The position numbers and the translations under genes were made by a program. Positions 1 to 38,882 of a DNA stretch of 38,882 bases are shown here, in pieces. How positions within the stretch are numbered: the first letter of the stretch is position 1; the number at the start of each line of letters is the position of its first letter. Under the pieces are notes generated by a model. It ran no database searches, was not told where the DNA came from, and saw only the letters and a program-made list of their open reading frames with translations. Source of the stretch: a virus; IMG/VR virus record IMGVR_UViG_3300031673_000199, positions 1-38,882 of that record; one strand, given 5' to 3'.

Positions 1-2
1 GA

Positions 3-1415
3 ATGGCACTAGATAATGGATGTCAATTATTTTCTCAAGCAACAACAAAAACTGCGCAAATTGGTTTTACAATTCATGTTCTTTATGCTGATGAATTTGC
101 ACACATACAGCCATTTATTGCAAAGGATTTCTGGAGATCTATTTATCCTACACTTGCATCATCTGAAATATCTCAATGTATTATTTCATCTACACCTAAT
201 GGCGATGATAATGTGTTTTATGAAATTTGGGATAAAGCACAAAAAGGACAAAATTCATTTGCTTCAATACGGGTTGATTGGTGGGAAGTTCCAGGACATG
301 ATGAAGCATGGGCTGAAAAAATGAAAAAAGATTTTGGTGAAGAAAACTTTGCACAAGAATTTGGACTTGACTTTAATGCAGCTAGTGCAAATCTTTTATT
401 AAGTGGTAACGATCTTTTATTCATGAAAAAAATTGAAAAAGAATATGAATTTCAAGAATTAGAAAAAACAGATTTAGATGATCTTTTATATCGCAATTTA
501 TCATGGCATCCGGATTTTGATCCTAATAAACATTTTAATACAAATGAACACCGTTTTATTTTAAGTATTGACACAGGAGAGGGAAAGGATGAAGATGAAG
601 TAAAAGATAATGATTATAATGTGTGTAACATATTTAAAATAGAGCCTAAAAGTATAGTTCAATTAAAGAAGATTAGAAATGATGAGATGATTATTAAGAA
701 TATGTTTAAGATCATTCAAGTTGGTTTGTATAGGGATAATATTAAAGATGAAGAAAATTGCGCCAAGGTCACACGGTCACTTACATTTGATCAGTTTGGA
801 GAAGAATTATGTAAAGTTATAATTGAAATGAATTTTAATGGCAAACATTTTCTTGATAAGTTTTCACAACATGATAAATATGATGAAAGCGTTGTATTAC
901 ACACATATCACACAAAGCCTATTCCCGGAGAAAAACCTCCACGAAAAAAAGCAGGATTTAAAGTAACAGGATCAAATAAAGATTTTTATTGTAAGTTAGG
1001 AAAAAAATTGGTGCATAAAAGAACATTAATTTTAAATGAAATTGAAACTATAAAAGAATTCAAAGCATTTGGAAAAACAAAAGGAGGAAAATGGAAAGGA
1101 ATAGGTACTCATGATGATATAGCAATGAGCGCAGTAAATGTCGCTCATTTATATGATGAAAATGAATATAATGATTGGCTGTATGATTTTTTGGATGAAA
1201 TTGAAGATTCACCAATTAAAAAACTAATAAATGAATTATTAGAAAAATATATTGAATCTTCAGATATAAGTGAAGATAATTACATTTCATTATTTAGTGA
1301 TGAAAATGAAAAAAAAGTTGAAAATAATCCCATTATTCCTTTTAATCAGCCAATATATACACCAAGTTCAACACTCAGAAAAACTGGATTTAATTTTCCC
1401 TGGAGAAATAGATAA
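3..1415 (+). CDS. Terminase large subunit (T4 gp17-like), 5'-truncated by window edge
   Basis: Motor subunit that pumps DNA into the prohead and cuts concatemers. The visible 470 residues hold the end of the ATPase domain and the whole nuclease domain. The Walker B region is VLYADEFAHI (residues 26-35) and the coupling motif is SSTPNG (62-67). The RNase H-like nuclease starts at FILSIDTGEG (Asp190) and ends with a THDDIAMSAVN acidic pair near residue 372. Walker A is absent because the gene begins before the window: T4 gp17 is about 610 residues and the sequence here aligns to its middle, so the Met at base 3 is internal. The gene is followed by a late-promoter-like element and the sheath gene, as expected for a T4-type structural block. 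Family assignment is firm. Confidence 0.92.
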   Translation: MALDNGCQLFSQATTKTAQIGFTIHVLYADEFAHIQPFIAKDFWRSIYPTLASSEISQCIISSTPNGDDNVFYEIWDKAQKGQNSFASIRVDWWEVPGHDEAWAEKMKKDFGEENFAQEFGLDFNAASANLLLSGNDLLFMKKIEKEYEFQELEKTDLDDLLYRNLSWHPDFDPNKHFNTNEHRFILSIDTGEGKDEDEVKDNDYNVCNIFKIEPKSIVQLKKIRNDEMIIKNMFKIIQVGLYRDNIKDEENCAKVTRSLTFDQFGEELCKVIIEMNFNGKHFLDKFSQHDKYDESVVLHTYHTKPIPGEKPPRKKAGFKVTGSNKDFYCKLGKKLVHKRTLILNEIETIKEFKAFGKTKGGKWKGIGTHDDIAMSAVNVAHLYDENEYNDWLYDFLDEIEDSPIKKLINELLEKYIESSDISEDNYISLFSDENEKKVENNPIIPFNQPIYTPSSTLRKTGFNFPWRNR

Positions 1416-1433
1416 TTTAGACATTTATTTTTA

Positions 1434-1450
1434 GAATATATAATAAAAAA
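1434..1450 (+). promoter_or_regulatory. Late-promoter-like element upstream of sheath gene
   Basis: GAATATATAATAAAAAA lies about 55 bases before the sheath start and matches the recurring [AG]ATATATAAAATAAA element. Its role is inferred from resemblance to the T4 late promoter TATAAATA. Confidence 0.5.
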
Positions 1451-1505
1451 GAACATTTATCCTAAGAATAAATAAAATAAATAGAATAAAAATAATAATA
1501 TAAAT

Positions 1506-3965
1506 ATGGCAAGAATTGCATTAGACTTATCACAATTTAAATCAGCTGGAGTTTATACTGTTGAAATTGATAATTCAGAACGTATAGTTGTAACAACACA
1601 ATCATTAAGATTAGTTCCTGGTTTTTCAGCACAAGGGCCATTTAATACACCTGTATTTATCAGATCTACACGTGATCTTGAAAAATTTTATGGTGTAATT
1701 GATCCTAAATTAGAAAGAAAGGGTTCGTTTTTTCATCGTTCAATAGAAACATGTTTATTAACAGCACCTGTATTTGCTATTAACCTAATAAATGTTAATG
1801 ATGTTTCTGCTAGTGGAGGTGATATAGTTGATTTAGTAGGATTTGGATTAAATAGTTCAACTTTTGAATCAGCATCTAATTATTCAGGTGGATATACAGA
1901 TATGTATGTTAATTTCTTTGATCGTACAAGATTTTGGACACCAGATCCAGAATATTTACAAGGAGTAGTAAATAATAAATACGGAAATTTAACAACTGAA
2001 AATGCTCCATTATTGCAATTTGCAAATATTGGAACGAAGAAAACATCAATCATAGTAAGAAAAGCTCAAGGATTATCTCAATATGGTGTATATGCAAAAG
2101 ATTGGTATGGTGGAGAAGGAAATATTCCTTATGAATGGATTCGTCCTTATGACTACATTAAAGATTTCTTTGTTCAAGTTATTGTTGTTGAAGGAGATTG
2201 GACAAATTATTCACAACTTTCATCAGATCCATATTATTCAGCATTTTTTAATACTGGTGGTATTGTTCCTTCACAGCTTCAGAATTTTATTAATTCAGAC
2301 AACGTTACTTTACTTGCTTCTTGGACGGGAACAATTATTCCTGATTTTAAAGATCAAACCGGAACAGAACAATATATTGAATCTATTGTTAATAGTAATA
2401 CAGCATTGACCGGAATTTTGGTTAATGTTAATCATAAAGCTTTAGATCAATTAGTTTGGAATGAAGATGTAGATAAATGGGTTATCGGAGAAGATTCAGC
2501 GGTTCAGGCTTCTTATGAAGTAGATTTAATAGGACATAATTTAATTAATAATATTACAGATGTAAGTATAAGATTCTTAAGCTATAATATTGATGTATCT
2601 GACAGTGTTCTTCATACAGATGTATCAATTTCTGCATATCCTACTGGTGATACAACTCAAAGAAAATTTTCTATAGATGATTCTTCTACTGGATTATATA
2701 CTGCAATTACTGTAGGATCTTTTATTAAAAAATCAGCTACATCAGAAATCCCAGGAGTTACATATGTAACAGCAAAATATTATGATGGTTCAGCATATAT
2801 AATTGAAACTGCAGAAGCAGTTGATGCACCAAATGCAAAAATTCAAAAACCTATTGATGATGCTTCAATTACGTCAGCATATAATTTTATTAAACTTGAT
2901 GGGTTAACAATTAAAAACAAACATCTTCCAGGGTATGATGAAAATGGAGCTCTAAATAATGAAGAAGGAATCGAAAAGATTTATGGTATGTTAGATGATG
3001 AAGGTATCATGAGAGGTCTAACTAATCCAGATATGATTAATTTTCGTTATATAGTTGATACTATGGCTTATGGTCTTAGAAATGAAATGGGTGGAAAAGC
3101 ATATCTTTCAAAAACAGCTAAAGCAAGAGGAAAATGCACAGCTATTTTAAGCGCTCCTTCAATTTCTCAATTTGCTTCATCTACTAATCCGTATTTTTGT
3201 GATACATTTGTAAGTGGAGTTGATCCTATTCCGATATTTAGTACAGAATATATTGCTACAGGTGGTAATCCTGATATGCCAAGAGCTTTTAGATTCACTT
3301 TTCCAACAGAAGAAAATGGATCTAAATATTGTGGAGTATTTGGGCCATTTTTAAAATACAGTGACGGCGGAAAAATTAGTAACATTCCTCCTGCTGCTGA
3401 TGTAGCAAATGCATATGTAAGAAAATTTTTAGGAGGAAATCCATTTGCAATTATTGCAAACCGTAACGGTATTTTATCAAATCCAAAACTTGTTGGTATA
3501 GAATATATGATAGATAAAACAGATAGAGATTATCTAGAACCATTTGGATATAACTCAATTATTCAAAAACCTACAACAGGGCAGATAATGATATATTCTA
3601 ACGCAACTGCATATCAAGTTGTTAAAAGTGATTTTAATAACTTACATGTTAGAGAATTATTAAATACACTTGAAATACAATTTGAAGAAATATTACAACC
3701 TTATGTTTATGACTTTAATAATCCCGTAACAAGACTTAATATTATAAATTCAATTACTCCAATACTTGAAACTACTAAAGATGCTGGAGCATTAATTAAA
3801 TATGAAGTAGTTATGGATGAAACTAATAATACAGAAGACTTAATTGCAGACGGATTTGGAATAATAGATATCGGTGTTTGGGTAACAGGAGCTATGACAA
3901 AAATTGTTAATAGAATTACTGTTCAAAAAAGCAGTGGAATTAGTTCAGGAGGATTTGTATTTTAA
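1506..3965 (+). CDS. Contractile tail sheath protein (T4 gp18-like)
   Basis: Forms the contractile outer tail tube. The 819 residues include a sheath-like N-terminus and a conserved C-terminal half: a GNPFAIIANRNGIL segment, then the region around EYMIDKTDRDYLEPFG, then the terminal handshake-type strands ending VTGAMTKIVNRITVQ. It is larger than T4 gp18 (659 residues). A beta-rich stretch at about residues 340-460, rich in DVSIS-type repeats, looks like an inserted surface domain. The tail tube gene follows 36 bases later, the usual sheath-tube order. Starts with ATG after an A/T-only leader without a Shine-Dalgarno sequence. Confidence 0.88.
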   Translation: MARIALDLSQFKSAGVYTVEIDNSERIVVTTQSLRLVPGFSAQGPFNTPVFIRSTRDLEKFYGVIDPKLERKGSFFHRSIETCLLTAPVFAINLINVNDVSASGGDIVDLVGFGLNSSTFESASNYSGGYTDMYVNFFDRTRFWTPDPEYLQGVVNNKYGNLTTENAPLLQFANIGTKKTSIIVRKAQGLSQYGVYAKDWYGGEGNIPYEWIRPYDYIKDFFVQVIVVEGDWTNYSQLSSDPYYSAFFNTGGIVPSQLQNFINSDNVTLLASWTGTIIPDFKDQTGTEQYIESIVNSNTALTGILVNVNHKALDQLVWNEDVDKWVIGEDSAVQASYEVDLIGHNLINNITDVSIRFLSYNIDVSDSVLHTDVSISAYPTGDTTQRKFSIDDSSTGLYTAITVGSFIKKSATSEIPGVTYVTAKYYDGSAYIIETAEAVDAPNAKIQKPIDDASITSAYNFIKLDGLTIKNKHLPGYDENGALNNEEGIEKIYGMLDDEGIMRGLTNPDMINFRYIVDTMAYGLRNEMGGKAYLSKTAKARGKCTAILSAPSISQFASSTNPYFCDTFVSGVDPIPIFSTEYIATGGNPDMPRAFRFTFPTEENGSKYCGVFGPFLKYSDGGKISNIPPAADVANAYVRKFLGGNPFAIIANRNGILSNPKLVGIEYMIDKTDRDYLEPFGYNSIIQKPTTGQIMIYSNATAYQVVKSDFNNLHVRELLNTLEIQFEEILQPYVYDFNNPVTRLNIINSITPILETTKDAGALIKYEVVMDETNNTEDLIADGFGIIDIGVWVTGAMTKIVNRITVQKSSGISSGGFVF

Positions 3966-3980
3966 AAATATATAATAAAA
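3966..3980 (+). promoter_or_regulatory. Late-promoter-like element upstream of tail tube gene
   Basis: AAATATATAATAAAA sits in the short sheath-tube gap, about 22 bases before the tube start codon. It would allow tube protein to be transcribed separately from sheath. Confidence 0.5.
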
Positions 3981-4001
3981 ATAAAATAAATAAAACACGG
4001 T

Positions 4002-4598
4002 ATGGCAGATTTTTCATCACAGGGCTCATTCGGATTATCACACTTTAGAAATTCTCGCGCCGCACAAGAGAATTACGAACCAGTATATTTGAATCTATTT
4101 ACAATTCAGATAGAACTACCGGTTGGTGTTGGTTCGACTCCAGAGAATACGAATTTAATGTTAGAAAATGTACAAAAAATAAGTGGATTAGTATCTCATA
4201 AAATGCCTACATCACTTGTAACTCAATATTACAAATGGGCGGCAAGAAGATTTGCAGGCGGAAAACCTGATACAACTACAATGGATTTAACTTTAGATTT
4301 TGAAGTTAACGTTGATAGAACGCCAAGTGCTTATGTTCTTAAAACATTACGTAAATGGTGTGATTTAGTTTATGATCCTCTTACAGGACGTACGGGTCTT
4401 AAAGCTGATTATGTTGCGCCATGGATGTTAATTACAATGTATGATAGAGCGGCAAGACCATTTTGGCAATGGAAATGTTACAATGTATTTCCAATGACTA
4501 CATTACCAGCACCTGAAATTGATTATCAAACTAATGATAATTATAAAATTACAGGATTTGGAATTGCAGTTGACATGTGGGACGAAACGATAGTTTAA
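4002..4598 (+). CDS. Tail tube protein (T4 gp19-like)
   Basis: Builds the rigid inner tube through which DNA is ejected. It has 198 residues, compared with 163 in T4 gp19. The N-terminal part reads as the gp19 family pattern: a YLNLFTIQIELP strand, then LMLENVQKISGL. A central TTMDLTLDFEVN strand and a terminal KITGFGIAVDMW strand follow. Position directly after the sheath gene supports the call. The gene ends at a strong inverted repeat shared with the convergent endonuclease gene. Confidence 0.8.
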   Translation: MADFSSQGSFGLSHFRNSRAAQENYEPVYLNLFTIQIELPVGVGSTPENTNLMLENVQKISGLVSHKMPTSLVTQYYKWAARRFAGGKPDTTTMDLTLDFEVNVDRTPSAYVLKTLRKWCDLVYDPLTGRTGLKADYVAPWMLITMYDRAARPFWQWKCYNVFPMTTLPAPEIDYQTNDNYKITGFGIAVDMWDETIV

Positions 4599-4607
4599 AA
4601 ATTATAA

Positions 4608-4634
4608 AAAAGGGAACAACTTATGTTCCCTTTT
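4608..4634. terminator. Bidirectional intrinsic terminator between tail tube and endonuclease genes
   Basis: Ten-base stem AAAAGGGAAC / GTTCCCTTTT with a seven-base loop, flanked by A runs on the left and T runs on the right. It can terminate both convergent genes. It overlaps the last codons of the minus-strand endonuclease. Confidence 0.8.
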
Positions 4635-6132
4635 CTTTTTCCCATTCCCATCTATTATTTCCAATTCCCCAAATTCGGACAAATCCTCGTTCATTCATTA
4701 TTTCTGCTTCTGTTTTATTTTTATCATAACCTTCTTTAATTAACTTATGTTTCATAAATCCGCTTCGATGAAATCTTTTTTGACAATTACTCCACCAATA
4801 GTTAATTTTTGTATACCCTTTATTTTTAAAATTTAATATCTTATATAAATTACCATCACCAATATCTAAATTAGAATATGACAAAATTTTATTTGGATGA
4901 TAAAATTGAATAAAATATTTAAATATTTTTGATGCTCCGCCGCGTATGATATGATTGCATTTAGAACAAAATCTCAATAATTCATATTCATTATTTTTTG
5001 ATTCTGAACTTAAAATCATTCGTTTTTTTCCAAATGTCATAATAGATACCAGTTCATTATCATAATATAGTCCTAAATTTATTGATGAAGAACAATTTCC
5101 TTGAATATGATTATTGTCTAAAAAAATTCTTTTATTTGTATTATTTACTTCTTTAATTTCACATTTTCGGGCATTAATTTTATTTTTAATAATACCCAAT
5201 GAATTTAAAATGATTGATTTTATTATCTCTCGTTTATAATTCCAATCATCTTCCCAGATAGTTATGATTGTTATTCCTTGGTTTTTAAAATATATAAATT
5301 TATTATAATGATCTTTAGGTTCTTTTTGTTTTTCACTATGCCAATACAAGCCATTATATTCGTATCCAATATTTAATTTGGGAATAAAAATATCAATTTC
5401 TTTATTTCCAAATTTTCGATAGTTTTTTTCAATTTCTTCGTTATAATTTTCCCTAATAAAATCATATATTTCATTTTCTTTTTTACTGGCATAATTATTA
5501 TTTTTATGTTTTTCACAATAAAAACCAAATCCAAACCCGGGTCTTTTAACTAAAATAGGCGCATTATTACATGTTTTGAATAGACATTTTGGAGTTTTTA
5601 TGATACCATTTTTTAAAAAATATATTTTTTCAGAAAAAGATAATTCAGTATCTAATTTATTGAGACAAAAACTATCTATAATTTTAAAAAATTGTGGCAT
5701 ATATTTTTTAAAATATTTAGGAGTCTGTTGATTTGATGATATAAAATGTATATTTTTTAATGCGATAATACATTTATTTTTATTATCATCAGTAGGAATA
5801 TATTTATCACTTAGATAATATTCTTGACATTTCGGACAATATATTTTATATTTTTCGGGAATTTTTACTTGTTGTAATCGATAATGACAATTTATTTGTT
5901 GTCTTCCATGAATTGGACAAGAAATAATATATTTTGAAGCAGAGGGAAATAATTCGCCGTTTGATAGTCTGATATCGTTGTCAAAAACTATATTAATTTT
6001 TCCATTTTTGTCTTTTGTTGTTACATATTTTTTATTAATTGGAAAAAGTTCTTTGGATAATAATCTTAAATCATCTTTTTTTGCGTATACAATATTATAA
6101 TTTATATCTACGCATTTAATATATCCTCTCAT
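4621..6132 (-). CDS. Homing endonuclease, Vsr/PD-(D/E)XK-like (EDxHD-type) nuclease
   Basis: Likely a free-standing homing endonuclease of 503 residues. The N-terminal third has paired Cys/His motifs (CPIHG near 72, CPKC near 99-102, and CLFKTC and CEKHK further on), which look like zinc-binding modules. The nuclease core lies at about 220-300: KEIDIFIP (E245, D247), YEYNGLYWHSE (E258, H265) and TIWEDDW. This is the pattern of Vsr-fold phage nucleases such as the I-Bth0305I type. The C-terminal half (320-503) has a LGLYYDNELVSIMTFG region typical of large phage endonucleases of this kind, with no known catalytic motif. It is inserted in opposite orientation between tail tube and hub genes. 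Family is fairly sure; target site and activity are unknown. Confidence 0.72.
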   Translation of the reverse strand: MRGYIKCVDINYNIVYAKKDDLRLLSKELFPINKKYVTTKDKNGKINIVFDNDIRLSNGELFPSASKYIISCPIHGRQQINCHYRLQQVKIPEKYKIYCPKCQEYYLSDKYIPTDDNKNKCIIALKNIHFISSNQQTPKYFKKYMPQFFKIIDSFCLNKLDTELSFSEKIYFLKNGIIKTPKCLFKTCNNAPILVKRPGFGFGFYCEKHKNNNYASKKENEIYDFIRENYNEEIEKNYRKFGNKEIDIFIPKLNIGYEYNGLYWHSEKQKEPKDHYNKFIYFKNQGITIITIWEDDWNYKREIIKSIILNSLGIIKNKINARKCEIKEVNNTNKRIFLDNNHIQGNCSSSINLGLYYDNELVSIMTFGKKRMILSSESKNNEYELLRFCSKCNHIIRGGASKIFKYFIQFYHPNKILSYSNLDIGDGNLYKILNFKNKGYTKINYWWSNCQKRFHRSGFMKHKLIKEGYDKNKTEAEIMNERGFVRIWGIGNNRWEWEKEKGT

Positions 6133-6280
6133 AATTGTGAATTTTAATTATATATTAAAAAATGGTTGTGAAGTTTTGTCTTTTTTCTTAAAAAATAAAG
6201 AAATTTATCTTTTATATGAAACTTTGACACTTTTTCACCATACTATAATATATAATATAGAATCATTAAAGTTTAAATAA
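6133..6280. promoter_or_regulatory. Divergent intergenic promoter region
   Basis: This 148-base A/T-rich gap separates two divergent genes. Toward the endonuclease (minus strand) there is a TAATATATAATTAAAA stretch. Toward the hub gene (plus strand) there is a TTGACA followed by TATAATATATAATATAG. The spacing (14 bases to the first TATAAT) is short for a standard sigma-70 promoter, so the rightward element may instead be a variant of the late motif. No coding potential seen. Confidence 0.35.
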
Positions 6281-7225
6281 ATGGGAAACGAAAAACAAGA
6301 AAAAATTCTTAAAGAATTTGCAGACAACGAAGAGGGTGTATCATCAGTTCCTCAAGTAGGACCTAAAATAACTGAAATTCCAGATACAAAATTACCATGG
6401 GAAAAGACACTTCCTATAGGAAATCAACTAGGGTGGATTCCATTAAAGGTTGAAGATCTTCCAACTCGTGGATTATTTTATCCTAAAAATACTATTGTTG
6501 CTATTAGATCTGCAACTGGTGGAGAAATTCGTCATTGGTCAACGCTTCAAGAAGATGATTTTTCAGCATTAGATGATATGTTAAATTACGTTATTGAAAG
6601 ATGTGTAACAATAAAACCCGGAAATCCTGAAGAAGCTCATTTATCATGGAAAGACATTAAAGAGGTTGATAGATTTTATATTCTTCTCGCAATCCATGAA
6701 TTAACATTCCCTAGTGGAGAAAATAAACTTCAAGTTAAAATTTCTGATACAAAAAAAATAGATGTTAAAAAGGATATGGTGAATTATGTTTCATTAGACC
6801 CTAAATTAATGAAGTATTATAATGAAGAAGAAAGATGTTTTATTCTTAAATTAAAATCTGGAAGAATTCTTAAATTAGATATTCCTTCTGTTGGTGTTAC
6901 ACAGTGGCTTAAAAATTATATTATTAGAAAACAACGATTACAAGAATATATCGATGAAGATTATGTTTCATTTGCACCATTTATAATTAGAAATTGGAGG
7001 GGATTGAGCGATGATGTATATTCAAAATTTGTGGAAGATTCACTTAAATGGGATGTTACAACAATTTCATTATTGGTTCATGTTAAGCAATTATTTGCAG
7101 ATACTATTAATCCAGTTATTAAATTTATAGATGAGGGAGGTACGGAGCAAATAGCTCCTCTTAATTTTCAAGGCGGGATTAAATCTATTTTCCTTATTTC
7201 AGATCCATTTGCAGAATTGGAATAA
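6281..7225 (+). CDS. Baseplate hub/assembly protein, T4 gp26-like
   Basis: Probable baseplate hub or tail-assembly protein of 314 residues. Residues 50-150 have the layout of the T4 gp26 family: WIPLKVEDLPTRGLFYP, then a threshold-like helix (LDDMLNYVIERCV), then VDRFYILLAIHELTFPS. The second half (FILKLKSGRILKLDIPSV onward) is a beta strand pair plus helices. It lies two genes before the tape measure candidate. Its last 17 codable bases overlap a second open frame (7209-7460) that has no ATG, which recalls tail chaperone pairs expressed by frameshifting. The exact gp26 equivalence is tentative. Confidence 0.55.
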   Translation: MGNEKQEKILKEFADNEEGVSSVPQVGPKITEIPDTKLPWEKTLPIGNQLGWIPLKVEDLPTRGLFYPKNTIVAIRSATGGEIRHWSTLQEDDFSALDDMLNYVIERCVTIKPGNPEEAHLSWKDIKEVDRFYILLAIHELTFPSGENKLQVKISDTKKIDVKKDMVNYVSLDPKLMKYYNEEERCFILKLKSGRILKLDIPSVGVTQWLKNYIIRKQRLQEYIDEDYVSFAPFIIRNWRGLSDDVYSKFVEDSLKWDVTTISLLVHVKQLFADTINPVIKFIDEGGTEQIAPLNFQGGIKSIFLISDPFAELE

Positions 7226-7460
7226 AATTGACTTTATATTTTGTTTTAAATTACATATTGATCCTATTACTTTAAGAAAATTAGAATTTTATACAATTCA
7301 AAATATTCTTAAAGAATACGAAGAACATGTAGATAGAGAAAATAAAGAATATGAAAAACAACAAAGAGAAATAGATAAACAACAAAACAAAATGAATACG
7401 GGATCAAGTTTTGCTCCTCCTAAGTTTGATATGCCGAAATTTAATATTCCTAAGCAATAA
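7209..7460 (+). CDS. Small protein overlapping hub gene; TTG start or frameshift product
   Basis: This 83-residue frame has a helical first half (DFIFCFKLHIDP, then LRKLEFYTIQNILKEYEE), a Glu/Lys/Gln-rich coiled segment and a Pro/Phe-rich tail (PPKFDMPKFNIPKQ). The only early start is a TTG at 7209, inside the end of the hub gene; the frame is open back to 7155 and the first in-frame ATG lies far downstream. Either TTG is used with coupling, or ribosomes shift by +1 (or -2) from the hub frame. It is followed by a terminator and then the tape measure candidate. Function is unknown; a tail-assembly chaperone extension is the best guess from position. Confidence 0.55.
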   Translation: MQNWNKIDFIFCFKLHIDPITLRKLEFYTIQNILKEYEEHVDRENKEYEKQQREIDKQQNKMNTGSSFAPPKFDMPKFNIPKQ

Positions 7461-7481
7461 AGACTCTTTTACAAGAGTCTT
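7460..7481 (+). terminator. Intrinsic terminator before tape measure gene
   Basis: Nine-base stem AAGACTCTT / AAGAGTCTT with a TTAC loop, followed by a T-rich run (TTTTATTTT). It ends the hub transcript right before the next late-promoter-like element. Confidence 0.8.
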
Positions 7482-7493
7482 TTTTATTTTTAT

Positions 7494-7510
7494 GAGATAT
7501 ATAAAATAAA
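7494..7510 (+). promoter_or_regulatory. Late-promoter-like element upstream of tape measure gene
   Basis: GAGATATATAAAATAAA, one of the best matches to the recurring element, lies 15 bases before the start codon and just after the terminator. Confidence 0.6.
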
Positions 7511-7525
7511 TTTGAATATACATAT

Positions 7526-10075
7526 ATGAAGACGTCTCCAGAATTATTAACTGAAATATTGGGTGTGCTGGGAAGCATTAATCAAAAAATGGATACTGTA
7601 ACTGGAAAAAAAGATAGAAGTTCAGCTTTTGGTACAGGTGTTACATTGAGTTCAATATTAAAGGGAAAAAAATCTGATGATGGCATCAGCACTATGGCTG
7701 ATAGTATTAAAAAATTAAATAAAGAACTAGATAAAGTTAATATAACAAAATTAAACCGCTTAATAAGTTCTATAGAAAGATATGAAAAAATGCCCAGAAA
7801 AAGTCGTATGGAAAAAATTGGAGGTATGGCTTCATCGGCAAAAGATATGGGACTTGCACTTTTATATACAGCAGGAGGTGTAACTGCATTTGTAGGTGCA
7901 TTTAAACTTGCCGCGGCAGATATTGGTGGAAGTGGAAAAACATCGCCGTGGGCAGTTTTAGGATTTATAGCTGCAACATTTTTAGTGCTGTCGATATCAA
8001 TGCTAATGCTTTCTGGAGCAGATGCCGCCGGCGAAAAACTAAGTATGGGAATATTATCTCAAAACACATCACTTAAAGGTTTTAGAGGAATAAGAGGAGA
8101 TAAAGGGCGAAATAGAGGTGCTATTCAAAGTGCTAAAGATATGGGTATAGCTATGATGTTTATAGCTGGTGGTGTTCTTTCGTTTGCAACAACATTACTT
8201 TTAGTGCCCCTAATGTTAGGATTAAAAAATAAAGAAGGAGAACCTGCTATTCTTGCAGGAGTAGGAGTTATTGCAGCAATTATAATTGGATTAGCTGGTA
8301 CAATTGCATTATTAGGATTAGCTGGTATGTTAGTGGCTCCAGGAATTATGGCAGCAAAGGGTATAGGTGTTGCGTTAGGAATTATAACATTAGGAATATT
8401 AGCTGTTGCTTTTGGTTCTAAACTATTAATGAGTTTAGGAGATAAAGATGCAAAAACTAAAGAAGGAAAATCTAAAGGAAAATTTGGTCAATTAATAGCA
8501 GGAGTTGGCACAGGTCTTGGATTATTTGGTTTATTCTTAATTTCAGCAGTTGGATTATTCTGGACAATGGGTTTACCTATTGTCTCGGGTCCTGTATTAT
8601 TAGGAGCAACCGCATTAATAGGAGTATCACTTTCATTATTAACAATGGTTAAAGCAACTAAAAAGATCACAGAAGCTGTAAAAGATATTGGAGGAAAAGA
8701 AGGCATACAAACACTAACTCAAAATATACAACTCTTAATAGGAGGCGTAATGGACGGCGTTGTACGCGGTATATTGGGTGATCCTACAGCGGGTAGAAAA
8801 GGACTAGATACTTCAGGAGATGGAATATTATCTATTAAAGAATTACGTGAATTTAGAAGAGTAACTCGAGCAATTAAAATGTTTGGAAAGATATCTACGT
8901 CGCTTTCAAGATTTGCTAGCGGTCTTAAAGCCTTTGCTAAAGTTGGTCAAATATCATCTTTAGAATATAAAGAAGATGCAGATGGAAATTTAAAACCGGT
9001 GTTAGGAGGAGATACAATTCATGTTGTTGAAATTGCTCAATCTATCGGTGATACATTTGGATTGTTTATAAAAACAATGATAGATAACACAGAAAATTTA
9101 TCTCGAGATCAAGCAGGAGCATTAAGAAGATTTTCAAAGGCATTATCAGGAAGAAAAGGATTAATCTCGGGGGTAATTCAATTTGCTGAAGCATTAAAAA
9201 CATATGCGGAATTTGGCAAAGCTCGTAAAATTTATGTTGCTACATATGATAAAGATGGAAACATAGATGAAACAAAAAAAGAAGGAGTTCCAATATCTTT
9301 TGTTGTTGAAAGTATAACATCTACATTTGGATCATTTATAGATTTTATGGCAGCAAAAGCTCCATTACTAGAATCAATGAATATTCATAAAATGAGAAAA
9401 TTTAATGAAGCTTTGATGGGTAAAAAAGGAATATTTGGAAGAGAAAAACCTGGTTTACTTGATGCAGTTACTGAATTCTCAGATATGTTAGCAATATATG
9501 CGACATATGGAAAAGATAATATGATTCCTATAAAAAATGATAAAGGCGAAATTATAGGCAAAATGCCAGTATATACTGTAGCTGCTAATATGGTTAAGGG
9601 AATATCGGAGTTTATTTCAAAATTTGAAGTAGCTGCTGGTTCGGGTGGATTAGAGAAAAAAGCAAAAGATATTAAAAATAAAATTAAAAATTTTACAGAT
9701 ATAATTGGACAATTTGATAAATTAGCAAAATCTCAAGAAGGTATGGAAAAATTGGCGAATTCAATGGGATTGCTAGCATCTAACGTAGGTTTATTAGTTA
9801 ATAATATGAGTGGATTAAATACTGAAAATTTATCTAAACTTGCAACTATTACTGCTCAACACGCTGTTATAACCAAAGGAGTTCCTATATCACATACAAC
9901 TCAAACATCACCAACATCTACAACTGCTGTAGTATCTCAACCAGATTGGGATAAAATAGCTGATAAAATGGGTCAAAGAATTGCAGAAAAACTTAATGGA
10001 ACAAAAAATGGAGAATTCAATTTTACATTTTATGATGGTGCTTCGGGCGGAAAACTTGAAATCAAAGAAAAATAA
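7526..10075 (+). CDS. Probable tape measure protein
   Basis: Large 849-residue protein with an N-terminal helical segment, about six hydrophobic, Gly/Ala-rich membrane-like helices between residues 100 and 390, and a C-terminal helical tail. Tape measure proteins set tail length and carry such hydrophobic segments. Residues about 440-705 hold three degenerate repeats of roughly 90 residues. Each begins with a basic helix (FRRVTRAIK, LRRFSKALS, MRKFNEALM), continues with an aromatic helix ending AFAKVG, TYAEFG or IYATYG, and then has an Asp/Gly turn. A perfect EF-hand-type loop (DTSGDGILSIKE) precedes the first repeat. It follows the hub genes. No sequence-level match to T4 gp29 was recognised, so the name rests on size, composition and position. 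Confidence 0.6.
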   Translation: MKTSPELLTEILGVLGSINQKMDTVTGKKDRSSAFGTGVTLSSILKGKKSDDGISTMADSIKKLNKELDKVNITKLNRLISSIERYEKMPRKSRMEKIGGMASSAKDMGLALLYTAGGVTAFVGAFKLAAADIGGSGKTSPWAVLGFIAATFLVLSISMLMLSGADAAGEKLSMGILSQNTSLKGFRGIRGDKGRNRGAIQSAKDMGIAMMFIAGGVLSFATTLLLVPLMLGLKNKEGEPAILAGVGVIAAIIIGLAGTIALLGLAGMLVAPGIMAAKGIGVALGIITLGILAVAFGSKLLMSLGDKDAKTKEGKSKGKFGQLIAGVGTGLGLFGLFLISAVGLFWTMGLPIVSGPVLLGATALIGVSLSLLTMVKATKKITEAVKDIGGKEGIQTLTQNIQLLIGGVMDGVVRGILGDPTAGRKGLDTSGDGILSIKELREFRRVTRAIKMFGKISTSLSRFASGLKAFAKVGQISSLEYKEDADGNLKPVLGGDTIHVVEIAQSIGDTFGLFIKTMIDNTENLSRDQAGALRRFSKALSGRKGLISGVIQFAEALKTYAEFGKARKIYVATYDKDGNIDETKKEGVPISFVVESITSTFGSFIDFMAAKAPLLESMNIHKMRKFNEALMGKKGIFGREKPGLLDAVTEFSDMLAIYATYGKDNMIPIKNDKGEIIGKMPVYTVAANMVKGISEFISKFEVAAGSGGLEKKAKDIKNKIKNFTDIIGQFDKLAKSQEGMEKLANSMGLLASNVGLLVNNMSGLNTENLSKLATITAQHAVITKGVPISHTTQTSPTSTTAVVSQPDWDKIADKMGQRIAEKLNGTKNGEFNFTFYDGASGGKLEIKEK

Positions 10076-10140
10076 TATCAATCTTTTAACAATTTCTTAA
10101 AACTCTTCTTATTATTTTCATATAAATTAAAACGATTTAT

Positions 10141-10419
10141 ATGAAACAATATTTAGATTTATTACAAAACATTCTTGATAACGGAGTTGAAAAGGAATCA
10201 GGAAGAGAAAATATGCCGAATACGATAGGCATTTCTCATGGTGTGATTAAAATGGACTTACAAGAAGGCTTTCCTCTTTTAACTACAAAGAAAATGTATT
10301 TAAAGGGGATTATCCACGAATTACTCTGGTTCTTAAAAGGAGACGATACGTCTCTTGATGAAAGATATGATGAAATGTATAAAAAATATTTAAAGGAATG
10401 CGAAAATGCGCATAAATAA
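10141..10419 (+). CDS. thyA: Thymidylate synthase, N-terminal fragment (split gene)
   Basis: First part of a ThyA-type thymidylate synthase, which methylates dUMP to dTMP. The 92 residues match the family N-terminus: MKQYLDLLQNILDNG, a phosphate-loop Arg in SGRENMPNTIG, then LQEGFPLLTTKKMYLKG and IIHELLWFLKGD. The frame ends in a loop (KYLKECENAHK, stop) just where the family continues with the NIKYL-type segment. That continuation is found 1 kb downstream in the 11420-12412 gene, after an HNH endonuclease gene. Only 36 non-coding bases follow before the endonuclease, too few for a group I intron core. The fragment is therefore probably translated as a separate subunit. ATG start after an A/T leader. 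Confidence 0.85.
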   Translation: MKQYLDLLQNILDNGVEKESGRENMPNTIGISHGVIKMDLQEGFPLLTTKKMYLKGIIHELLWFLKGDDTSLDERYDEMYKKYLKECENAHK

Positions 10420-10430
10420 AAGTGGCTTTT

Positions 10431-10447
10431 AGATATATATAATAAAA
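10431..10447 (+). promoter_or_regulatory. Late-promoter-like element in front of the HNH endonuclease
   Basis: AGATATATATAATAAAA lies 8 bases upstream of the endonuclease ATG, within the inserted segment, so the cassette appears to carry its own promoter. Confidence 0.5.
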
Positions 10448-10455
10448 GAAACCAA

Positions 10456-11445
10456 ATGAACTTATGTAAGGAAATACAAGAGACTTTGTGTTTTTATAAA
10501 AACGGAAAGTATAATGTTTCATCAAGAAAATTAGTAAATATTGATAAGAATTTATTAGAAAATATAATTCAAACTACACATTTTTTAAATGGTAATAATC
10601 CTAAAATAATTGATAGAATTCGGTATATTTTACAAGGAAAAACTTGCATTAATACATGTTTAAATTGTCAAACTCCTATTATTGATATTAATAAAACTTT
10701 TTGTTCTGCGAAATGTAATAATAATTCAGAACAAACAAAAAATAAATTTAGAGAAAAATATAATAATCTATCAACCGATCAAAAAATAGAAAGAAAAAAT
10801 AAAACAGCTAATACATTTAATATAAAATATGGAGGATATACTTTACAGAGTCCCGAACTTAGAAAAAAAGTAAAAACAACACTAATAAAAAAATATGGCG
10901 TTGATCACCCGGTTAAAAATGACTCTATTAAGAGAAAAATAATAAATACATGGCTTACAAAATATGGTGTTGATAATCCATTTAAAGCTCAAATAATAAA
11001 AGAAAAAATAAAAGATATACTCATAGAAAAATATGGTGTAGAAAATCCGGGACAAATATATGATGAACATAAAAATGAAAAAAGAAAAAAAACAAAAATA
11101 GAAAGAGGGTTGATAATTCCAGACGAATTTCTCTCAGATTATAAAATTTATTTTAAAAAAGTAAAAAAAATTACCGAAACTACCTATAAAAAATACAAAA
11201 ATATTATAAATCCGTATAATTATGAAAGAGTCGTAAATGGTAAAAAAGGGTTTCAGTTAGATCATATTTATTCAATATTTGAAGGCTTCCTCAATAAAGT
11301 TGAACCGGAAATTATGGGTCATATAGAAAATCTTCAAATGATTAAATGGGAAGATAATCGTTTTAAAAGTAAAAAATGTAGTATAGATTTAATAGAATTG
11401 AAAAATAGAATCAAACTTTATGAAAATGAAAAAACAATATCTTAA
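10456..11445 (+). CDS. HNH homing endonuclease inserted in thymidylate synthase gene
   Basis: The 329-residue protein has an N-terminal zinc-finger-like module (CLNCQTP ... FCSAKC, about residues 70-90). It then has at least three KYGVD/E-N/H-type DNA-binding repeats at about 117-210 (for example KKYGVDHP, TKYGVDNPF, EKYGVENPGQ). A C-terminal HNH nuclease includes FQLDHIYSI, GHIENLQMI and EDNRFKSKK. Proteins of this design are free-standing phage homing endonucleases. It separates the two thymidylate synthase fragments, and its last 26 bases overlap the start of the downstream one, so translation is probably coupled. The first two modules are shared in style with the 13731-14684 endonuclease, which has a different nuclease domain. 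Confidence 0.82.
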   Translation: MNLCKEIQETLCFYKNGKYNVSSRKLVNIDKNLLENIIQTTHFLNGNNPKIIDRIRYILQGKTCINTCLNCQTPIIDINKTFCSAKCNNNSEQTKNKFREKYNNLSTDQKIERKNKTANTFNIKYGGYTLQSPELRKKVKTTLIKKYGVDHPVKNDSIKRKIINTWLTKYGVDNPFKAQIIKEKIKDILIEKYGVENPGQIYDEHKNEKRKKTKIERGLIIPDEFLSDYKIYFKKVKKITETTYKKYKNIINPYNYERVVNGKKGFQLDHIYSIFEGFLNKVEPEIMGHIENLQMIKWEDNRFKSKKCSIDLIELKNRIKLYENEKTIS

Positions 11446-12412
11446 TGCCGATGGAAGTCCTTTATCCAAAGAAGATTTTATAGAAAAGATAAAAAAGGAT
11501 CGTGAATTTTATGATATGTTTAAAATACCATTTAAGAGTGTAAATATAAAGTATTTAGTCGATAATGGTGTTCACATCTGGGATTCAGACGCTTACAGAT
11601 GGTACTTAAAATATTTTAAGGAATTGGATTATAGTAAGATACACACGTGTGTAGAATTAAGTTTAGAAGATTTTATAAAAACTATAAAAAACAATTCATA
11701 TGAAACTCTAAAATCTTGGTTTGGTTCAATTAGCGATTACGCTCTTGGCGATCTCGGTAAGGTTTATGGTTACCAATGGAGGAACCAGAACGGTGTCGAC
11801 CAAGTTCGAGATGTGATCGAGAGCCTTCGGGATAATCCATATAGTCGTTATCATATCATAGACGGATGGAACAAAGCTGATTTCGAAGATATGGCGCTCC
11901 CTCCTTGTCATTTACTGTATCAGTTTATTGTGAGACCGATAACATGGAGAGAAAGAGTTGATTATTGGTTTCATGTGAAAAAACCAAATAGAGATGTTGT
12001 TGATGCGTGGGACGAGGATTCAAAAGAAAAACAAGTTGAATATTTCAAAAATTATGTTCCTGAGTTCTATCTTGATCTTAATATGTACCAACGTTCATGT
12101 GACAGTGCTTGCGGGATTCCATTTAATTTGGCGTCAATGTCTCTTTTATTGGAAATATTTTCAAAGGCGTCTAATATGGTTCCTGGAGTCGCAACATGGA
12201 TAGGCGGTGATACCCATATCTATGTTAATCATATTGAAACTGTAAAAGAACAAATAAAAAGAACTCCATATAAACTTCCTAAGATTAAAATACTTAAAGA
12301 CATTAGAACACTTGAAGACATAGAGAAATTAACGATTGATGATTTTGAACTAAGTGATTATCAGAATCATTCTAAATTAGATTATGAACTTTTTGTTGGA
12401 TTAAAAAAATAA
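11420..12412 (+). CDS. thyA: Thymidylate synthase, C-terminal fragment (split gene)
   Basis: Catalytic part of the split ThyA. After about 45 residues of loop sequence it resumes the family at NIKYLVDNGVHIWD. It then carries DLGKVYGYQWR, the nucleophile segment ALPPCHLLYQF, YQRSCDSACGIPFNLAS and WIGGDTHIYVNH, which contain the dUMP and folate contacts. An extra stretch of about 45 residues sits between YQFIV and LDLNMYQRSCD, absent from E. coli ThyA. Two ATGs (11420, 11426) lie inside the end of the endonuclease gene. Residues that bind dUMP phosphate are divided between this and the upstream fragment, so activity would need both chains to assemble. Base composition around 11740-11900 is less AT-rich than its surroundings. 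Confidence 0.88.
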   Translation: MKMKKQYLNADGSPLSKEDFIEKIKKDREFYDMFKIPFKSVNIKYLVDNGVHIWDSDAYRWYLKYFKELDYSKIHTCVELSLEDFIKTIKNNSYETLKSWFGSISDYALGDLGKVYGYQWRNQNGVDQVRDVIESLRDNPYSRYHIIDGWNKADFEDMALPPCHLLYQFIVRPITWRERVDYWFHVKKPNRDVVDAWDEDSKEKQVEYFKNYVPEFYLDLNMYQRSCDSACGIPFNLASMSLLLEIFSKASNMVPGVATWIGGDTHIYVNHIETVKEQIKRTPYKLPKIKILKDIRTLEDIEKLTIDDFELSDYQNHSKLDYELFVGLKK

Positions 12413-12422
12413 AAGATATGAA

Positions 12423-12632
12423 ATGAACAAAGAAGATGATATAACAGAATTTATGAAAGAAAATAATCTGTTAAGAATCAAACAAGAAAAAATAGAAAAA
12501 TGTGTTTTTTGTGGAAAAGAAACTCCATATACAATAAACATACATATAGATTATCGTGAATATTACGTAGAAGGCGCTGGACAACTTTGTAAAGAATGTT
12601 ATGACAAGATATATACAATAAAAAATGATTGA
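12423..12632 (+). CDS. Small zinc-ribbon protein
   Basis: The 69-residue protein has two Cys pairs (CVFCGKE at about 27-33 and LCKECYDK near 56) spaced like a zinc ribbon. The gap between them has a YREYYVEGAGQ strand-turn. No enzyme motif seen. It overlaps the next gene by 8 bases and follows the thymidylate synthase fragment by 10, so it is co-transcribed. Function unknown. Confidence 0.65.
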   Translation: MNKEDDITEFMKENNLLRIKQEKIEKCVFCGKETPYTINIHIDYREYYVEGAGQLCKECYDKIYTIKND

Positions 12633-12861
12633 AAGAATACTAGAGATACTTAGTTGGTTTTTTTCTAAAGAACATATATTACCTTGGATTGAACATCATT
12701 TATTATATTTCTTCTTTTTAGGCATAGGTATAGCAATCATATATATAATTATTTTATTAATAAAAATAAACAAAGATATAAAAAAAATAAACAAAAATAG
12801 TCGAAAAAGTGAAAAAAATTTACTAAAATTCTTAAGTAATAAAAAAAATAAAACCTTTTAA
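12625..12861 (+). CDS. Small membrane protein with basic tail
   Basis: The 78 residues have a hydrophobic segment at about 27-48 (FFFLGIGIAIIYIIILLI), preceded by WFFSKEHILPW and followed by a strongly basic Lys/Asn-rich cytoplasmic-type tail. Overlaps the upstream zinc-ribbon gene by 8 bases. Could be a holin-like or accessory membrane protein, but nothing specific supports either. Confidence 0.6.
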   Translation: MIERILEILSWFFSKEHILPWIEHHLLYFFFLGIGIAIIYIIILLIKINKDIKKINKNSRKSEKNLLKFLSNKKNKTF

Positions 12862-12863
12862 AC

Positions 12864-13682
12864 ATGCCACCCATAAAAAAATTGTGTTATAATATAAATT
12901 CTTTTGATGCATCGGAATTACTTGAACTTGCATTATCTGAAATTAGAGATCAATTGGATCATGTTACTGCAATTTGGCAAGCAAAGTCATATTGCGGTAA
13001 TTCTATTGATCCTTTAGATTTTGAAGAACTACAACGTTTACATAAAATAGGACTAATTGATGAACTTGTAGAATTTAAACCTGATTATTCAAAACCTCAT
13101 AGAGAACAAGAAACCGATAAAAGAAATATAGGTATTCGAATGGCTAAAGAGCGTGGATATAGTCATGTTATGTCAGTTGATGCCGATGAATTATATGATA
13201 AAGATCAATTTATAGAAGTAAAAAAACAAATAAATCAGAATGGATGGCCAATAACTTATTGGAGTTATATTAATTATTATAAAGATTTTGACCATTATCT
13301 TGTTTATCCATTTCGTCCATTTGTTCCAGGAATTCACTCAACATATTTTCAGTATACGTTTAATGGTCCAGCACCGGGGCCTACAGATCCAACTAGAAGA
13401 ATTTTTAATCCATGGAATATAGGAACATATTTATTTCCTGATAATGTAATTAGAATGTGTCATGGAGCATGGGTTAGAAAAAATATTAGAAAGAAACTTG
13501 AGAATTGGAGTGCTAAAGATCATTTTAATCAACAACTTATTGATAAAGCAGTAAATCAATTTGAAAATTGGAAAGAAGGTGATAACGCTATAATGTTATT
13601 TAATGTACCCTCAAATCAAGTGACAATTCGAAAATTAGACGTAAAGATCCATAAATTTCAAGTGCCCTGGATAATATCTTAA
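12864..13682 (+). CDS. Glycosyltransferase-like protein (GT-A fold, DxD motif)
   Basis: The 272-residue protein has the family 2-like core. An N-terminal Rossmann-type strand region leads to the KRNIGIRMAKERGYSHVMSV helix-strand, ending in the metal/nucleotide-sugar DxD motif DADE (residues 106-109). The rest has aromatic-rich segments (TYWSYINYYKDF, HSTYFQYTF) and a MCHGAW motif that may form the acceptor side. No membrane segment, so it acts in the cytoplasm. Possible substrates are modified phage DNA bases, virion proteins or host glycans; the sequence does not say which. It starts 2 bases after the preceding gene. Confidence 0.65.
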   Translation: MPPIKKLCYNINSFDASELLELALSEIRDQLDHVTAIWQAKSYCGNSIDPLDFEELQRLHKIGLIDELVEFKPDYSKPHREQETDKRNIGIRMAKERGYSHVMSVDADELYDKDQFIEVKKQINQNGWPITYWSYINYYKDFDHYLVYPFRPFVPGIHSTYFQYTFNGPAPGPTDPTRRIFNPWNIGTYLFPDNVIRMCHGAWVRKNIRKKLENWSAKDHFNQQLIDKAVNQFENWKEGDNAIMLFNVPSNQVTIRKLDVKIHKFQVPWIIS

Positions 13683-13714
13683 CATTGACTATATTTTTAG
13701 GAACATTGGTCTAT

Positions 13715-13730
13715 AGATATATAAAATAAA
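13715..13730 (+). promoter_or_regulatory. Late-promoter-like element abutting endonuclease start codon
   Basis: AGATATATAAAATAAA is followed immediately by ATG. If it acts like the T4 late promoter, transcription would begin at or inside the start codon, giving a leaderless message. Confidence 0.5.
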
Positions 13731-14684
13731 ATGAAAATTTTTAGGAAAACCTTGAAAGATTTATTTATTTGTGAAGAGTGCGGGCAAACATACAAATTAA
13801 TCGGATCTTTAGCAAGACACATAAAACAAAAACACAATTTTGAACAATATTTAATAAAATGGATTAAAAAAGAAGACGATGGAAAGTGTAAAATTTGTGG
13901 AAAGCAAACTCGTTTTCAAAATTTTGCAAGATTTTATCAAAAAACGTGTTCTGACGAATGTAATTTTAAATTAAGAAGTAAAAATATGGCGTCTAACGAA
14001 CGTCAAGAAAAAATCAAAAAAACAAATTTAAAAAAATATGGTGTAGAATATGTCATGCAATCTTCTGCCTATTTAAAGAAAATGAAAGATGCTTCCACAA
14101 AAAAATACGGCGTAGAAAATGTTTATCAGTCAGATATCATTAAAGAAAAATGCAAAAAAACAAAATTAGAAAGATATGGGAACGAAAAATTTAAAAATTG
14201 GGAAAAGCATAAACAAACATGTTTAAAAAAATATGGTTCAGAATATGCTTTATCAAATTTAAATGTAAGACAAAAAGGAAAAGAAACAATAAAACTAAAA
14301 TATGGTGTTGATCACCAATCTCAAAACGAAAATGTACATAAAAAACAGCTTTTAAGTGGGAAAAAAATTAAACAATACAGAAATACCGATATTTGGTATC
14401 AAGGAACATATGAATTAGATTTTTTAGAAAAATATTTTGATAAATTTCAAATAAGAAAAGCTCATTCGATTAAATATGAATTTAATAATAAAATTAAATA
14501 TTATCATCCTGATTTTTTTATTCCCAGTTTAAATCTTATAATAGAAATTAAAAATTCCTATTACGCAAAAAGAGATAAGAATATAATTGATAATAAACAA
14601 AAAGCGACTATTAATGAAGGATACGATTATTTTATGATAGTAGATAAAAATTATGATGAATTTGAAAAATTCATAAATTTATAG
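13731..14684 (+). CDS. Homing endonuclease with PD-(D/E)XK nuclease domain
   Basis: 317 residues. The N-terminus has a C2H2-like finger (CEECGQ ... HIKQKH, about 15-36), then a CKIC ... CSDEC cluster (about 50-80). Four or five KYGVE-type repeats follow at about 100-205 (LKKYGVEYVMQ, KKYGVENVYQ, LERYGNEKF, KKYGSEY, LKYGVDHQSQ). The C-terminal domain is a PD-(D/E)XK nuclease: YQGTYELDFLEKYF, then HPDFFIPSLN (catalytic PD) and IIEIKNSY (ExK). This arrangement is typical of phage free-standing homing endonucleases. It sits between the glycosyltransferase and the convergent T9SS cargo gene. The repeat region is shared with the HNH endonuclease at 10456-11445. Confidence 0.8.
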   Translation: MKIFRKTLKDLFICEECGQTYKLIGSLARHIKQKHNFEQYLIKWIKKEDDGKCKICGKQTRFQNFARFYQKTCSDECNFKLRSKNMASNERQEKIKKTNLKKYGVEYVMQSSAYLKKMKDASTKKYGVENVYQSDIIKEKCKKTKLERYGNEKFKNWEKHKQTCLKKYGSEYALSNLNVRQKGKETIKLKYGVDHQSQNENVHKKQLLSGKKIKQYRNTDIWYQGTYELDFLEKYFDKFQIRKAHSIKYEFNNKIKYYHPDFFIPSLNLIIEIKNSYYAKRDKNIIDNKQKATINEGYDYFMIVDKNYDEFEKFINL

Positions 14685-14717
14685 TTCCTTGGTTAAAAAC
14701 ATAATATCTATAAATTT

Positions 14718-16604
14718 TTAAAACGAAATAACTTTAGCTATTAAAATTTCATTTTTAGACGTAGTTATTTTAACTATGTACATGCCTGAAGATAAATTTA
14801 TTGGATATATGTGCGTAATTATATTTGTTAATTGTTGAGTATAAATTAATTTGCCGTTTAAATCATACATTTCCAGATTTCCAGATTCAAATGATATATC
14901 TTTAATTACAATTGTAAAATGATCTTTAAATGGTACAGGATAAATTAATAAATCAATTTCATCTTGACTAATTACTATTGATTTATATGCATATGCTCCT
15001 ATATATTTAGAACCATTAATTAAATTATCTTTAAAATCTTTTGTTATCCAAGAAATATATAATCCGCCATTAATTGCGGGTGAATTTTCTTGTAATTCAA
15101 AATTTTCAGGTGATAAAAACAACGGATTTTGGAAAATATTATTTTGATTAGTTTCTTTTTTTGGAAGCTTTATATTTGTATAATAAACTGAATCACTAGT
15201 TGCGTAAGTTTTGTTTAACTGAATATTATCCCAAAAAATATTATTTTCAATAGAAATCACGTCAATAATTCTGTCTGGGCCGGCCGCAAATATAGATGCA
15301 TATTTAAATCCTGATAATATATTATTTTGAATATAAATATCTGATGCATAGCCTGTAGTAGGTAAATTAATTCCTATTCGTGTATTTCTGTTTTCAGGAT
15401 TTGCAATTATAGTGTTATTGATAATATTTATATTTGTAATAGAATCTGAAGTTATTCCACCAAATCTAATTCCAGAACCTTGCCATTCGTCTGTAGATAC
15501 ACCTATGTTATACATTACATTAGTATAAATAAAAATATTATCTAATTTGGTTTCAACAAAGGAAATAAAATCTAATTGTAATGCAAAATTTTCAAAATAA
15601 TTATTATTTATAGTAATATTGTCTATATCTCCAGACATATGTATTCCAGTTTTAGGAACTTCTGTTAAAAAATCATATGTTAATTTATTATGATGAATTT
15701 TTGAGTCTTTTATATATGTAAAAGATAATCCTCCTGTAATTTCATTTTCATATAATTCTAAACCTGTAGTATGCCAAAGTTCAATTGCGCAGCCTAAGAA
15801 AAATTCATCTTCTGTATTTATTAAATGGGATTTAATTAAGGTATTTCTGTATATCTTAGGATTAATATTATGTCCGCCCCGATAATATTTTATGGGATAT
15901 CCATTATGGCCCTGTTGTCTAGAGTTTTGAACAATAATATTATCAAATATTTGTATTTCATTTTGTCCTCCTATCATTAATGCACCCTTTGCTCTATTAT
16001 TAGGATAGAATATAGCGCAATTAGATATTTCATTTCTAAAAAATTTATTTTCTTTTGCGTATATTTTGGGTTTTAATAAATTAGCTGTGACATCAATTCC
16101 AAATGATATTCTTGATTTTATATCTATTGTATCTGTTGATCCATTAAATACAGTAGCTGATACTCGAAAATTATAAAATTTATTATGATGAATACTTACA
16201 TTACTACGTCCTGATACTAAGATAGCACTATGTGATTTTAGATCATCACCATATATGATTAAATTGGATATATATTGATTGCCATATGTACTCTCTGGGG
16301 ATAAAAGAATAATTAAAGGAGAATCATAAACATTAGATATAATAGTACTTCCACGCGGCACACCATCAATACTAACTCCTTTGGATAATGCGCATATATT
16401 ATTTTCAATAAATTTTCCAGTTTTTAATTTAATAACATCACCTGGATAAGTTACTTGAGAACACGCATATGATAGGGTTTTCCATGGTTTTCTATTAGAA
16501 CCATTTCCAGATACATCATTTCCTGTAGGAGAAATATAATAAATTTCTGCATTTACTATAAGTGATGTTAAAAAAAGAAAAATTATACATATATATCTTA
16601 ACAC
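14718..16604 (-). CDS. Secreted right-handed beta-helix protein with T9SS C-terminal sorting domain
   Basis: 628 residues in three parts. First is a signal peptide (MLRYICIIFLFLTSLIVNA, cleavage after residue 19). Second is a right-handed parallel beta-helix from about 22 to 500. It opens with YYISPTGNDVSGNG and PWKTLSYACSQV, as in pectate-lyase-like proteins, and continues with many NN/I-type rungs (for example INIINNTIIANP). Third is a C-terminal domain (about 550-628) with the T9SS type A marks: YPVPFKDHFTI, LEMYDLNGKLIY, INLSSGMYIVKI and a final KVISF. Such proteins are exported by the Sec system and then by T9SS to the cell surface or medium in Bacteroidota. The start is GTG; an in-frame TGA lies just upstream. 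A sugar-binding or depolymerising role is possible, but no catalytic residues were identified. Confidence 0.82.
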   Translation of the reverse strand: MLRYICIIFLFLTSLIVNAEIYYISPTGNDVSGNGSNRKPWKTLSYACSQVTYPGDVIKLKTGKFIENNICALSKGVSIDGVPRGSTIISNVYDSPLIILLSPESTYGNQYISNLIIYGDDLKSHSAILVSGRSNVSIHHNKFYNFRVSATVFNGSTDTIDIKSRISFGIDVTANLLKPKIYAKENKFFRNEISNCAIFYPNNRAKGALMIGGQNEIQIFDNIIVQNSRQQGHNGYPIKYYRGGHNINPKIYRNTLIKSHLINTEDEFFLGCAIELWHTTGLELYENEITGGLSFTYIKDSKIHHNKLTYDFLTEVPKTGIHMSGDIDNITINNNYFENFALQLDFISFVETKLDNIFIYTNVMYNIGVSTDEWQGSGIRFGGITSDSITNINIINNTIIANPENRNTRIGINLPTTGYASDIYIQNNILSGFKYASIFAAGPDRIIDVISIENNIFWDNIQLNKTYATSDSVYYTNIKLPKKETNQNNIFQNPLFLSPENFELQENSPAINGGLYISWITKDFKDNLINGSKYIGAYAYKSIVISQDEIDLLIYPVPFKDHFTIVIKDISFESGNLEMYDLNGKLIYTQQLTNIITHIYPINLSSGMYIVKITTSKNEILIAKVISF

Positions 16605-16634
16605 TAATCATTGCGAATATTTTACATTATCATG

Positions 16635-17336
16635 TTATTTTAGAAAAGTATTTTTTCTTTCAGATAATTCTTTTAATGATTCTGGCACAATTTTATTTTC
16701 TCTAACAAATGATTTAATTTTTTGTCTTCTTTTGCTCGGAATACTATCTGTGGCATCAAAATAGTATTCAACGGGTTCATGAATTATTAATTCAGTGCTT
16801 AAAGGATCAATTTTAACAACATTCATAGTTGCTTCATCAAATATAACATAATATTTAATCGCGCCATCATCAGTTTTTTGAATAGACTTAACAATTCCTT
16901 GAATTCTTTTTTTATCAGGTGTCGCATTAGATCTTACGGGATATCCGGATATTTTTGAACCTAATCGAATTTCATTAGGTCCGGTTTCTGTAGTTATAGG
17001 TCTTTGCTCGAGAGTATGATTAAGAGGTTTAATCTCATATGTATACATCATATTAGGTCCTCCGAGATTATTAGCTCCTCCGAATCCTCCTCTTGTTCCA
17101 GATAGCATGCTTCGATATCCGCCAGTAAAAGAAAAACCGGCACCATAGCCTTCTTTTAATTTATCATTTAAATTATTCTTATCGACTATTACTGTTTTTC
17201 CTGATATAGTTTTTAAGATTTTTGTTAAATCTTTATCTTTATAAACAAAAAGTTTTTTAACTGAAGGATCATTTAAATCTTCACTACTAATCCAATAAAA
17301 TTTTCCTTTATATTCTAATTTTTCAGATTTTTTCAT
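16635..17336 (-). CDS. Unknown protein with Gly-rich centre
   Basis: The 233-residue protein has an N-terminal beta-rich part (LEYKGKFYWISSEDL), a Gly/aromatic-rich stretch at about 60-95 (GYGAGFSFTGGYRSM, then GGFGGANNLGGPNMMY) and a small-barrel-like segment at about 120-190 (IRLGSKISGYPV ... IQGIVKSIQKTDDG). The basic C-terminus ends in KIVPESLKELSERK. The VPES(L/I)xE stretch also occurs at the extreme N-terminus of the neighbouring ATPase. It lies 30 bases downstream of the ATPase gene, in the same operon. Function not recognised. Confidence 0.6.
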   Translation of the reverse strand: MKKSEKLEYKGKFYWISSEDLNDPSVKKLFVYKDKDLTKILKTISGKTVIVDKNNLNDKLKEGYGAGFSFTGGYRSMLSGTRGGFGGANNLGGPNMMYTYEIKPLNHTLEQRPITTETGPNEIRLGSKISGYPVRSNATPDKKRIQGIVKSIQKTDDGAIKYYVIFDEATMNVVKIDPLSTELIIHEPVEYYFDATDSIPSKRRQKIKSFVRENKIVPESLKELSERKNTFLK

Positions 17337-17365
17337 TTATTATTTTAATAAATTTTATTAACTAT

Positions 17366-19015
17366 TTAAGCTGATCCCATTACATCTTCTCTTTTTCCAA
17401 ATTTAACATTACCAAATGCTTTTCTAAACATATCCATAGCGGGTTTATATTTTACTTTTCCTTTAATATCTCCTGTTTCCTCGTGAATGTATGGGTGAGT
17501 TTCAACAATAAGCCATAAAGCTTTTGCTGCAAGAGATGCATTTCCAAGATCTATAAAATATTGAACATAATTTTCAAGTTGTTTAGCGCTTAATTTTATA
17601 TCTCTGGATGTTGAACATGCTGCACCGATTAAGGCATTAGATTGAGGTATATCATAACCAGTACCCTTTTGTGAAGGTTTAGGAGCTTTTGCGGGATTTT
17701 CAAATATCATTTTTATTTGCTCTGGTCTCCATCTTTCAAGAAGAGTTAAAAATGCCATAAAGGATTCTACTGTAGATGAGTGAAGTGTTCCGCCAATCAT
17801 ATTTTCTAAATCTGTTCTATTCCATACTATATCTCCATAATCTTGACATGCAGCCATTATATCTGAAAGCGCTTCCCATGTACGAGGAGTAGTATTAGCT
17901 TTAGCTTCACTATCAAAAAAATAAAAATGATCGCGGTTAAAGTCTATAAAATCTGTAATTCTTGGATCTATTTTCTTTCCTTTTGCCCAATCAATCCATT
18001 CATCAACACTTGGGACAAAATTGAAATGCTGAAAACGGTTTGCTAATGCTGCTCCAATTTCTACCTGTCCTCCTTCTGGATCGTCTAGAGGTCTATTTGT
18101 TGCGGCAACAATGGCCCATTTACTACCTAACACCTTATCACCAATAATTCTTTCATTAGCTAATTTTAAGCATGTATTTTGAACTTCTTCTTTAGCTCTT
18201 GAAAGTTCATCTAAAAATATAATACCCCCTTCTCCCCAATTTGCGATGTCATTTCTTTTTGTATTTTCTTCATCATCATCTGGAATAGGTTCATAAACAG
18301 GAAGCCAGTTTTTAGGAATATCTATAGCTTGTTGAGTTCCTGTGTCTGTTACAGTAACCACAGCTGGAAGTGTCCAGTCATCTGGCATCATCTTTGCAGT
18401 CTGTACATCAATTACACGGTGTCCTGGACCTAATGATTTAATAACGGCCTTAGTTATAGCAGTTTTTCCTATTCCGGGAGCTCCCCATAAAAGTGGAGGC
18501 ATAAGTTTTGGATTTTTAATTTGTAACATAATTCTTTTAATAAGAAAGTCAGAGTTAACATTTCTTATTTTATCCTCACCTGAATATTTAAGATTAATTT
18601 TTGCTTCATTAAGTTTTTTTCTAGATTTTTTATTTAATAAACTTTCTTTTAACTTTCCGATTCTTTTATTTCTAGCTGCTTGTTCTCTGTATTCTCGCTG
18701 AATTCTATCAAGTATACTTCTTCCCCCTTTTAAAGAAGAAAGTGATGGTTCAAGTTCTATATCAGAATCACTAGGAATATAGTTAACGTTATTTAATTCC
18801 CCATCTTTACATAATATTCCAATATTAACGGGGGCCATGGCAGCTATAGGCTTATTTTTATAAAATCCTACAAAAAACTTACCTATTTTTTTAAATACTC
18901 CTTTTACTAGATTTTTAATAGTATTAAACCAATCAGTAACTACTCCTTCGTTTAATATTTCAGTTTTTTTAATCTTTACAGCTTCTTCAATAGATTCAGG
19001 AACTAATTTTTTCAT
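17366..19015 (-). CDS. MoxR-type AAA+ ATPase
   Basis: 549 residues. The AAA+ module spans about 155-420: Walker A GAPGIGKT (178-185), Walker B IIFLDE (265-270), sensor-1 AATN (304-307) and an arginine finger in ALANRFQHF (R327). The order and sequence fit the MoxR/AAA_5 branch, whose members act as chaperones with VWA-domain partners. An N-terminal extension of about 150 residues is unusual. It opens with VPESIEEAV, has an amphipathic stretch (WFNTIKNLVKGVFKKIGKFF) and an Arg/Lys-rich linker. The VWA partner gene lies 37 bases upstream in the same operon. In this family the ATPase is thought to remodel or load complexes using the VWA protein as adaptor; the phage target is unknown. Confidence 0.85.
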   Translation of the reverse strand: MKKLVPESIEEAVKIKKTEILNEGVVTDWFNTIKNLVKGVFKKIGKFFVGFYKNKPIAAMAPVNIGILCKDGELNNVNYIPSDSDIELEPSLSSLKGGRSILDRIQREYREQAARNKRIGKLKESLLNKKSRKKLNEAKINLKYSGEDKIRNVNSDFLIKRIMLQIKNPKLMPPLLWGAPGIGKTAITKAVIKSLGPGHRVIDVQTAKMMPDDWTLPAVVTVTDTGTQQAIDIPKNWLPVYEPIPDDDEENTKRNDIANWGEGGIIFLDELSRAKEEVQNTCLKLANERIIGDKVLGSKWAIVAATNRPLDDPEGGQVEIGAALANRFQHFNFVPSVDEWIDWAKGKKIDPRITDFIDFNRDHFYFFDSEAKANTTPRTWEALSDIMAACQDYGDIVWNRTDLENMIGGTLHSSTVESFMAFLTLLERWRPEQIKMIFENPAKAPKPSQKGTGYDIPQSNALIGAACSTSRDIKLSAKQLENYVQYFIDLGNASLAAKALWLIVETHPYIHEETGDIKGKVKYKPAMDMFRKAFGNVKFGKREDVMGSA

Positions 19016-19033
19016 ATTTTAATTAATTATTTT

Positions 19034-19050
19034 TATTATTTTATATATTC
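19034..19050 (-). promoter_or_regulatory. Late-promoter-like element upstream of MoxR gene
   Basis: On the minus strand this reads GAATATATAAAATAATA, about 18 bases before the ATPase start and inside the gap to the VWA gene. Confidence 0.5.
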
Positions 19051-19052
19051 TT

Positions 19053-20747
19053 TTACATATCGCCAGTAGATGTCTTAATTACTCTTCCAAATGGAGCTTC
19101 CCAATCATAATTATCATAAATTACCCATATGAATTTTCTATAATATTTTGGAACTTTTGGATTAGAAGCATATCCGTCTGTTAAAAATATACATAAATTT
19201 ATTGCGTCGTTATAATTACTTTTGATCCAATCTAATGGCGGCTGAAAATTTGTTCCACCCCCACCTTTTATATTTTTAGGTTTCCAAACTTTTGTTCCTT
19301 GTTTAATTGTTTGCACAGATCCTGGATCAACACCGTCATCAAAGAAAATTATAGTTATTTGTTTAACTTTTTTTGCAAATATAATATCATTTACTTCTCC
19401 TATTATTCTTTCAAATGTATCTCCATGAAACATAGATCCTGAAACATCTACAGCAACAACAATTTTTTTGATTGCATCTGTTTTAGGTTTAAGACCACGT
19501 TTAAGATATTCCGCACTTTTATATAAATGTTTCTTTGCTCCTATTCTATACTGTTTTTCCGGAGAAAGAGCAGTTCCCACGTATACTTTTAATTGTGATT
19601 TCCAATCTACAGTTCCCTTTAAAAGTTTTCCTAATTTATTTATTAGCGCATCTCCTCTTCCTCCTCCGGCTTGTTTTATTTTTTGTGCTGCTTTTTGCAT
19701 TTCTTTAGCGTTAGCTTCCCATTTAGCTCTACCTTGTTCTCCTGCTCTCATTTCTTCTTCGTCATATCCTGAAGCTCGAGCTATTTGTTCTCCTGTTCTA
19801 CTATCAAAAAATCCTCCAGCCTGTCCTCTATCTGAATTTTTTAATCTTTCAGCTAAACCTCGTTGATCATTAGTTAAGCCTGTTTTTGGATCTTGATCCG
19901 TTTTCATTGTTCCAGTAGATTTGGCAATTTTTTTGGCCGTTTCTTTATCATCTGCAGTTGATCCGGTTCCAGAACTTTGTTTATCTTTTTGTCCTGGTTG
20001 TCCTTGCTGACCTTGCTGACCTTGCTGACCTGGTTGTCCTGGTTGCCCTGGTTGCCCGGGTTGTCCTTGCTGACTTGGTTGTCCTGGTTGCCCAGGTTGT
20101 CCTTGTTTACCTACTTGACCCATACCCGGAGGCGGCTGCGGTAATTTTGGTGGATTTTTAATAATATCTTGATAAATTTGTTCAACAGCCATATTTAAAT
20201 ATTTTTCATCATACATTCCCTTTAATTCTTTAACTACAAAATCTTTATCGAAATCATCAGTAGTATCAACAATAATAGTATTAATTTCATAATCTCCTGC
20301 AATATTAAATGTTTCATTATCAAAACCTTCACCTCTTTCCATGTGCATTAATATACAATGATAAATTTCATGAATTAAAACAAAAATTTTTCCCATCCAA
20401 GATAAACTATCTGCAAATTCTGGATTAACGAATAATCTAACGCCATCTGTGGCCATTGTAGGTATTACCCATGTATAAATAATAGGATCAAATTCATGTA
20501 CGTATGGTCTATAAAGAGGAGATTGTGTAACGATTTTATATTTTGCGGCCTCCATATCTTGTTTAACTTTTTTAACATTTATAATTTTACCTTTAGTATA
20601 AGGAGACTCTACACTATCCATATCTTCTAGTTTAGTTATAGATGGAATATTTTCATTTTGTTCTAAAATAGGTCGAGATTTCAAACTTTTTATATATTTT
20701 ACTTCATCGATGAAATCGGTAAGTGAAGGATAAAATTCTTTATTCAT
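19053..20747 (-). CDS. Metallopeptidase-like/VWA protein, partner of MoxR ATPase (DUF2201-like)
   Basis: 564 residues. The N-terminal domain has a zinc-peptidase-like motif HEIYH (126-130), followed by HCILMH and NIAGDYEIN (148-156), as in DUF2201-type putative metallopeptidases. A linker at 207-253 is a collagen-like run of Gly-Gln-Pro/Gly-Gln-Gln triplets. The C-terminal VWA domain (about 425-564) has the metal-binding DVSGS (434-438), IIFFDDGVD, a GGGGTNF turn and FLTDGY. The pairing with a MoxR ATPase is standard for this family. Whether the peptidase site is active is unknown. Starts with ATG 15 bases after the upstream repeat-protein gene. Confidence 0.82.
   Translation of the reverse strand: MNKEFYPSLTDFIDEVKYIKSLKSRPILEQNENIPSITKLEDMDSVESPYTKGKIINVKKVKQDMEAAKYKIVTQSPLYRPYVHEFDPIIYTWVIPTMATDGVRLFVNPEFADSLSWMGKIFVLIHEIYHCILMHMERGEGFDNETFNIAGDYEINTIIVDTTDDFDKDFVVKELKGMYDEKYLNMAVEQIYQDIIKNPPKLPQPPPGMGQVGKQGQPGQPGQPSQQGQPGQPGQPGQPGQQGQQGQQGQPGQKDKQSSGTGSTADDKETAKKIAKSTGTMKTDQDPKTGLTNDQRGLAERLKNSDRGQAGGFFDSRTGEQIARASGYDEEEMRAGEQGRAKWEANAKEMQKAAQKIKQAGGGRGDALINKLGKLLKGTVDWKSQLKVYVGTALSPEKQYRIGAKKHLYKSAEYLKRGLKPKTDAIKKIVVAVDVSGSMFHGDTFERIIGEVNDIIFAKKVKQITIIFFDDGVDPGSVQTIKQGTKVWKPKNIKGGGGTNFQPPLDWIKSNYNDAINLCIFLTDGYASNPKVPKYYRKFIWVIYDNYDWEAPFGRVIKTSTGDM
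19989..20129 (-). repeat. Collagen-like Gly-X-Y tandem repeat within the VWA gene
   Basis: Imperfect nine-base units coding for GQP or GQQ make about 14 consecutive Gly-X-Y triplets between the peptidase-like and VWA domains. Such runs expand and contract easily. Confidence 0.85.
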
Positions 20748-20760
20748 TTTTTATATATTT
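20747..20760 (-). promoter_or_regulatory. Late-promoter-like element abutting VWA gene start
   Basis: Minus-strand AAATATATAAAAAA touches the start codon of the VWA gene. It is a weaker match than the others. Confidence 0.35.
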
Positions 20761-20762
20761 TT

Positions 20763-21422
20763 TTAAGATTTTTCAATTAAATGACCTTTAACATCACAGA
20801 TATTTAAAATAGTTTTTTTATTTAAAAACTGCGACGGAGTATATGTTAAATTTCCGTGTATTATTTCAGGAAAATAATCAATAGTTTCAATGGGATTATT
20901 GTGTATAACTAAATCACCCAATATTACACGGGGTATATATTTTAAATTTTTTAAATTATTATTATTAAGATATAAATGCAATCCAATAATTTCCGATATA
21001 CCCAATAAAGAATTTAACTTATTAAAACTTACTCCATAACATTCTTTTACAACACTAGGCCCATATGTTAATGAAGATAATTTATTTATACTAGCCATAA
21101 AAGATCCAGATACACTATAAGGACATCCTTTAAGAGAAGTTATTTGATTATCATTAATATGAAAACCCCCCATTATATGATTAAATTTTATATAACTTGG
21201 AATATTATCAAGATTTTTATTATCTAAAAGAACATAACTATAAACATTAATAGAATTTCTTTTTGTTAATTTATAACTCTTAATATCCATTAAATTTAAC
21301 CAATTATTTATAAGTGTTTTCGCTCCTATTTTCATATCTTCAATAGGATCTGAATCTTCTTTAAATTGCAAATAATTTTTTAAATTATTTTTTTCATATA
21401 ATATTTCTTTTACATATTTCAT
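20763..21422 (-). CDS. Leucine-rich-repeat-like protein with N-terminal EDSDPI motif
   Basis: The 219-residue protein has an N-terminal tag-like stretch, FKEDSDPIEDMKIG (residues 20-33). Irregular repeats of roughly 20 residues follow, such as FHINDNQITSLKGCP, VSFNKLNSLLGI, LYLNNNNLKNLKYIP and LVIHNNPIETIDYFP. These resemble short leucine-rich repeats seen in large phages and in bacterial surface proteins. No signal peptide. Its ATG overlaps the stop of the upstream gene by one base (TAATG), so the two are translationally coupled. The N-terminal motif recurs in the 30706-31113 gene. Function unknown; protein binding is likely. Confidence 0.7.
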   Translation of the reverse strand: MKYVKEILYEKNNLKNYLQFKEDSDPIEDMKIGAKTLINNWLNLMDIKSYKLTKRNSINVYSYVLLDNKNLDNIPSYIKFNHIMGGFHINDNQITSLKGCPYSVSGSFMASINKLSSLTYGPSVVKECYGVSFNKLNSLLGISEIIGLHLYLNNNNLKNLKYIPRVILGDLVIHNNPIETIDYFPEIIHGNLTYTPSQFLNKKTILNICDVKGHLIEKS

Positions 21423-22441
21423 TAAAGTATTGTAATATAATCTAATTTTACAGTAAATGATTGAGGATTAAAAACATAAAACCCTGTTATTAAATTTTCA
21501 ATGGCAGAATCATCAGGGTCTGGAGCTGTTAACCATATTCTTAAAGGACCAACTTTTTCCCATAATCCGTTTGTTTCAACTTTATCTAGATAATCAGCTG
21601 CACTCATTACATCATCTGCCGCGCAACTTCCACCACTCATTCCAACATCAACAGATCTATAATATCTTACATAAGAATTAGGATCTCCTGTACTAACTTC
21701 ATAATATGTTAAATAGTCTGGTACGTGATTAATTTTAACGTATTTATCCGAATCTGCAATAGTAGATGATGTAGGATATGTAATTTTAAGTGCATATCCA
21801 AGCATTGCAGTATTAGGATATTTAAATGCTGGAACTGCTGAAGATATATCTTCAACTAATGATTCTCCCCAAACTGAAACATCTGGTTCCCATATACTTA
21901 CATCTATGGCAGTTACATCAAACCAGTACCCCGATTGAGAACCAGTAAATGTTAAACCACTTGTGTCATATGTAGAACCTATAGAAATTCCTAATTCACT
22001 AAGTTTAGTATCGATAGCATCTTCAATTGTAATTTCTTCGGCAGAATCTGATGTTGCAAAAAATGCATTTTGATAATATCTAAAATTTTTATAATAATTA
22101 ATTGATACATTTACACTCATGTATAAACCATGATCTGATCCAGTGTATGCAACAGATCCATCCCAAGGAAAATATTGAACTTGATTTGAAATTCCCTTTG
22201 TTAATCCTGTAATGAAAGTAATTTCACCAGATTGTAAATATTTTGTTTGTTGAACCCATCCATCAACGTTTATTGCTATATCATTTAGTCCCATAGCTGC
22301 AATAATTGAGCTTCCAGAAATTATTCCAATTTGGTTTCCGGGTAAAAACTCAAACGTATTTTCATCTGAATCTCCAGGACAAGGAGCTAAATCAGGATAT
22401 ATATAATCGTTTGATAAATTGTTAAAAAGATCTTGAGACAT
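21422..22441 (-). CDS. Unknown beta-rich protein, possible virion component
   Basis: The 339 residues are rich in Ser, Thr, Tyr and Asp, with alternating beta-strand patterns, few Lys/Arg and no signal peptide. Examples are GNQIGIISGSSIIAAMGL, QSGEITFITGL and a terminal NPQSFTVKLDYITIL strand. Composition is like neck, baseplate or decoration proteins of large phages. It is the first gene of the cluster that runs through the repeat protein, VWA and MoxR genes. No family recognised. Confidence 0.6.
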   Translation of the reverse strand: MSQDLFNNLSNDYIYPDLAPCPGDSDENTFEFLPGNQIGIISGSSIIAAMGLNDIAINVDGWVQQTKYLQSGEITFITGLTKGISNQVQYFPWDGSVAYTGSDHGLYMSVNVSINYYKNFRYYQNAFFATSDSAEEITIEDAIDTKLSELGISIGSTYDTSGLTFTGSQSGYWFDVTAIDVSIWEPDVSVWGESLVEDISSAVPAFKYPNTAMLGYALKITYPTSSTIADSDKYVKINHVPDYLTYYEVSTGDPNSYVRYYRSVDVGMSGGSCAADDVMSAADYLDKVETNGLWEKVGPLRIWLTAPDPDDSAIENLITGFYVFNPQSFTVKLDYITIL

Positions 22442-22499
22442 AATTACATAATTTATTTTATTTATTTATTCAAAATCTAATTTAACATTGTTTCATAAA

Positions 22500-22521
22500 A
22501 AAAGAGGGCATACCCTCTTTT
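22500..22521. terminator. Bidirectional intrinsic terminator
   Basis: Nine-base stem AAAAGAGGG / CCCTCTTTT with a CATA loop, flanked by A/T runs on both sides. It ends the minus-strand 22520-22822 gene, whose stop codon region it touches. Confidence 0.8.
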
Positions 22522-22822
22522 ACCAATTTATAGATAATGTTCGATCTTCTGTGAGCCATTCTTCTTCTAAATCAAGAATATCTTCACCTAATTTTACAGC
22601 ATATGGTTCTAAATCACACCAATTCATATTATTTTCAACCCAATCTAAAATCATAAATTCATCATCCAATGTTGCATTTACTTCATCTAAAAATTCTTGT
22701 GAATCTTCTTCATAACCATCAACACTGGCATAGTATCTTGCTCTATCTTCAGCAATCATTCTTGCTGGAACTACATATGTTACACCTTTGGTAAACTTTA
22801 TGATTAATCTTTTTTCTTCCAT
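22520..22822 (-). CDS. Small acidic protein of unknown function
   Basis: 100 residues. It begins with a short strand (KRLIIKFTKGVTYVVPA), then has helices with many acidic residues (EEDSQEFLDEVNATLDDEF). No membrane segment or Cys cluster. Closed by an intrinsic terminator at its end. Not recognised. Confidence 0.65.
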   Translation of the reverse strand: MEEKRLIIKFTKGVTYVVPARMIAEDRARYYASVDGYEEDSQEFLDEVNATLDDEFMILDWVENNMNWCDLEPYAVKLGEDILDLEEEWLTEDRTLSINW

Positions 22823-22852
22823 AATTTAATTTTTTGTTTATATGAATATTGA

Positions 22853-24078
22853 TTATATTTTATCAAAGTTTAAAGGTTCGGCAGGATTAATAGGGATGCC
22901 AAATTTGTCTAATTTTAGTTTTTTTTTATGTTTTCATCTTTAGGTATAGCTTTTACATCTAAGACTTCAACACCAAATTCATCCAAATAAGGAGTAAGAA
23001 TCTCAGGAGGCACTAGAAGTGATTCTTGAGTTTTCTCGATATCTTCTATTGGTTGAGTAATGGTATCCTTTACTTTATCTTTTTCAAGTGTCTCGATTAA
23101 CGCGATGACTTCTTCGCCCTTTGATGGCTTAGATATTTCTTTAAGATTTTTAAGAGGTTTTATTCTTTTACTTTTTCGTTTTAGAGGATTAACTATTCTA
23201 CGTTTTTGCGGAACTCTTACTTCCTCTTTTTGTAAAAGTTCCTGTTCTTTTTTTGACACAACCGCTTTATCTTTTTGTTTTGGCGGTCGTCCTTGTTTCT
23301 TTTTATCTGGTTTAATTATATTTGTTAAAACTTCTTTATTAATATCTTTTATTAATTCTTTAGATTGTGTTTCATAATAATCATTTTGCGTAGCAGAATA
23401 TTCTGGTGTCAATTGTTCAGCCTCTTCATCAAGATATTCTGTTGTTTTTTGTGGTTCATCTGAAGTCATGGCTTTATCCCATGCTTTTATTTCATCAAAA
23501 TTAACATATTCTGAAGGTTTTTTTAAATCTGCAACGATAGGCATAACAGTTTCTTTTTCTTCTTCATTCTCTATTTTTTTGGGTTTTTCTTCCTCTTCTT
23601 CCGTCATTAATTTCATATTTTGAGCTACTAATGCTGTCATACCTAACGCAACAATCGGTAATAATGCTCCTGCTATCCAAGAAATAATAACCTGATACAT
23701 TTCAGTATTTTGTGCTTGAACTCCAAATAATATAGATTTTTGCCAATATACCCAATCATCGCTGCCTGAGTTAACCATATGTTTAAAACTAGCATATACA
23801 TTTGCTGTTACTTGTAATGCTGTTAATAGAAACATTAATGCCCATGGTAAAAATTTATCTTTATTTTTAGTCATAAGAATTGAGAAGAGCACACTAGCCT
23901 GGCCGATTTCGTATGTAACTCCAAGTAATATAGCAAGGCTCATAGTATTTGCTAAATTAAAAAATGTTATAGAGTGTAATGTTGATACAAATCCTACAAA
24001 CAAATATAATAAAGCAAATGTGGCTATAAGTCCCCAATAAAGACCTTTATTTGTAATTTTAAAATTTTTTAATTTCAT
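22853..24078 (-). CDS. Multi-span membrane protein with long charged tail; apparent frameshift near 3' end
   Basis: The frame from 24078 runs to a stop at 22915 (387 residues). Four hydrophobic segments lie within residues 14-170 (GLIATFALLYLFVGFV, MSLAILLGVTYEIGQA, FLPWALMFLLTALQVT, IISWIAGALLPIVALGM). A long charged cytoplasmic-type tail contains an AT-hook-like KKQGRPPKQ and several basic blocks. The stop follows a run of nine A's. Reading one A twice (-1 shift) joins the frame to about 20 more codons ending at 22853. These resemble the last segment before the stop (LDEFGVEVL versus LDKFGIPIN), so an indel, sequencing error or programmed slip is likely. Function unknown. Confidence 0.65.
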
Positions 24079-24096
24079 GATTTATGTTATATAATA

Positions 24097-24465
24097 TTAT
24101 TTTTTATTATTAGCTGTATCTTTTACTTCTTCTACACCTCTAACTACAACTGTTGTCGTTGTATTTGCTCTAAGTTTTTCAACAGCACTTTGAACCGCAG
24201 TAGCTCTTTCATTTGCTGATTTTGCTTGTTCATTTGCTAATTTTAATTCAAAGTTAAGTTTTTTAATGCTATCTTGCGCGGTTTCTTTATAATTATAGTA
24301 TTCTTTTTTAAGAGAATCTATTTGCACAATATATTGTTTTGACCCCATATTTATTATAGTTTTTCTGTTGCAACTCTGTATTGATTTAAAAGTAAAAAGT
24401 ATTAAAATAACTAAAAAAAACCATTTAAGATTTTTTGAAAAGAATTGTTCTGGTGTTTGCGCCAT
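24097..24465 (-). CDS. Membrane-anchored coiled-coil protein, spanin-like
   Basis: 122 residues. One hydrophobic segment (FFLVILILFTFKSIQ, about 16-30) is followed by a long heptad-rich helix (SLKKEYYNYKETAQD to VEKLRANTTT) and a short polar tail. This is the layout of an inner-membrane spanin (Rz-type). No partner lipoprotein was found, so the role is only suggested. Confidence 0.6.
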   Translation of the reverse strand: MAQTPEQFFSKNLKWFFLVILILFTFKSIQSCNRKTIINMGSKQYIVQIDSLKKEYYNYKETAQDSIKKLNFELKLANEQAKSANERATAVQSAVEKLRANTTTTVVVRGVEEVKDTANNKK

Positions 24466-24472
24466 AATATTT

Positions 24473-24488
24473 TTTGTTTTATATATCT
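24473..24488 (-). promoter_or_regulatory. Late-promoter-like element upstream of the spanin-like gene
   Basis: Minus-strand AGATATATAAAACAAA lies just upstream of the 24465 start codon and just after the terminator of the preceding gene. Confidence 0.5.
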
Positions 24489-24509
24489 CTGTTAAATATT
24501 ATATCACAA

Positions 24510-24535
24510 AAAAGACCTAAGTTTTTAGGTCTTTT
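24510..24535 (-). terminator. Intrinsic terminator after the 227-residue protein gene
   Basis: Eleven-base stem (AAAAGACCTAA / TTAGGTCTTTT) with a four-base loop. On the minus strand it is followed by a T run. Confidence 0.8.
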
Positions 24536-24560
24536 AGGATATTTTTAAGTTCTTTGGTTT

Positions 24561-25244
24561 TTATTTACCTCCATCTTCAGAAGGATCTAATTCTTCTTTT
24601 TTAACTTTCATTTCAATAACTTTAGCATCAGTTTTTTCTTCAGATAAATCAACATTAATTGTGTTATCGGGTGATTCTTCGGGCTTTTCTTCTTTAATAG
24701 GTTCTAAATCTGCAAGATAAAACCCCTGCTCAGCTGCTGCCCATCTTTCTTGAAGATATTGAACTTCTTTTAATTTAGCTCGGGCTTCTTCAATTTTTTG
24801 TCCAATTACAATACCAATTTTAGAATACTTATCAGCAATTTTTTCAAATTCTAATGCAGACTGTAGTCCAATTTTTCCTGGGTTTGCTAGCATATATGCA
24901 CAAAATTCAAGAGTTTGATAATCAAAACATAAACCTGCGTTTTCATCTGCTAATGTTAATGCTTTTCTTAATTCTTCATTCATTTTAATCATTCCCATCC
25001 AACCAGTTTTAGTCCAAAACGCAAATTTATCCATAAATTCCAATATGAACATTCCTACATCATTAGCTCCAAACTTTCCTTTTTCACTAACTTCCCATCG
25101 GGCTTCTTGAAATTCTTTTGCAGCATCATCAAAATCTTTTTTAAATTGAATAGTTTCTTCTGGTGTAGGTTTATTCATTTCTTTAATATCCTCTTTTCCA
25201 TTTTTTACTACTGTAAGTTTTGTTTTTTCTCGTTCTTCTGCCAT
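24561..25244 (-). CDS. Unknown soluble helical protein
   Basis: 227 residues, mostly helical, with conserved-looking aromatic clusters (MFILEFMDKFAFWTKTGW) and a Glu/Lys-rich tail after residue 180. No signal peptide or membrane segment. It has its own late-promoter-like element and terminator, so it is a single-gene unit and could be abundant late in infection. Not recognised. Confidence 0.6.
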   Translation of the reverse strand: MAEEREKTKLTVVKNGKEDIKEMNKPTPEETIQFKKDFDDAAKEFQEARWEVSEKGKFGANDVGMFILEFMDKFAFWTKTGWMGMIKMNEELRKALTLADENAGLCFDYQTLEFCAYMLANPGKIGLQSALEFEKIADKYSKIGIVIGQKIEEARAKLKEVQYLQERWAAAEQGFYLADLEPIKEEKPEESPDNTINVDLSEEKTDAKVIEMKVKKEELDPSEDGGK

Positions 25245-25259
25245 AATATTTATTTTTAT

Positions 25260-25273
25260 AGTTTTATATATTA
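25260..25273 (-). promoter_or_regulatory. Late-promoter-like element (variant)
   Basis: Minus-strand TAATATATAAAACT, 15 bases upstream of the 25244 start. It matches the element core ATATATAAAA. Confidence 0.45.
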
Positions 25274-25351
25274 AATTTTAAAAAAGTTTTAATGGATATA
25301 TAATTTTTTATACATTTCATCTAAAATATATGCATATTTTAAAAATCATAT

Positions 25352-25368
25352 GAATATATAAAATAAAA
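25352..25368 (+). promoter_or_regulatory. Late-promoter-like element abutting HNH gene start
   Basis: GAATATATAAAATAAAA ends one base before the ATG of the endonuclease, the same arrangement as at 13715-13730. Confidence 0.5.
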
Positions 25369-25369
25369 A

Positions 25370-26128
25370 ATGAATCATTTAAAAATTTACGAAAATATTA
25401 TATCTAAAGCAAAAATACAAAGTCGTAAAAAGTTAAGAAAAAATCAAGAAGGATATATTTATTATGAAAAACATCATATTATGCCAAGATGTTTAGGTGG
25501 TAAAGATGAAAAAGAAAATTTGGTTTTATTAACAGCAAGAGAACATTATATTTGTCATAAATTATTAACATATATTTATCCCAATGAATATAAATTATCA
25601 GTAGCATTTCATTATATGACACATAATAAAAAATATAATAATTATATTTCGTCAAAAGATTATGTTTATGCTAAAGAATTAGCTGCTATTTTTTTCTCAT
25701 ATATTCCTAATGTGTGGAAAGGAAGAAAACATTCAGATGAAACAAAGAAAAAAATGAAAGAATCTTGGAAAAATAGAAGAATTAATAAACCTGTTAGTGA
25801 AGAAACTAAAATAAAAATAGGATTAAAAAGCAAAGGAAGAAAACTTTCAGAGGAAACAAAGGAAAAAATAAGAAAATCTCAATTAGGAAAAATAATATCC
25901 GATGAAACAAAGAAAAAAATAAGTATTACAAAAACCGGAAAACCAGGTGTTAAACATACTAAAGAATTTATAATAGCATTAAGTGAACGTAATAAAAAAC
26001 TTAAAACAGGAACTAAAATGAGTGATGAAACAAAACAAAAAATGTCTATTACTAGAAAAGGTGTAAAAAAATCAAAAGAAACAAGAGAAAAAATGAAAAT
26101 TGCGCAACAATTACGATGGCATAATTAA
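25370..26128 (+). CDS. HNH homing endonuclease with NUMOD3-type repeats
   Basis: 252 residues. The N-terminal HNH nuclease lies at about 30-66: EKHHIMPRCLGG (H35, H36), N50 in KENLVLL, and H59/H63 in REHYICHKLL. The C-terminal half is a series of NUMOD3-like DNA-binding repeats (HSDETKKKMKES, VSEETKIKIG, LSEETKEKIRKS, SDETKKKISIT, MSDETKQKMSIT). This is the I-HmuI/SegD-like layout of free-standing endonucleases. It lies on the opposite strand from its neighbours and its 3' end overlaps the convergent RecB-like gene by 18 bases. An AT-rich A-heavy gene with its own promoter-like element. Confidence 0.85.
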   Translation: MNHLKIYENIISKAKIQSRKKLRKNQEGYIYYEKHHIMPRCLGGKDEKENLVLLTAREHYICHKLLTYIYPNEYKLSVAFHYMTHNKKYNNYISSKDYVYAKELAAIFFSYIPNVWKGRKHSDETKKKMKESWKNRRINKPVSEETKIKIGLKSKGRKLSEETKEKIRKSQLGKIISDETKKKISITKTGKPGVKHTKEFIIALSERNKKLKTGTKMSDETKQKMSITRKGVKKSKETREKMKIAQQLRWHN

Positions 26129-26887
26129 ATATTCTGTATTATGTTTAATATGGTAATCTTTAACCATCTCAATCCATTCTTCTTTATATTTTATTAAATC
26201 ATTTCCGCTGAGTATGATTTCTTGTAAAATGTCACTCTGTTTATCAATACATAAAACACTTCCTTTTTTTACTATTAATTGTTTTTCTTTATACATTTCT
26301 TCTATAGCCAAAATATACGCGGCAATTTGATATTTATATTTTAGTTCTTTTACACTGTTTTTTTTAATTTTACCATTCGAAGATTTTAAATCGGTTAAGC
26401 AAATTCCAAAAAGTTTATCTCTATAAAGAACATCAAGTTTTCCTCGATAAAATAAAGATTCAGAATATACGCCTAATTCTATTGCTAATATATCTAAAAA
26501 TTTATTCGAATAATCAGAATAATAAAATTTATAAAAAAAGTTTCTTCCTTCTTCGATTTTGTTGTCTGGAATTAATTCTTCTCGTAATTTTTTTGGACTT
26601 TCTTCTTGCGTATATTTAAGTGCTTCTGAAACATCCTTTGTTTCAGCATATTTATATAAAAAATTTTCAATAAAACAATGTGTTGATGAACCTCGGTTTC
26701 CAGCCGAAATCATTATCTGCTCAGCTTTTTCTTTTCCAACTTTAGCAATAAATTCATCCCATTCTGGATCGGGAATTTCTGAAATTATTGTTGTAACACT
26801 TGGTACTTTTATCTTATAAACACATTCTGGGAGGCCATATGAACCTTTTTGCCATTTGATATTTTCTCTTTTAAATTCAAAAATCAT
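26111..26887 (-). CDS. PD-(D/E)XK exonuclease, RecB/Cas4-like
   Basis: 258 residues with the RecB-family motif order. H70 lies in RGSSTHCFIENF, D152 in YRGKLDVLYRD, D166 and K168 in LTDLKSS, and the Q-motif is YQIAAY (186-191). This pattern is shared by RecB-type and MGME1-like single-strand exonucleases. Expected to process DNA ends in phage replication or recombination. No Fe-S Cys cluster as in Cas4 is visible. It stands alone, with a convergent endonuclease overlapping its end. Confidence 0.75.
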   Translation of the reverse strand: MIFEFKRENIKWQKGSYGLPECVYKIKVPSVTTIISEIPDPEWDEFIAKVGKEKAEQIMISAGNRGSSTHCFIENFLYKYAETKDVSEALKYTQEESPKKLREELIPDNKIEEGRNFFYKFYYSDYSNKFLDILAIELGVYSESLFYRGKLDVLYRDKLFGICLTDLKSSNGKIKKNSVKELKYKYQIAAYILAIEEMYKEKQLIVKKGSVLCIDKQSDILQEIILSGNDLIKYKEEWIEMVKDYHIKHNTEYLIMPS

Positions 26888-26925
26888 ATTAATTTATATA
26901 TGAAAAAATGAAATAATAATTATTT

Positions 26926-27426
26926 TTAAATAATCATTGATATCCAGGATATTAAAAGAGGAATAAGATCAAATCTTAATATTAAAAATATTATTGTTGA
27001 ATTAATAATTATGAATTTAAGTAACCATTTTAGCGAAAATTTATTAAAATGAAAACGATAAACAATAAGATATGATAATGTTGCTTTTCCTTCATCATCT
27101 TCAAATTGATTGAATTCAATGTCTAAACATTCAGCAAAACCAAGATCTGTATCTAGATACCGATGAAGGGGATTAAGAGATTCTATTACTTTAGTTCTAA
27201 GAACAGTTTCAGGCAATTGCGCATCTGCTTCATCCAAAGAAATAACTGTATATACATCATAAAATTTAGTTCGAGATAACTTCCATTGATTGTATTTAGA
27301 TTTTGGATTTTTTTGTTCTTTGTCAATAATCTTTTTCCAATCTATAAAATTTTCAAAATCTCGATAAACTTTAACAATTCCCCAATTTTTTGGTTTTATA
27401 AAATTAATCATTTTTTTAGTTTTCAT
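26926..27426 (-). CDS. Unknown protein with C-terminal membrane segment
   Basis: 166 residues from the ATG at 27426; a TTG two codons earlier is possible. The N-terminal part is soluble (WGIVKVYRDFENFIDW, TVISLDEADAQLP). The C-terminus is a membrane hairpin (WLLKFIIINSTIIFLIL, then LIPLLISWISMII). Its start overlaps the ECF sigma gene end by 11 bases, so the two are coupled. A tail-anchored partner of a sigma factor could act like an anti-sigma factor, but no such domain is evident. Confidence 0.55.
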   Translation of the reverse strand: MKTKKMINFIKPKNWGIVKVYRDFENFIDWKKIIDKEQKNPKSKYNQWKLSRTKFYDVYTVISLDEADAQLPETVLRTKVIESLNPLHRYLDTDLGFAECLDIEFNQFEDDEGKATLSYLIVYRFHFNKFSLKWLLKFIIINSTIIFLILRFDLIPLLISWISMII

Positions 27427-28042
27427 TTCCAAAATATGAATCTACTAAATCGGGATATTTTTTATATAATATTTCCGCAACATCTTTTCTTCCTTTACGA
27501 AGACGAGTTTTAACTGTTGATAGATTCATAGATAAATCATTGGCTATATCATTTAGGTGCTTTTGATTAATTTCTCGTTCAATCATTACACTTTTATAAG
27601 GTTCATCTAATTCATTTATTGCTGAAATAGATACATCAAATAATTTTTGTGTCAATTCTTCTCCAATAGGACCCATTATTTCTGTATTCATATTAAACAC
27701 AGGATTATATATTTGAAGTAATCGAGAATTATTTTGCATATATTTATCATAAGATAAATATTTACGTTTGTTTTTTAATAAACCCAACGCTTCATTTTTA
27801 GCAATTGCATATGCCCACGTTGAAAAATTAAAAGCAGACTTATATTGATGTATTTTTTCTAATATTGCTATAAAAGTTTGTGATACAGCGTCTTCAGCTA
27901 AATCTCTATCTTTAAGAATATTATATGTAAATGATAAAAGTCCGGGTTTTAATCTATTTATTAGTTTTGTAAAATTTTTGTTGTTTTTGTTTTCTATAAA
28001 GTTTAATGCAATAGTTTGAATACTAATATTTTTTTTGTTCAT
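27416..28042 (-). CDS. ECF-type sigma-70 family factor
   Basis: 208 residues. Region 2 (about 29-93) reads LLSFTYNILKDRDLAEDAV, then SQTFIAILEKIHQY and FSTWAYAIAKNEALGLLKNK. Region 4 (about 140-195) reads INELDEPYKSVMI, then LNDIANDLSMNLSTVKTRLRKGRKDV, a helix-turn-helix for -35 recognition. It redirects host RNA polymerase. It is distinct from the gp55-like factor at 35299-35646, so the phage has two sigma-like proteins. The linker between regions 2 and 4 is longer than usual. Overlaps a coupled membrane-protein gene. Confidence 0.85.
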   Translation of the reverse strand: MNKKNISIQTIALNFIENKNNKNFTKLINRLKPGLLSFTYNILKDRDLAEDAVSQTFIAILEKIHQYKSAFNFSTWAYAIAKNEALGLLKNKRKYLSYDKYMQNNSRLLQIYNPVFNMNTEIMGPIGEELTQKLFDVSISAINELDEPYKSVMIEREINQKHLNDIANDLSMNLSTVKTRLRKGRKDVAEILYKKYPDLVDSYFGNEN

Positions 28043-28089
28043 AAAAAAAATTATGTTTATTTTATATTAAAAATTATATTTTTGGTCTG

Positions 28090-28407
28090 TTAATCTTCTA
28101 TTTGTTGTTGTACATAATTACTTATGTTCTTCATTAGATTTTCTACTCTTATAAATGGAAATTGTCCTATTGCATTAACTATTTGTGTTAATGTTTGATG
28201 ATCCATTATCTCAACATCTATAGCATTAATAAGACCTGCAATTTCATTAAACGGACGATCTCCTATTGCCTGTAAAAGCGCTTTTTTGAATTCTGGTTTA
28301 ATTTTATAAGTTGGAACATATGCTTGTGTTTCAACTGTTTGTGTAGCATCTACTGCGGGTTCTTTAGATGGAGTTTCTAGAACAATTTTTTGTTTTTCTG
28401 GTGCCAT
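28090..28407 (-). CDS. Small unknown protein
   Basis: 105 residues. A Thr/Pro-rich N-terminus is followed by helices with a repeated pattern (FKKALLQAIGDRPFNEIAGL, LTQIVNAIGQFPFIRVENL). No membrane segment. Stands between the sigma and kinase genes. Not recognised. Confidence 0.6.
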   Translation of the reverse strand: MAPEKQKIVLETPSKEPAVDATQTVETQAYVPTYKIKPEFKKALLQAIGDRPFNEIAGLINAIDVEIMDHQTLTQIVNAIGQFPFIRVENLMKNISNYVQQQIED

Positions 28408-28542
28408 AATTTAAATTTATTTTATAGTTTATAAATATTTTTACTAATTTTATATATAAAGAATCAATAAAAGTTTTATTAGAATATTATATAATATAAT
28501 ACATTTTTGCTGTTAATAATTTTTAAAAAAGTTAATTTTATG

Positions 28543-28824
28543 TTATTTTTTTAGTGTCCATCCTACATGTTGTAAATGAGATATCCAGGATTCTACATCT
28601 GAACCAATTATCATATTTGAATCTGTAATTATACCGCTTTTAGTTTTAAAAGTTTTAACAAATACAAACCAAGGATCAATATCATCTTCAATAAATACTA
28701 TTGTGTGAGGAGAACGAGCTTTTTCTAACGTATAAAGAATTTTATTTGAAAATTCTTTTATATTTTCAGTGCTTTTTTCTTTAACAGTTTTTGCTTTAAA
28801 TGGTTTATAAGTTTTTTTATACAT
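28543..28824 (-). CDS. Small unknown protein overlapping dTMP kinase gene
   Basis: 93 residues with a basic N-terminus and a small alpha/beta C-terminal part (PHTIVFIEDDIDPWFVFV, SWISHLQHVGWTLKK). Its start lies within the last codons of the kinase gene (8-base overlap), so it is translated with it. Function unknown. Confidence 0.6.
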   Translation of the reverse strand: MYKKTYKPFKAKTVKEKSTENIKEFSNKILYTLEKARSPHTIVFIEDDIDPWFVFVKTFKTKSGIITDSNMIIGSDVESWISHLQHVGWTLKK

Positions 28825-29512
28825 TGACTGGAATTTTATTAAACAAAATATTTTCTAAATAATTTTTATATTTATCAAAAATTTCTTCAGGAGTCATTGA
28901 TTCTGTAGAAATAATTTTATATCCTTGATAATTTTTTAATGCAAGATAATTATCGCGAACTCTTTTTTGAAATTCTATATCTTTTTCATGAATATCAGAT
29001 TTTCCGTTTAAATATTTACGATCTAGACCATCTCTTTTTTCTTCTAATCTTTTTTCAATTATTTCAACGGGAACATCAAAGAAAATGTTTAAATCAGGAT
29101 AAGGAAGTTCTAAAAATCCAAATTCAAATTCATTAATCCAATCTCTTATTATTTGAGATTGACTTTCCGTTGAATATTTAGCACCTTGATACGCCATATT
29201 TGAGAATACATATCGATCTAATAAAACAACATCATTTTCTAAAAGTTGTTTTTGAAGAGTTGGAAGATATAAATAACGATCCATCGCATAAATATTTGCA
29301 ACAAATATGGGATTAACATCATTAATATTTCCATATTCTCCTCTTAAATATGCAGCAATAACTTCACTGGCTTCATTATTTCCATAAATAGGAAAGTGAA
29401 TATATTCATATTTAAGTTTATTTTCTTCTAAGTATTTTTTTATCAAATCACTTTGGGTAGTTTTTCCTCCCCCATCTAGAGATTCTAGTACTATTATTTT
29501 TGCATATGCCAT
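28817..29512 (-). CDS. tmk: Thymidylate (dTMP) kinase
   Basis: Phosphorylates dTMP to dTDP. In 231 residues: the P-loop LDGGGKTTQ (12-20), the DRYVFSNMAYQGA segment carrying the family DR(Y/F) motif, the DLNIFFDVP strand and a LID-like region (LEEKRDGLDRKYL). Length is typical for the family (about 210). With the thymidylate synthase fragments, the phage can make dTTP precursors from dUMP, which suits an AT-rich genome. No late-promoter element is evident directly upstream. Confidence 0.88.
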   Translation of the reverse strand: MAYAKIIVLESLDGGGKTTQSDLIKKYLEENKLKYEYIHFPIYGNNEASEVIAAYLRGEYGNINDVNPIFVANIYAMDRYLYLPTLQKQLLENDVVLLDRYVFSNMAYQGAKYSTESQSQIIRDWINEFEFGFLELPYPDLNIFFDVPVEIIEKRLEEKRDGLDRKYLNGKSDIHEKDIEFQKRVRDNYLALKNYQGYKIISTESMTPEEIFDKYKNYLENILFNKIPVNV

Positions 29513-29534
29513 GTTTTAAAAAAATTAAAGTTTA

Positions 29535-29810
29535 TTATGAAAATAAATCATATATATACATTAAAATAAATTGAATTCCAAGACCAATACATAAAGTACT
29601 TATAAGAGACCAATCTGTATTAAATATAATTTTCATACTATATCCAAATACAAATATTTTAAGCACAACAATTATACCAGCTAATAAACTGCTTATAGTA
29701 TAAAAAATAGAATTAGGATTATTTGTTAATGATGAAATTTCATCATCTGGAGATTCAGACTTTTTCTTAAATTTGTTTAATCTATCACTAAGTGAATTGT
29801 CTTTTATCAT
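29535..29810 (-). CDS. Small membrane protein
   Basis: 91 residues. A polar, basic N-terminus (KFKKKSESPDDE) is followed by two hydrophobic segments (FYTISSLLAGIIVVLKIFVF and LISTLCIGLGIQFILMYIY). The start codon overlaps the upstream gene's stop by four bases (ATGA). Two membrane spans with a short loop would fit a holin, but nothing else supports this. Confidence 0.6.
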   Translation of the reverse strand: MIKDNSLSDRLNKFKKKSESPDDEISSLTNNPNSIFYTISSLLAGIIVVLKIFVFGYSMKIIFNTDWSLISTLCIGLGIQFILMYIYDLFS

Positions 29811-30328
29811 TTCTTTTTAGTTTTAAGATCAATTTTTTTGACCTCAGGTTTTTCTTCAGATTTTTCCTTTTTTTCGTCTTCTTTTTCTTCTTTTTTTTCT
29901 TCGCCTTCTTTGTTATTTATATCTTCTTTGTTATCTTTAGTTTTATCAGGAACATCTTTCTTTTCGGGTTCTCCTTCATTTTTTGTGAACGACCCACTAT
30001 CTTTTTTAGTATCTAAACTAGGTTTCTTTTCGTCAGTTTTAGATTCTGTATCAGCGGTTTTAATCTCACCATACATTCCTGGTTTAAAGTCTTTAACGGA
30101 TTTTAAATCTGTTTGAAGATCATATCCAGGTTCAAACTTAGCTCCGCCCATATTTATTTCAACTTTAACTTCAGTTTTCCCTTTTTGGTATTCTCTTTTG
30201 AGCCAATCATATGATTTTTTATTCTCATCGGGAATAATCATACCTTCTTTATCTGGGAGTTGTCCTTCTCCTGCTTCTTCATAAAGTTTTTCTAAATAAT
30301 CATTGATGTTAAAATTACCTACTTTCAT
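29807..30328 (-). CDS. Acidic, low-complexity-tailed protein
   Basis: 173 residues. The first about 85 are ordered-looking (FNINDYLEKLYEEAGEGQLP, VEINMGGAKFEPGYDLQT). The remainder is a Lys/Glu/Asp-rich disordered tail ending KKIDLKTKKK. Has a late-promoter-like element upstream and is coupled to the next membrane protein gene. Such tails occur in scaffold, decoration and internal virion proteins. Not recognised. Confidence 0.6.
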   Translation of the reverse strand: MKVGNFNINDYLEKLYEEAGEGQLPDKEGMIIPDENKKSYDWLKREYQKGKTEVKVEINMGGAKFEPGYDLQTDLKSVKDFKPGMYGEIKTADTESKTDEKKPSLDTKKDSGSFTKNEGEPEKKDVPDKTKDNKEDINNKEGEEKKEEKEDEKKEKSEEKPEVKKIDLKTKKK

Positions 30329-30338
30329 ATGTTTACAC

Positions 30339-30354
30339 TTTATTTTATATATCT
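30339..30354 (-). promoter_or_regulatory. Late-promoter-like element
   Basis: Minus-strand AGATATATAAAATAAA, an exact match to the consensus form, about 10 bases before the 30328 start. Confidence 0.6.
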
Positions 30355-30385
30355 TTATCTAATTTTTATATAATTATATGTTGAA

Positions 30386-30673
30386 TTAAAGATTACTTTC
30401 TATGTTTTCAAGAATATCACCCAATTCCTCATGAATCTCTACTAATGCATTTAATAAATCTTCGGCTGTCGATCCATTTATCGCATAACTACCTCTTCTT
30501 GCATTTTTAATTTCATACGATATTCTTTCTATTCTATCTAACCAATCCATTAGACCTATTTCATCTAAAGAACCGGTATGATCCCAACCATCATCAAGTA
30601 TAAAAAGGTCATTTGATTCTATTTCTTCATTAAGAGTAGATGTAATTATTTTTTCTTTAACTAATTTAGTCAT
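30386..30673 (-). CDS. Small acidic protein of unknown function
   Basis: 95 residues, helix-rich and acidic (FILDDGWDHTGSLDEIGL, LVEIHEELGDILENIESN). No membrane segment or Cys. It has an exact late-promoter-like element upstream. Not recognised. Confidence 0.6.
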   Translation of the reverse strand: MTKLVKEKIITSTLNEEIESNDLFILDDGWDHTGSLDEIGLMDWLDRIERISYEIKNARRGSYAINGSTAEDLLNALVEIHEELGDILENIESNL

Positions 30674-30685
30674 TTAATTAAATTA

Positions 30686-30701
30686 TTTATTTTATATATC
30701 T
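30686..30701 (-). promoter_or_regulatory. Late-promoter-like element
   Basis: Minus-strand AGATATATAAAATAAA, an exact match to the consensus, 12 bases upstream of the 30673 start. Confidence 0.6.
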
Positions 30702-30705
30702 TTTT

Positions 30706-31113
30706 TTAACTATAAAATTTTTCATTAGGTCTAGGCAATCTCTTAAGAACCCATTTTTTATTTTTAGGATTTTTAACACAATATTTATTTAGTAATCCTT
30801 CATGATAATTCGGCCCTCCAAAAAGATTAGTAGTCCAATGTCCACGAGTTCTTCTTAGTGGTGATTGATCTCCGTGTCCCCGTGGTCTTGAAGGTCCTTT
30901 TTCCCAAAAGCTTTTTTTATCATGTCCCTCTAATTCAGTCCAAATATAATATTGAATTTCAGTTAAGCCTGCGCCTTCTTCTCCTTTACTTTCAATAAAT
31001 TTAAGTATTTTCCAAGACATTGTATTAATTTGTCTTGCTGGATATCCAATATTCATATCAGATATTGGATCTGAATCTTCTGTAAACTTTTCATTTATAA
31101 AAATGGCTCTCAT
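30706..31113 (-). CDS. Small basic protein with N-terminal EDSDPI motif
   Basis: 135 residues from the ATG at 31113. A longer frame opens at 31149, but a late-promoter-like element lies inside that extension, so the shorter start is preferred. It begins MRAIFINEKFTEDSDPISDM, then has a winged-helix-like segment (MSWKILKFIESKGEEGAGLT) and a very basic Gly/Arg/Pro-rich part (RPRGHGDQSPLRRTRGHW). EDSDPIxDMxIG is shared with the 20763-21422 protein. It may bind nucleic acid, but no family was recognised. Confidence 0.6.
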   Translation of the reverse strand: MRAIFINEKFTEDSDPISDMNIGYPARQINTMSWKILKFIESKGEEGAGLTEIQYYIWTELEGHDKKSFWEKGPSRPRGHGDQSPLRRTRGHWTTNLFGGPNYHEGLLNKYCVKNPKNKKWVLKRLPRPNEKFYS

Positions 31114-31125
31114 TAATAAATATAC

Positions 31126-31140
31126 TTTTTTTATATATTC
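31126..31140 (-). promoter_or_regulatory. Late-promoter-like element deciding the start of the 30706-31113 gene
   Basis: Minus-strand GAATATATAAAAAAA lies 12 bases upstream of the ATG at 31113 and within the longer open frame, arguing against the upstream ATG at 31149. Confidence 0.5.
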
Positions 31141-31161
31141 TTTAATCATATAGAATAGAAT

Positions 31162-31188
31162 AAAAAAACCAGCACTGAGGCTGCTGGT
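31162..31188 (-). terminator. Intrinsic terminator of the tmRNA-like gene
   Basis: Minus-strand stem ACCAGCA / TGCTGGT with a seven-base loop followed by seven T's. It closes the tmRNA-like transcript. Confidence 0.85.
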
Positions 31189-31445
31189 AAATCTCCATCG
31201 AATGAGTGCTTCTTAAGCAGCCATACGATATTCGTAACTATTTTCGCCGTTTACATGCGTTATTAAAACTATCTTTACTACTTCCTTATTGCTGTCAAGT
31301 CTAAGTCATCCCCATCTTGGTTGATTTGCTGGTTCAACCAGGAAAACCTTTGTGCACTCCCTACTAAAGGTAAAGAGAATGTGGAGATGCCGGTTTCCGC
31401 CACCGGGTCCAGTCAACAGTCTCTCGTAAATAGCTCTATTTCTAA
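31189..31445 (-). ncRNA. ssrA: tmRNA (ssrA), circularly permuted gene
   Basis: Ribosome-rescue RNA read on the minus strand. The acceptor piece comes first: a T-arm (31406-31390, 5-base stem CCGGT/ACCGG, 7-base loop), then the 3' acceptor strand CATCTCC (31389-31383) and discriminator A (31382). After a spacer of about 68 bases with a hairpin (31371-31346) comes the coding piece. It starts GGGGATG (31313-31307) and continues ACTTAGACTTGACAGC, like tmRNA 5' ends. GGGGATG pairs fully with CATCTCC, with G3-U70 at the third pair, the alanyl-tRNA synthetase signal. A tag frame from 31254 encodes VNGENSYEYRMAA and TAA (31213), with the stop in a small hairpin (31219-31207). No acceptor match exists downstream of the tag, so the gene order is permuted. 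CCA is not encoded. The region is clearly less AT-rich than its surroundings. Ends are approximate. Confidence 0.82.
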
Positions 31446-31489
31446 AGCGCGCTTTAATATATCTTATATATTTTTGTTATATATAACAA
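31443..31489 (-). promoter_or_regulatory. Probable promoter region of the tmRNA-like gene with two palindromes
   Basis: Upstream of the RNA lie a 16-base perfect palindrome (TTGTTATATATAACAA, 31474-31489) and a 14-base one (TAAAGCGCGCTTTA, 31443-31456). On the minus strand TTGTTA and TAAGAT are 17 bases apart, as in a sigma-70 promoter. The late element is not present in its usual form. Confidence 0.4.
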
Positions 31490-31543
31490 TATAATACAAA
31501 AAACATATTTTGATACTATATATTTGTTAAAGTTCTGTTAAAC

Positions 31544-31939
31544 TTATTTTTTCTTAGTCTTGGGAGCTCTTTTCTTTGGTGCTACTTTAACTTCTTCAAC
31601 AGGTCCAAGCGATTCAACTTTTGATTCATCAACAGGAACAGGAGCAACCCCTGCTTCAATTTTAGTTTCTTCTTTTTTAAACATCTTTTCTGCACCTAAT
31701 AATTTCCAGAAAATGTAATATGCTAATAAAAGAAATAACCATATACCAGTTAGAACTTCTAACACTGGTTGATTTTCTAATGATTCAAATCTGCTGTATG
31801 CTGCGCCAAGAACAATCATATTGACGATTTGCATCCAACTTTTCTTTAGCCAAGGTTTTGCTGTTTTTTGCCACCAAGCTTTTAGTTTTAAACTAAAAGC
31901 TTTAATTTTTTCCCAAAGTTTTTTAAAAAATTCTTTCAT
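31544..31939 (-). CDS. Small membrane protein with basic amphipathic N-terminus
   Basis: 131 residues. The first about 35 are Lys/Trp-rich and amphipathic (FFKKLWEKIKAFSLKLKAWW). Two hydrophobic stretches follow (MQIVNMIVLGAAY and LTGIWLFLLLAYYIFWKLL), then a polar Val/Glu/Lys tail. It could disturb or line a membrane (holin-like), but family is not recognised. Precedes another small membrane gene in the same direction. Confidence 0.6.
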   Translation of the reverse strand: MKEFFKKLWEKIKAFSLKLKAWWQKTAKPWLKKSWMQIVNMIVLGAAYSRFESLENQPVLEVLTGIWLFLLLAYYIFWKLLGAEKMFKKEETKIEAGVAPVPVDESKVESLGPVEEVKVAPKKRAPKTKKK

Positions 31940-31943
31940 AATT

Positions 31944-32075
31944 TTAATTTTTAGTTTTGTTTTTATTGTTTTTGTTTTTCTTTTTATCCTTACTGAATAG
32001 TAAATATACTATTCCACTTACGAATATGACTACTATTGGCCATATATCTATTAATACTTCTAATAAGTTTTTCAT
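31944..32075 (-). CDS. 43-residue membrane protein
   Basis: Short frame starting MKNLLEVLIDIWPIVVIF, with one membrane span (WPIVVIFVSGIVYLLF) and a Lys/Asn-rich tail. It fills the gap between the portal gene and the 31544-31939 gene, in the same direction and with a similar A/T leader. Small but well placed; function unknown. Confidence 0.5.
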   Translation of the reverse strand: MKNLLEVLIDIWPIVVIFVSGIVYLLFSKDKKKNKNNKNKTKN

Positions 32076-32104
32076 TTTATTTAATTATTATTTAATTTAA
32101 AAAT

Positions 32105-33895
32105 TTATACACCTAATTCAGTTTCTCCTCCTTCTGGTTCTGGTCCAAGTTCTGCCCCGGGTTCTTCAGGAGCTCCACCGCCAAGTTCTTCACCCCCTCC
32201 AAATTCTCCTCCACCGAAATCCATTCCACTCATATCTCCACCCATTCCTTCTTCTCCTTCACCTTTAGCAGCATTAATACGCTTAATTGCATCACTAATA
32301 CGCTTAAGTTGTTCTTTTCTTTCTTTCTTATATCTTGCATTAAGTTTCATATCTTCATCTGTAAAATCCATGTATTTTTCAACTAAAAATTTAGGGTCAA
32401 AATACATGCCTTCTGTTGTTATCTCGCCCTCAGTATTAACCTCATATTGTCTTATTCCCATAAGTGTATTAACTATTTCTGCACCTTTATTCGCAATATC
32501 TCGTTTTTTAGCTTCAGTAAATAAATTTTCTTCAGTAAATTCTAGGCCAACAGCGCCCCTAAGTGATTTATCACTCATGAATTCTGGATGTTTAAGACAA
32601 AATTGAATCCAAGTAGGTTTTAATAATATCTCTTGAAGTATCGTACGAATTCTATTAATAAAATAATTAAATCTAATTTCTTCTCTTGCTATTCCTTCTC
32701 CACCTGTAGACCAATTTCCACCACCACTTTCTCCTTCTCCACCTATTGATATAAATCTATCTTTAGGAATTTTTGTCTCAATAATAAATCTTCTCCAAAA
32801 ATAATCAAGCGCCATAGTTCCAGAAAGATCATATCCTTTAGGTTCAAACGAATCAATTTCTACTTGAGATCCTTCTTTTGAAGGAAGTATATATTGTTTT
32901 GCAAATGAAAAATTTGGTGTGCCGTTAATTGTTACTTCACCACTGTCATAATTTATAGTAACATCTTCTTTATACATACCTCTTAATTCAGAAAGTCTAG
33001 TTCTTGCTCTTACTTCTGATTGTGTTCCAATTGGAACAATAATTTTCATTCTATATTGTGAGTTAATAACATTCCAAATGATACGTGAGTTTTCCATTGT
33101 ACGAAGCATGTTAAATGCTCTAACTAATCTTTCAACATATGATAATCTTGAAATGAAATTTCCTCTTGCCCAAGAAATATAAATTATGTTTCCATCGACT
33201 AATTCTCTTTGTTTTTCTGAATCTCCTCTAAATTGAATCCATACTCGATATTCATTTTCATTTTCATCTTTACGGATTTCTGGTTCAAGAGTAACAGGAT
33301 CAAGTTCTTTAAATCCTAATATATTTTTTGCAGGTTCACTTTCTTCTCCATCATAAATAATTTCAAATGCAAGAAATCCATCAATCAAGAATTTTTTTGC
33401 ATAATGCCAACCATCATGTCCTTGATTGAATCCATATGCATAATATACTTTTTTATATGCTTCATTAAGATCATCTACTATTTCCTTGGCCTTTTCAGCT
33501 TTAAGAACTGATTTAAGTTTTTTCGTATTAGGATATGCAAAAAAGTTAGCATCATCTTGAATGATAGTTTCATCTGCAATAACTTCAATAACATGTTCAA
33601 TTTCTCCATTCATTGCAAATCTACGAAGAAAATCTCTTCTTGTAGGATACTCTTTATCAAAAAAAGCAATAAACTCTTTTTGCCCAATATCCATTCCAGC
33701 GACTAATTGATGTTGTCCAAAAAGACTGTACATCGAATCTTCTTGAGTTTCTGTGATACCAATTGCTTTTGATTGTCGTATTACTTTTTGATCAAATTTC
33801 ATACCCATTACCGAAAGATAACGAATATTACGTTGTATATTATCTAGAAAGGAACGAGGTCCTCTGTCGAGATTTCGCACTGAAAAGCCAGCCAT
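32105..33895 (-). CDS. Portal protein (T4 gp20-like)
   Basis: Forms the dodecameric ring at the head vertex through which DNA enters and leaves. 596 residues, compared with 524 in T4. The core follows gp20: RRDFLRRFAMNGEIEHVIE, a VIADETII helix, FLIDGFLAFEIIYD, a FKELDPVTLEPEI strand, SYVERLVRAFNMLRTMENS, and LDYFWRRFIIETKIPKDR near the C-terminal barrel. The C-terminal about 50 residues are a Gly/Glu-rich tail (GGGEFGGGEELGGG) beyond the T4 end. It is followed on the minus strand by small membrane genes and preceded by a late-promoter-like element. Confidence 0.92.
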   Translation of the reverse strand: MAGFSVRNLDRGPRSFLDNIQRNIRYLSVMGMKFDQKVIRQSKAIGITETQEDSMYSLFGQHQLVAGMDIGQKEFIAFFDKEYPTRRDFLRRFAMNGEIEHVIEVIADETIIQDDANFFAYPNTKKLKSVLKAEKAKEIVDDLNEAYKKVYYAYGFNQGHDGWHYAKKFLIDGFLAFEIIYDGEESEPAKNILGFKELDPVTLEPEIRKDENENEYRVWIQFRGDSEKQRELVDGNIIYISWARGNFISRLSYVERLVRAFNMLRTMENSRIIWNVINSQYRMKIIVPIGTQSEVRARTRLSELRGMYKEDVTINYDSGEVTINGTPNFSFAKQYILPSKEGSQVEIDSFEPKGYDLSGTMALDYFWRRFIIETKIPKDRFISIGGEGESGGGNWSTGGEGIAREEIRFNYFINRIRTILQEILLKPTWIQFCLKHPEFMSDKSLRGAVGLEFTEENLFTEAKKRDIANKGAEIVNTLMGIRQYEVNTEGEITTEGMYFDPKFLVEKYMDFTDEDMKLNARYKKERKEQLKRISDAIKRINAAKGEGEEGMGGDMSGMDFGGGEFGGGEELGGGAPEEPGAELGPEPEGGETELGV

Positions 33896-33910
33896 AAATT
33901 AATTATTTTA

Positions 33911-33926
33911 TTTATTTTATATATTT
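33911..33926 (-). promoter_or_regulatory. Late-promoter-like element upstream of portal gene
   Basis: Minus-strand AAATATATAAAATAAA, about 15 bases upstream of the portal start. Confidence 0.55.
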
Positions 33927-33935
33927 ATCGTAATA

Positions 33936-34637
33936 TTAAGTTTTAGCTTTATTCTGCCAATATATTTGATATAGTTGTTCAAGATTAACTTTTTTGAATG
34001 ATTGCCGAGCGTCATAGAATGGGATGTAACGCCATTCTTCGTATTCCAACATTCTAAATTTTCGTGTATTAAACATACTATAAGAACGATAAGCGTAATT
34101 AAACAATGCGCTTTGTTGTTTATTAAAAAGTTTAAATAATTCGGGATTTTTTCCCATTGCTGACGCTAATTGATAATTTTTATTAATTGCAAGTTTATTA
34201 TATTCAGTTTTTTCTTCTATTCTATCAAAAAATGATTTATAATGTTCCCAAAATGCTTGAATAAATTTAAGTCTTTCACCTTTAGGCAATATATTTAAAT
34301 TTAATCCCTTTAGCGCATGAGTAATATAATTAAAGGATGTGCAAAAAAGAATTGGAGTTAAATCATGAAATTGTATAACATTTCCTGTTTTAAAATTCTG
34401 AATTTCATTTAAAGTTTGTTCGTTAATATTAATAAAGGTATATATCATTCCCGGAACCGGCCTTCCATGCATAAATTTATTTAATAATGATTCTTGATCT
34501 GTGGATTCAATGTCTATTCTTTTTTTATCACCTTTAAGATCTAATTTTAAATAATTTTCAAATAATCTTTTATATGCGACATCTTCAATATTATCAATCC
34601 GTTTTAATGTTTCATGTGTTAATTTTGGAGATTCCAT
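33936..34637 (-). CDS. Conserved-looking phage protein, possible virion component
   Basis: 233 residues between the portal and gp4-like genes. The centre has a pattern I associate with a common but uncharacterised large-phage family: PGMIYTFININ, a LTPILFCTSF strand, then LKGLNLNILPKGERLKFIQ. The C-terminal part is basic and aromatic (FNTRKFRMLEYEEWRYIPFY). Position within the head cluster suggests a head or neck role. Function unknown. Confidence 0.6.
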   Translation of the reverse strand: MESPKLTHETLKRIDNIEDVAYKRLFENYLKLDLKGDKKRIDIESTDQESLLNKFMHGRPVPGMIYTFININEQTLNEIQNFKTGNVIQFHDLTPILFCTSFNYITHALKGLNLNILPKGERLKFIQAFWEHYKSFFDRIEEKTEYNKLAINKNYQLASAMGKNPELFKLFNKQQSALFNYAYRSYSMFNTRKFRMLEYEEWRYIPFYDARQSFKKVNLEQLYQIYWQNKAKT

Positions 34638-34664
34638 TGCGCGTTATTTCTTAATAATTTAATG

Positions 34665-35291
34665 TTATTTATTATTAGTAGCAGAAAAACGACCAAGTAA
34701 ATTTTGTAAAGTATTTTCCGTAAATACATAAAACTTCGCATTATTTTTTTCAGCCCATGCTGCAGCTGCTGCCCATTTTGCTTCATTTAATAAATAATCC
34801 TTTGCATCATTATTAAATCTTCGTTGTTCTTTAAGAGTTGCATTTACAGAAGGTGGCACAGGTTTTTTTAATTTAGATGATGGCTTAATTTCAATAAACA
34901 TTTTTTGTGTTTTCTCATCTCCTTTATTAACTTCAACCCAATAATCAACATTATAATATTTTATTATCCAGTTTTTTGGATTATTTGGATCTAAACCTTG
35001 TTTCTTGCATTCTTCTAATTTTGATACACGATCGTAATATGGAATTCGAATAGGTTCTGAACTCCATCTTATAATTGAGGGTGATGAATCACACCATTTA
35101 CAAAACTCTAATTCCCATCCACTTCGAAAAATTATTAGTCGTGTATCTCCTATATATTTTTCTGGATGTCGTAATGCCCATTTTTCGTGAAGATATCCCT
35201 GAAGAGTTTGACCCCTTTTAAGCTTGCCGTTTTCATCGAAAACATTTTTTTTAGGAATATTCCAACGCTTATATGATTCATTAAAAGCCAT
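34665..35291 (-). CDS. Head completion protein, TnsA-like nuclease (T4 gp4-like)
   Basis: 208 residues. The central section matches the gp4 pattern: FRSGWELEFCKWCDSSPSI, WSSEPIRIPYYDR, NVDYWVEV and FIEIKPSS. The Glu of GWELEF, the Asp of VDYWVEV and the Glu/Lys of FIEIKP correspond to a TnsA/PD-(D/E)XK-type active site. T4 gp4 (150 residues) acts at head completion before tail joining. The protein here has about 30 extra residues at each end. It lies in the head-gene cluster, just downstream of the gp55-like sigma gene. Confidence 0.8.
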   Translation of the reverse strand: MAFNESYKRWNIPKKNVFDENGKLKRGQTLQGYLHEKWALRHPEKYIGDTRLIIFRSGWELEFCKWCDSSPSIIRWSSEPIRIPYYDRVSKLEECKKQGLDPNNPKNWIIKYYNVDYWVEVNKGDEKTQKMFIEIKPSSKLKKPVPPSVNATLKEQRRFNNDAKDYLLNEAKWAAAAAWAEKNNAKFYVFTENTLQNLLGRFSATNNK

Positions 35292-35298
35292 TTATGTA

Positions 35299-35646
35299 TT
35301 AAATATTATATATTTTATTACTTGAAGTTGAAATTTTTCGGCTTTTTGGAAAATTTCCGTATAATTTTCGCCATCCTTTTGCAAAACCGTTTTTAATTAT
35401 TTGCGTAAAATATGCAAATGCATTTTGAGATTTCATAGGATCATAGCCTCTCCAATATAAATAGCAATCTAAAACTGCAAATGCAATGCAATCTTCTCTG
35501 TCTTCGGAATAAATATAATTTAATTTCGTAGAAAATTTTCTAGCCATTAGCATAAACATTTCAATTGCTTCCTTTGTTAATACATCTGTTTCTTTACACC
35601 TGATAATTTCATTTCTAAGATCGGCATTTTTGACGTGAATTCCCAT
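35299..35646 (-). CDS. Late sigma factor, T4 gp55-like
   Basis: 115 residues. It has the diagnostic region 2 of the gp55 family: EDREDCIAFAVLDCYLYWRG, then YDPMKSQNAFAYFTQIIKNG followed by FAKGWRKLY. In T4, gp55 directs host RNA polymerase to the late promoter TATAAATA and lacks region 4. The protein here is shorter than T4 gp55 (185 residues) but keeps the -10-reading part. It is the best candidate to read the recurring ATATATAAAATAAA element. Overlaps nothing; 7 bases separate it from the gp4-like gene. Confidence 0.78.
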   Translation of the reverse strand: MGIHVKNADLRNEIIRCKETDVLTKEAIEMFMLMARKFSTKLNYIYSEDREDCIAFAVLDCYLYWRGYDPMKSQNAFAYFTQIIKNGFAKGWRKLYGNFPKSRKISTSSNKIYNI

Positions 35647-35766
35647 AATATAATTATTTTTAATCTAATTTTGTTTAAATAAATTTAACAGATTTTTAAT
35701 TTATATAAATAAAGCATAATAAAGTTTTATCATGCTAATATTTTAAGTCATTTTAATTAAATTTAA

Positions 35767-36222
35767 TTAATATTCGTTTTCTTCTTTATCTATTTTTTTA
35801 ATGGATATTTTATATTCAATCTTATTTGTATCTATGGGTTGAACAGGAGAAATAGGTACAATAGTATTTGTAGGAGATAATTGAAATTCTATTCCATTCA
35901 TTAATTCAATAAAATATTTTTTTGTTAATCTATCATCACTAGAAAGAAATTTAACATATGAATTTCTTAGAGAATTATAGCTTTCTAGTAATTCAATTTG
36001 TTTTTCTTGAATATTATTAACAATAAATAATAAAGAATCGGTTTTTATTTTTTCTTCTTTTTGTGATTGCTTAATTTCTTGTATATCTTCTTTAATAGAT
36101 ATTTTTTCATTATTAGCTCTTTCTGATTTAACACCAAGAGTCCATATAAAAGTAACTGTGGCTACAACAGTCATGAAGTAGCCCCAATATAATTTTAAAA
36201 ATTCAAAAAGTTTTAATAGCAT
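35767..36222 (-). CDS. Membrane-anchored coiled-coil protein
   Basis: 151 residues. One N-terminal membrane span (YFMTVVATVTFIWTLGV) is followed by a heptad-rich helix (KEDIQEIKQSQKEEKIKT to LLESYNSLRN) and a Pro-rich strand-forming tail. The topology resembles the 24097-24465 protein and an inner-membrane spanin. It follows the unknown 36227-36967 gene after 4 bases, so they are co-transcribed. Function unproven. Confidence 0.6.
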   Translation of the reverse strand: MLLKLFEFLKLYWGYFMTVVATVTFIWTLGVKSERANNEKISIKEDIQEIKQSQKEEKIKTDSLLFIVNNIQEKQIELLESYNSLRNSYVKFLSSDDRLTKKYFIELMNGIEFQLSPTNTIVPISPVQPIDTNKIEYKISIKKIDKEENEY

Positions 36223-36226
36223 TTTT

Positions 36227-36967
36227 TTAAACTGCTAATGTTCTAATCATTGATTTTGGAGCAGTTTGCATTTCTTGCTCTCCATTTAAGCCCTGTTTAA
36301 TTATTTTAACAGCATCGGCGTCGCCAATTGCATTTGTATAATCAATTGCGTCAACTAAAATATTTTCAAGCGCGTCACCAGTTGCTTCATCAATTAAAAC
36401 TCCTGGAACATAATTATCAGGATTGGCAAAATCATTTAGACTTTCAAGTATACGAACCTGTGATTTTGGCATAAATTCTGTGTTTCCTTCAATCAGAACT
36501 TTTATTTGTTGATCTGGTAAAGCTTTTTCCCATTGATTATATTTAACATAACAATCACTTAATTTAATAGGAACATTTCCATAGAATACACCACACTTAA
36601 CATATTGTTCAAATAATAATGCTTGAGTTTTTTCATCAAATTTCATATGAGGAAGTGTAGTAAGATCAGTTTTTTTATTGAATTCTTTAAGTTCTGTAGG
36701 ATTAACCAAATATGTGCATCCTTGAACTTGTACAAGAAGTTTTCCCTCTATTTGTCCAATGATATATCCTTTATCTTTATCAATATTAACTTTATCTAAT
36801 ATTTGAAAATTTTCATTAAGAGATTCATTAGTATCAATTTTTCCTGTATGAAGTAACTTTTTAATCATTTCCATTATTATAGAAACTTTTTCTTGAGAAG
36901 CTTCACGATTTAAGCATATAAGTGCTTCATATATCAAATTTAATTCTTGTTTATTGAATTTTAACAT
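36227..36967 (-). CDS. Unknown protein, probable virion-cluster member
   Basis: 246 residues. The N-terminus is helical (KQELNLIYEALICLNREA). A small-barrel-like part follows (IIGQIEGKLLVQVQGCTYLV), then helices and a terminal segment with acidic stretches (EATGDALENILVDAIDYTNA). No membrane segment or known active-site motif. It sits 19 bases downstream of the large acidic protein gene. Both open with helices and then a strand block around a YLV/YYV turn, hinting that they are related. Not recognised. Confidence 0.55.
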   Translation of the reverse strand: MLKFNKQELNLIYEALICLNREASQEKVSIIMEMIKKLLHTGKIDTNESLNENFQILDKVNIDKDKGYIIGQIEGKLLVQVQGCTYLVNPTELKEFNKKTDLTTLPHMKFDEKTQALLFEQYVKCGVFYGNVPIKLSDCYVKYNQWEKALPDQQIKVLIEGNTEFMPKSQVRILESLNDFANPDNYVPGVLIDEATGDALENILVDAIDYTNAIGDADAVKIIKQGLNGEQEMQTAPKSMIRTLAV

Positions 36968-36986
36968 GATCTTAGATTTTATTTTA

Positions 36987-38882
36987 TTATTTTTTTGTTT
37001 TTGGTCTTTTCAAGAAAACTTTCTTTATTTTCTTTGGTTCATCAAGATCATCTGGGTTTGCATCTTTTTTGAAATTTGTTTTTTCAAGATTTTTATTAGG
37101 AGCTCCTACTGCTTCTTCTTTCTCTGTTTCTTTTTCTGATTCTTCTTTCTCTGGTTCTTCTATTTCTCCTTCGCCGCCTTCAGGTTCAATCGGTTCTTCA
37201 CCAAGATCTAATTCAGCAGTTCCTTCTTCACTTCCACCCAATTCTTCACCACCACTTGTTGGTTGATTTAATCCAGTTTCAGGTTCTTTTTCAGGTTCTT
37301 CTAATTCTGACTCAGCATCAACTTTATCAGCATATGCTTCAATTTCATCTGCGTCAAGATCAACTTTATCTTGTTCAATAGACGGTTCATCACTTATAAG
37401 TTCTGATTGATCATCATCGAATGTTACAGCTGATGCGGCTCCTCCTGCGTCAGTCGCCGGTAAACTTGTTGCTCCAACTTCTGTTCCAAATTCGTCGCCT
37501 TCAACACCTATATCTTTTTCTTCACCCTTTGATGCCATGGCACCAGTTGGAACAACAACTGTATAAGATTTTCCAGATGTATCATCTTGAACTGTAATAT
37601 TTAGATTTTCACTTACACTTATAAATGTTTCAACTTTATTAAGATAATCTTTATAATCATTTTTAATTTCTTCAAGTTCTTCTGTAAGAGCTTTAACAAC
37701 TGCATTTGATGTTTCATTATTATAATCATCAGAAAATTTAGTTATTCTTTCTTCTAAATCAAAAATATAATCAGAATATTCTTTTTTAGTTTCATCTATT
37801 TCAGTTAATATTCTCTCTTTATTAGGAAGAATATCTGCAAATGTTTTTGAAACATCAAATCTCATATGTTCCATCATAACTCTTTCTGCTTGAATAGGAT
37901 TAATGTTACGATAAAAAGTTATTTTATCATTTAAAGGATCAAATGTTGTGATAAAAATATTATCTCTTAGTTTAAAAATATCTGCAGCATAGTTTTCATT
38001 TTCTTTAAGATGAACTCTTTTAATAAAATCTAATTCAGCAATTTCATTAAAATTTTCTCTTAATATTCCAACAATATTGAAAAACTCAGCGTTTCCGCTC
38101 CATTTTGCAACTTCTACTGCTTCATTAATTTGATCATTAGTAAATTTAGATTCATTAATAAAAACTTCATTTTCGGTTAATGTTGCATTATCATTACCTA
38201 CGTATACTTTAATATCTTTTTTTGAAACTTCGACTACTGGAAGATTTATAACATCACAAAGTACTCTAAATGATTCATCAAGTTTAAAAACATCATCTTT
38301 TTTAATTTTGTTAATATTATTTCCTTTTTTTACATAATAAGTTCCTTTAACATTAAATAAAACTTCGTTTTCTCCTAAATAAAGAATTGGAGAAAAAAGT
38401 TTATCAGAAATTCCGCATTCTGCATTAGCGTATTCTAATTGTAATTGTGTAGTGTCTAATGTTAAAATATTAATAATATCTGTAATAAACGGATCATAAC
38501 TGAATTTAACTAACGTTTCTTTAAGAACATGTTTATTTTGTTCATTTTTATTATTTAAATAATTATCTATAACGTCTTCAATAAGTGGAATAAGATAATT
38601 ACTACGTGTTTCTTTCATTATTGCAATAATCTTAGAAATATCTACGTCGTTTTTATATTGATCAACTCTGCTACCAACTGCATTTAATTCAGTATTAACA
38701 GCAGGAAGATAATTAAATCCCGATAAAGCTGAAATAAAATCTTCATAAAGAAGTACTTCAGGAATTTCTTGTTCTAATCTTTCTCGAAAATTTTCAAGAA
38801 TTCCCGCAAGAGTTGCATCATATTTAGCTTCTTTTTCTAATAAAGAAATTACAGCTTTTCTAACACCTAAATGTTTAACTGA
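36987..38882 (-). CDS. Large acidic-tailed protein, 5'-truncated by window edge
   Basis: The frame is open to the right edge, so the Met at 38618 is probably internal; 631 residues are visible. The part before about 460 is helical with a strand block (SPILYLGENEVLFNVKGTYYV) and a coiled-coil stretch (KEYSDYIFDLEERITKF). The last about 180 residues are Glu/Asp/Gly/Pro-rich and disordered, then end in a basic patch (KKIKKVFLKRPKTKK). Acidic, repetitive tails of this kind occur in prohead core or scaffold proteins, and the head cluster lies next to it. No family was recognised, so this is only a suggestion. Confidence 0.6.
   Translation of the reverse strand, partial: SVKHLGVRKAVISLLEKEAKYDATLAGILENFRERLEQEIPEVLLYEDFISALSGFNYLPAVNTELNAVGSRVDQYKNDVDISKIIAIMKETRSNYLIPLIEDVIDNYLNNKNEQNKHVLKETLVKFSYDPFITDIINILTLDTTQLQLEYANAECGISDKLFSPILYLGENEVLFNVKGTYYVKKGNNINKIKKDDVFKLDESFRVLCDVINLPVVEVSKKDIKVYVGNDNATLTENEVFINESKFTNDQINEAVEVAKWSGNAEFFNIVGILRENFNEIAELDFIKRVHLKENENYAADIFKLRDNIFITTFDPLNDKITFYRNINPIQAERVMMEHMRFDVSKTFADILPNKERILTEIDETKKEYSDYIFDLEERITKFSDDYNNETSNAVVKALTEELEEIKNDYKDYLNKVETFISVSENLNITVQDDTSGKSYTVVVPTGAMASKGEEKDIGVEGDEFGTEVGATSLPATDAGGAASAVTFDDDQSELISDEPSIEQDKVDLDADEIEAYADKVDAESELEEPEKEPETGLNQPTSGGEELGGSEEGTAELDLGEEPIEPEGGEGEIEEPEKEESEKETEKEEAVGAPNKNLEKTNFKKDANPDDLDEPKKIKKVFLKRPKTKK

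Follow-up and report, generated by a model that had tools for sequence, protein, structure and literature searches.

A circularly permuted tmRNA gene in a large T4-like phage with a probable Bacteroidota host

Introduction

Does a phage whose likely hosts belong to the Bacteroidota carry a ribosome-rescue RNA of the two-piece type, and where could such a gene have come from? The question arises from an earlier note, made from sequence alone, on a viral DNA of 38,882 nucleotides (record IMGVR_UViG_3300031673_000199; this entire stretch is referred to below as the window), which read a phage-encoded circularly permuted tmRNA gene on the minus strand at 31189-31445.

Three bacterial lineages are known to have two-piece tmRNA (PMC9004378, PMC11915505). 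The tmRNA database of PMC11915505, with 97,179 sequences, includes 79 from phages, and the portion of PMC7162821 that reports tmRNA and SmpB in huge phages holds no description of the form of these tmRNAs. As a kind, two-piece phage tmRNA is already known: such RNAs are on record for 53 phage genomes, of which 50 are marine or aquatic, and those of pelagiphages and methylophages were presented as relatives of alphaproteobacterial tmRNA (PMC9004378). The novelty claimed for the gene has to be moderated accordingly, although our literature search found no description of a permuted tmRNA in a Bacteroidota phage.

Results

Anatomy of the gene

Judged by covariance model and letters, the minus strand of the window encodes a phage circularly permuted tmRNA gene. 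Positions 31430-31213 (-) match the Rfam model RF04321 (tmRNA_permuted) with 59.8 bits against a cut-off of 47 (E 2.7e-9 over the whole window); this check had been proposed together with the original claim, which it bears out. From 31448 to 31162 (-) the elements are hairpin, P2 3' strands, T-arm, acceptor 3' strand with A73, spacer, acceptor 5' strand, D-loop, P2 5' strands, tag and terminator (Table 1), and all those listed in the earlier note were found on this strand in the order given there. Its claim that the 5' end GGGGATG pairs fully with the acceptor strand upstream, with G-U as the third pair, was likewise confirmed (7/7 pairs). The extent it gave is right for the core but not for the start of the gene, since the 5' hairpin reaches 31448, and its anatomy, sound in the elements, overlooked that the T-loop GGCGGAA and the D-loop UAG are non-canonical (canonical UUCGA and UGG).

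Table 1. Features of the permuted tmRNA locus in the window
Feature	Position	Strand	Basis
T4-like portal protein gene, upstream; anchor of the conserved locus	32105..33895	-	PHROG 213, E 5.6e-47
Conserved A+T-rich leader, promoter-like (candidate)	31487..31542	-	aligned in relatives
Hairpin GCUUUA-GAAA-UAGAGC near 5' end of acceptor piece	31433..31448	-	minimum-free-energy fold
P2 3' strands UUUAC + GUUGACUG	31410..31430	-	RF04321 alignment
T-arm: stem CCGGU/ACCGG, loop GGCGGAA (non-canonical)	31390..31406	-	RF04321 alignment, pair counts
Acceptor 3' strand CAUCUCC + discriminator A73; CCA not encoded	31382..31389	-	RF04321, pair counts
Intervening spacer, 68 nt, predicted removal	31314..31381	-	fold, sequence inspection
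6-bp hairpin within the spacer	31318..31340	-	
Acceptor 5' strand GGGGAUG; partner 31383-31389; G3-U70 is the alanyl-tRNA synthetase identity pair	31307..31313	-	RF04321, pair counts
D-loop region ACUUAGACUUGAC; UAG replaces UGG	31294..31306	-	RF04321
P2 5' strands: CAGCAAU 31288-31294; GUAAA inside 31269-31278	31269..31294	-	RF04321, pair counts
Tag frame GENSYEYRMAA*, hydrophobic end, resume context UAAAC	31213..31248	-	RF04321, sequence inspection
P5-like helix UGCU/AGCA at the tag stop codon	31208..31222	-	sequence inspection, alignment of relatives
Intrinsic terminator	31162..31188	-	1 found vs 0.1 expected from shuffles

The combination of T-stem, acceptor and G3-U70 by itself has a single occurrence in the window, against two in a set of 20 shuffled windows. 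In its minimum-free-energy fold the precursor forms the 5' hairpin, the P2 strands, the T-arm, an acceptor stem from which the spacer loops out, and the terminator; the folding energy is not exceptional (z -1.04). The standard one-piece model RF00023 has no match in the window (its positive control matched in 14/14 genomes), and the alphaproteobacterial two-piece model RF01849 remains below its cut-off of 50, with 46.2 bits over the tRNA-like domain only (49.8 in the relative L001). ARAGORN, also proposed as a check, made no call in the window, probably because of the T-loop GGCGGAA, but it did call permuted tmRNAs in many relatives.

Sigma-70 consensus matches in the leader of the window are no more frequent than expected by chance, so a promoter-like reading of this conserved segment is suggestive at best. 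A boxA-like leader (GTTCTTTRANATATTG / GTTCTTTAARATATTG) precedes the tmRNA in L002 and L003 and, by eye, in L004, L005 and L018; it is absent from the window. A motif similar to this phage leader is found in the 16S-23S spacer of one Bacteroidota rRNA operon (L223).

The locus in related phages

A first search with the portal protein led to 18 related viral contigs, among which ARAGORN found a permuted tmRNA in 7 and RF04321 scored above cut-off in 8 of the 11 scanned. In a wider portal search 80 loci were kept, and those with enough sequence downstream of the portal were considered informative. The tmRNA lies downstream of the portal gene in 35/41 informative contigs with a portal identity of at least 60%, and in 0/25 of those at 43-47% identity; several contigs are near-duplicates, so the two ratios are not independent counts. 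ARAGORN called the gene in 22 of the 35 gene-bearing contigs and missed it in 13, which constitutes a practical gap in the detection of such phage genes.

The gene order is largely kept: head closure, a 233-aa ORF, portal, usually a 131-aa ORF, tmRNA, a 147-aa ORF and a 173-aa ORF. In relatives without the tmRNA the flanking ORFs adjoin each other. Five of the six gene-less informative relatives were rescanned with lax Rfam thresholds, again with no tmRNA found, and the sixth (L267) matches L266 in its portal and in the layout of the neighbouring genes; the existence of these six indicates that the gene is dispensable. A nucleotide search of named phages with the window gene gave chance matches only.

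Since contigs of the clade extend up to 405 kb, the window probably represents part of a huge-phage genome. It encodes a T9SS C-terminal sorting domain (E 4e-10) that is also present in two relatives, and the named portal relatives include Lak (Prevotella), Tenacibaculum and Chryseobacterium phages, yet also one phage listed under Sphingomonas. The Bacteroidota host assumed in the earlier note is thus supported rather than proven, and the window phage is probably a large T4-like phage infecting Bacteroidota.

Two other regions of the window are worth recording. At 10141-12412 (+) a thymidylate synthase gene is apparently split into a 92-aa ORF containing ...LLWFLKGD and, further on, an ORF containing NIKYLVDNGVHIW (Pfam Thymidylat_synt). 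A 329-aa endonuclease-like ORF, possibly a homing element, lies between the two parts, and Rfam reported no group I intron at cut-off at this locus. At 17366-20747 (-) an AAA ATPase (AAA_5) adjoins a DUF2201 metallopeptidase/VWA protein with collagen-like repeats.

Permuted tmRNA in Bacteroidota genomes

One-piece tmRNA was found above cut-off in 96/99 Bacteroidota genomes, which makes it less obvious why a phage copy would be needed. The permuted form scored above cut-off in 1/395 genomes, in a screen whose first pass scored few candidates per genome and so may have missed weak genes. This lone copy (L178 and L220; G261:C1:986035-986308 (-)) has the tag GKVIQMNNAPVRLAA, different from that of the window, adjoins tRNA-Met and tRNA-Ile, and is located near ORFs read as phage-type DNA polymerase and helicase; the four small ORFs neighbouring it have no PHROG match. 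The phage tag region, searched for as a pattern in bacterial genomes, gave no match.

Selection on pairing and tag

The acceptor pairing, whose loss in related phages would have told against the gene, is kept in every copy, with compensatory changes: in 14 copies for which this pairing was not a selection criterion, all 7 pairs are present in 14/14, in four different stems. An alignment of 13 copies covering the acceptor, T-stem and P2a (21 pairs) has 94.5% of cells paired, with both-sided changes at 14/21 pairs and 35 double-changed cells vs 8.3 in shuffles; when the partners are slid, pairing drops to 38-47%. In the same alignment the T-stem is 100% paired, with both-sided changes at 5/5 pairs, and the P2 helix has 87% of cells paired and both-sided changes at 7/9 pairs. 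U70 stands opposite G3 in 32/32 distinct copies, a set whose selection favoured full pairing and GGG. Among these 32 the spacer ranges from 15 to 186 nt and CCA is encoded in one.

The tags are open, mostly of 10-12 residues (10-14 in the ARAGORN calls), and end in AA or VA, mostly MAA, often after UAAAC. The 5' hairpin occupies the same site in relatives with different stem letters and loops that are mostly GNRA or UNCG (by eye), and the terminator stem is likewise the same in other letters. It is most improbable that the gene is a non-functional relic or a chance structure. Some relatives lack it and ARAGORN misses the window copy, as might be expected of a relic, but three helices show compensatory changes, and an open tag and a terminator are kept even in strongly diverged copies.

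Variable elbow and shared spacers

Most copies combine a T-loop UUCGANN with a D-loop UGG. A D-loop UAG goes with the T-loop GGCGGAA in the window and in L001, and with GGCAGAA in L019; other elbows occur in single copies (L025, AGGCAUA with UGC; L026, CUCGCC with UGA; L271, T-loop AUCAUA). Within the UAG group C56 and G19 are constant, and positions 18-55 and 54-58 change together, as seen by eye in few copies and not as tested covariation.

Some spacers are common to copies whose tRNA-like domains differ in type. Over 33 alignment columns those of L001 and L019 agree except for one mismatch and one gap; this stretch is also present in L274, a copy with a canonical T-loop, and the window spacer is related to those of L272 and L006; 0 shuffled pairs in 3000 reached the scores of shared spacers (L001 equals L239, L019 equals L268 and L006 equals L244). 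The element common to L001, L019 and L274, CGCTAAyCCGTCGCGTTAGTACGGTTTTT, could form a small pseudoknot or a terminator-like fold. In a permuted gene the spacer is flanked directly by T-arm and D-arm, so that a single exchange could replace the whole tRNA-like domain, and spacer and domain may have been swapped between phages as a unit.

Discussion

Function of the phage tmRNA

The circularly permuted tmRNA gene of the window is very probably functional and belongs to a large T4-like phage with a probable Bacteroidota host. The form of the gene, its pairings, the conserved frame, the conservation itself and the placement in a phage clade are direct observations. From the anatomy and the Caulobacter precedent (cited in PMC3985003) we infer the processing, charging and tagging of the RNA; its use of SmpB and its benefit to the phage are likewise predicted from sequence.

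A single transcript would end at the terminator past the tag. Removal of the 68-nt spacer would fall to the host's RNase P and 3' processing enzymes; the resulting acceptor and coding pieces would stay joined through the acceptor stem and P2, and the host would add CCA. Alanyl-tRNA synthetase would then charge the RNA via G3-U70, and ribosomes stalled on broken messages would receive it through host SmpB. Translation, resumed at GGC, would append GENSYEYRMAA, by which the ribosome would be freed and the peptide marked for proteolysis. Reliance on host SmpB is suggested by a search of 15 records, many of them fragmentary, in which SmpB was not found. Ordinary trans-translation is the most likely role, with SmpB from the host and the RNA contributed by the phage when messages break during infection.

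It is improbable that the RNA acts instead as a decoy, i.e. that a tmRNA-like fold titrates SmpB or alanyl-tRNA synthetase and blocks host ribosome rescue, as has been proposed for an RNA of mycobacteriophage DS6A that has a tRNA-like domain only. An RNA consisting of a tRNA-like domain only has been reported as a tmRNA inhibitor (PMC4131195, PMC11915505), and this domain is the most strictly paired part of the phage gene, with an unusual and variable elbow. A decoy, however, needs no tag, and the tag-less decoy of the DS6A type lacks the coding sequence, whereas the window copy has a conserved tag and nearly all copies keep an open tag, its stop codon and the preceding TAAAC.

Relation to known tmRNAs

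The phage gene can be set beside several known systems. With the permuted tmRNAs of Alphaproteobacteria, Betaproteobacteria and Cyanobacteria (RF04321) it has in common the order acceptor piece, spacer, coding piece, the 7-bp acceptor with G3-U70, the P2 helix between the pieces and the tag frame. The phage copies differ from these bacterial genes in being viral and Bacteroidota-associated, in scoring below the cut-offs of the alpha-, beta- and cyanobacterial models, and in having a Bacteroidota-like tag and a CCA that is usually unencoded. Permuted tmRNAs in large myoviruses are also exemplified by Mosig and Melnitz (PMC9004378); in Mosig, however, CCA is encoded and the tag is GEDNFALAA, and the window clade represents another phage clade with another tag and locus.

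Huge phages related to the window clade by their portal, the Lak phages among them, have a one-piece tmRNA. In the Lak phages L035 and L036 this gene (in RF00023 order) lies directly upstream of the portal, whereas in the window clade it is permuted and lies downstream. Some of these one-piece tags end in RMAA (GNNAEMRMAA in LR756500, DDEIDFRMAA in Lak-A2). The one-piece tmRNAs of Bacteroidota hosts resemble the phage gene in the style of their tags, e.g. DNNYSYRLAA, GDNFGYRMAA and GENNYALAA (the last enriched by the search pattern), but they are not permuted, are longer (about 350-400 nt) and have more structure past the tag. A signature of UUUGACAGC and GUUUGGAC in the one-piece tmRNAs of Flavobacteria and their relatives is common to several phage copies.

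Origin of the permutation

The resemblance to Bacteroidota genes bears on how the phage gene became permuted. Our tentative reading, to which we give somewhat less than an even chance, is that tmRNA became permuted once more, independently of the three bacterial lineages, within or close to the huge phages of Bacteroidota and from a one-piece tmRNA of Bacteroidota type, and that the tRNA-like domain and spacer were then exchanged as a cassette, including the change of elbow from UUCGA/UGG to the GGC-type/UAG.

Rather unlikely, by comparison, is the derivation of the gene, or at least of the tRNA-like half in the window, from a known two-piece lineage such as the Alphaproteobacteria; this concerns origin and is compatible with function as a tmRNA. 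The window itself speaks for such a source: its best clan match is alpha_tmRNA (46.2 bits, E 6.5e-12), its GGCGG T-loop and UAG D-loop are those of the alphaproteobacterial Rfam consensus, and its tRNA-like domain has an identity of 0.66 to that consensus vs 0.52 to 0.59 for Bacteroidota. Across the copies, however, no clade-specific model reaches cut-off, and the best model varies from copy to copy (alpha, beta, cyano or standard). The window tag resembles Bacteroidota tags, and a profile of the coding piece gives Bacteroidota one-piece tmRNAs up to 25.9 bits vs 9.0 for a Pelagibacter-phage permuted tmRNA (alpha-, beta- and cyanobacterial tmRNAs were represented in these comparisons by Rfam consensus lines and one pelagiphage gene).

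The P2 letters point in the same direction. L001, the copy closest to the window, shares UUGACAG and GUUUGGAC with relatives that have a canonical T-loop, and the same letters occur in one-piece tmRNAs of Flavobacteria; several phage copies share UUUGACAG as well as GUUUGGAC with these flavobacterial genes. With P2 letters of the same kind in canonical-loop relatives, the alpha-like elbow of the window speaks less strongly for an alphaproteobacterial source. The tree built from the tRNA-like domain (60 columns) lacked resolution and is given no weight on origin. A separate permutation is favoured because of the one-piece tmRNAs in related huge phages, the Bacteroidota-like tags and P2 letters, the coding-piece scores and the lack of a clade-specific model at cut-off.

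The phage clade, the variable tRNA elbow (GGCGGAA/UAG in the window) and the mosaic exchange of spacers are new. A permutation origin distinct from the three bacterial ones may be added to these, as hinted by the Bacteroidota-like tag and P2 signatures. With this gene a split, permuted ribosome-rescue RNA enters a clade of viruses while their likely hosts have one-piece tmRNA, and since layout and tag differ, host and phage tmRNAs can be distinguished in infected cells. The clade provides a natural series for how RNA genes become permuted, and for whether permutation allows the tRNA-like half to be exchanged as a unit.
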